37,054 nt of DNA from Syntrophaceae bacterium UBA5619. GTDB taxonomy: Bacteria > Desulfobacterota > Syntrophia > Syntrophales > UBA5619. This document shows positions 1-37,054 of this stretch, piece by piece. Where the stretch lies: contig DIKL01000054.1 of the NCBI GenBank assembly GCA_002424545.1, forward strand, positions 178 through 37,231, read 5' to 3'. How positions within the stretch are numbered: position 1 is the first letter of the stretch; every line of letters begins with the position of its first letter. Under the pieces are notes generated by a model. That model did not search any database. It was given only the letters and a program-made list of their open reading frames with translations, and was not told where the DNA came from. The translations under genes were made by a program, and so were the position numbers.

Positions 1-984
1 GACATCGACACGGGTGAATCCGTTGCCGCCGGAACTTCAGCGGCGCCTTCCTCTTATACGAAGGTATTCGGCGGCACGGTCGTGAAGTTGGCCGAGCAGG
101 ATCCGCGGATTGTTGCCATTACGGCGGCCATGTCCGAGGGAACGGGCCTTGACCGGTTCGCCGGAAAATTCCCCGCGCGGTTTTACGATGTCGGCATGGC
201 CGAGCAGCACGGGGTGACCTTCGCCGCCGGGTTGGCCACCCAGGGATTCGTGCCGATCGTTGCGATCTATTCCACCTTCATGCAACGGGCCTATGACCAG
301 GTGATCCACGATGTCTGTCTTCAGAAACTGCCGTTGGTCCTGGCGATGGACCGGGGCGGCTTCGTCGGGGCCGACGGCCCCACGCATCACGGCTTGTTCG
401 ACTTCGCCTTCCTGCGCACGGTCCCGAATCTGATCGTGATGGCGCCCAAGGACGAAAACGAACTCCAGCATATGCTGAAGACCGCCGTGGAGTGCGGCCT
501 CCCCGTATCGCTGCGCTATCCCCGGGGGAAAGGGATCGGCGTCCCGCTGGATGAGGCCCCCCGCGCCCTGCCGGTCGGGAAAGGGGAACTCCTCGTCAAC
601 CCGCCGGACGCCGCAATGGCCATCGTCGCGATCGGGTCCTGCGTGTATCCGGCCCTCGCCGCCGCCGAGACGCTGAAGGCGGAGGGAATACAGGTCCGGG
701 TCGTCAATGCCCGTTTCGTGAAGCCCCTGGATGCGGACCTGCTGTGCGAAACGGCGCGGGCGTGCAAGAGGATCGTGACCGTCGAGGAGAATGCGCTGAT
801 GGGGGGTTTTGGAAGCGCCGTTCTCGAGCTTTTTTCGGAAAAAGGCATCACTGACTTTTTTGTCCGGCGGCTCGGCATCCCCGACGAATTCGCCCCGCAG
901 GCCACCCAGAAGGAGCTCCGGAGGATGTACGGCATCGATGCGGACGGGATCGCCGGGGCCGTCCGCGATCTGGCCGGACGGTAA
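1..984 (+). CDS. dxs: 1-deoxy-D-xylulose-5-phosphate synthase, C-terminal part (5' end outside window)
   Basis: The open frame runs in from base 1, so the N-terminal thiamine-diphosphate domain lies outside the window. What remains is the transketolase pyrimidine-binding domain and the C-terminal domain. Diagnostic stretches are [16 protein letters not shown], which carries the conserved catalytic Glu, then [15 protein letters not shown] and RYPRG. The enzyme condenses pyruvate with glyceraldehyde-3-phosphate to DXP, the first step of the MEP isoprenoid pathway, in the cytoplasm. An ATG at 82 is internal and is not the real start. The gene is followed by tlyA and then by the last MEP enzyme, IspH, so both ends of the pathway lie in one cluster. 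Identification is very secure; only the 5' end is missing. Confidence 0.97.
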
Positions 985-1052
985 TTTGCGCCGTCCCGCG
1001 TTCGATGGGCTTTGCCGTCCCCTGCGCCGTCTTAAATGAAGTCCCGAAAAAC

Positions 1053-1814
1053 ATGGGAAAATTGTCCACCAAAATCCGTCTGGATTGCCTGTTGGTCGAA
1101 CGGGGGCTGGCGGAGAGCCGCTCCCGGGCGCAGGCGCTGATCCTTTCCGGGGCGGTCCTTGTCGGGGATCGCCCGGCGGACAAGGCGGGGATGGCCGTCG
1201 CGGCCGACGCGGAGATCCGGATCCGGGGCGGGGAAAACCCCTATGTCAGCCGGGGCGGCTTGAAGCTGCGGGGCGCCCTGGACGCCTTCGGTCTTTGCGT
1301 CCGGAATCGGGTCGCGCTCGACGTGGGGGCCTCGACCGGCGGCTTCACCGACTGCCTCCTGCAAGCCGGGGCAGCGAAGGTCTATGCCTTGGACGTCGGC
1401 TACGGCCAGCTCGCGTGGAAGCTCCGCGAGGATCCCCGGGTCGTCTGCATCGAACGAACCAACATCCGCCATTACGACGGCCGCGACATCCGCGAGCCGA
1501 TCGACATCGCGGTCATCGACGCTTCGTTCATCTCGCTCAGGCTGGTGGTCCCCTCCGTGCTGAAGCTGATCCCGGACGGGGCCCTGCTGCTGGCATTGGT
1601 CAAACCGCAGTTCGAGGTGGGCCGGGAAAACGTCGGCAAGGGCGGCGTCGTCCGGGATCCGGCGCTGCACGAACAGGTCGTCGCTGATCTGGAGGCCTTC
1701 TGCCGAGAGCGGGGCCTTTGGGTCCTGGGGCATTGCGCCTCACCGATCGACGGCCCGGCCGGAAACCGCGAATTCTTTCTTTATCTGCAAAAGCCGCGGG
1801 CGGCGGATTCCTGA
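1053..1814 (+). CDS. tlyA: TlyA family rRNA 2'-O-methyltransferase / hemolysin-like protein
   Basis: 253 aa from the ATG at 1053. An S4 RNA-binding domain occupies about residues 8-70, starting at RLDCLLVERGLAESRSRAQ. It is followed by an FtsJ-type methyltransferase fold with the SAM-binding motif DVGASTGGFTD at 90-100 and the later motifs VIDASFISL and LVKPQFEVG. The family methylates ribose in 16S and/or 23S rRNA with S-adenosylmethionine; the older hemolysin label is probably incidental. An in-frame ATG at 1005 would add 16 residues that do not resemble the family N-terminus, so 1053 is preferred. The gene sits 13 nt upstream of the IspH fusion, and tlyA beside dxs is a common bacterial arrangement. 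Confidence 0.92.
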   Translation: MGKLSTKIRLDCLLVERGLAESRSRAQALILSGAVLVGDRPADKAGMAVAADAEIRIRGGENPYVSRGGLKLRGALDAFGLCVRNRVALDVGASTGGFTDCLLQAGAAKVYALDVGYGQLAWKLREDPRVVCIERTNIRHYDGRDIREPIDIAVIDASFISLRLVVPSVLKLIPDGALLLALVKPQFEVGRENVGKGGVVRDPALHEQVVADLEAFCRERGLWVLGHCASPIDGPAGNREFFLYLQKPRAADS

Positions 1815-1827
1815 AGGGGGACGGGTC

Positions 1828-3573
1828 GTGGGGATAAAACTGGCTAAAACCGCCGGTTTCTGCATGGGGGTCAAGCGGGCCGTGGATGTGGTTCTCGACA
1901 TGGCCGGGAAAAAGAACGCGGGGGCCATCTACACCTACGGACCGCTGATCCACAATCCCCAGACGGTCGAGCTGCTCCGGAAGAGGGGCATCGTCCCGGT
2001 CCGCAGCCTGGATGAGTTCGACCAGGCCCCCCCGGGGGCGGCGATGGTGATCCGCGCCCACGGGATCTCGCTGGTCGAAAGAAGAAAGATCCGGGAGAAG
2101 GGCTTTCGGATCATCGACGCCACCTGCCCCAAGGTGGCCCATGTGCAGGCGATCATCCGCAAACACGCCGCCCGAGGATTTGCCATTCTGATTGCCGGGG
2201 ATCGGGAACACCCGGAGGTCAACGGTCTTCTCGGATTTGCCGGTGAGGCGGGAATGGTCCTCAGCGGGTCCGATGACGTGGATCGTCTTCCGGAGTTGCC
2301 GAAGGTGTGCGTCGTCGCGCAGACGACGCAAAGCCTGGAAGAATACGCCGCCATCGTCCGGCGGGTGAAGGAACGGTTTCCGGAGGCGGTCGTCTTCGAC
2401 ACGATCTGTGACTCCACGGAAACGAGACAGACCGAGATCAAGGCGCTCGCCGCCGAAACGGACGCCGTCATCATTATCGGCGGCCGAAACAGCGCAAACA
2501 CGAGGCGCCTGGCGGAGCTGGCGACCCTTCAGGGAAAACCCGCTTTCCATATCGAGGCTTCCAATGAACTCCAGACGATCGAAATCGAACCGTACCGCCG
2601 GATCGGCGTTTCCGCCGGGGCCTCGACCCCCAACTGGATCATCGACCGGGTGATGGACCATCTGACCGGCCGTATGGGCAAGCGGGAGGAATTTCTCCGG
2701 CGTCTTTTCAAGATCTGGGTCTTTGCCGTTCGCACGGATCTTTACTCCGCCATCGGCGCGGGCTGTCTGTCGTTGGCGGCCATGCTTCTTCAGGAGCTGC
2801 CGGTGAATCCTCTCCACATCCTGACGTCATCGCTGTACGTATACGCCATGCACGTTTTGAACCGCTTCATCAACCGAAAGGCCAGCAGCATCAGCTCCTT
2901 CCGCGAGGAGTCCTACCTCCTTCATGAAAAGATCTATATCACGATCGCGCTTTTTTCGATGATTCTCGCTCTCGGCGCCTCGCTGATCGCGGGGCCGGGA
3001 CCTTTCATTCTGCTGTTCATCATTTCCGTCGCTGGCGTCCTCTACAATACGCCGGTCCTGCCGGCGGGCTGGAGATTCCAGAGTCTGAAAGACATCCCCG
3101 GGTCGAAAAACATCTCCACGGCCATCGCCTGGGCATCCGTAACGGCGCTGTTGCCCTGGCTCGAGACCGGGCCGAAGCTTGCGCCGGGGGTCATGACGGC
3201 CTTCTTTTTTGTCGCCGGCCTGGTTTTTATCCGTTCCGCGCTGTCGGATATCCTCGATATCCAGAGCGACCGGTTGATCGGCCGGGAGACCATTCCCGTC
3301 CTGATCGGCGAGAAAAAAACCCTTGCGCTTCTGGAGGGGGTCTCCGTTTTGCTGTTTCTGCTGCTCTTCGCGGCCTATCCCGCCGGGTGGACGACTTCAA
3401 TCAGTTTTTTTCTGTTAACCTGTGTTTTTTATATATGGATTTGTTTCAAACTTTATGATAGAAGGTCCGGGTTTTCCGGGGTGGTGTTGGAAGGTCTGCT
3501 GGAGAGCGGTTATGTCATCGCGGGCATCGGCGCCCTGCTTTGGCTTTGGGCAACCGGGATTTTCGCCGCATGA
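1828..3573 (+). CDS. ispH: IspH (HMBPP reductase) fused to a UbiA-like prenyltransferase membrane domain
   Basis: 581 aa, GTG start preceded by a purine-rich GGGGGACGGG. Residues 1 to about 285 are a full IspH: the three cluster cysteines are Cys12 (GFCMGV), Cys100 (DATCPKV) and Cys194 (ICDSTETRQ), and the IHNP, RAHG and REHPEV histidine motifs and the closing GASTPNWII are present. IspH reduces HMBPP to IPP and DMAPP with a 4Fe-4S cluster. From about residue 300 the chain continues without a stop into roughly eight or nine hydrophobic helices like the UbiA superfamily. The second Asp-rich motif is intact (D474-x2-D477-x3-D481), but the place of the first, NDxxDxxxD, holds N345, N349 and S353. 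The membrane half may be a prenyltransferase acting on IspH-derived prenyl diphosphates, or may have lost that activity. IspH is certain; the role of the second half is not. Confidence 0.93.
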   Translation: MGIKLAKTAGFCMGVKRAVDVVLDMAGKKNAGAIYTYGPLIHNPQTVELLRKRGIVPVRSLDEFDQAPPGAAMVIRAHGISLVERRKIREKGFRIIDATCPKVAHVQAIIRKHAARGFAILIAGDREHPEVNGLLGFAGEAGMVLSGSDDVDRLPELPKVCVVAQTTQSLEEYAAIVRRVKERFPEAVVFDTICDSTETRQTEIKALAAETDAVIIIGGRNSANTRRLAELATLQGKPAFHIEASNELQTIEIEPYRRIGVSAGASTPNWIIDRVMDHLTGRMGKREEFLRRLFKIWVFAVRTDLYSAIGAGCLSLAAMLLQELPVNPLHILTSSLYVYAMHVLNRFINRKASSISSFREESYLLHEKIYITIALFSMILALGASLIAGPGPFILLFIISVAGVLYNTPVLPAGWRFQSLKDIPGSKNISTAIAWASVTALLPWLETGPKLAPGVMTAFFFVAGLVFIRSALSDILDIQSDRLIGRETIPVLIGEKKTLALLEGVSVLLFLLLFAAYPAGWTTSISFFLLTCVFYIWICFKLYDRRSGFSGVVLEGLLESGYVIAGIGALLWLWATGIFAA

Positions 3574-3585
3574 GCCCGGGGGGCA

Positions 3586-4176
3586 ATGATATTGAAACAG
3601 TGGAAAACGGTCGTTCCCGCCGTCCTCTTCTTGGCCATTTTGGGTTGCGGTGGGCTCCGGTATTCGGAAGTCTCGCCGGAAGCGCAGAATTTTCATCCCC
3701 GACGGATCGCGGTGCTGCCTGCCGACAGCAAGACTTTTGCGGAGGCCGGGAATGACATCGACCGTCTTTTCCACGAGGCGCTGAGCGAGCGGAAGTGGTT
3801 CGACAACGTGATCGGAGGCGAGGCCGTCGGTCGTCGTTTGAAATCGGATGGGTTGTTCCGACAGGCCGTCACGGATTATCTGACCAAACTGGAAAAGGTC
3901 AGTTTCTCCGATCCGGTGTTGAGCGGAACCCTTGGCGAGTTGACCGGCGCCGAAGCGCTGCTGCTGGTGCGGGTGGACTACTGGAACCATACGACGGAAA
4001 ACGACAACAAGATCGCCAAAGTCAGCCTCAGCATCCGGATGGTCGAGGCAAAAACGGGGAAGATCCTCTGGACGGCCGTTCACCACAAGATCAGAGAATA
4101 CCTGATCATCAAGCCGGCGCTTCCCGATGTGGCAAGGGATCTGATCCGTGAAATGATCGGTTACATGCCGCGCTGA
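3586..4176 (+). CDS. Putative outer-membrane lipoprotein, LpoB/CsgG/GNA1162-like
   Basis: 196 aa. The N-terminus is a lipoprotein signal: a basic start, a hydrophobic core VVPAVLFLAIL and a lipobox LAILGC with the acylated Cys at residue 21. The mature part has RRIAVLPADS near residue 40 and VSLSIRMVEAKTGKILW near the C-terminus, a pattern typical of periplasmic CsgG/LpoB/DUF799-type lipoproteins. No catalytic motif is visible. The gene starts 12 nt after the IspH-UbiA stop with a G-rich ribosome site, so it is probably cotranscribed. Function unknown; family assignment is by pattern only. Confidence 0.75.
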   Translation: MILKQWKTVVPAVLFLAILGCGGLRYSEVSPEAQNFHPRRIAVLPADSKTFAEAGNDIDRLFHEALSERKWFDNVIGGEAVGRRLKSDGLFRQAVTDYLTKLEKVSFSDPVLSGTLGELTGAEALLLVRVDYWNHTTENDNKIAKVSLSIRMVEAKTGKILWTAVHHKIREYLIIKPALPDVARDLIREMIGYMPR

Positions 4177-4216
4177 CGGATGGCCTGGCGGCGGCGCAAC
4201 GGGGAGGATAAAAGGA

Positions 4217-4438
4217 ATGAAGGAAGAAGTGCGGAAGGTCATCGACCGGATCAGGCCCAACCTCCAGGCGGACGGCGGCGATGTGGAATTGGTTGACGTG
4301 GGCGACGACGGCGTGGTCAAGGTGAAGCTGACGGGCGCTTGTCACAGCTGCCCGATGGCCCAGATGACCCTGAAGAACGGGATCGAAAAATTTCTGAAAG
4401 AGGAAGTCCCTGCCGTCAAATCGGTGGTTTCCGTTTAG
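4217..4438 (+). CDS. Nfu-type (NifU C-terminal domain) Fe-S cluster carrier
   Basis: 73 aa, consisting only of the NifU C-terminal domain. The CxxC motif is Cys42-His-Ser-Cys45 in LTGACHSCPMAQMTLKNGIE, after the typical opening IRPNLQADGGDVELVDV. Such proteins hold and deliver a 4Fe-4S cluster to apo-enzymes. A GGGGAGG lies about 10 nt upstream of the ATG. The position between the 4Fe-4S enzyme IspH and a ferredoxin suggests service to those proteins, though Nfu carriers are usually general. Identification is firm. Confidence 0.93.
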   Translation: MKEEVRKVIDRIRPNLQADGGDVELVDVGDDGVVKVKLTGACHSCPMAQMTLKNGIEKFLKEEVPAVKSVVSV

Positions 4439-4491
4439 ACCGAACCGGCATGGCCGGGATGATGATAACCAAATTACAAAAGGAGAAGAAT

Positions 4492-4671
4492 ATGGCGTAT
4501 ATTATTACCGATGAATGCATTGCATGTGGTTCCTGTCAGGACGAATGTCCGGTGGAGGCGATCAGCGAGGGGGATGACAAGTATGTCATCGATGCCAAAC
4601 TCTGTACGGATTGCGGGGCCTGCGCGGAGCAGTGCCCGGTCGAGGCGATCACACCCGGGGAAGAGAAGTAG
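4492..4671 (+). CDS. 2[4Fe-4S] ferredoxin
   Basis: 59 aa, clostridial-type ferredoxin. Two cysteine sets are complete: Cys9, 12, 15 and 19 (CIACGSCQDECP) and Cys38, 41, 44 and 48 (CTDCGACAEQCP). The two halves repeat CPVEAI, showing the internal duplication. It is a low-potential one-electron carrier in the cytoplasm and a plausible donor to IspH. An AAGGAGAAG ribosome site lies just before the ATG at 4492; a longer in-frame start at 4339 overlaps the nfu gene and is unlikely. A strong terminator follows. Confidence 0.96.
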   Translation: MAYIITDECIACGSCQDECPVEAISEGDDKYVIDAKLCTDCGACAEQCPVEAITPGEEK

Positions 4672-4695
4672 CTGCGCATCGGGTTTTGACTTCGA

Positions 4696-4748
4696 AGAGG
4701 GGGAAACGCCACGCCGTTCAAGGGCTGAAGCTTTCCCCTCTCTTTTTT
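4696..4748 (+). terminator. Intrinsic terminator after the ferredoxin gene
   Basis: The left arm AGAGGGGGAAA (4696-4706) pairs with TTTCCCCTCT (4732-4741), leaving one bulged G, and is followed by a T-rich run at 4742-4748. It separates the isoprenoid/Fe-S cluster from the tmk operon. The 180-nt gap between the two gene groups holds nothing else that I can identify. Confidence 0.8.
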
Positions 4749-4851
4749 CAGGATGGCGCGATCCGGCAAACGGGGTTGTGACGCGGTCAAGAACCCCCTC
4801 TTGTTTCCCGGACAGCCGGCCTTGACCGGATACGCGGGGAAAGATGCAGGG

Positions 4852-5511
4852 ATGAAAAGATTCATCACATTCGAGGGCATCGAGGGGTGCGGCAAGACGA
4901 CCCAGATCCGGCTGGCCGAGACCTGGTTCCGGGAGCGCGACCTGCCGGTTCTGGCGACCGCGGAGCCGGGGGGCACGCCACTCGGCGACCGGATCCGGGA
5001 GATTCTGCTCAATCGCGGATCCCTGACCATCGGCGCCGAGGCGGAGCTGCTGCTGTTTGCCGCCGCGCGCGCCCAACACGTGCGGGAGATCATTTTCCCC
5101 GCTCTTGAAGCGGGGCGGTGGGTTCTCTGCGACCGTTTTTCGGACGCAACCCTGGCCTACCAGGGTTTCGGCCGGGGGTTGGACATTGGGTTCATTCGGA
5201 CGCTGAACGCCTTCTCTTCGCCGACGCTGACGCCGGAGCGGACGTTTCTGTTCGATCTCCCCGTGGAAACCGGTCTGGCGCGCGCGGAACAACGGGCGGC
5301 CGGCATGCGCCCGGAGGCGGCGGAGGACCGTTTCGAAAGGGAAGAAAAAGCCTTTCATCTGAGGATTCAGGAAGGATATCGATCTCTTGCGGCGGCGGAG
5401 CCGGAACGCTACCGGATCATTGAAGGCGGGACCGATGTCGAGACGGTCCGGCGTGAGGTCTGCCGTCACCTGACGGCGCTGCTCGAAAAATCCCCTGCCG
5501 GAGGGAAATGA
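4852..5511 (+). CDS. tmk: Thymidylate kinase
   Basis: 219 aa from the ATG at 4852. The P-loop is EGIEGCGKTT (residues 8-17), followed by the substrate motif DRFSDATLAYQGFGRG, which holds the DR pair of the family, and a lid-region arginine segment RAAGMRPEAAEDRFE. It phosphorylates dTMP to dTDP with ATP in the cytoplasm. The frame is open further upstream (in-frame ATG at 4753), but those residues fall in the region just after the terminator and do not match the family N-terminus. It is followed after 4 nt by holB, a very common bacterial neighbour. Confidence 0.95.
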   Translation: MKRFITFEGIEGCGKTTQIRLAETWFRERDLPVLATAEPGGTPLGDRIREILLNRGSLTIGAEAELLLFAAARAQHVREIIFPALEAGRWVLCDRFSDATLAYQGFGRGLDIGFIRTLNAFSSPTLTPERTFLFDLPVETGLARAEQRAAGMRPEAAEDRFEREEKAFHLRIQEGYRSLAAAEPERYRIIEGGTDVETVRREVCRHLTALLEKSPAGGK

Positions 5512-5515
5512 CGGT

Positions 5516-6481
5516 ATGGGATTCCAGGGGATCTACGGCCACTCCAAACCGGTCTCCATCCTGAAAAACGCGATGGCCCGCGACCGGATCGCCCACGCCC
5601 TGCTCTTCCACGGAATGGAGGGGATTGGGAAGAGGACCACGGCGTCCATCCTCGCCAGGGCGGTCAACTGCAAAGCGGAAGATCCGCCTTGCGATGCCTG
5701 TGCCTCCTGCCGCAAGGCGGAGCATCGCAACCATCCCAACATCATCACGATCCGGGCGGAAGGGCAGTTTATCAAGATCTCGGCCGTCAAGGAACTCCAG
5801 TCGCGGATGACCGTCCGGCCCGTGGAGGGGAAACGGGTTTTCATCATCGAGGAGGCGGACCGGTTGAACGCAGCCGCGGCCAACGCGCTGCTCAAAACCC
5901 TGGAAGAGCCGTCCCCGGGAAATATCCTTCTGTTGACGACCGCCCGTTCGCATGCCCTTCCGATGACGATCCTTTCCCGCTGCCAGCATTTGCGCTTCAC
6001 GCCGCTGGCCCGTGAGGAGGTTTCCCGTTTCCTGAAAGAAAAGGAGGGGCTGGATGACGTCGCGGCGGAAATCCTGGCCGCCTCGTCCGGCGGCAGTATC
6101 GGCCGGGCGATCGAGATGAAACGGGAGGACTACCTCGCGCGACGCGACGGAATCCTGGATCACCTCGCACAGGACGATCCGGCCGATCTGCTCAAAAGGA
6201 TCGCGCTGGCCGGCCGTTTCGGGAAGGAGCGGGAGGAGATTCTCGAAGGCCTCCGGATCCTCCGGGTCGGTTACCGGGACAGCCTGATTTTCCGCGAGAC
6301 CCGGGAACGGGAGAGACTGATGTTCCGGGACCGGGCCGGGATGATCGAGACGATCGCGGATCGCCTGTCGGGTCGCGATCTTCTGCGCAACATCGCCGCG
6401 GTCGAGTCGGCGATGGGCGCCATCGCCCGGAATGCCAATAAGTCGTTGACTTTGGAGGCCATGCTGATTAAGCTCGCCTGA
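5516..6481 (+). CDS. holB: DNA polymerase III delta' subunit
   Basis: 321 aa, clamp-loader AAA+ subunit. It opens with the typical FQGIYGHSKPVSILKNAM and a Walker A-like GMEGIGKRT (33-41). A zinc-binding set Cys52, 59, 62 and 65 follows. The box VFIIEEADRLNAAAANALLKTLEEP and the sensor 1-like ILSRCQHLRF are present. Delta' works with DnaX and delta to load the beta clamp. The order tmk-holB-ricT is conserved in many bacteria. The start ATG at 5516 lies 4 nt after the tmk stop, so translation is probably coupled. Confidence 0.93.
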   Translation: MGFQGIYGHSKPVSILKNAMARDRIAHALLFHGMEGIGKRTTASILARAVNCKAEDPPCDACASCRKAEHRNHPNIITIRAEGQFIKISAVKELQSRMTVRPVEGKRVFIIEEADRLNAAAANALLKTLEEPSPGNILLLTTARSHALPMTILSRCQHLRFTPLAREEVSRFLKEKEGLDDVAAEILAASSGGSIGRAIEMKREDYLARRDGILDHLAQDDPADLLKRIALAGRFGKEREEILEGLRILRVGYRDSLIFRETRERERLMFRDRAGMIETIADRLSGRDLLRNIAAVESAMGAIARNANKSLTLEAMLIKLA

Positions 6482-6511
6482 GGAAAAATCACCATCCGGG
6501 GGTAAGTCGGT

Positions 6512-7312
6512 TTGAAAAATGTCGTCGGCGTCAAATTCAAAAAGGAAGGAAAAATCTATACCTTCCATGCGGCGGATCTCCCGTTGAAGAAGAACGATCC
6601 CGTCGTGGTCGTTACGGACAACGGCTCGGCGATCGGAACGGCGGTGACGGAGGTCCGGGCCGTCCCGCTGGAACAGTTGCCCGCCAACCTGAAGGACGTC
6701 TTGCGGTTGGCGACGGAGGAGGATTTCCGGACCCGGGAAAACAACCAGAAATTGGAACGGGAGGCGATGCAGTTCTGCGTCAAAAGGATCGCGGAACGGA
6801 AGCTTCCGATGAAGATGATCGATGTGGAGTGCCTCTTCGACAGGAGCAAGATGCTCTTCTCGTTTGCCGCGGAAAGCCGCGTGGATTTCCGGGATCTGGT
6901 GAAGGATCTCGTGCAGCGTTTCCGGACCCGCATCGAACTTAGGCAGATCAGCGCAAGGCAGGAGGCGCGGATCGTCAAGGGGCTCGGAATCTGCGGACGC
7001 GAGGTCTGCTGCGCGACGCTGCTGCACAGCCTCGACCGGGTGTCGGTCAAGATGGCCAAAGAGCAGAACATGTCGCTGAACCCCGAGAAGATCTCCGGCC
7101 TCTGCGGGCGATTGATGTGCTGCCTGAGCTTCGAATACGAGGCGTACGCCGATCTGAAAAGGGACATGCCCAAGTGCGGCAAAATGGTCCAGACCCCCGA
7201 AGGGCGGGGGAAAGTGATCCGGCAGAACGCCCTCAAGGGGGAGGTGGTCGTGATCCTCGAACAGGGGAAGGAGACCACGTTCAAGGCCAGGGACGTCCAG
7301 CGGGACAAATAG
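6512..7312 (+). CDS. ricT: PSP1-domain protein RicT (YaaT-like)
   Basis: 266 aa, TTG start with GGGGGT upstream and no better ATG nearby. The PSP1 domain covers most of the chain. Six conserved cysteines are grouped as Cys161, 166 and 167 (GICGREVCC) and Cys198, 203 and 204 (GLCGRLMCC), as in RicT/YaaT. In Bacillus the homologue is part of the RicAFT complex, which carries Fe-S clusters and influences RNase Y-dependent RNA maturation; the role here is inferred from that. It lies between holB and metG, a classical context for this family. Confidence 0.92.
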   Translation: MKNVVGVKFKKEGKIYTFHAADLPLKKNDPVVVVTDNGSAIGTAVTEVRAVPLEQLPANLKDVLRLATEEDFRTRENNQKLEREAMQFCVKRIAERKLPMKMIDVECLFDRSKMLFSFAAESRVDFRDLVKDLVQRFRTRIELRQISARQEARIVKGLGICGREVCCATLLHSLDRVSVKMAKEQNMSLNPEKISGLCGRLMCCLSFEYEAYADLKRDMPKCGKMVQTPEGRGKVIRQNALKGEVVVILEQGKETTFKARDVQRDK

Positions 7313-7323
7313 AAAGGTTGACC

Positions 7324-9228
7324 ATGGAAGACGCTTATTACATCACGACACCGATCTACTATGTGAACGCCTCGCCCCACATCGGGCACGCCTATACGAC
7401 GATCGTCGCCGACGTGCTGGCGCGCTACCATCGGCTGCGCGGCGACCGGACCTTTTTTGTCACCGGAACGGATGAGCACGGCGACAAGATCGCCGAGGCG
7501 GCCGCGAAGGGAAACGTCACCCCGCAGGAATTCGCCGACCGGATCAGCACCCAATTCCGCTCCCTCTGGCCGGAGCTTGCGGTCGAGAACGATTACTTTA
7601 TCCGGACCACCGACGCGAACCATGTCGAAACGGTCCGGCAAATCCTCCGGAAGGTTTATGACGCGGGGGATATCTACTTCGGCCAGTACGAAGGTTTCTA
7701 CTGCGTGGGCTGCGAGCGATTCTACATGGAGAAGGAGCTCATCGACGGCAAGTGCCCGCAGCACGAAACGCTTCCCGAACACCGCAAGGAGAGCAACTAC
7801 TTCTTCCGGATGGGAAAATACCAGGATTGGCTCATCGGACACATCGAGGCGAATCCGGATTTCATCCGGCCCGAGAGGTACCGCAACGAGGCGCTCGCAT
7901 TCCTGCGCGATCCGCTGGAGGATCTCTGCATCTCCCGGCCCAAGAGCCGGCTCACCTGGGGGATCACGCTGCCCTTCGATGAAAACTATGTGACCTACGT
8001 CTGGTTCGACGCGCTGATCAACTACCTCACCGCGATCGGCTACCCGGACGGCGCAAACTATAAAGCCTACTGGCCGGCGGCGCAGCATCTGATCGCCAAG
8101 GATATTCTCAAACCGCATGGGATCTACTGGCCGACGATGCTCAAGGCGGCGGGGATCGAACCGTACCGGCACTTGAATGTTCACGGCTACTGGAACGTCG
8201 ATCAGAGCAAGATGTCCAAGAGCCTCGGGAACGTCATCCGGCCCCTCGACCTGAAGGACAAGTACGGCCTCGACCCGTTTCGCTATTTCTTGCTCCGCGA
8301 CATGGTCTTCGGCCTCGATTCGAGCTTCAGCGAGGAGGCCTTCGTCCAGCGGATCAATTCGGATCTGGCCAACGACCTGGGCAACCTCGTCAGCCGGACG
8401 ATGCAGATGGCCGTGAAATACGGAAACGGGCGGATTCCGGCGCCCACGGCTGCCGCCGACGAAGATCGCATCCTCCCGGAGACGGCTTTCCGGACCGCGG
8501 CCGAAGTGCAGGCCTGCTTCGAAAATCTCGGTCTCCACAAGGCGCTGATCGCGATCTGGGAATTCATCAACGTGACGAACAAGTACATCGTCGAGCGGGA
8601 ACCCTGGGTTCTGGCGAAGGATCCGGCCAACCGCCCCCGCCTGGAGACGATCCTCTACAACCTGTTGGAGGCGCTCCGGATCACGGCCGTCCTGATCACC
8701 CCGTTCATGCCGGGGTCCGCCGCGAAGATCCTGGCGCAGCTCGGGATCGCCGATCCGGCGGCTCAAAACTTTGAAACCCTGCGGGTCTGGGGAGGGCTGC
8801 CGGCCGGAAATGAACTGAAGCGGGGAGAATCGCTGTTCCCGCGCGTCGAGATCAAGCCGGCTGAGGTCCCGCCGGCGCCGGCAAAGGCCGAGGTCACGCC
8901 GATCAAACCGGAGATTTCCTACGAGGAGTTCGAGAAGATCGACCTGCGGGCGGCGAAGGTCCTCGCCGCCGAACGGGTCCCCAAATCGAGCAAGCTGCTG
9001 AAGCTGACCGTCGAGATCGACGGCGAACGGTCGATCGTCGCGGGAATGGGCAAGGATTACACGCCCGAGGAGATCGTCGGCAAGACCATCGTCGTCGTCG
9101 CCAATCTCAAGCCGGCAAAGCTGATGGGAATCGAGTCCCGCGGCATGCTGCTCGCCTCGGACACGGAAGAGGGCCTCACGCTTCTCGGCTTCGACCGCCC
9201 GCCGAAGACCGGCGCCAAGGTCCATTGA
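7324..9228 (+). CDS. metG: Methionyl-tRNA synthetase
   Basis: 634 aa. Class I aminoacyl-tRNA synthetase with the HIGH motif in ASPHIGHAYTTI at residues 19-22 and KMSKS at 296-300. A zinc knuckle is formed by Cys127, Cys130, Cys144 and His147 (YCVGCERFY to GKCPQH). The C-terminal 110 residues (ISYEEFEKIDLRAAKV onward) are a fused tRNA-binding, OB-fold domain. The start is the ATG at 7324, 12 nt after ricT; the frame is open upstream but overlaps ricT. The gene ends in a strong terminator. Confidence 0.97.
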   Translation: MEDAYYITTPIYYVNASPHIGHAYTTIVADVLARYHRLRGDRTFFVTGTDEHGDKIAEAAAKGNVTPQEFADRISTQFRSLWPELAVENDYFIRTTDANHVETVRQILRKVYDAGDIYFGQYEGFYCVGCERFYMEKELIDGKCPQHETLPEHRKESNYFFRMGKYQDWLIGHIEANPDFIRPERYRNEALAFLRDPLEDLCISRPKSRLTWGITLPFDENYVTYVWFDALINYLTAIGYPDGANYKAYWPAAQHLIAKDILKPHGIYWPTMLKAAGIEPYRHLNVHGYWNVDQSKMSKSLGNVIRPLDLKDKYGLDPFRYFLLRDMVFGLDSSFSEEAFVQRINSDLANDLGNLVSRTMQMAVKYGNGRIPAPTAAADEDRILPETAFRTAAEVQACFENLGLHKALIAIWEFINVTNKYIVEREPWVLAKDPANRPRLETILYNLLEALRITAVLITPFMPGSAAKILAQLGIADPAAQNFETLRVWGGLPAGNELKRGESLFPRVEIKPAEVPPAPAKAEVTPIKPEISYEEFEKIDLRAAKVLAAERVPKSSKLLKLTVEIDGERSIVAGMGKDYTPEEIVGKTIVVVANLKPAKLMGIESRGMLLASDTEEGLTLLGFDRPPKTGAKVH

Positions 9229-9233
9229 AAAAA

Positions 9234-9269
9234 CAAAAGAGGGGACAGATTCTCCTGTCCCCTCTTTTG
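9234..9269. terminator. Bidirectional intrinsic terminator between metG and the aldolase-type gene
   Basis: Perfect 15-bp inverted repeat: arm CAAAAGAGGGGACAG (9234-9248), a 6-nt loop and arm CTGTCCCCTCTTTTG (9255-9269). The upper part ends in a T-run in the plus direction, and the A-rich flank at 9229-9238 gives a T-run in the minus direction, so it can stop both convergent transcripts. Confidence 0.9.
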
Positions 9270-9282
9270 CAGATTACTCCGA

Positions 9283-10674
9283 TCACGCCAAACCGGCCGG
9301 AGGCGGCAGCGGAATATCCACCGGCGTCACGAAGCGGTTGACAGCCTCCAGCGTGTTGCCCACATTGAGCTTCCGGAAGAGGAGAGCGAATTGCGCCTCC
9401 AGCTCCGCGCCCAGCGCCTTCCGGATCGTCTCCGGCAGATCCCACATCTCCCGTTTGAAGGGGCCGATCCCCTTCTTCCGGGTCTTGTAGAAGAACTGCT
9501 CCTCGGTATCCCCTTCCTTCCGTTCGGAGACGGCCTCCCGCTTCAGGTATTCGTAGATCCTCTCGCGCAGGGCGGGCGGGAAGGAGGGGCTGTCGTAGAC
9601 GATATTCTGGAACCCGGTGGCAAGATGGATCTCCGCCGTACCGGTGGCGGGGAAGCGGTCGAAGGCCTCATTGGGCAGCGTGGAGGCGCCGTGCTGGACC
9701 GCGCCCGCCATTCCGTATTCGGTCCGTGCGACCGCGGAGAGTTTCTGCAGCGTGTCGAAGTCAAGCTTGACCTTCGCGACGCTCCCGTCGGCCATCGGTA
9801 TCCCGCCGTGGGTGGTTCCGGTCTGGACGCTGATTTTGCTGATTCCCTTCAAGGTCTCGCCACTCTTGCGGAGGGTTTCCCGATATCCCTCCATGAAGGC
9901 GTGGAGCTCCTCGACCGTGCTGTTTTTCCCCCCGACCTCGCCGATTTCGCCTCCGACGGAAACGGTCACCCCGGCCGGCTCCAGATCCCGGATCATCGTC
10001 GTCATTTCCGCGGCCAGGCCGTAGTTGAGGGCCTGCTGTCTCTTCACGGTCGTTTGCGTGAGATCCACGAGGGTCGACGTATCGATGTCGATGTTGTAGA
10101 AACCGGCGTCAATCGCCTCCCAGATCAGATCCTTGACGGCCTTGACCTCGGCCCCCGGATCCTTTGCGTATTTCTTCGCCCCCACCTGGAAGTGGTCGCC
10201 CTGGAGGAACAGGGGGCCCCGGTATCCCGTCTTCAGCGCCGCCGCCATCACGGCGCAGAAGTACTCCGCCGGCCGCTGGCGGGTGTAGTCGATCTCCGAC
10301 CGCGCGATCTCGAAAATCATTGCCCCGGCCCCGGAAGCCAACGCCGCCCGAAAGACCGCCTGGGCGGTTTCGTACGTCAAAGCGCGGATATTGATGGCGG
10401 GAACCGTAAATCCGGAGACCTCGCCCCGTCCCATCGCCTCGTACAGTCCCTGGATCGAGGCGGAACGGATGCCGGCCGCCGCTCCGGCCCGGCGGATCAG
10501 CCAGCGGGCGGCCGCCCGCGTCCCCTCCTCGGGTCCGAATACCGCCGTTCGGATCAGGTCGTCGATCCGCTCTTCCCGGAAACGCTTTTCATCCAGAAAC
10601 CGGACACCGGTCGCATCGAACGTCAGCACCCCTTCCATCGCCTTCTTCAGCATAACCGTATTGTCGTAGATCAT
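9283..10674 (-). CDS. Class II fructose-bisphosphate aldolase-type enzyme (long form)
   Basis: 463 aa. The class II aldolase barrel begins around residue 74. Probable metal ligands are His161 in the Asp160-His161 pair (LQGDHFQ), Glu246 (GGEIGEVGG), His289 (TGTTHGG) and His328 (VQHGAST), matching the zinc set of FbaA-type enzymes. Standard class II aldolases have about 340-360 residues; this one has roughly 70 extra residues before the barrel and a long C-terminal tail, so it belongs to a divergent long subgroup. Fructose-1,6-bisphosphate or tagatose-1,6-bisphosphate could be the substrate. The fbp gene directly upstream in the same operon favours fructose-bisphosphate made in gluconeogenesis. 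Fold confident, exact substrate inferred. Confidence 0.85.
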   Translation of the reverse strand: MIYDNTVMLKKAMEGVLTFDATGVRFLDEKRFREERIDDLIRTAVFGPEEGTRAAARWLIRRAGAAAGIRSASIQGLYEAMGRGEVSGFTVPAINIRALTYETAQAVFRAALASGAGAMIFEIARSEIDYTRQRPAEYFCAVMAAALKTGYRGPLFLQGDHFQVGAKKYAKDPGAEVKAVKDLIWEAIDAGFYNIDIDTSTLVDLTQTTVKRQQALNYGLAAEMTTMIRDLEPAGVTVSVGGEIGEVGGKNSTVEELHAFMEGYRETLRKSGETLKGISKISVQTGTTHGGIPMADGSVAKVKLDFDTLQKLSAVARTEYGMAGAVQHGASTLPNEAFDRFPATGTAEIHLATGFQNIVYDSPSFPPALRERIYEYLKREAVSERKEGDTEEQFFYKTRKKGIGPFKREMWDLPETIRKALGAELEAQFALLFRKLNVGNTLEAVNRFVTPVDIPLPPPAGLA

Positions 10675-10706
10675 CGCCTCGCCTCGCTCCTCTCTCGTGC
10701 ATGGGA

Positions 10707-10728
10707 AAGGCCCGAATTCACGGGCCTT
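10707..10728 (-). repeat. Hairpin between fbp and the aldolase gene
   Basis: An 8-bp inverted repeat AAGGCCCG / CGGGCCTT with a 6-nt loop lies in the 64-nt spacer. On the minus strand only a short T-run follows, so it is more likely a weak attenuator or RNA-stabilising stem than a full terminator. Confidence 0.5.
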
Positions 10729-10738
10729 CTCCGATTCC

Positions 10739-11683
10739 TTATGATCCGGCCGCCAGGAATTCCATGGCCTTTTTCACCTCGAACCGGCTCCCGATGTAGA
10801 TCGGAGCGCGTTGTTCGAGGTCCTCGACCCGGAGGGAGAGGATCTCCTCTTTTCCGTCCGTGGCAACCCCGCCGGCCTGCTCCATGATGAAGGCCATCGG
10901 CTGAAGCTCGAACAGCAACCGCAGCTTGCCGCGGGGGCTCTTCTGCAGCGCGGGATAGGTGAAGATCCCCCCGCCCTTGATCAGGACCTGGTTGATGTCC
11001 GGGACAAATCCGCCGCTGTAGCGGAGCTTGTATCCTTCCGCCTCCAGGTATTCGAGGAACTTCAGATGGCTTCCGATGCAGTCCTTCCGCAGGCCGCCCG
11101 GACTGTAGATCGAACCTTGATCCTTCAGGCGGATGTTCTCCTGGGAGAGAACATACTCCCCCTCCCGGTTCACCACGAATTCGTGGGTTCCCTTCCCCGC
11201 GGAGTAGACCATCGTGATCAGCGGTCCGTAGGTGATGTAGAGGGCCGCCACCATCGAATCCCTTCCCCGCGAGAAGACCGACTCCTTGTGGATGCCGATG
11301 ATCGTGCCGATCGCCAGGTTGGTGTCCACCAGCGAGGAGCCGTCCAGCGGATCCGCCGTCACAAAATACTTCTCCCGGCCCTTGCCCAGCAGGACGACGC
11401 CGTCCTGCTCCTCCGAGGCGTATTCCCGGACGAAACCCGAAAACTGAAGCTGGTTCTTCATGATCTCGTCGGAGCTGCGGTCGAGCGAAAGCTGCTCCTC
11501 TCCGTAGACGTTTTTGAACCCGGCCAGTTTCCGGTTCGATTCATGAATCTTGGCGGAGATGTATTTCCCCGTGACCGCAATCTGCCAGATCAGTCGGCGG
11601 AGCTCCTCCTCCACGCCGGCCATCCACATCTGGCGCCGCAGATCTACCGCGAACTTGGTGTAATCCGATATCCCCTCACCCAT
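10739..11683 (-). CDS. fbp: Class I fructose-1,6-bisphosphatase
   Basis: 314 aa from the ATG at 11683, which has GGAGG about 9 nt upstream; an in-frame ATG at 11707 has no ribosome site. The metal and phosphate motif ADPLDGSSLVDTN is the hallmark of class I FBPase, and the FVREYASEEQDG region supplies an upstream acidic metal site. The C-terminal substrate region (YSGGFVPDINQVLIKGGGIF) is intact. It removes the C1 phosphate from fructose-1,6-bisphosphate, an irreversible step of gluconeogenesis. The downstream aldolase-type gene would make its substrate. Confidence 0.95.
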   Translation of the reverse strand: MGEGISDYTKFAVDLRRQMWMAGVEEELRRLIWQIAVTGKYISAKIHESNRKLAGFKNVYGEEQLSLDRSSDEIMKNQLQFSGFVREYASEEQDGVVLLGKGREKYFVTADPLDGSSLVDTNLAIGTIIGIHKESVFSRGRDSMVAALYITYGPLITMVYSAGKGTHEFVVNREGEYVLSQENIRLKDQGSIYSPGGLRKDCIGSHLKFLEYLEAEGYKLRYSGGFVPDINQVLIKGGGIFTYPALQKSPRGKLRLLFELQPMAFIMEQAGGVATDGKEEILSLRVEDLEQRAPIYIGSRFEVKKAMEFLAAGS

Positions 11684-12132
11684 TGCCCGTTTCCTCCGTG
11701 AATTCAAAGAAGATGTTTTCTTGACCTGTTGCAGGAGATTCTTTCATCAAGCCGTTGAGCCGGGATCTTATCCGAACGGCTTTTGGCGCAGTCGGTGTAT
11801 TTCCAACGCCGGTACGATAAAAAATTATCGGCAAGAATGCAATCCCTTTTTCACGTTCGGCTGAATTTTCACCGGGTCGATTCGGTGCGGGAAACGGCCT
11901 GTCCGGACCGGGCAGCGGTCCGCCGGATCGGTTCGAAGCGAACCGAGGCCTGCCGGGACCGGCGGAAGATCCCGCGCCCGCCGAAAAGGCCCTTGACAGG
12001 CAAGGCCTCTTTCCGTATTTTCGCACTCGCGAAAACAAACGGACGGTTTTCCCGGGTTTTGCGTGGCCGATGCGGAAGCCGGATCCGTGGTTCGGGGGAT
12101 CAAACATGGTTCGCGTTGCCGAAGAGGAAGGG
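11684..12132. other. 449-bp noncoding divergent region between fbp and the radical SAM gene
   Basis: No credible gene is seen on either strand; the open frames here have proline/arginine-rich, family-less translations. It holds the fbp ribosome site at the left edge, a short A/T hairpin near 11816-11830, a stable stem at 11929-11945 (CGGTTCG-AAG-CGAACCG), several GTCCGG/CCGG-rich segments and the promoter at 11993-12021. I could not identify a clear promoter for fbp. Confidence 0.6.
11993..12021 (+). promoter_or_regulatory. Sigma-70-type promoter for the radical SAM gene
   Basis: Consensus -35 TTGACA (11993-11998), 17-nt spacer, and -10 TATTTT (12016-12021). Transcription would begin near 12028, about 105 nt before the preferred start codon at 12133. 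Confidence 0.65.
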
Positions 12133-13002
12133 ATGCATTATGAAGGGTATTGCATCCGGCCGCCCAGCGAAGCCGGAAGCATCCTGCTTCAGGTCACGGT
12201 CGGATGCTCCCACAACCGCTGCGCCTTCTGCGGAACCTACCGGGACAAGCGCTTCCGGATCAAGGATGACCGGATCATTCTGAGCGACATCCTCTATGCC
12301 GCCCGGCGCATGCCGCGCGTCAATCGCCTTTTCCTGATGGACGGCGACGCGTTGATCATTCCGCAGCCGCGGCTGATCCGGATCCTGGAGCGGATCCGGG
12401 AGCATCTGCCGTGGGTGAAGCGAATCGGGGCTTACGCGAATGCCAAGTCGATCCGGAAAAAATCCGCGGAGGATCTGAGACGGCTGCGCGAAAACGGTCT
12501 CGGCATCCTCTATTACGGCGTCGAGACCGGCGATGACGAGATCAGAACCGCGATCCGGAAAGGATCCGCGGCGGCGGCCTGCGTTGAGATGGGGCGCAGG
12601 GTCAAGGAGGCGGGGATTCTGTTGTCGGCGACGGTGCTGCTGGGCATCGGCGGCCGCGGGCAATCCCTGCGGCACGCCCGGGCGACAGGCCGACTGCTGA
12701 GCGCGATGGATCCCGATTTCGTCGGGGCCTTGACGGTGATGCTCGTTCCCGGAACGCCTCTGTACCGGGAGTATGTGAACGGGGCGTTTGAACTGCCCGA
12801 TGAAGCGGGCATGCTCCGGGAACTGCGGGAGATGATCGCCCATACCGATCTGTCCGGCGGATATTTTTTCTCGAACCATGCCTCCAATTACCTGCCGGTG
12901 AAGGCCAAACTGCCCGGCGGCAAGCGGAAGGCCCTCGATCTGATCGACGCCGCCCTTCGGGGAGAGGTCGGCCTGAAGCCGGAGTGGATGCGCGCATTGT
13001 AA
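12133..13002 (+). CDS. Radical SAM protein, function unknown
   Basis: 289 aa from the ATG at 12133, preceded by GAGGAAGGG; in-frame ATGs at 12070 and 12106 are possible, the latter with GGGGAT upstream. The cluster motif is Cys25-x4-Cys30-x2-Cys33 (GCSHNRCAFCGTY), one residue longer in the first gap than the textbook Cx3Cx2C. YYGVETGDDEI and LLGIGG are typical of the Elp3/MiaB-like radical SAM fold. The opening MHYEGYCIRPPSEA supports the chosen start. It has its own promoter and no operon partner, so the substrate cannot be deduced from context. Confidence 0.88.
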   Translation: MHYEGYCIRPPSEAGSILLQVTVGCSHNRCAFCGTYRDKRFRIKDDRIILSDILYAARRMPRVNRLFLMDGDALIIPQPRLIRILERIREHLPWVKRIGAYANAKSIRKKSAEDLRRLRENGLGILYYGVETGDDEIRTAIRKGSAAAACVEMGRRVKEAGILLSATVLLGIGGRGQSLRHARATGRLLSAMDPDFVGALTVMLVPGTPLYREYVNGAFELPDEAGMLRELREMIAHTDLSGGYFFSNHASNYLPVKAKLPGGKRKALDLIDAALRGEVGLKPEWMRAL

Positions 13003-13023
13003 ATGGAGGGAAGCCGGGCGTTG

Positions 13024-13048
13024 AAAAAACCCCGGTACGGCGCTCCGG
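13024..13048 (-). terminator. Possible weak terminator for the lipoprotein hydrolase transcript
   Basis: On the minus strand a short GC stem (CCGG at both arms, 9-nt loop) is followed by GG and six T residues. The stem is short, so this is a tentative call. It sits in the 96-bp gap between two convergent genes, where nothing else is seen. Confidence 0.35.
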
Positions 13049-13098
13049 CAATCGTCTGCAATGGACGGCCGTCGCCCGGCCCGCATCGCGGTGAAGGT

Positions 13099-15069
13099 CT
13101 ACTTGACGATCAGCCGGAATGGCGACGGCGGGATGAACTCACCCGGCTGAACCTTCAGTGTGGTCTCATAGGGTTCGCAACCGTCCGCTTCGATCGACAG
13201 CGTGTACGTCCCGGCGGGAAGATCGAAAAAGGCGAATTGATTCTTGTACGCAAAGTCTTTGGATGACAGGAAGGTTCTGAGCACGTCCCGGTCGCTCATG
13301 GTCTCCGCGGGATGGAGACTGCGCCGGATGTCGGCTCCGGCCAGCCGGATGGCGCGCACGCTCACCTTTTCCGGCAATTCATGGATGTATCCCCAATAGC
13401 TGTCTGCGGACGCCGTCTTTGCGGCGATCACGCCGGCCGCCATGCCTTGCGGACGCAAGACAAAGTCGGCTTCGGCGATCTTGCCGGCCGCGATGGAAAG
13501 GGGGTGGTTCGCCGGTTCGGTTTTGAACCCCAGCGCGCAGAGGCTGACCTCGTAGTCTCCCGGGGCAACCGCCCCGGTCTCCTGTCTTACCAGGAAGGGG
13601 TTCACCCTGAGTTGCGTTTCCGGGCCATCCCTGTTCGCGGGAACGAGGACAAACGCCATTTGCAGCGGAATCTTCACATCGGGGGGGATAAAGCGGCGGC
13701 CGATATCCACATAGCCGCGGCCGGACGTCAGGTTCTTCTCCAGGCCTGTTTCGGTCGCCGCGACGATGTCCCTGTACCGGGCCATCACCTCCGCGCTGTT
13801 GAGAATGCCAAGGTGGTCTTCGTTGAAGCCCGTCACCTTCAGCGCATCGGCCTGGGCCCGCGGGTCGAGCATGCTTTCCAGCGTAACGGTGTTGTCGTTG
13901 TTCTGCCGAAAGAGACTCCCGCCGCCCTTGTGGCCGAAGAGCAGGTAATAGCGCATCGTCCCGGGCAATTTCCTGGCGAAAACCTTGCGGATGAAGTCGC
14001 TTTCGGGCTCCATGTCCTTCCAGCTGGGAATCACGGCGGGTGAATTTTCAACCCCGGTCTTGGCCATGACCTCTCCGCCCCAGGGCGTCGACAGGGAAAC
14101 GAAGAGTCGCACGGCCCGGTTGTGTTGATCCGGCTCGATCAGCGCGGAGCGGGACACCAAGCCCCCCATGCTGTGCGCCACGACATACAACCGGTCGAAA
14201 TGGTATTTCTGATCGAGATCGTAGAGTTTTTTGCGCAGGAAGAGCGAGATGGTCTCCAGACGGGCGCCCGACGGATACTGAAAAATCCAGGGTTGGTAGC
14301 GGGAACGGTCCAAGCGCCCGATGAAATATCTCCAGTCTTGCGGAGAGCCGGCCGCGCCGTGCACCAGCAGCACCGGAATCTTCCGAGAATCGTAGGGCTC
14401 GAGAAAATAAATATTGCAGCCTCTGCGCCGGAAAGCCTCCAGGGGCGCCCAGAATCCCCTTTCCCCTTCTTCCGCCGAGAAAGCCGGGTCGTCCAGGACG
14501 GCCAGAGTGCCGGCCGACGTGCCGGGCTTCCGCTGTCCGGCGGAATAGGCCAACAGCGCATCGGCCGGGGATGGGGCCGGGGCGGCGGGGCGGCCGGAGA
14601 TCTCGATATCGATGCCCCACACGACGCCGCCCCATTGGGTGACCACCTCTTCCGGGGCGCCGTAGTGCCCGGCCCGCTCCCCGGGATCGTACTTCAGATT
14701 GCCGTTGGCGTCCTCAAAGGCAAAGAGGCGATAGCGTCCTTCGCGAACCAGCAGTTCGTACGGCCCCGGCTCGGACAACAGCGCGTAATCCCCGACGACG
14801 ATTTGATCGCCGCGCCCCGAATAGGCGACGACGACGAAAGGATTTTTCAGCGGGGATCGGCCGATGATTTCGCCGAAGATGAGACAGGAATCCTTGGAAA
14901 CCTGAACGTCTTCCCTCAGCTTGACCAGGGCGCATCCCCACAAGGACCAGAGGCTCAAGAGAAGCAGCAGCGCCATGATCCATCGGCGCGGCGAGAAGGC
15001 GGGCCGTCGGAAGCGGCCGTCGGAACCGCTTGCCCCGTCGAATTCTCTTGCCGGGTCGAGATGATTCAT
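13099..15069 (-). CDS. Lipoprotein alpha/beta hydrolase (lipase/esterase-like) with extra beta domains
   Basis: 656 aa from the ATG at 15069 (AAGGAA upstream). The frame stays open to 15501, but that extension overlaps the aminotransferase gene and is not real. A hydrophobic segment MALLLLLSLWSLWGC carries a lipobox with Cys46, so the protein is probably anchored in the outer membrane or periplasm. Residues about 60-160 form a beta-rich domain with a calcium-loop-like motif EDANGNLKYDPGE (119-131). The hydrolase domain has the oxyanion segment VLLVHGAAGSP (H237) and the nucleophile elbow AHSMGG (Ser300). The last 130 residues look like one or two carboxypeptidase-regulatory-like beta domains, ending in FDLPAGTYTLSIEADG. 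The substrate is unknown; a PGAP1/lipase-type esterase is likely. Confidence 0.85.
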   Translation of the reverse strand: MNHLDPAREFDGASGSDGRFRRPAFSPRRWIMALLLLLSLWSLWGCALVKLREDVQVSKDSCLIFGEIIGRSPLKNPFVVVAYSGRGDQIVVGDYALLSEPGPYELLVREGRYRLFAFEDANGNLKYDPGERAGHYGAPEEVVTQWGGVVWGIDIEISGRPAAPAPSPADALLAYSAGQRKPGTSAGTLAVLDDPAFSAEEGERGFWAPLEAFRRRGCNIYFLEPYDSRKIPVLLVHGAAGSPQDWRYFIGRLDRSRYQPWIFQYPSGARLETISLFLRKKLYDLDQKYHFDRLYVVAHSMGGLVSRSALIEPDQHNRAVRLFVSLSTPWGGEVMAKTGVENSPAVIPSWKDMEPESDFIRKVFARKLPGTMRYYLLFGHKGGGSLFRQNNDNTVTLESMLDPRAQADALKVTGFNEDHLGILNSAEVMARYRDIVAATETGLEKNLTSGRGYVDIGRRFIPPDVKIPLQMAFVLVPANRDGPETQLRVNPFLVRQETGAVAPGDYEVSLCALGFKTEPANHPLSIAAGKIAEADFVLRPQGMAAGVIAAKTASADSYWGYIHELPEKVSVRAIRLAGADIRRSLHPAETMSDRDVLRTFLSSKDFAYKNQFAFFDLPAGTYTLSIEADGCEPYETTLKVQPGEFIPPSPFRLIVK

Positions 15070-15125
15070 TTCCTTGTGCCTGTTGGTCGCCCGCGTTTCA
15101 GCGGGGACGAGGAAGCCGCGGCCTC

Positions 15126-16283
15126 TTATCTTCCGCGGGCGATCGAGCGGAGCGCATCGAGGGCATGATCGATCTCCGCGGCCGTATTGAAGAAGTTGAA
15201 ACCGAACCGGACGGTCCCCTGCGGGAACGTCCCGATCGTCCGGTGGGCGGCGGGAGCGCAGTGGAGCCCCGGACGCGACAGAATCGAGAACCGCTCCTCC
15301 AGTTCCATGGCGACCTCCGACGGCATCCGGCCCCTGATGTTGAAGGAGACCACCGCCGTCCGGCGTGAAGGGTCGTCCGGACCATAGAGGATTGCCTCCG
15401 AAAGTCCCATCAAACCGTTGAGGAACCGGCCCGTCAATTCCTCCTCGTGACGGCGGATCGTCTCGATCCCCCGGGCGCGGATCCAGGCGACCCCGGCGCA
15501 AAGACCTGCGAGACCCACGGTGTTCGGCGTGCCCGCCTCGTATTTGTCCGGAAGAAAATCGGGCTGTTCCTCGAATTCGGAACGGCTCCCCGTTCCCCCC
15601 GCCATCAACGGAGGGATACTTTCCTCCAACCCCTCCCGGATGTAAAGCCCGCCCGTTCCCGGCGGACCGAACAGTGATTTGTGGCCCGAAAAGGCCAGAA
15701 GGTCGATCCCCATTTCGTTCACCCGGATCGGGAAGGCCCCGGCGGTCTGCGCGGCGTCGACCAGCAGGAGGATGGCGTGCTCATGGGCGATCCGACCGGC
15801 TTCGACGATCGGCAGGAGCGTTCCCGTAACGTTTGCGGCGTGGGTGAGAACGACGGCCTTCGTGTTCCCGCGGACGGCCGACCGGATCGATTCGGGATCG
15901 AGTTCGCCCCGCAAGGAACAGGGAAGAACCGACAGCGCCACTCCCCCCTGTTCCAGCGCGCGAAGCGGCCGCATGACGGAATTGTGTTCCACGGAAGAGG
16001 TGATGACATGGTCGCCCGATTTCAGCAGGCCGCGGAGGGCAATGTTCAGCGCCTCGGTTGCATTCTTCGTGAAAACGATTCGCAGGGAATCCTCAACGCC
16101 GAAGAGTTCCGCGAGCGCCTCCCGCGTTTCCAGAACGATCCTTCCCGCCTCGATGGAAAGTCGGTGGCCGGAGCGGCCGGGACTGCCACCGATCCCGCAA
16201 AGATAGCGGAGCATGGCGGCCGGAACTTCCTCCGGCTTCGGCCGGGAGGTGGCCGCGTTATCGAAATAGACGATGTTTTTCAT
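15126..16283 (-). CDS. Class V aminotransferase, cysteine desulfurase-like (EF2568-type family)
   Basis: 385 aa. PLP-dependent fold type I enzyme of the NifS/SufS group: His100 stacks on PLP (SSVEHNS), Asp176 contacts the pyridine nitrogen, Lys202 forms the Schiff base (FSGHKSLFGPPGTG), and Cys342 in RPGLHCAPAAHRTIG is the candidate sulfur-accepting cysteine. The RPGLHCAP form is the mark of the EF2568-like subfamily rather than of IscS. The likely reaction is release of sulfur from cysteine (or selenium from selenocysteine); the acceptor is unknown. It starts 5 nt downstream of the RNase E/G gene, so they are probably cotranscribed. Confidence 0.9.
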   Translation of the reverse strand: MKNIVYFDNAATSRPKPEEVPAAMLRYLCGIGGSPGRSGHRLSIEAGRIVLETREALAELFGVEDSLRIVFTKNATEALNIALRGLLKSGDHVITSSVEHNSVMRPLRALEQGGVALSVLPCSLRGELDPESIRSAVRGNTKAVVLTHAANVTGTLLPIVEAGRIAHEHAILLLVDAAQTAGAFPIRVNEMGIDLLAFSGHKSLFGPPGTGGLYIREGLEESIPPLMAGGTGSRSEFEEQPDFLPDKYEAGTPNTVGLAGLCAGVAWIRARGIETIRRHEEELTGRFLNGLMGLSEAILYGPDDPSRRTAVVSFNIRGRMPSEVAMELEERFSILSRPGLHCAPAAHRTIGTFPQGTVRFGFNFFNTAAEIDHALDALRSIARGR

Positions 16284-16288
16284 GCCGG

Positions 16289-18370
16289 TCAGTCATCCAG
16301 GGCCTCGAACACCTTTTGGAGCCGGTGCAGGGGATCTTCGGGGATTCCGTTTGCCCTGGCCTTGGGAACCGCCGGCACGGCGGTACCATTGATCTTCGTC
16401 GCGGCGGGCTCGACGGCGGGCCGCGCCGGTTTAATCCGGACCGCTTCCTGCGGCGGCGGTTGAACGGGGGGGGCCGCTTCGGGAATCTGCGCCGAGGCCG
16501 GCGCCGCTTCCAATGACCTCTCTCCCGATGGTTTCCGGCGCCGACGGGATCGCCGGCGGGGTCTTTTCTTGGCCGTCTTGGGCAAAAGTTCCTGGCCCTC
16601 GATCGGCGTGTGCGTGTTTTCTCCGGGCTCTGCTTGATCGGATTCTTCTTTTTCTTCTTTGTCGGGTTTTTCTGCCCCGGCCGGTTCCTCCCCGGATGTC
16701 TTCTCCATGGGCGCAACGCTCCGCGGAGCGGCTCTCCGTTGCGATCCTCTCCCGGGCGCTCCCCTCTTCCGATCGTTGTTCCCCCGTTCGCCCGGCCGCG
16801 GGAGCTCCCCGGGCGCGGGCGATTCCGTTTCTCCGGTTTCCGGTTCATTCGCCACGGCCGGCCCCTCGGTTTCTTCCGAAACCTTCCGGGAACGATCGGC
16901 CGGCTCCGGCGCCGACGGCATTTCCCGCCGGATCGTCTCGATCCTCGACTCGTCCCAGCCCATATTGGGGCTTCCCGTGATATGAATGATCACATCGTAG
17001 TCGTTTTCCAGACGGTTGATCTCCGCCCGTTTCTGGTTCTGGAGGTAGTCGGCCACCTCGTGCGGAACATCGGTCCTGATCATGGAGAAGAGCCCCTTGA
17101 CGGCCTGGGTTTCGGTTTTCCGATAGGCGGTCAGCGCGGTGTATTCGAGGGAGGGCCGAACCCCCCGGCCCCGGCAGAAGGGACAAGGGGTGTAGCTGAT
17201 CTCCTGGATCGTCGACTGCTTCTTCTGGCGCGAGAGTTCCAGGATGCCGAATTTGGAGATGTGGGCAAGCTGAATTCTCGCCCGGTCCAGGCTCAAGGCC
17301 TTCTTGAAGGCCTTTTCGACCTCCGCGTTGTGCTTTGCGTCCATCATGTCGATGAAGTCGATGACGATGAGCCCTCCCAGGTCGCGCAGGCGGAGCTGGC
17401 GGGCGATCTCCTCCGCCGCCTCGGTGTTCGTCTGAAAGGCGGTTTCCTCGACGTTGCGCTTGTGCGAGCCGCGACCGGAGTTGACGTCGATCGTAATCAT
17501 CGCCTCCGTGGGGTTGATGATCAGATAACCGCCGGATTTCAGATCAACACGGTCCTGGTAGATGACACGGATCTGATCCTCGAGCTGGTACTTGTCGAAA
17601 AGAGGGGTTTTCTCCTTATCCAACTTGATCATCTTGAGATTTCTGGGGGCGACGGCCTTGCAGTAGGTCCTGACCTGACGGAACGTCTCCGGGTCGTCCA
17701 CCAGAATCTCCTCGATATCCGGGGTGAAGTAATCCCGAAGCGAACGGACCCCGAAGGCGCTTTCCTGATAAATCAGGGAAGGGGCCGCTGTTTCCGCGGC
17801 CCTCTTCCGGATCTCCTTCCAGAGACGGAAAAGATGCTGGTAGTCGCGGGCCAGCTCCTGTTTGGTCCGGTTCATCCCGGCCGTCCGGACGATGAAGCCG
17901 ATATCGTCCTCGGTTTTGATCTGTTCGACCAGTTCCTTGAGCCGCTTGCGGTCTTCCTCATCCTCGATCTTCCGGGAGATGCCGCTGCTCTCTTTGTTGG
18001 GCAAAAGCACCAGATATCTCCCCGGCAACGAGATGTAGGAGGTCAGCAGCGCGCCCTTGCGTTCGCTGACTTCCCGAAGGATCTGGACGAGAATCTCCTG
18101 GCCGGGCTTGAGCGTCGACTTCGCGCCCTCCGTGAAATAGTTCGCGCTGACGTCGCGCAGCGGAAGAAAGCCGTCCTTTCGGCCGCCGTAATTCACAAAG
18201 GCGGCCTGCAATCCCCGCTCCACCTTCATGACGATCCCCTTGTAGATGTTGCCGGTAATCGGTTCCCGCACGGCCATCTGGATATTGAATTCGACCAGTT
18301 TGCCGTCCTCCACGATCGCCATGCGTTTCTGTTCAAGGTGAACGGCGTTGATCAGCATCTGTTTCTTCAT
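16289..18370 (-). CDS. Ribonuclease E/G family protein with long disordered C-terminal tail
   Basis: 693 aa from the ATG at 18370 with AAAGGA upstream. An S1 RNA-binding domain lies at about 35-120, followed by the RNase H-like and DNase I-like catalytic parts. The metal-binding aspartates are Asp295 (TIDVNSG) and Asp338/Asp341 (VIDFIDMMD), and the zinc link is Cys396-x2-Cys399 (CPFCRGRG), which joins protomers. The body matches RNase G, a 5'-end-dependent endonuclease for mRNA and rRNA. Residues from about 480 to 693 form a low-complexity tail rich in Pro, Glu, Lys and Arg, with a basic patch RRRSRRRRK, comparable in position to the RNase E scaffold tail. It is therefore intermediate between RNase G and RNase E. 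Family certain; E versus G open. Confidence 0.93.
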   Translation of the reverse strand: MKKQMLINAVHLEQKRMAIVEDGKLVEFNIQMAVREPITGNIYKGIVMKVERGLQAAFVNYGGRKDGFLPLRDVSANYFTEGAKSTLKPGQEILVQILREVSERKGALLTSYISLPGRYLVLLPNKESSGISRKIEDEEDRKRLKELVEQIKTEDDIGFIVRTAGMNRTKQELARDYQHLFRLWKEIRKRAAETAAPSLIYQESAFGVRSLRDYFTPDIEEILVDDPETFRQVRTYCKAVAPRNLKMIKLDKEKTPLFDKYQLEDQIRVIYQDRVDLKSGGYLIINPTEAMITIDVNSGRGSHKRNVEETAFQTNTEAAEEIARQLRLRDLGGLIVIDFIDMMDAKHNAEVEKAFKKALSLDRARIQLAHISKFGILELSRQKKQSTIQEISYTPCPFCRGRGVRPSLEYTALTAYRKTETQAVKGLFSMIRTDVPHEVADYLQNQKRAEINRLENDYDVIIHITGSPNMGWDESRIETIRREMPSAPEPADRSRKVSEETEGPAVANEPETGETESPAPGELPRPGERGNNDRKRGAPGRGSQRRAAPRSVAPMEKTSGEEPAGAEKPDKEEKEESDQAEPGENTHTPIEGQELLPKTAKKRPRRRSRRRRKPSGERSLEAAPASAQIPEAAPPVQPPPQEAVRIKPARPAVEPAATKINGTAVPAVPKARANGIPEDPLHRLQKVFEALDD

Positions 18371-18381
18371 AAAAATCCTTT

Positions 18382-18990
18382 CTATTGGAAGGCGGATACA
18401 TCGCCTTTTCCGATTCGAATGACCTCCACCCCCTCGTCGAGCAGACTGACCACGCTCGACGGCGTCGCGGCAATGATCCCGCCGTCGATAATCATATCCA
18501 CCCGTCTTCCGAAGAGCTCCTCGATGATGCATGGGTCGCTGAGGAGTTCCCCTCCCCCGTCCTTGACGCTGGTGCTGATAACGGGAGAACCCATTTCGGC
18601 AACCAGGGCCTGACAGATCCGGTTGTCCGGAATCCGGATTCCGGTCGTCTGTCTCTTGGGGAGGATGATTTTCGGCACAACCCGCGAGGCATCGAGAATG
18701 AAGGTGTAGGGACCCGGCAGCAGACGTTTCATGATCTTGTAGGCATCATCGGAGACCCGCGCATAGCGGCTGATATCCTTAAGGTCGGCGCAGATGAAAC
18801 TGAGAGGCTGCTTCCGGTCCCGGCGTTGGATCTCGTAGATCCGCTCGATCCCTTTCTTGTTGAACAGATCGCACCCCATCCCGTAGACGGTATCGGTCGG
18901 ATAGATGACGATCCCTCCGCCACGGAGGATGTCCACAGCCTTTCGGATCAGCCGCATCTGGGGGTTCTGATTGTTGATCGCGACCAGCAT
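18382..18990 (-). CDS. YrdC/Sua5/YciO family protein (threonylcarbamoyl-AMP synthase-like)
   Basis: 202 aa, about the size of YciO. The YrdC fold is shown by GGGIVIYPTDTVYGMGCD at about residues 24-41, the nucleotide-contact residues near RRDRKQPLSFIC, and the core GPYTFILDAS, TTGIRIPDN and SPVISTSVKDGGG. True TsaC/Sua5 proteins make threonylcarbamoyl-AMP for tRNA t6A37; YciO relatives may be less active. No second Sua5-type gene is visible in the window. It is the first gene of the minus-strand group, 11 nt ahead of the RNase E/G gene, and both have RNA-related roles. Confidence 0.88.
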   Translation of the reverse strand: MLVAINNQNPQMRLIRKAVDILRGGGIVIYPTDTVYGMGCDLFNKKGIERIYEIQRRDRKQPLSFICADLKDISRYARVSDDAYKIMKRLLPGPYTFILDASRVVPKIILPKRQTTGIRIPDNRICQALVAEMGSPVISTSVKDGGGELLSDPCIIEELFGRRVDMIIDGGIIAATPSSVVSLLDEGVEVIRIGKGDVSAFQ

Positions 18991-19006
18991 ATCGTCCCTG
19001 CCCGAT

Positions 19007-19025
19007 ATCGGGAAACATTCCCGAT
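19007..19025. repeat. Inverted repeat upstream of the YciO-like gene
   Basis: ATCGGGAA (19007-19014) and TTCCCGAT (19018-19025) form an 8-bp stem with a 3-nt loop about 17 nt upstream of the start codon at 18990. There is no T-run, so it could be an operator or a 5' UTR stem. Confidence 0.45.
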
Positions 19026-19129
19026 TCTTGACATTGACGTTTATCAGAAACAGGGACGATGATCAATGAAAGATCTTGGTTCCGGAAAGATCCTCAAAAC
19101 CGGTTTTCCCGGCCGCGGCCTCCGGCATT

Positions 19130-20722
19130 TCAAGCTCGGTTGTTCTTGTTGACGTTGTCCTTGCTCAGCTTGTACTGGATGCTGTCCACGAGCGCCTGCC
19201 AGCTCGCCTCGATGATGTTTTCCGACACGCCGATGGTGCTCCACATCTCCTCCCCGTCCCGGGAATCGAGCAACACCTTGACCCTGGCCGCCGTCCCCTC
19301 GCTTCCCTCCACGATGCGGACCTTGAAATCGACCAGATAGACCTCGGCGATCTGGGGGTAGAACTTTACCAGGGCCTTCCGGAGGGCGTGGTCCAGGGCG
19401 TTGACGGGACCGTTTCCCTCCGCCGCGGTCAGTTCCACTTCGCTGCCGACCGAGATTTTAATCGTCGCCTGGCATAGAGACGGATTGTTTCGGGTCTTCC
19501 CGTTCGTCACGCTGAAACACTCGAGCGTGAAGGGCTCCTCAAAGGCGCCGGTGATCTTCTTCATCAGCAGAGAAAGGGAGCCGTCCGCCGCGTCGAACTG
19601 ATACCCCTGGTCTTCGAGCCGTTTGATCTCCCGGACGATTTTCCGGCTCAAGTCGTCGTTTCCCCCGAGATCGACGCCGAGCTCCTTTGCCTTCCAGTCG
19701 ATGGTGCTTTTCCCCGCGAGGTCGGAAACGAGGACGCGCTGGTGGTTGCCCACCTGCTCCGGCTGGATGTGTTCGTAGGCCTGGGGATTCTTGGCGACGG
19801 CGTTCACGTGGATCCCCCCCTTGTGGGCAAACGCGCTCGCGCCGACAAAAGGCCGGAAGGGCAGCGGTCTTACATTCGCGACTTCGCTTACGTAATAGGA
19901 GAGATTCGTAAGCTGGGACAGCGAGGCCTCCGGCAGGCACTTCCGGTCCATCTTGAGCTGGAGATTTCCGATGACGGAGGTCAAATCGGCGTTGCCGCAT
20001 CTCTCCCCGTAGCCGTTGACCGTTCCCTGAACCATCACCGCCCCCGCCTGAACGGCGGCAAGCGAGTTCGCCACGGCCAGGCCGCAATCGTTGTGCGCAT
20101 GGATGCCGAACCGGGCCGCGGGAACGGCGGCGGCGGCGGCAAGGACGGCTTCTGTCAGGACATGGGGCATGGTTCCGCCGTTGGTATCGCACAGCACAAT
20201 CCGATCCGCCCCGGCATCCGCGGCGATCTTCAGGGTTTCCAGAGCGTAGGCGGGATTGCGATGATACCCGTCGAAGAAATGCTCCGCGTCGAAGATCACC
20301 TCCTTGCCCCGGGTTTTCAGGTAACCGATCGACTCCCGGATCATGGCCAAATTCTCTTCGAGTGGAATTCCCAGAATCTCGGTGACGTGCAGATCCCAGC
20401 TCTTCCCGACAATGGCGACGGCCGGCGTTTCCGCCATGAGAAGCGTCCGGAGGTTCCCGCAGGCTTCGGGCCGGATACCCGGTTTTCGGGTGCTGCCGAA
20501 GGCGGTCAGACGAGCATGCCGGAACGTGATCCCCTTGGCCATCTCAAAAAAGCGGGCATCCTTGGGGTTGGATCCGGGCCACCCCCCCTCGATGTAGTGG
20601 AAACCCATCTCGTCGAGCCGCCGGGCGATCCGCATCTTCTCCTCGGCGGTAAAATTGATCTTCTCTCCCTGCGTGCCGTCCCTCAGGGTCGTATCGTAGA
20701 TAAAAACCTCCTGCTCTTCCAT
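19130..20722 (-). CDS. cimA: (R)-citramalate synthase
   Basis: 530 aa from the ATG at 20722, which has AGGAAGGG upstream; an in-frame ATG at 20791 falls inside the attenuator stem region and is not the start. The DRE-TIM barrel begins with YDTTLRDGTQGEKINF (catalytic Arg14, Asp15) and has the metal motif His208-x-His210-Asn-Asp. The C-terminal half carries the LeuA-type regulatory dimer domain. The opening and the length of about 525-530 residues match citramalate synthase better than 2-isopropylmalate synthase or NifV. It condenses pyruvate and acetyl-CoA to citramalate, the start of threonine-independent isoleucine synthesis. An Ile-rich leader and terminator upstream fit that role. Confidence 0.93.
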   Translation of the reverse strand: MEEQEVFIYDTTLRDGTQGEKINFTAEEKMRIARRLDEMGFHYIEGGWPGSNPKDARFFEMAKGITFRHARLTAFGSTRKPGIRPEACGNLRTLLMAETPAVAIVGKSWDLHVTEILGIPLEENLAMIRESIGYLKTRGKEVIFDAEHFFDGYHRNPAYALETLKIAADAGADRIVLCDTNGGTMPHVLTEAVLAAAAAVPAARFGIHAHNDCGLAVANSLAAVQAGAVMVQGTVNGYGERCGNADLTSVIGNLQLKMDRKCLPEASLSQLTNLSYYVSEVANVRPLPFRPFVGASAFAHKGGIHVNAVAKNPQAYEHIQPEQVGNHQRVLVSDLAGKSTIDWKAKELGVDLGGNDDLSRKIVREIKRLEDQGYQFDAADGSLSLLMKKITGAFEEPFTLECFSVTNGKTRNNPSLCQATIKISVGSEVELTAAEGNGPVNALDHALRKALVKFYPQIAEVYLVDFKVRIVEGSEGTAARVKVLLDSRDGEEMWSTIGVSENIIEASWQALVDSIQYKLSKDNVNKNNRA

Positions 20723-20784
20723 AATCCCTTCCTCGTCCTCTCCGGGGAAAATCCCCTCATGCCCAAACGGCATGAAAACCGGCG

Positions 20785-20826
20785 GAAACAAAAAATCCGT
20801 TATCGGATGAACCTGATAACGGATTT
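20785..20826 (-). terminator. Attenuator (intrinsic terminator) in the cimA leader
   Basis: On the minus strand the arm AAATCCGTTATC (20826-20815) pairs perfectly with GATAACGGATTT (20804-20793) around a 10-nt loop and runs into TTTTTTGTT. It lies between the Ile-rich leader peptide and cimA on the same strand, so it would stop cimA transcription prematurely. CCGATAA, which overlaps the 3' arm (20806-20800), is complementary to TTATCGG (20893-20887) and partly to TATCGG (20879-20874) in the leader, so competing folds are possible. Confidence 0.85.
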
Positions 20827-20855
20827 TGTCGCTTTCGCTTTCTTTTTTGGAAATA

Positions 20856-20933
20856 CTACCCTCCGCCCAGGTCCCGATATGCGGACCCGATAATTATGCC
20901 TCCCATGGCGATGATGGTATTTCCTGATCTCAT
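20856..20933 (-). CDS. Isoleucine-rich leader peptide of cimA (25 aa)
   Basis: ATG at 20933, TAG at 20858-20856. Of 25 codons, five are Ile: two adjacent (codons 7-8, TIIA) and three adjacent (codons 13-15, GGIIIGS), the latter using ATA, ATT and ATC. An AAAGG lies about 9 nt upstream of the ATG. A terminator follows 30 nt after the stop, then cimA. This is the arrangement of ribosome-mediated attenuation of branched-chain amino acid genes: scarce Ile-tRNA would stall the ribosome on the Ile run. The peptide itself probably has no further role. It is too short for routine gene callers. Confidence 0.8.
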   Translation of the reverse strand: MRSGNTIIAMGGIIIGSAYRDLGGG

Positions 20934-20957
20934 AATTGCCAGCCTTTCTTAGGTGGT

Positions 20958-20986
20958 TTCGTAAGTCTTTTCGGCGGATTTGTCAA
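20958..20986 (-). promoter_or_regulatory. Candidate promoter of the cimA leader transcript
   Basis: Minus-strand TTGACA (20986-20981), 17-nt spacer and TACGAA (20963-20958) as a weak -10. The start would fall about 20 nt before the leader ATG. A second TTGACA lies at 21000-20995. The -10 match is poor, so activation by a regulator or a different start is possible. Confidence 0.45.
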
Positions 20987-21009
20987 GCGGAAATTGTCAA
21001 CATGAATTC

Positions 21010-21038
21010 TTGACAAATTTTCGGCTGAATGTTACGGA
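21010..21038 (+). promoter_or_regulatory. Candidate promoter of the ugp-like cluster
   Basis: Plus-strand TTGACA (21010-21015), 17-nt spacer and TACGGA (21033-21038). It mirrors the cimA-side candidate: both begin TTGACAAAT and have TTACGRA at the -10. TTTGTCAAG (20979-20987) and CTTGACAAA (21009-21017) form a 9-bp inverted repeat spanning both -35 regions. The gap 20934-21136 contains no gene. Confidence 0.4.
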
Positions 21039-21136
21039 CCAGCAGCATTCTACGGAACCGCAAACCGTTCCAAAAAGAGTTGTGACAACCTGCTGTCGAT
21101 ACCGCCGGAAAAACCATACCATGGGGTGATCCTCGG

Positions 21137-22198
21137 ATGCAGATTACGCTGAGCAACATATCCAAAACCTGGGGTGTGGTCAAAGCGGTGGATCGTGTAA
21201 GCTGTACCGCCGACGCGAGTGAACTGCTGGTGATGCTGGGTCCTTCCGGATGCGGAAAATCCACCATCCTGCGCCTGATTGCCGGTCTCGAAACCCTGTC
21301 GGGGGGCGCCATCAGCATCGGAGGCCGGGATGTCTCCCGGCTGCCGCCCGCCGAACGCAGCATCTCCATGGTTTTCCAGTCCTATGCCCTGTTTCCCCAT
21401 CTGAACGTCGAGGAAAACATTGTTTTCGGCCTCAAGGTGCGCAAACTCGATCCGGCGGAGCGGAAACGCCGCATGGACCGCGTCGCGGAGCTCCTTGGGC
21501 TGGGGGAGTTGCTGCACCGTAAGCCGGCAGAGCTGTCGGGAGGCCAACGGCAGCGCGTCGCCCTGGGCCGGGCCATCGTCAGCGAAGCGCCGGTCTGCCT
21601 GATGGATGAACCCCTTTCCAACCTCGATGCCAAACTCCGTCACGAAATGCGTCGCGAGATCCGCTCTCTCCAGCAGCGCCTGGGAATCACGATGATCTAC
21701 GTCACCCACGACCAGATCGAGGCGATGACCATGGCCGACAAGATCGTTCTGCTCAACGCCGGCCGCGTCGAGCAGATCGCGACTCCCGAAGAGCTTTACT
21801 CCCGTCCGGCGACCCGCTTCACGGCCGGGTTCATCGGCACGCCGCCGATGAATCTGCTCTCCCTTCGCGATGCCGATGTGGCGGACTGGTTCCGGACCCA
21901 CCTGGCGGCGGGACTGAACGAGGGCTCCCTTCCCTCGTTGACACTGGGGGTGCGTCCCGAAATGATGCGCCCGGCCGATGAGGGCATTTCGGGCGAGGTG
22001 CTGGGTTTTGAATATCTTGGGGCGGACAGCCTCATCAGCTGCAGGATCGGCGGTTCCGAATGTATCGTTCGGCAGGAAGGCAAGGTGAACCTTGCCGCGG
22101 GGGATCGGATCCGCGTCAACTGGCCGGTCGCCGAGACCCATTTTTTCGAGACCGAGACCGGTCGGCGTTGGAAGTCACCCCATGCCGCAAAGGGCTGA
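21137..22198 (+). CDS. ABC importer ATPase, UgpC/MalK type
   Basis: 353 aa. Walker A GPSGCGKST (35-43), Q-loop Gln81 (MVFQSYALFPH), signature LSGGQRQR (133-140), Walker B VCLMDEP (153-159), D-loop SNLDAKLR and switch His191. A C-terminal TOBE/MOP-like regulatory domain starts at about residue 240. This is the energy subunit of a carbohydrate uptake class 1 transporter, acting at the inner membrane as a dimer. It is followed by a UgpB-like binding protein and two permeases, so it probably drives a glycerol-3-phosphate-, phosphodiester- or sugar-type importer. The ribosome site is weak. Confidence 0.93.
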   Translation: MQITLSNISKTWGVVKAVDRVSCTADASELLVMLGPSGCGKSTILRLIAGLETLSGGAISIGGRDVSRLPPAERSISMVFQSYALFPHLNVEENIVFGLKVRKLDPAERKRRMDRVAELLGLGELLHRKPAELSGGQRQRVALGRAIVSEAPVCLMDEPLSNLDAKLRHEMRREIRSLQQRLGITMIYVTHDQIEAMTMADKIVLLNAGRVEQIATPEELYSRPATRFTAGFIGTPPMNLLSLRDADVADWFRTHLAAGLNEGSLPSLTLGVRPEMMRPADEGISGEVLGFEYLGADSLISCRIGGSECIVRQEGKVNLAAGDRIRVNWPVAETHFFETETGRRWKSPHAAKG

Positions 22199-22243
22199 TC
22201 CGGCGACCCGGATCGAATGGAAATGACCTAAAGGAGGTGTCCC

Positions 22244-23536
22244 ATGAAAAAATCTTTGTCCGGAATGGTCCTTACGCTGTGCAGTCTGGCAATTCTGCTG
22301 TTGGGCGTCACGCCGGCCCAGGCCGCCGTCAACCTCAACATGTACTACCCGGTGGCCGTCGGCGGGCCGATCACCAAGGTCATCGACGATATGATTGCCG
22401 GTTTCGAAAAAGCCAACCCCGACATCAAGGTCAAGGCCGTCTACGCCGGCAACTACGACGACACCCGCGTGAAGGCCCTGGCCGCTCTCAAGGCGAACCA
22501 GCCGGTCCAGCTCAGCGTGCTCTTCTCCATCGACGTCTTCGAGCTGATCGACCAGGGCGTTATCGTCCCCTTCGATGATTTCGCCACCACCGCGGAGGAC
22601 AAGAAGTGGCTCGCCTCCTTCTACCCGGCCCTGATGGCGAACTCCAAGGCCAGGGGCAAGACTTGGGGAATTCCCTTCCAGCGCTCCACCATCGTGATGT
22701 ACCACAACAAGGATGCCTTCAAGGAAGCGGGGCTCGACCCGAACAAGCCGCCCGTAACCTGGAACGAGATGGTCGCCATGGCCCAGAAGCTGACCAAGAG
22801 GGACGCCGCGGGCAACGTGACCCGCTGGGGTCTCCACATCCCCTCCACGGGCTATGCCTACTGGATGTTCCAGGCGCTCTGCATCCAGAACGGTGAGGAG
22901 CTGATGAACCAGGACGGCAACAGGACCTACTTCGACAAGCCGGCGGTCGTCGAGGCCATGCAGTTCTGGCGCGACCTGGCCGTAAAGCACAAGGTGATGC
23001 CCGAGGGAACTATCGATTGGGGCACGTTGCGGCAGAAGTTCCTCGAGGGCGCCACGGCCATGATGTGGCACACCACGGGCAACCTCACCGCGGTCCGTGA
23101 CGGCGCGAAATTCAACTTCGGCGTGAGCATGCTGCCCGCCTCCAAGCGCCTCGGCTCCCCCACCGGCGGAGGCAATTTCTACATCTTCAAGAACGCCAAC
23201 GCCGAGGAGCGAAAGGCCGCCCTGAAATTCATCAAGTTCATGACCGAACCCGAGCTGACGGCCAAATGGTCCATCGCCACGGGCTACACGGCGACCCGGG
23301 CCGATGCCTATGAAACCGACGTGCTCAAGAAGTATGTCGCCGAATTCCCGGCCGCGGCCGTGGCACGCGACCAGTTCAAGTACGCGGTGGCCGAATTCGC
23401 CACCCACGAGAACGCACGGAACAAGAAATTCCTCGATGACGCGATCCAGAGCGTCCTAACCGGCGGCAAATCGGCCAAGGATGCCCTCACCGGCGCCCAG
23501 GGACAGGCCGAGCGGATACTGAAATCCTACCGTTAG
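22244..23536 (+). CDS. ABC importer substrate-binding protein, UgpB-like
   Basis: 430 aa, ATG preceded by a strong AAAGGAGGTG. A Sec signal peptide covers residues 1-27/28 (hydrophobic TLCSLAILLLGV, cleavage near AQA). The mature protein is a type 1 extracellular solute-binding protein. Segments such as YHNKDAFKEAGLDPNKPPVTWNEM and WHTTGNLTAVRDGAKFNFGVSMLP resemble UgpB, the glycerol-3-phosphate/glycerophosphodiester receptor, so a phosphorylated glycerol compound or a sugar is the likely ligand. It lies second in the cluster and is followed by a strong hairpin, which would favour its abundance over the permeases. Family firm, ligand inferred. Confidence 0.92.
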   Translation: MKKSLSGMVLTLCSLAILLLGVTPAQAAVNLNMYYPVAVGGPITKVIDDMIAGFEKANPDIKVKAVYAGNYDDTRVKALAALKANQPVQLSVLFSIDVFELIDQGVIVPFDDFATTAEDKKWLASFYPALMANSKARGKTWGIPFQRSTIVMYHNKDAFKEAGLDPNKPPVTWNEMVAMAQKLTKRDAAGNVTRWGLHIPSTGYAYWMFQALCIQNGEELMNQDGNRTYFDKPAVVEAMQFWRDLAVKHKVMPEGTIDWGTLRQKFLEGATAMMWHTTGNLTAVRDGAKFNFGVSMLPASKRLGSPTGGGNFYIFKNANAEERKAALKFIKFMTEPELTAKWSIATGYTATRADAYETDVLKKYVAEFPAAAVARDQFKYAVAEFATHENARNKKFLDDAIQSVLTGGKSAKDALTGAQGQAERILKSYR

Positions 23537-23541
23537 GCAAA

Positions 23542-23583
23542 AAACCGGCCGCCGCACCCGCATGAAGGTCCGGCGGCCGGTTT
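23542..23583 (+). terminator. Strong hairpin between binding-protein and permease genes
   Basis: Arm AAACCGGCCGCCG (23542-23554) pairs perfectly with CGGCGGCCGGTTT (23571-23583). The T-run after it is short, so it may be a partial terminator or a 3' mRNA stabiliser of the binding-protein transcript, with read-through into the permease genes. Confidence 0.75.
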
Positions 23584-23601
23584 GAGTTTATCAGGGATGA
23601 T

Positions 23602-24486
23602 ATGAAACTGCGGCACCAAATCTCCGACCACGTGTACGCCTGGCTTCTCCTCCTGCCGGCGACGGTTTTGATGGTCGCATTCACCCATTATCCGATCGTG
23701 GGCGGGTTCATTGCCAGTTTCTTCTCCACGGGCCGTGAGGGTCGTCCCTCGAAGTTCATCGGCCTGGAAAACTACAGCAGCATGATCGCCGATCCCGTAT
23801 TCTGGCAGGTCCTCCAGAACAATGCCATCTATGCCCTGGGGGTGATCCCGATCAGCGTGAGCCTCGCCATCTTCATGGCGGTGTGCGTCAACGGCCGTCT
23901 CCCCGGCCGGGGCATCGTCCGTGCGGCCTACTTCACGCCCACAATCCTACCGATGATCGCCGTAGCCAACATCTGGCTCTTCTTCTACACCCCGCAGATC
24001 GGCCTGCTGGACCAGATCTGCGGGATCTTCAATATTCCGAACCATAGCTGGCTGGGAGACACGGAGACGGCCCTGGGGTGCATGATGGTTCTGGCCATCT
24101 GGAAGGACGCGGGATTCTTCATGATCTTCTTCCTGGCCGCGCTGCAGGGCATTCCGCCCGAATTGGAGGAGGCGGCCCTGATCGAGGGCACCGGCCGCTG
24201 GTACTACTTCCGCCGGGTGACGTTGCCGCTGTTGATGCCGACGATGCTCTTCGTCCTGGTCAACGCGACGATCAACTCCTTCAAGCTCGTGGACCACATC
24301 TTCATCCTGACCAAGGGCGGGCCGGACAACGCCTCTTCACTGTTGTTGTATTACATCTGGGAGGTGGCCTTCGGCTTCTGGGATACGGCCTATGCCTCGA
24401 CGTTGACGGTGGTGCTGCTGGTCATTCTGAGCCTGGCGGCGATTACGCAGTTCCGTTACATGGAAAAGAGGGTGCACTACCAGTGA
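23602..24486 (+). CDS. ABC importer permease, UgpA/MalF-like
   Basis: 294 aa, six predicted membrane helices beginning with YAWLLLLPATVLMVAF. The coupling EAA loop is ELEEAALIEGTGRW, with Glu189-Glu-Ala-Ala and Gly196, where the ATPase docks. Together with the next gene it forms the heterodimeric pore of the importer. It starts 18 nt after the hairpin and overlaps the next gene by 4 nt, consistent with coupled translation. Confidence 0.93.
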   Translation: MKLRHQISDHVYAWLLLLPATVLMVAFTHYPIVGGFIASFFSTGREGRPSKFIGLENYSSMIADPVFWQVLQNNAIYALGVIPISVSLAIFMAVCVNGRLPGRGIVRAAYFTPTILPMIAVANIWLFFYTPQIGLLDQICGIFNIPNHSWLGDTETALGCMMVLAIWKDAGFFMIFFLAALQGIPPELEEAALIEGTGRWYYFRRVTLPLLMPTMLFVLVNATINSFKLVDHIFILTKGGPDNASSLLLYYIWEVAFGFWDTAYASTLTVVLLVILSLAAITQFRYMEKRVHYQ

Positions 24487-25304
24487 TCAACCGCGGTTCG
24501 GACTGGACGCAGAAAGTAGAGGTCCTGGCGGCTTGGCTGCTGGCCTTTTTGTGGGCGGCGCCGCTGCTCTACGCCATCTGGGCGGCCTTCCACCCCATGG
24601 ACTTCGTCAGCCGCTTCGTCCTGACGGCGCCGCTGACCCTCGACAACTTCCGCAGCGCCTGGAAGGTCGCACCCTTCGCCCGCTACTTCTTCAACACCTT
24701 CGTTCTGGTCTCCATCACCCTGGTGGGACAGTTCATCCTCTGCACCATGGCCGCCTATGCCTTCGCCCGCTTCGAATTTCCCGGCAAGGATGTCGTTTTC
24801 CTCCTGGTGCTCGTGCAGATCATGATCATGCCGGATGTTCTGATCGTGCAGAACTACAAAACCGTAAGCCAGCTGGGACTGGTGGACACGATCCTGGGTA
24901 TCGGTCTGCCCTACATGGCCTCGGCCTTCGGCATTTTTCTGCTGCGGCAGGCCTTCAAGCAGGTGCCCAAGGAGCTGGTGGAGGCAGCCCGTGTCGAAGG
25001 GGCGGGGTGGCTGTCGGTGCTCTGGAAGGTCTACATTCCGCTCGCCAAGCCGACCTACCTGGCCTACGGCCTGGTCTCGGTAAGCTATCATTGGAACAAT
25101 TTCCTCTGGCCCGTGATCATTACCAATTCTACGGAGACGCGGCCGCTCACGGTCGGCCTCTCCATCTTCGGCGCGCCGGAGTCGGGGGTCAACTTTTCGG
25201 TCATCTCCGCCGGTACGCTTCTGGCCGTGTCGCCGCTATTGATCGCCTTTTTGCTCTTCCAGCGTCAGTTCGTCCAGAGCTTCATGCGCTCCGGTATCAA
25301 ATAA
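24483..25304 (+). CDS. ABC importer permease, UgpE/MalG-like
   Basis: 273 aa, GTG start at 24483 overlapping the previous stop (GTGA). An in-frame start far upstream at 24078 lies entirely within the preceding permease gene and is rejected. Six helices are predicted and the EAA loop is KELVEAARVEGAGW (Glu167-Ala-Ala, Gly173). The C-terminus FQRQFVQSFMRSGIK is typical of the UgpE group. It completes the importer and is followed after 10 nt by the MFS gene. Confidence 0.94.
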   Translation: MINRGSDWTQKVEVLAAWLLAFLWAAPLLYAIWAAFHPMDFVSRFVLTAPLTLDNFRSAWKVAPFARYFFNTFVLVSITLVGQFILCTMAAYAFARFEFPGKDVVFLLVLVQIMIMPDVLIVQNYKTVSQLGLVDTILGIGLPYMASAFGIFLLRQAFKQVPKELVEAARVEGAGWLSVLWKVYIPLAKPTYLAYGLVSVSYHWNNFLWPVIITNSTETRPLTVGLSIFGAPESGVNFSVISAGTLLAVSPLLIAFLLFQRQFVQSFMRSGIK

Positions 25305-25314
25305 GGAGCCTGAT

Positions 25315-26580
25315 TTGGACAACCGATCGACGGAGCATTTTAAAAAATCCTATCGCTGGGTCATCGTGGGCATCCTGTGGCTGATCCACGCCCTGGTCTT
25401 CATGAACCTTTCCGGTTTGGGGATCCTGGCCCCGTTCATCAAGGATGAGCTCGGCCTTTCTTCCTTTCAGATCGGATTCCTGATCTCTTCCCTGTCGATC
25501 GGCGCCGCGCTCATTCAAATGCCCGCCGGGCTGGTCGTCGATTTCGCGGGCGTGCGCCGGATGATGAGTATGGCGATCGGCGCCGTGGGGCTTTTCCTCG
25601 TCCTGTTTTCTTTCGCCCCTTCCTTCCCGATCGCGCTGGCCATCCTGCTGTTCCACGGCCTGGCCAACGGCATCATCACCCCCGCCGCGAGCAAGAGCGT
25701 CCTGGACTGGTTCCCCGACAGCGGCCGGGCAACGGCCATGGGGCTCAAGCAGACCGGCGTCAACTTCGGGGGGATCTTTGCGGGTCTCCTTTTGCCGACA
25801 TTGGCGATCCTCTTCAACTGGCGGCAGAGTCTTTTGGCGGTCGGGCTGATCGAAATAGCCGCGGCGTTTCTGGTATATCGGCTGCTCCGGGAAGCCCCGT
25901 TTCGATCGGACGGACCCCGGGAGGCCCTTGCCTGGGGGAAAATCATGCAGATGGCGATGCGCCGCGACATGCTGCTGCTGGGCGGAATCGGATTCTGTTT
26001 CATGGCCAGCCAGTTCTGCTTTTCAACCTATCTGATCCTTTTTCTGACCCGGGAGATGCAATACCCGATCGTCCAGGCGGGCTGGTACTACGCCCTATCC
26101 TTCTTCATCGGCGCCGGCAGCCGCATCCTATGGAGCATGGGAAGCGATTATCTCTTCGCCGGGCGAAGGAAGGGAACTCTCTTCGCGATCGCGGTGATCC
26201 TGTTCCTCTCTTCGCTGACGCTGGGGGCGATTTCCTTTTTTCACTTCCTCTCTCCGCTGTTGACGATCGCCATCATCGCCTTCGGGATCAGCGGAATCGG
26301 CTGGAATGCCGTATTTCTGACGATCGTGGGCGAAGCCGCGAATAAGGAATCGACAGGGCTCGCGGTCGGCGTCGGCTACTTTTTCGGTTTTTTGGGAGGC
26401 TTGGCGGGCCCGCCGATTTTCGGCCTGCTGGTGGATCGGACGGACGCCTACGGTCTCCCGTGGCTTTTTTTGACCCTGTGCGCGGGGATGATCCTGGTCC
26501 TGCTGGGCTTTTTCCGGGAGCGGAAAACAACCGTCCCCGTGACGGCATTGAACGGTAAGGAGTCGAGTCATGTTTCCTGA
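25315..26580 (+). CDS. Major facilitator superfamily transporter
   Basis: 421 aa, TTG start with AAGGAG about 7 nt upstream. About twelve hydrophobic helices are seen. The loop 2-3 motif A is G72-x3-D76-x2-G79-x-R81-R82. The shape resembles organic-anion or sugar-acid importers and nitrate/oxalate-type antiporters, but the substrate cannot be told from sequence alone. It lies between the ABC permease and the sugar kinase genes and overlaps the kinase gene by 11 nt, so the whole set is likely one operon. It could export a product or import a related substrate. Confidence 0.9.
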   Translation: MDNRSTEHFKKSYRWVIVGILWLIHALVFMNLSGLGILAPFIKDELGLSSFQIGFLISSLSIGAALIQMPAGLVVDFAGVRRMMSMAIGAVGLFLVLFSFAPSFPIALAILLFHGLANGIITPAASKSVLDWFPDSGRATAMGLKQTGVNFGGIFAGLLLPTLAILFNWRQSLLAVGLIEIAAAFLVYRLLREAPFRSDGPREALAWGKIMQMAMRRDMLLLGGIGFCFMASQFCFSTYLILFLTREMQYPIVQAGWYYALSFFIGAGSRILWSMGSDYLFAGRRKGTLFAIAVILFLSSLTLGAISFFHFLSPLLTIAIIAFGISGIGWNAVFLTIVGEAANKESTGLAVGVGYFFGFLGGLAGPPIFGLLVDRTDAYGLPWLFLTLCAGMILVLLGFFRERKTTVPVTALNGKESSHVS

Positions 26581-27487
26581 AAAGAGGTTTCAGGTCTTCG
26601 GCCTTGGACAATGTTCGCTCGACTATATCGGAAAGATTGAGGCCTATCCGCCGCCCGATGTGAAATGCGAACTGAGCGAGGCCATATTTGAAGGAGGAGG
26701 GCCCGCGGCGACGGCGCTGACGGCCCTCGCCCGCTGGGGGATCTCCTGCTGTTTTGCCGGTGTGGTCGGCGATGATCTTTTCGGCGGCATAATCGAACGG
26801 TCGCTTCGGGAACAAGGGATAGACACGGCGGGGCTGGTTGTCCGGAGGGCGAGCGCTTCGCAGTTCGCCTTCATCGCCGCCGAGCAGTCGCTGAGAAGAC
26901 GCAACATCTTCTGGCGCCGTCCCACCGGGGCGGAAATCCGTCCCGGTGAAATCGATCTGGCGATCCTCCGGCGGGCGCGGCTGTTCCATACGGACGGCCT
27001 GTGCATGGAAGCCGCCCGTTTCGCCGCCGAAGAGGCCCGGCGGGCGGGGGTCATGGTGGTCGTGGACGGGGGAACGCTGCGGGAGGGGATGCTCGACCTG
27101 GCCCGGATGAGCGACTGTTTTGTTGTCTCCGAATCCTTCGCCCGCGCGCTCACGGGCGGCGACAACCCCCGGCGTGCCTGTGTTATGTTGTCGGAACTGG
27201 GCCCGCGGCTGGTCGGCGTGACGCTGGGGAAGACGGGCTATGTCGCGATGGCCGGGGCGAAAATCATCGAGAAAGAGGCCTACCCGGTCGATTCCGTCGA
27301 CACGACCGGCTGCGGGGATGTCTTCCATGCCGGCTTGATCTACGGGCTGCTCCGCGGCTGGAACGCGGAGAAGAGTCTCGATCTGGGCGCCTGGGCGGCG
27401 GCCCAGGTCAGTCTGCGCCTGGGCGGGCGTTCGGGAATCCCGACGCTCGCGGCATTGGAAGAGAAATATGGCCTCTCAAACGAATGA
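26570..27487 (+). CDS. PfkB/ribokinase-family carbohydrate kinase
   Basis: 305 aa; ATG at 26570 with AAGGAG upstream, overlapping the MFS stop. The N-terminal PfkB signature region EGGGPAATALTALARWG holds the sugar-binding GG pair, and GVVGDDLFG follows. The C-terminal signature is DSVDTTGCGDVFHAGL, with the catalytic base Asp250 and the anion hole at Gly247-Cys248-Gly249; most relatives have Gly-Ala-Gly. It phosphorylates a sugar, nucleoside or similar alcohol with ATP. Placement after the importer suggests it handles the imported substrate or a product of it. The exact substrate is unknown. Confidence 0.9.
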   Translation: MFPEKRFQVFGLGQCSLDYIGKIEAYPPPDVKCELSEAIFEGGGPAATALTALARWGISCCFAGVVGDDLFGGIIERSLREQGIDTAGLVVRRASASQFAFIAAEQSLRRRNIFWRRPTGAEIRPGEIDLAILRRARLFHTDGLCMEAARFAAEEARRAGVMVVVDGGTLREGMLDLARMSDCFVVSESFARALTGGDNPRRACVMLSELGPRLVGVTLGKTGYVAMAGAKIIEKEAYPVDSVDTTGCGDVFHAGLIYGLLRGWNAEKSLDLGAWAAAQVSLRLGGRSGIPTLAALEEKYGLSNE

Positions 27488-27547
27488 GGCGTCAACCTGC
27501 CGGTAAAACCCCTGTCGGATACAGACCGCCGACCGCCCCGCAGCCGG
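27488..27547. other. 60-bp convergent spacer with a possible weak terminator
   Basis: Kinase and CoA-transferase genes converge here. GACCG and CGGTC (27530-27548 region) can pair as a 5-bp stem followed by AGACTTTTT on the plus strand, a weak terminator candidate overlapping the end of the CoA-transferase gene. Confidence 0.3.
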
Positions 27548-28762
27548 TCAGACTTTTTCGTTGATGACCCCTTCCTTTTTCAGGGCCTCGATCCGGTCGG
27601 GGGCATACCCAAGCACCTCTCTCAGGACCTCTTCGGAATGTTCGCCGAGCAGCGGGGCCGGGCTTCTCACCTCCCCCGGGGTCTCCGACAGCCGGATCGG
27701 GGAGCCGGCGATCCGCACCGGGCCGATCCCGGGTTGATCGACGGTGACCAGCATGTCGCGGTGGCGGATGATCGGATCCTCGCAGATCTGCTTCATGTTG
27801 TTGATCCGGGAGTACGGAATCTCCTGCTTCTCGAAAGACCCTACCCACTCGTCGGTCGTCTTTTTCACCAGCTCCGCCGTCAGAATCGTCGAGAGTTCCG
27901 GCTGATTTTCCGTCCGGAGGTGGTTGTTGGCGAACCGGGAATCATGAATCAGATCCTCTCGGCCCAGAATGCGGCAGAGCTTGCCCCACAGCACGTCATT
28001 CCCCGCCGCGACGATGATCCAGGAATCCTTCGTCCGGAACGCCTCGAACGGGGTGATCGAGGGGTGCGCCCCGCCGAGCGGGCCGGGAATCTTGCCCGAG
28101 ATGGTGTAGCGGGCCACCGCACTTTCCAGCACGGCGAACAATCCGTCCACCATCGAGCCGTCGTAGTACTGGCCGAGACCGGTCTTCTCCCGGTAGAGGA
28201 GGGCCGCCAGGATGCCGATCACGGCCTGGTGGCCGGCGAAGATGTCCCCTACGGAGGATCCCACCCGGCAGGGGGGGCCGCCGACCGGTCCGGTGATGCT
28301 CATCAGCCCGCTGTAAGCCTGGGCGACCATGTCGTACGAGGGCCGCGCGGCATATTCGGGGGGACTGTCATGGCCGAATCCGGAGATCGCCGCATAGATG
28401 ATCCGGGGGTTGATCTTCCGGATCTCCTCCCAGCCGAAACCCATCTTCTTCATCGTCGAGGGACGGAAGTTCTCGACGATCACATCGGAGACCCGGATCA
28501 ATTCCCGCAGGATCTCCCTCCCCTTTTCCAGCTTCAAGTTCAAAACCAGGCTCTTCTTGTTGCGATTCAAACTGATGAAGTAGCCACTGTGGTTCTTCCC
28601 GGGCTCCCCGGCGAACGGACCGTATTCCCGCGCGTCGTCGCCATGGGGAGGTTCCAGATGGATCACTTCGGCGCCCAGATCAGCCAGAAACATCGTCGTC
28701 GTCGGCGCCGCCAATACATGGCTCAGGTCGATCACCCGAATTCCTTCCAGTGCTCTTTTCAT
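27548..28762 (-). CDS. Family III CoA-transferase (CaiB/BaiF type)
   Basis: 404 aa from the ATG at 28762, which has GAGG about 8-9 nt upstream; a TTG at 28777 is an alternative. The opening LEGIRVIDLSHVLAAPTTTMFLADLGAEV is the CaiB/BaiF nucleotide-type fold start. The catalytic Asp is Asp173 in VGSSVGDIFAGHQA, which forms the aspartyl-CoA anhydride. VENFRPSTMKKMGFGWEEI is another family hallmark. It moves CoA between carboxylic acids; the acid is unknown. It follows the GhrA-like dehydrogenase gene by 47 nt on the same strand, so a 2-hydroxy acid is a reasonable candidate substrate. Confidence 0.92.
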   Translation of the reverse strand: MKRALEGIRVIDLSHVLAAPTTTMFLADLGAEVIHLEPPHGDDAREYGPFAGEPGKNHSGYFISLNRNKKSLVLNLKLEKGREILRELIRVSDVIVENFRPSTMKKMGFGWEEIRKINPRIIYAAISGFGHDSPPEYAARPSYDMVAQAYSGLMSITGPVGGPPCRVGSSVGDIFAGHQAVIGILAALLYREKTGLGQYYDGSMVDGLFAVLESAVARYTISGKIPGPLGGAHPSITPFEAFRTKDSWIIVAAGNDVLWGKLCRILGREDLIHDSRFANNHLRTENQPELSTILTAELVKKTTDEWVGSFEKQEIPYSRINNMKQICEDPIIRHRDMLVTVDQPGIGPVRIAGSPIRLSETPGEVRSPAPLLGEHSEEVLREVLGYAPDRIEALKKEGVINEKV

Positions 28763-28809
28763 AATCACATTCCTCAATTCATTGAAATGGCGGGAATCAG
28801 GAGTGACCG

Positions 28810-29736
28810 CTAATACCCGCGTTTAAAATCGACCGTGCCGTCGATGGCTTCGCCGCGCTCCAGCATCCGAATCTTTCTTGCGATCTGCGCTACGCTTTCC
28901 TCTCTGAGGACGATCGCCGACATGTGCGGCGTCAGCGTGATTTTCGGATGCGTCCAGAAGGGATGATCGGCGGGCAGCGGTTCCCGGCGGACCACGTCAA
29001 GCGTCGCCCCCGCGAGCGTGCCGTCATCGAGCAGCGCCAGCAGATCCTCTTCCATCAGATGCCGCCCCCTGGCCACGTTGATGAGATAGCCTTTCGGTTT
29101 GAGTTTGGAAAGGGTGAACCGGTTGAGGATCCCTTCCGTCTCCGGCGTGAGCGGCAGCATGCAAACCAGAACCCTTACGGTGCAAAGAAAATCTTCGAAC
29201 CGTTCCTGACCGGAGAAAGCGGTCACGCCCCTGAGTGATTTTGGCGAGCGTGACCAGCCAAATGTCGGATAGCCGAACGAGGCGACGGCTTGGGCAACGC
29301 GCCCGCCGATGGAACCCAGCCCCATCACGCCGACCGGAAATTCCGCGCGGCCGACCGGGCGACGCATCTTCCAGCGATGTTCCTTTGCCTGCGCGGCATA
29401 GAAATCGAACTCGCGGGTATGGCGGATCAGCGCATGGCAGACGTACTCCGCCATCTGAGAGGCCATGCCCGCATCATTCAGACGCACGAGCGGCACGTCC
29501 CTGGGCAGGTTCGGCAGCGCCATTACGCCGTCCACGCCCGCGCCGATGTTGAAAACGGCCTTGAGGCCTCTTTGCGACGTGAACAGTTCGGCGGGCGGCA
29601 TCCAGACAATCGCATAGTCGGCCTGACGTCCGTCACCCTCGGGGGTCCACAGCCACACCTCCGCGTCGGGCAGCGCGGCGGCGATGGCGTCTCTCCAGGG
29701 CTGGGGATTTCTCGCGGCGTAGAAAATAATTTTCAT
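28810..29736 (-). CDS. D-2-hydroxyacid dehydrogenase, GhrA-like (glyoxylate/hydroxypyruvate reductase)
   Basis: 308 aa from the ATG at 29736 (MKIIFYA, as in GhrA). A longer frame to 29853 is excluded because it runs through the promoter; a start at 29799 is possible. The NAD(P)-binding motif is GLGSIGG (139-145). The catalytic set is Arg223 (NVARGRH), Glu252 (VVRREPLP) and His271 (LTPHMS). The family reduces 2-oxo acids such as glyoxylate and hydroxypyruvate to D-2-hydroxy acids with NAD(P)H. It is the first gene of a two-gene unit with the CoA-transferase. Confidence 0.9.
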   Translation of the reverse strand: MKIIFYAARNPQPWRDAIAAALPDAEVWLWTPEGDGRQADYAIVWMPPAELFTSQRGLKAVFNIGAGVDGVMALPNLPRDVPLVRLNDAGMASQMAEYVCHALIRHTREFDFYAAQAKEHRWKMRRPVGRAEFPVGVMGLGSIGGRVAQAVASFGYPTFGWSRSPKSLRGVTAFSGQERFEDFLCTVRVLVCMLPLTPETEGILNRFTLSKLKPKGYLINVARGRHLMEEDLLALLDDGTLAGATLDVVRREPLPADHPFWTHPKITLTPHMSAIVLREESVAQIARKIRMLERGEAIDGTVDFKRGY

Positions 29737-29824
29737 AGGATTGAACGGCGGATGAATCCCGATCCTTTCAGCAATTTTCGCTTCGTTGTCCCGATCCATC
29801 AGGCGTCGCCTTTCGGGCGGCGTC

Positions 29825-29853
29825 ATCATAAGCGAAGGATTCCCGTTTGTCAA
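29825..29853 (-). promoter_or_regulatory. Sigma-70-type promoter of the dehydrogenase/CoA-transferase unit
   Basis: Minus-strand TTGACA (29853-29848), exact 17-nt spacer and TATGAT (29830-29825). It is one of the two best promoters in the window. Transcription would start near 29818, leaving about 80 nt before the preferred start codon and ruling out the longest reading frame. Confidence 0.75.
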
Positions 29854-29933
29854 TTGGTTGACGGGCGCGGTGACGGCAATGGGTGCGCATGCAGATCATG
29901 ATCGCGGCCGGTCCGGGGTTTATGCCGGCGGTC

Positions 29934-29992
29934 CGGAACCCGATAGAAACTTAGATTCGTCAAGCTGAATGGCTTTTTTCGGAAACCCGATA
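29934..29992. repeat. Short direct repeat in the spacer before the exporter operon's end
   Basis: CGGAACCCGATA (29934-29945) and CGGAAACCCGATA (29980-29992) recur 46 nt apart, differing by one inserted A. They lie between the end of the exporter operon and the dehydrogenase promoter. Meaning unknown; possibly regulator sites or chance. Confidence 0.35.
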
Positions 29993-29997
29993 CGAAT

Positions 29998-30999
29998 TCA
30001 GGTCGCGATCCGGGAAAGACGGGCCGTCAGGTCCGGAAAGATCGCCCGGTCGCCATGCCAGCCGTAGACCAGCAGGTCGATGCTCAACCGCTGGAGCTTC
30101 TCCCGGAGGCCCTCCTCCGGGGCGCGGGGAAGGGCAAGGATCAGCAGGGGATTTTCCGGCAGGCTCAGATTGTTGAGGAGGAGCTGCGTCGCCTCCGCAA
30201 GGATGCCGGATAGCGACATCTCCGTCCGGATCTGAAATACCGCCCGGATGAGGCCTTTTCGGTTCATGACCAGCAGATCCCGACAGCCGTCGTTTCCCGT
30301 CTGGAAATCCTTTGCGCGGATCGCATCGGAGAGATCCCGGATGATCAGGCCGTGGTCGCAGGCCGCGCCGGTTTCCCGTTCCCGTGGGCGGCACCGCTCG
30401 CCGACCATCTCCTCGCGCAGCGAGAGCGCCTCCAGGCCCAGTTCCCCCTGTTTGTCTCCGGCCGCGGCCGTTTCCTTGATCCGGGCGATCTTCACCACGA
30501 ATTGCGCGATTTGTCTGGCGAAGCGCGGCGAGTCCAGAACGCCGATCAGCGCGACGGGGGTCTCTTCGTCGCCGTCCGCCATCACCTGCCAGACCCCCCG
30601 GTAACGGCTTTCGAAGAGGCCCTTTCCAACTCCCTTGCGCCCTCCGCCCAGTTTTCCCCGGTGAACGACGAATGCCGGACCGGGACCGTCCTCGGCAAAG
30701 GCGCCGCCGGTCCGCCGGTCGATGCCGCAGAGCGGAAAATTGATCTCGCAGGTGATTGCGGTGCGGGCGCCCCCCTCGGGACGGCCGACGCCAAAGGCGT
30801 TCCAGTACCGGTGGTCCGCGATCTTCCGGGAAAATATCCAGATTCCCAGGCGTTCCGACCAATTCACCTTCGCGCGGACGCTTGCCCCCGGATGGCCGAG
30901 CTCGACGGGAATCACCTCGCTGACCAGGGGTTTGAAACCATGGACGAAACGCCGCTGATATCTGCGGATCGCCGCTTCGTTTTCCACCACCCTCAACAT
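29998..30999 (-). CDS. Protein of unrecognised family at the end of the exporter operon
   Basis: 333 aa from the ATG at 30999 with GGGGAAG about 8 nt upstream. It is a soluble-looking, basic-plus-acidic protein without a signal peptide or membrane helix. Striking stretches are NWSERLGIWIFSRKIADHRYWNAFGVG, then EINFPLCGIDRRTGGAFAED, FVVHRGKLGGGRKGVGKGLFESRYRG and ALIGVLDSPRFARQIAQFVVKIARIKE. The glycine/lysine-rich run GGGRKGVGKG could contact nucleic acid or phosphate but is not a proper P-loop. I do not recognise the family and assign no function. It starts 38 nt after the second ABC-2 permease gene on the same strand and is probably cotranscribed with the exporter. It is a real gene judged by start signal and well-formed protein. 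Confidence 0.75.
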   Translation of the reverse strand: MLRVVENEAAIRRYQRRFVHGFKPLVSEVIPVELGHPGASVRAKVNWSERLGIWIFSRKIADHRYWNAFGVGRPEGGARTAITCEINFPLCGIDRRTGGAFAEDGPGPAFVVHRGKLGGGRKGVGKGLFESRYRGVWQVMADGDEETPVALIGVLDSPRFARQIAQFVVKIARIKETAAAGDKQGELGLEALSLREEMVGERCRPRERETGAACDHGLIIRDLSDAIRAKDFQTGNDGCRDLLVMNRKGLIRAVFQIRTEMSLSGILAEATQLLLNNLSLPENPLLILALPRAPEEGLREKLQRLSIDLLVYGWHGDRAIFPDLTARLSRIAT

Positions 31000-31037
31000 G
31001 ATGTTTCTTCCCCAATCCGGACGTATCGAACCGCCCG

Positions 31038-32159
31038 CTAATCCAGCCGTTTGCGGAAACGCCCCACCGCCCCGGCGAAAACGATCACGCCGAGAACGGC
31101 CAGGGCGGCGTACTGGGGCCAGAGAACGTCCAGCCCCACCCCCTTGAGAAAGATGCCGCGGATCACGATGAGAAAATAGCGCAAAGGGTTGAGGTATGTC
31201 AACCATTGAACCATCTCCGGCATGTTGGCGATCGGAAAAACGAAGCCGGAAAGCATGAAGAAGGGGAGGATGAAGAAGAAGGTGGTCATCATCGCCTGTT
31301 GCTGCGTCCGGGAGACCGTCGAGATGAACAGCCCGATGCCCAGGGTGCTCAAGAGGAAGAGGCAGGTTGCAAAGAAGAGGGCAGGAACGCTCCCGGCGAG
31401 CGGAATCTGGAACCAGTAGAGCGCGAAGAGCATGACCAGGACCATCTGGCCGATTCCGATCACCGTATAGGGGATGGTCTTGCCGATGATGAACTCGAAG
31501 GACTTGAGCGGCGTCACGATGAGCTGTTCCATCGTTCCCGCCTCCCGTTCCTCGATGATGGCGATCGACGTCATCAGCAGCGAGATCAGCATAATGACAA
31601 AGGCGACGATTCCCGGAATGAAAAAATACTGGCTGTCCAGGTTCGGGTTGTACCAGGTCCGGATCCGGGCGTCGATCTTCCCGTATGGAAGGTCCCGGGC
31701 GTAAAGCTCGCGAAGCAGCTCCTGGTTGATCCGGTCCAGGACCGTGACCGCGTAGGAAATGCGGACCGAGGCCATGTTGCTCATACTGCCGTCGACGAGG
31801 ATCTGGACGGCGGCCGTCCGGCCCGAGCGGATCAGACTGCTGAAATCGGGGGGAATGCGGATTCCGATGTCGGCTTTCCCCTCCAGAAAGAGCTCCTCCA
31901 TCTCGCGGGGATCGGCCGGCCGGTGGGTGACCCGGAAGATCCCGCCCGCGGTGAATGAATCGGTCAGCAGCCGGCTTTCCCGGGTCTGGGCCTGATCGAT
32001 CAACGCGACGCGAATATCCCGGATGTCATAGTTGACCACATAGCCGAAGACCAGCAGTTGGATGAGCGGCGCCGCGATCAGGATCACGCGGTTTTTCCGC
32101 TCGCGGAAGAGCTGGATGAATTCCTTGCGGACCATTTCCCGGATGCGAAGCCGGCTCAT
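31038..32159 (-). CDS. ABC-2 type permease, YbhR/YhhJ-like
   Basis: 373 aa, close to the YbhR/YhhJ length. The N-terminal MVRKEFIQLFRERKNRVILIAAPLIQLLVFGYVVNYD holds the first helix; a large periplasmic domain follows to about residue 170, then five more helices with the EREAGTMEQLIVTPL loop typical of ABC-2 membrane proteins. Its ATG overlaps the stop of the other permease gene by 4 nt, so the two are translationally coupled and likely form the heterodimeric channel. Such pumps export drugs or cations; the substrate is unknown here. Confidence 0.92.
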   Translation of the reverse strand: MSRLRIREMVRKEFIQLFRERKNRVILIAAPLIQLLVFGYVVNYDIRDIRVALIDQAQTRESRLLTDSFTAGGIFRVTHRPADPREMEELFLEGKADIGIRIPPDFSSLIRSGRTAAVQILVDGSMSNMASVRISYAVTVLDRINQELLRELYARDLPYGKIDARIRTWYNPNLDSQYFFIPGIVAFVIMLISLLMTSIAIIEEREAGTMEQLIVTPLKSFEFIIGKTIPYTVIGIGQMVLVMLFALYWFQIPLAGSVPALFFATCLFLLSTLGIGLFISTVSRTQQQAMMTTFFFILPFFMLSGFVFPIANMPEMVQWLTYLNPLRYFLIVIRGIFLKGVGLDVLWPQYAALAVLGVIVFAGAVGRFRKRLD

Positions 32160-33289
32160 AACCCCTCCCGTTTGAGAACCGCGCAGTTGAGCGCCGTCAG
32201 CACGGCAAACATGACCGTCAGGACCAGGAGATCGGGCCAGAGGGTCGCGAACCCAAGGTCCCGGAGGTAGATCCCGGCCAGGATGTCGATGTAGTACCTG
32301 GCCGGAACGAAATAGGTGACGATTTGGAGGACCTTCGGCATGTTGATGATTGGAAAGACGAAGTCCGACAGCAGCAGCGACGGGAGGTAGGTGATCAATA
32401 CGGCCGCCTGGTTGGCCACCATCTGGGATTTGGTCACGGACGAGATCAGCAGGCCGAGCGTCAGCGCAACGAGGATGTAAAGCGAGGAGGCGAGAATCAT
32501 CAGATAGAAGCTCGCCTTCATCACGACGCCGAAGAGGACCTGACCCATCAGGACCGAAACCAGAACATCGATGAGGGCAATCACGAAATAGGGGATCGCC
32601 TTGCCGACAAGGAATTCCCCCGCCCGGACGGGGAGCGACCGGATCGTCTCCATCGTGCCGTTTTCGTATTCCCGGGCGATGACCAGCGACGTCAGCATCG
32701 CCCCGACGATCATGATGATGATGGCGATGATCCCCGGGATGATGAAGTTCCGGCTTTCGAGGTCCTCGTTGAACCAGACCCGGATCCTTCCCTCGACGGG
32801 CGGTTGGATCTTCTCCATCCCCTGTCGGTCGAGGTAATCGACCAGCAGCTTCCGGTTGTAACTCTCGACGAAGCCGCTGATGTAGGCGCGGGAGATTCCG
32901 GCGAAGTTCGGATCGCTGCCGTCGAGCAAAATCTGGAGGGCGGCCTCCCGGTCGGACCGGAGGTCGGCCGTCCAGCCGGAGGGGATGATCACGGCCAGCG
33001 TCGTCCGGCCGAAGTCGAGTTCCCTTGTTGCGGCCCTGCCGTCGGGGAGTTGGGCAACAATCCGGAAATAGGGAGAGGCCCCGAGGCGGCGGATAAAGTC
33101 GCGGCTCATGTCCGTCCGGTCCTGGTCGACGACGACCGTCTCGATGTGCTCCACATCGAGGCTGAGCGCATAGCCGAACAAAAGGATCAGCAGAAGCGGC
33201 AGGGCGAAGGCCAGGTAGAGGCTCCGGAAGTCCCGGAGCAGGTGGTAGATCTCCTTGCGGACGATCGCCCGGACATTTCTCAGATTCAC
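32156..33289 (-). CDS. ABC-2 type permease, YbhS-like
   Basis: 377 aa from the GTG at 33289, which has AAGGAA six nt upstream and yields exactly the usual YbhS length. A longer reading frame to 33340 has a poorer ribosome site. It has an N-terminal helix (YLAFALPLLLILLFGYAL), a periplasmic domain, and a C-terminal bundle with the loop EYENGTMETIRSLPV and the closing DLGFATLWPDLLVLTVM. It pairs with the downstream permease. Confidence 0.93.
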   Translation of the reverse strand: MNLRNVRAIVRKEIYHLLRDFRSLYLAFALPLLLILLFGYALSLDVEHIETVVVDQDRTDMSRDFIRRLGASPYFRIVAQLPDGRAATRELDFGRTTLAVIIPSGWTADLRSDREAALQILLDGSDPNFAGISRAYISGFVESYNRKLLVDYLDRQGMEKIQPPVEGRIRVWFNEDLESRNFIIPGIIAIIIMIVGAMLTSLVIAREYENGTMETIRSLPVRAGEFLVGKAIPYFVIALIDVLVSVLMGQVLFGVVMKASFYLMILASSLYILVALTLGLLISSVTKSQMVANQAAVLITYLPSLLLSDFVFPIINMPKVLQIVTYFVPARYYIDILAGIYLRDLGFATLWPDLLVLTVMFAVLTALNCAVLKREGL

Positions 33290-33362
33290 GCGCGTTTCCT
33301 TCCCGCCTCTCCCCATACGGGCAGCCTGGCGGTTGTTCACCGGAAAATGAAACCCTCTGTAT

Positions 33363-34133
33363 CTACTTTCCGATATTTTTCCCGGACATCAGCGCGACGA
33401 ATGCGTCGTTGAGGTCCGCGTCGGGCTTGTCCGGACAGGCCCCGCGGACGATCTCCTCGGGACTTCCCGCGGCGACGATCCGCCCCTCATTGATCATGAC
33501 GATCCGCCCGCAATGGTGCGCCTCGTCCATGTAATGGGTCGTGACAAAGATGGTGATCCCCTCCGCGGCGATCTTCCGGATGAAATCCCAGAAGCGGCGG
33601 CGGGTAATCGGATCGACACCGGAAGTCGGCTCGTCCAGAAAGAGGATCCGCGGGCGGTGGAGCAGGGCGCAGCCGAGCGCGAGTCGCTGTCGCCATCCCG
33701 GCGGAATGTCCCGGGTGAGACGGTCGCGCGCCGCTTTCAGCCGGGTCATGTCGAGGACCCAGTCGATCCGTTCCGCCCATTCCCGCTGCGGCACGCTGTA
33801 CACCCCAAGGTAGAAGCGGAGGTTCTCGAAGGGGGTCAGATCCTCGTACAACGAAAACTTTTGGGACATGTAGCCGATCGCATGTTTGACTTCCTCGGTT
33901 TCCGTGAGGATGTCGTGCCCCGCGACCTTTGCCTCTCCCGACGTGGGCGCGAGGATGCCGCAAAGCATCCGGATCGTAGTGGATTTCCCGGATCCGTTCG
34001 ATCCCAGGAACCCGAAGATCTCGCCGGGGCGGACCGAGAAGGAGATCCGGTTTACGGCGACAAAGTCCTCGAAACGCTTCTCGAGCTCCCGCACGACGAT
34101 GGTTCCCGAATGGTTTTCTCCGTCAGCGACCAT
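33363..34133 (-). CDS. ABC exporter ATPase, second half of a split YbhF
   Basis: 256 aa from the ATG at 34133, which has GGGGAGG about 7 nt upstream; the open frame reaches 34220 but overlaps the upstream gene. Walker A GSNGSGKST (44-52), Q-loop YMSQKFSLYEDLT, Walker B ILFLDEPTSGVDP and switch TTHYMDEAHHC. The signature that is normally LSGGQ reads DIPPGWRQRLAL, a divergent form. The start overlaps the end of the preceding ATPase gene by 11 nt. In E. coli the two ATPase halves are fused as YbhF; here they are two genes. Confidence 0.92.
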   Translation of the reverse strand: MVADGENHSGTIVVRELEKRFEDFVAVNRISFSVRPGEIFGFLGSNGSGKSTTIRMLCGILAPTSGEAKVAGHDILTETEEVKHAIGYMSQKFSLYEDLTPFENLRFYLGVYSVPQREWAERIDWVLDMTRLKAARDRLTRDIPPGWRQRLALGCALLHRPRILFLDEPTSGVDPITRRRFWDFIRKIAAEGITIFVTTHYMDEAHHCGRIVMINEGRIVAAGSPEEIVRGACPDKPDADLNDAFVALMSGKNIGK

Positions 34134-34935
34134 CGGGAATCCTCCCCGTTTGGGCGTGATCCGCCTTTCGGTCATCGCCCTTTTGCCCCGGCCCGAAGGC
34201 GTCATGTGCAAGATCCGCATCGGCCGCCCCGATCCGCTCGATGATCGCCTCCTCGAGGGTCGGGTAGCCGCCGCGGAGCTGCTCCGGGGTTGCCGTGTCC
34301 AGGAGTTCCGATCGGTGCATCAGCGCCAGCCGGTCGCACCGCTCTCCCTCGTCGAGATAGGCTGTGGAGACGAGGATGGTCATCCCCTTTTCGCGCATTC
34401 GGCCGAGGATTTCCCAGAACTCGTGGCGGGAGACGGGATCGACGCCGTTGGTCGGCTCGTCGAGAAAGAGGATGCGCGGCGTATGGATCAAGGCACAGAC
34501 CAGCCCCAGTTTCTGCCTCATGCCACCGGAGAGGTTGCCCGCCAACCGCCGCCGGAACGGCGTCAGATTGCTGAACGCCAGCAGCCGGTCGATCCGCTCG
34601 GCCCGCCCTTGCATTGGCACCTGGTAGATGTCGGCGTAGAAATCGAGGTTCTCCATCACGGTCAGGTCGGGGTAGAGACCGAAGCGCTGGCTCATGTAGC
34701 CGATGTCGGGCTTGATCGCCTCGGCCTCGCGCACCGTGTGGCGGCCGAGCACCCACGCGTCCCCCGCGGTCGGGTCGAGGATCGCCGTCAGCATGCGCAG
34801 GGAGGTGGTCTTGCCGGCACCGTCGGGGCCGATCAGGCCGAAGATCTCCCCCGGCGCCACCGTCAGCGTCAGCTCCTCGACGGCGGCAATGCCGTTGAAG
34901 CGCTTGGTCAGGCGGTCAGTGCGGATGGCGTCCAT
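34123..34935 (-). CDS. ABC exporter ATPase, first half of a split YbhF
   Basis: 270 aa. Walker A GPDGAGKTT (36-44), Q-loop YMSQRFGLYPDLT, signature LSGGMRQK, Walker B ILFLDEPTNGVDP and the switch region STAYLDEGERCDR. The switch position has Ala-Tyr where many relatives have a His, a feature I note without interpreting. It pairs with the next ATPase to energise the two ABC-2 permeases. Codon use shifts partway along this gene: arginine is CGC in about the first 105 codons and mainly CGG afterwards. Confidence 0.93.
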   Translation of the reverse strand: MDAIRTDRLTKRFNGIAAVEELTLTVAPGEIFGLIGPDGAGKTTSLRMLTAILDPTAGDAWVLGRHTVREAEAIKPDIGYMSQRFGLYPDLTVMENLDFYADIYQVPMQGRAERIDRLLAFSNLTPFRRRLAGNLSGGMRQKLGLVCALIHTPRILFLDEPTNGVDPVSRHEFWEILGRMREKGMTILVSTAYLDEGERCDRLALMHRSELLDTATPEQLRGGYPTLEEAIIERIGAADADLAHDAFGPGQKGDDRKADHAQTGRIPDGR

Positions 34936-34989
34936 GAGCTAGACCGGCTTCAGCAGCAGGGAGCGACATGCAGGGAAGCCCCGCCCCGG

Positions 34990-35991
34990 TTACTGGTCGG
35001 CCAGGTCGATGACGGCATCGGCGGGCATCCCCGGCTTCAGCTCCTGGTCGGGGTTGGGGAGGGTGATCTTGATCCGGTAGACGAGCTTGACCCGCTCCTT
35101 GTCGGTCTGGACGTTTTTCGGGGTGAACTCGGCATCCTGGGCAATGAAGGTGACGGTGCCCCGGTAGTCCCGGTCGGGATAGGTGTCGGTGGTGACGCGC
35201 ACCGGCTGCCCCAGCTTGACCCGGCCGAGGTCAGTCTCGGCGATGTAGCCCCGCAGCCACACCGGGTCGAGGCGCCCGAGGGTGACCACCGGTGTGCCGG
35301 CGGCTACATATTCCCCGGGTTCGATATTTTCCGAGAGCACCACACCCGCCATCGGTGCGGTCAAATGGGCGTAGCCGAGGCGGGTGCGCGCCTGCGCCAG
35401 GGCTTCCTCGGCCAGTTGCAACTGCGCCCGGGCCTGTTCGACCTGCTCGACGCGGAACCCCTTGCGCAGCAAGGCCAGCTGCGCACCGGCTTCCCCGACC
35501 CGGCCCTGGGCAACTTCGTGGGCGGCATGCGAGGTCTCGGCTTCGCGCGCAGCGATCAGATCCTGGGCGAACAACTCACGATCGCGCTGCCATTCGCTCG
35601 CAGCCCGCACCAACTCCGCCTCGGCCTGCACCAGAGTCGCCTCGGCCCGGGCAATTTCTTCGGTGCGGAAACCGGCTGCCATCTCGGCATACACGGCGCG
35701 GGCCCGCTCGACCTCGGCCTGTTGCAGCGCCACCGCATGCTCCAGGTCGGCGCTGTCCAGGCGGGCGATCAGCGCCCCCGGCAGAACCCGATCGCCTTCG
35801 CGCACCGGCCGCTCGACGACATGCCCCGCAATCCGGAAGCTGACTTCGGCATCGGTCACCTCGATGTTGCCGGAGAGGCGCAACTCCGCCGCCGCCGGCC
35901 GGGAGGGGGAGGTCAGTCGCCACAGCAGCATGGCACCGATCACCACGACCAGCACGACGAGCAGCAGTTTGACAATACGGCGACGGCTCAT
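34990..35991 (-). CDS. HlyD-type membrane fusion protein, YbhG-like
   Basis: 333 aa from the ATG at 35991 with AGGAG about 8 nt upstream, matching the 332-residue YbhG. One N-terminal helix (KLLLVVLVVVIGAMLLW) anchors it. The periplasmic part has a biotinyl-lipoyl-like hairpin domain with SGNIEVTDAEVSFRIAGHV, a long alpha-helical coiled-coil rich in Ala, Glu and Gln (about residues 90-200), and a beta-barrel domain with TPVVTLGRLDPVWLRGYIAE. It bridges the inner-membrane pump to an outer-membrane channel that is not in the window. First gene of the exporter operon. Confidence 0.93.
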   Translation of the reverse strand: MSRRRIVKLLLVVLVVVIGAMLLWRLTSPSRPAAAELRLSGNIEVTDAEVSFRIAGHVVERPVREGDRVLPGALIARLDSADLEHAVALQQAEVERARAVYAEMAAGFRTEEIARAEATLVQAEAELVRAASEWQRDRELFAQDLIAAREAETSHAAHEVAQGRVGEAGAQLALLRKGFRVEQVEQARAQLQLAEEALAQARTRLGYAHLTAPMAGVVLSENIEPGEYVAAGTPVVTLGRLDPVWLRGYIAETDLGRVKLGQPVRVTTDTYPDRDYRGTVTFIAQDAEFTPKNVQTDKERVKLVYRIKITLPNPDQELKPGMPADAVIDLADQ

Positions 35992-36107
35992 CAGCAGACT
36001 CCTGCGGCAGCCGGCCATCAGCACCCAAGCGCCGCGCCCCCCTCCGGGCGGGAGGAGTTGTACACGCTGACGGTCCGGTACCACCGATGCCCATCCTGCC
36101 AAGGTGA

Positions 36108-36136
36108 TTTAAACGCCCGCTTGCGCCAATTGTCAA
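36108..36136 (-). promoter_or_regulatory. Promoter of the ybhGFSR-like exporter operon
   Basis: Minus-strand TTGACA (36136-36131), 17-nt spacer and TTTAAA (36113-36108). Transcription would begin near 36101, about 110 nt before the ybhG-like start. The 5' UTR has a CCTCC-CGCCC-GGAGG stem. The longer frame that begins at 36102 is therefore unlikely to be translated. Confidence 0.6.
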
Positions 36137-36221
36137 GCAACCGGGGCGGCCCTGGCCAGGTTTGCAGGAGGTGGTCTTTGTGTTAGGTTTAGATGAGAGG
36201 ATTTTCCCTCGGGAGGAAGTG

Positions 36222-37054
36222 GTGCGCAGATGGATACGTGCTGCAATCGCGGCCATCGTCTTGCTGCTGGTGACAGCGACGGCGGTGGCTCTGTTCGGTC
36301 CGAACCTGCTCGGCAACTATGCCCGGGAGTGGGTCAAAGCGGAAACCGGCCGCGTGCTGACGCTCGGCAAAGTCAACATCAACCTGCTGGCGCTGAGTGT
36401 CGAGATTCACGACCTGAGCTTGTCGGAAGCCGACCAGGCCAGGACGTTTATCGCCTGGAAACGGCTCTACCTGGCCTTGAGTCCGCGTTCGCTCTGGCAC
36501 CGGGCACCGGTGATCCGCGAACTGCACCTGGAAAACCCCACGCTGCACATCGAACGACTGCCGGATGCACGCTTCAACTTCAGTGATCTGCTGGAGCGCC
36601 CGGAGCGTGGAGCAGACCAACCGGCCGCTACCGCGGCGCCGGCCCGCTACTCCCTCAACAACCTGACCATCGCCGGCGGACAGATCGAGATTATCGACCG
36701 CACCCTGACTGACCCGGCCAGCCATCGGGTCGAGGCGCTGGAACTGGCCCTGCCGTTCATCGGCAACCTCCCCTACCTGGCCGACCGCTACGTCCAGCCG
36801 CTGCTGCGCGCGACGGTCAACGGCACCCCCTTCGAATTCCGGGGGGAACTCAAGCCTTTCGCCGATACCCAGGAATATGGGGTCAAACTCAAATTCGACG
36901 GCATCGACCTCCCCTATTACCTGGGGTACCTGCCGGCCAATCTGCCGGTGACGGTCAACAATGGTCGACTCGACGTTGATCTCGACCTGATCTATCGGGC
37001 CTCGGCATCAACCAAGCCGGTGTTGGAGATGACCGGCCGCTTCGACCTCATGGT
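36222..37054 (+). CDS. AsmA-like/DUF748-type envelope protein, N-terminal part (3' end outside window)
   Basis: 277 codons visible; the frame is still open at the window edge. GTG start at 36222 with GGGAGGAAGTG just upstream. Residues 6-27 form a membrane anchor (RAAIAAIVLLLVTATAVALFG). The rest fits the AsmA/DUF748 pattern: VKAETGRVLTLGKVNINLLALSVEIHDLSLSE, then beta-rich repeats such as NNLTIAGGQIEIIDR and TVNNGRLDVDLDL. Such proteins span the periplasm and are linked to lipid transport or outer-membrane assembly; the role here is inferred. It diverges from the ybhG-like gene. CTG is the main leucine codon (hand count 28 CTG, 12 CTC, 4 TTG). Confidence 0.85.
   Translation, partial: MRRWIRAAIAAIVLLLVTATAVALFGPNLLGNYAREWVKAETGRVLTLGKVNINLLALSVEIHDLSLSEADQARTFIAWKRLYLALSPRSLWHRAPVIRELHLENPTLHIERLPDARFNFSDLLERPERGADQPAATAAPARYSLNNLTIAGGQIEIIDRTLTDPASHRVEALELALPFIGNLPYLADRYVQPLLRATVNGTPFEFRGELKPFADTQEYGVKLKFDGIDLPYYLGYLPANLPVTVNNGRLDVDLDLIYRASASTKPVLEMTGRFDLM

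Follow-up and report, generated by a model that had tools for sequence, protein, structure and literature searches.

An in-frame IspH–UbiA fusion with an altered first aspartate motif in Syntrophales and its distribution among Desulfobacterota

The stretch of DNA analysed, hereafter the window, comprises 37,054 nucleotides from Syntrophaceae bacterium UBA5619 (order Syntrophales, phylum Desulfobacterota; contig DIKL01000054.1). Near its beginning lies a gene encoding an IspH–UbiA fusion protein, surrounded by genes of the same strand (window coordinates):

82..984, + strand: dxs (DXP synthase), C-terminal part, frame open to the first base of the window
1005..1814, + strand: tlyA-type rRNA methyltransferase (Pfam FtsJ and S4; TIGR00478 239 bits, cut-off 185.8)
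1828..3573, + strand: IspH–UbiA fusion gene, an open frame of 581 aa with a GTG start
1828..2670, + strand: IspH (HMBPP reductase) domain, residues 1-281 (Pfam LYTB, TIGR00216, 3dnf)
1861..1863, + strand: codon of Cys12, Fe-S ligand
2125..2127, + strand: codon of Cys100, Fe-S ligand
2407..2409, + strand: codon of Cys194, Fe-S ligand
2665..2715, + strand: short join (residues 280-296) that connects IspH to the first UbiA helix and lacks a conserved internal Met
2683..3573, + strand: UbiA-fold membrane domain, residues 286-581
2737..2739, + strand: Asp304, helix 1
2860..2886, + strand: motif 1, with Asn345 (canonical), Asn349 (Asp lost) and Ser353 (Asp lost)
3247..3270, + strand: motif 2, with Asp474, Asp477 and Asp481
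3586..4176, + strand: putative lipoprotein (weakly similar to GNA1162/LpoB, score below cut-off)
4217..4438, + strand: NifU-like Fe-S protein (Nfu), 73 aa (Pfam NifU, E 2.6e-30)
4492..4671, + strand: two-cluster 4Fe-4S ferredoxin, 59 aa (Pfam Fer4)

The dxs frame is still open at the first base of the window, so this gene starts upstream of it. Further downstream, positions 4753-9228 encode a thymidylate kinase, a DNA polymerase III delta-type subunit, a PSP1-domain protein and a methionyl-tRNA synthetase.

In the fusion protein, Pfam LYTB spans residues 3-279 (E 2.1e-89) and Pfam UbiA residues 314-545 (E 4.4e-12; 46.3 bits, above the cut-off of 34.2). Each of the 120 database matches listed for the whole protein contains both Pfam domains and aligns over 97-100% of the query with 62-98% identity; chance, a local frameshift and a missing stop codon are thereby excluded as origins of the frame. 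The join has the same length in all 121 rows formed by the window and these 120 listed matches; in a broader set of 113 rows (16 from the order of the window and 97 from outside it), used below for all conservation counts unless stated otherwise, the stretch from Pro268 of IspH to Ala311 of UbiA measures 42-45 residues in 111 rows and 50 in the other two. Residue 283, within the join, is Leu in 59, Gln in 30, Met in 22 and Arg in 6 of the 121 close rows; since a methionine is thus not conserved at this position, a separate internal start at residue 283 is unlikely. The fusion is therefore a real gene that encodes an intact IspH and a UbiA-fold domain in one frame, as a preliminary sequence-only reading of this DNA had proposed. 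The architecture has been known since 2015 and is hence not new.

The UbiA half was matched in 159 of the 395 sampled genomes of the phylum (E 0.001), some of the weak matches being separate UbiA proteins, such as the distant ones at loci L145 and L146. From the 159 matching genomes, 112 loci were picked by score and spread, followed by six truncated loci. The preliminary reading had called for a search of full-length homologues and had named separate genes in close relatives as evidence against a fusion; all 112 loci read carry the fusion in frame, as does the window, and the relatives read are fused. Among the six truncated loci, both parts share one frame in L295, L296 and L297, contig ends cut L292 and L294, and the IspH and UbiA parts of L293 lie in different frames; broken frames were seen in two of the six, namely L293 and, within IspH, L295. 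In a scan of named genomes, 78 of the best 80 of 366 relatives encode both domains as a fusion within a single frame, and the other two begin at the end of a contig; this set overlaps the phylum sample, and its titles read Desulfobacterota or a wider group, e.g., Proteobacteria. Among the database matches, those near the window bear the name Syntrophales, and the name Smithella appears farther away. When the UbiA half alone was used as query, 114 proteins were recovered, many of them with a partial IspH domain or an IspH name and from short contigs; some others, on long contigs (e.g., P0129, P0140 and P0201), are candidates for broken or split genes.

In a quick tree of IspH, from which the fragmentary unfused L287 and L288 were left out, the fused IspHs mostly form one group and five fused rows are placed with 20 unfused ones; the tree needs seven changes between the fused and unfused labels, at least three of which are forced by starred branches, and a single origin of the fusion is one candidate reading of it. 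The unfused IspH of L264 lies in a long frame that is extended only upstream. In L289 and L290, IspH is encoded without UbiA beside or among fused relatives, and the UbiA domain has probably been lost, while in L291 the UbiA domain is degraded and IspH persists.

IspH catalyses the final step of bacterial isoprenoid-precursor synthesis. The IspH half scores 274.6 bits against TIGR00216, above the curated cut-off of 187.85, and matches 3dnf (E 2.6e-61), an Aquifex-type IspH. The three Fe-S cysteines reported in the preliminary reading are all present: Cys12 and Cys100 are Cys in 113 of 113 rows and Cys194 in 112, with one gap. An IspH above the cut-off is encoded in all 80 fusion genomes, as a single match in 78 of them, and in 79 of the 80 no IspH other than the fusion was found, the genomes not all being complete. 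The two matches in G355 are two stretches of one frame. G271, which also carries the fusion, encodes an additional IspH within a frame of 912 aa (G271:C32:101271-102086), possibly another IspH fusion.

In the order of the window, the gene cluster tlyA-fusion-lipoprotein-nfu-ferredoxin (with dxs, positions 1-4671 of the window) is present in 15 of 15 relatives, with dxs upstream in 14. The lipoprotein homologue follows the fusion within 100 bases, the nfu gene lies 637-817 bases and the ferredoxin gene 905-1138 bases downstream of it, each on the same strand in all 15. Among the 97 loci outside the order, some of which end at contig ends, Nfu occurs in one and ferredoxin in three, none at these positions. 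IspH is a 4Fe-4S enzyme whose electron donors are of the ferredoxin or flavodoxin type, and the cluster thus plausibly serves IspH. A survey of neighbours in 105 loci (eight of the 113 were dropped because the fusion was not selected by gene picking) yielded no general functional neighbour of the fusion across the phylum. In this survey, a family 2 glycosyltransferase stands at +1 of the fusion in 19 loci (e.g., L125:4537-5430), a dihydrouridine synthase at -1 in 16, and a phosphorylase at -2 in six (e.g., L067:4403-5344; HpnG 71.8 bits, below the cut-off of 187.1).

The second half of the fusion belongs to the UbiA superfamily by its predicted fold and its Pfam profile score, without a canonical active site; a non-UbiA identity, which the preliminary reading had named as a refuting outcome, is ruled out by the fold. 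We mapped this half onto the structurally known AfUbiA by motif positions and by a joint alignment with 30 canonical UbiA proteins from the same genomes, which gives Asn345 = N68, Asn349 = D72, Ser353 = D76, D477 = D198 and D481 = D202. Residues N345, Y406, K421, D477, D481, G485, P490 and G494 are common to the fusion and the 30 canonical proteins. The profile-profile alignment with the latter is weak (63% probability) and begins at residue 343, so the mapping of residue 304 in helix 1 is uncertain.

In AfUbiA, Mg is bound by N68 and D72 of motif 1 and by D198 and D202 of motif 2, D76 has an indirect role only, Y139 lies near the cleaved bond, and the diphosphate is held by R22 and K146 (PMC4106721). 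According to the same source, alanine mutants abolished GPP binding at four of six tested residues, D72 among them, D198A and D202A had a milder effect, and EcMenA depended on each of the residues that correspond to N68, D72, D198 and D202 (PMC4106721). The window departs from the canonical motif 1, NDXXDXXXD with its Mg ligands, in that Asn345 is kept and Asn349 and Ser353 replace Asp. The preliminary reading had described this motif as degraded at all three positions, with the usual Asp residues binding Mg: two of the three changes stand, Asn345 is the canonical N68 equivalent and not a lost Asp, and of the two aspartates concerned, D72 is a ligand and D76 acts indirectly in the account cited (PMC4106721). 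The claim of an intact second motif (DXXXD) holds for D477 and D481 of the window, and not for its order as a whole, in which D477 is Asp in eight of 16 sequences, Glu in six, Asn in one and Gly in one.

Conservation of the putative pocket is otherwise high. At least 96% of the 113 rows keep G494, T488, G485, W435, D481, R469, P424, H342 and Y406 (D481 in 110 rows and Y406 in 108), N345 is kept in 104 (92%), and 110 have D or E at D474, an acid additional to the motif-2 ligands. Among the residues of the pocket or motifs, 14 are invariant in all 16 sequences of the order (H342, N345, R346, Y406, P424, G425, K427, W435, D474, Q479, D481, E487, T488 and E559), and most of them also in all 121 rows of the window and its listed matches. 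D477 is Asp in 62 of the 113 rows, and K421 is Lys in eight, Arg in seven and Gly in one of the 16 order sequences.

Asp349 is absent from 14 of the 16 sequences of the order (Asn in seven, Thr, Gly and Ser in two each, Ala in one) and retained in L040 and L044; the variability of this residue in the order reaches the 82nd percentile. Among sequences close to the window the altered motif is stable: in the 121 rows that comprise the window and the 120 matches listed, Asn349 occurs 117 times, Ser353 118 times and D481 120 times. Outside the order, Asp349 is found in 80 of 97 rows, the exceptions being Gly (eight), Glu (four) and five others. Both motif-1 acids are present in six of 113 rows, in three of them as Asp. 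In the named-genome set, which is biased by the search motifs, Gly349 predominates (48/78) and Asp353 occurs in 42 of 78. The Asp349 state has changed at least nine times on the tree. All 16 sequences of the order have Asp at residue 304, where 73 of the 97 rows from outside carry Asn, and an acid at 304, 349 or 353 is present in 107 of 113 rows. These counts suggest compensation of a lost Asp349 by an acid at 304 or 353, a proposal that gained no support when the tree was taken into account: of seven independent pairs, 0-2 differ in the second trait. A basic residue of the Arg22 type is not conserved at 301-304. As to evolutionary rate, three overlapping pairs from the order, which have one sequence common to all, show a UbiA/IspH dN/dS ratio of 2.4-3.9, higher than in any of the 11 Asp349 pairs for which a value exists (0.6-2.4); the three pairs hint at a relaxation after the loss of Asp349, of which distance ratios show no sign.

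Taken together, we tentatively favour a membrane-bound IspH whose UbiA pocket would, in this lineage, do without canonical metal chemistry and still bind a ligand, probably an isoprenoid phosphate, a reading to which we give close to an even chance. The IspH half would supply IPP and DMAPP, and the C-terminal UbiA-fold domain would hold the HMBPP reductase of the cell at the membrane. Such tethering is plausible because the fusion is the sole IspH found in nearly all fusion genomes, the membrane location being predicted. The neighbouring Nfu probably helps to supply the 4Fe-4S cluster of IspH in this lineage, with the neighbouring ferredoxin as its probable electron source. The UbiA pocket probably binds an isoprenoid (di)phosphate or a lipid near the site of IspH product release, and canonical prenyl transfer in this order has probably been lost, or is run with altered metal chemistry. 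Since D72A abolished GPP binding in AfUbiA and the corresponding change inactivated EcMenA (PMC4106721), a pocket that lacks Asp349 may fail to bind a prenyl diphosphate. A different substrate, as envisaged in the preliminary reading, is possible.

That reading had also considered that the domain might serve as an anchor or scaffold. If it bound nothing and just kept IspH at the membrane, the pocket residues invariant in the order would be superfluous, and their conservation counts against a pure anchor, as does a UbiA half that evolves, by distance ratios, no faster than in the groups keeping Asp349. The degraded domain of L291 and the missing ones of L289 and L290, beside a persisting IspH, fit a dispensable anchor. 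Anchoring alone is thus weakened in this lineage and we regard it as unlikely; full canonical activity is also unsupported, since D477 and K421 vary within the order.

Similarly doubtful is an active Mg-dependent prenyltransferase that would use a non-quinone acceptor and DMAPP or a longer chain, with Asp304 (here) or Asp353 (in other clades) substituting for Asp349. The retention of N345, Y406 and D481, the prevalence of Asp349 outside the order, the frequent Asp353 of the Gly349 clades and the constant Asp304 of the order speak for such an enzyme; against it stand the tree-controlled test, which lent compensation no support, six of 113 rows without an acid at 304, 349 and 353, the frequent replacement of D477 and the lack of a conserved Arg22-type residue at 301-304. 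More improbable still, the UbiA half might act as a product sensor or gate of the MEP pathway, in which the recast pocket would bind a prenyl diphosphate or a lipid and tune the fused IspH through the near-constant join, as a bacterial counterpart of UBIAD1 on HMG-CoA reductase, an enzyme unrelated to IspH.

An ordinary quinone prenyltransferase (MenA, MqnP or UbiA) fused by happenstance would account for the UbiA fold and the second Asp motif. However, more than one UbiA match is present in 78 of 80 fusion genomes, the best MenA-type NCBIfam score is 18.7 bits against a cut-off of 277, and among the 16 genomes of the order MqnA/D occurs in two and MenD above the cut-off in two others, neither of them exceeding it in the remaining 12, of which G130 carries a fragment of MenD where a contig ends. 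In the own genome of the window (88.5% complete), neither MqnA/D nor MenD exceeds the cut-off. Given these results, and G206, which has no UbiA match besides the fusion, the UbiA half is unlikely to prenylate quinones in these genomes, and a chance fusion of this kind appears highly improbable. Finally, an assembly or frameshift artefact uniting two genes, for which nothing speaks in the window and at most the broken frames of two truncated loci elsewhere, is excluded, like a split gene, by the conserved fused relatives among database matches, phylum loci and named genomes.

If the favoured reading is true, a large share of one phylum makes its isoprenoid precursors with a membrane-tethered enzyme joined to a pocket without a residue that a studied relative requires to bind prenyl diphosphates. 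Together, the fused clades (Asp349, Glu349, Gly349 with Asp353, no motif-1 acid, degraded domain, no domain) offer a natural series by which the anchoring, binding and catalytic roles of UbiA proteins could be told apart and the purpose of the fusion described in 2015 settled.

The closest known system is that of Rao et al. (2015), who reported 47 IspH-UbiA sequences, mainly from Desulfobacterales and all from sulfate-reducing anaerobes, described the function of the domain as unknown, suggested a membrane localisation of IspH and mentioned unsuccessful expression attempts (PMC4746011). A single later citation, from 2025, was found in the open-access library searched. These "Rosetta stone" proteins share with the window the domain order, the single frame and the C-terminal UbiA-like part; by the description of the paper they have two DXXXD sites, whereas the window has only the second, both Asp of motif 1 being replaced (PMC4746011). 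That paper describes the fusion in sulfate-reducing anaerobes only, whereas it has now been followed through the phylum, with its status as sole IspH found and its degraded or missing UbiA domains (PMC4746011); the near-constant join, the recast motif 1 and the gene cluster are likewise added here. AfUbiA and ApUbiA (4tq3-4tq6, 4od4, 4od5) resemble the window in fold and in the equivalents of N68, Y139, D198 and D202, and differ from it in D72 and D76, lost in the window, in the Arg22-type residue, not conserved at 301-304, and in the subfamily residues H342, PGSK 424-427, R469, Q479 and E487. IspH-RPS1 fusions likewise combine IspH with a C-terminal partner, which is ribosomal protein S1 and occurs in other groups, e.g., clostridia (PMC4746011). 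The pair formed by HMGCR and UBIAD1 offers an analogy only: a UbiA-family protein is bound to a reductase that controls an isoprenoid pathway, but these are separate eukaryotic proteins of the mevalonate pathway, unlike the single fused protein of the window (PMC9314443).
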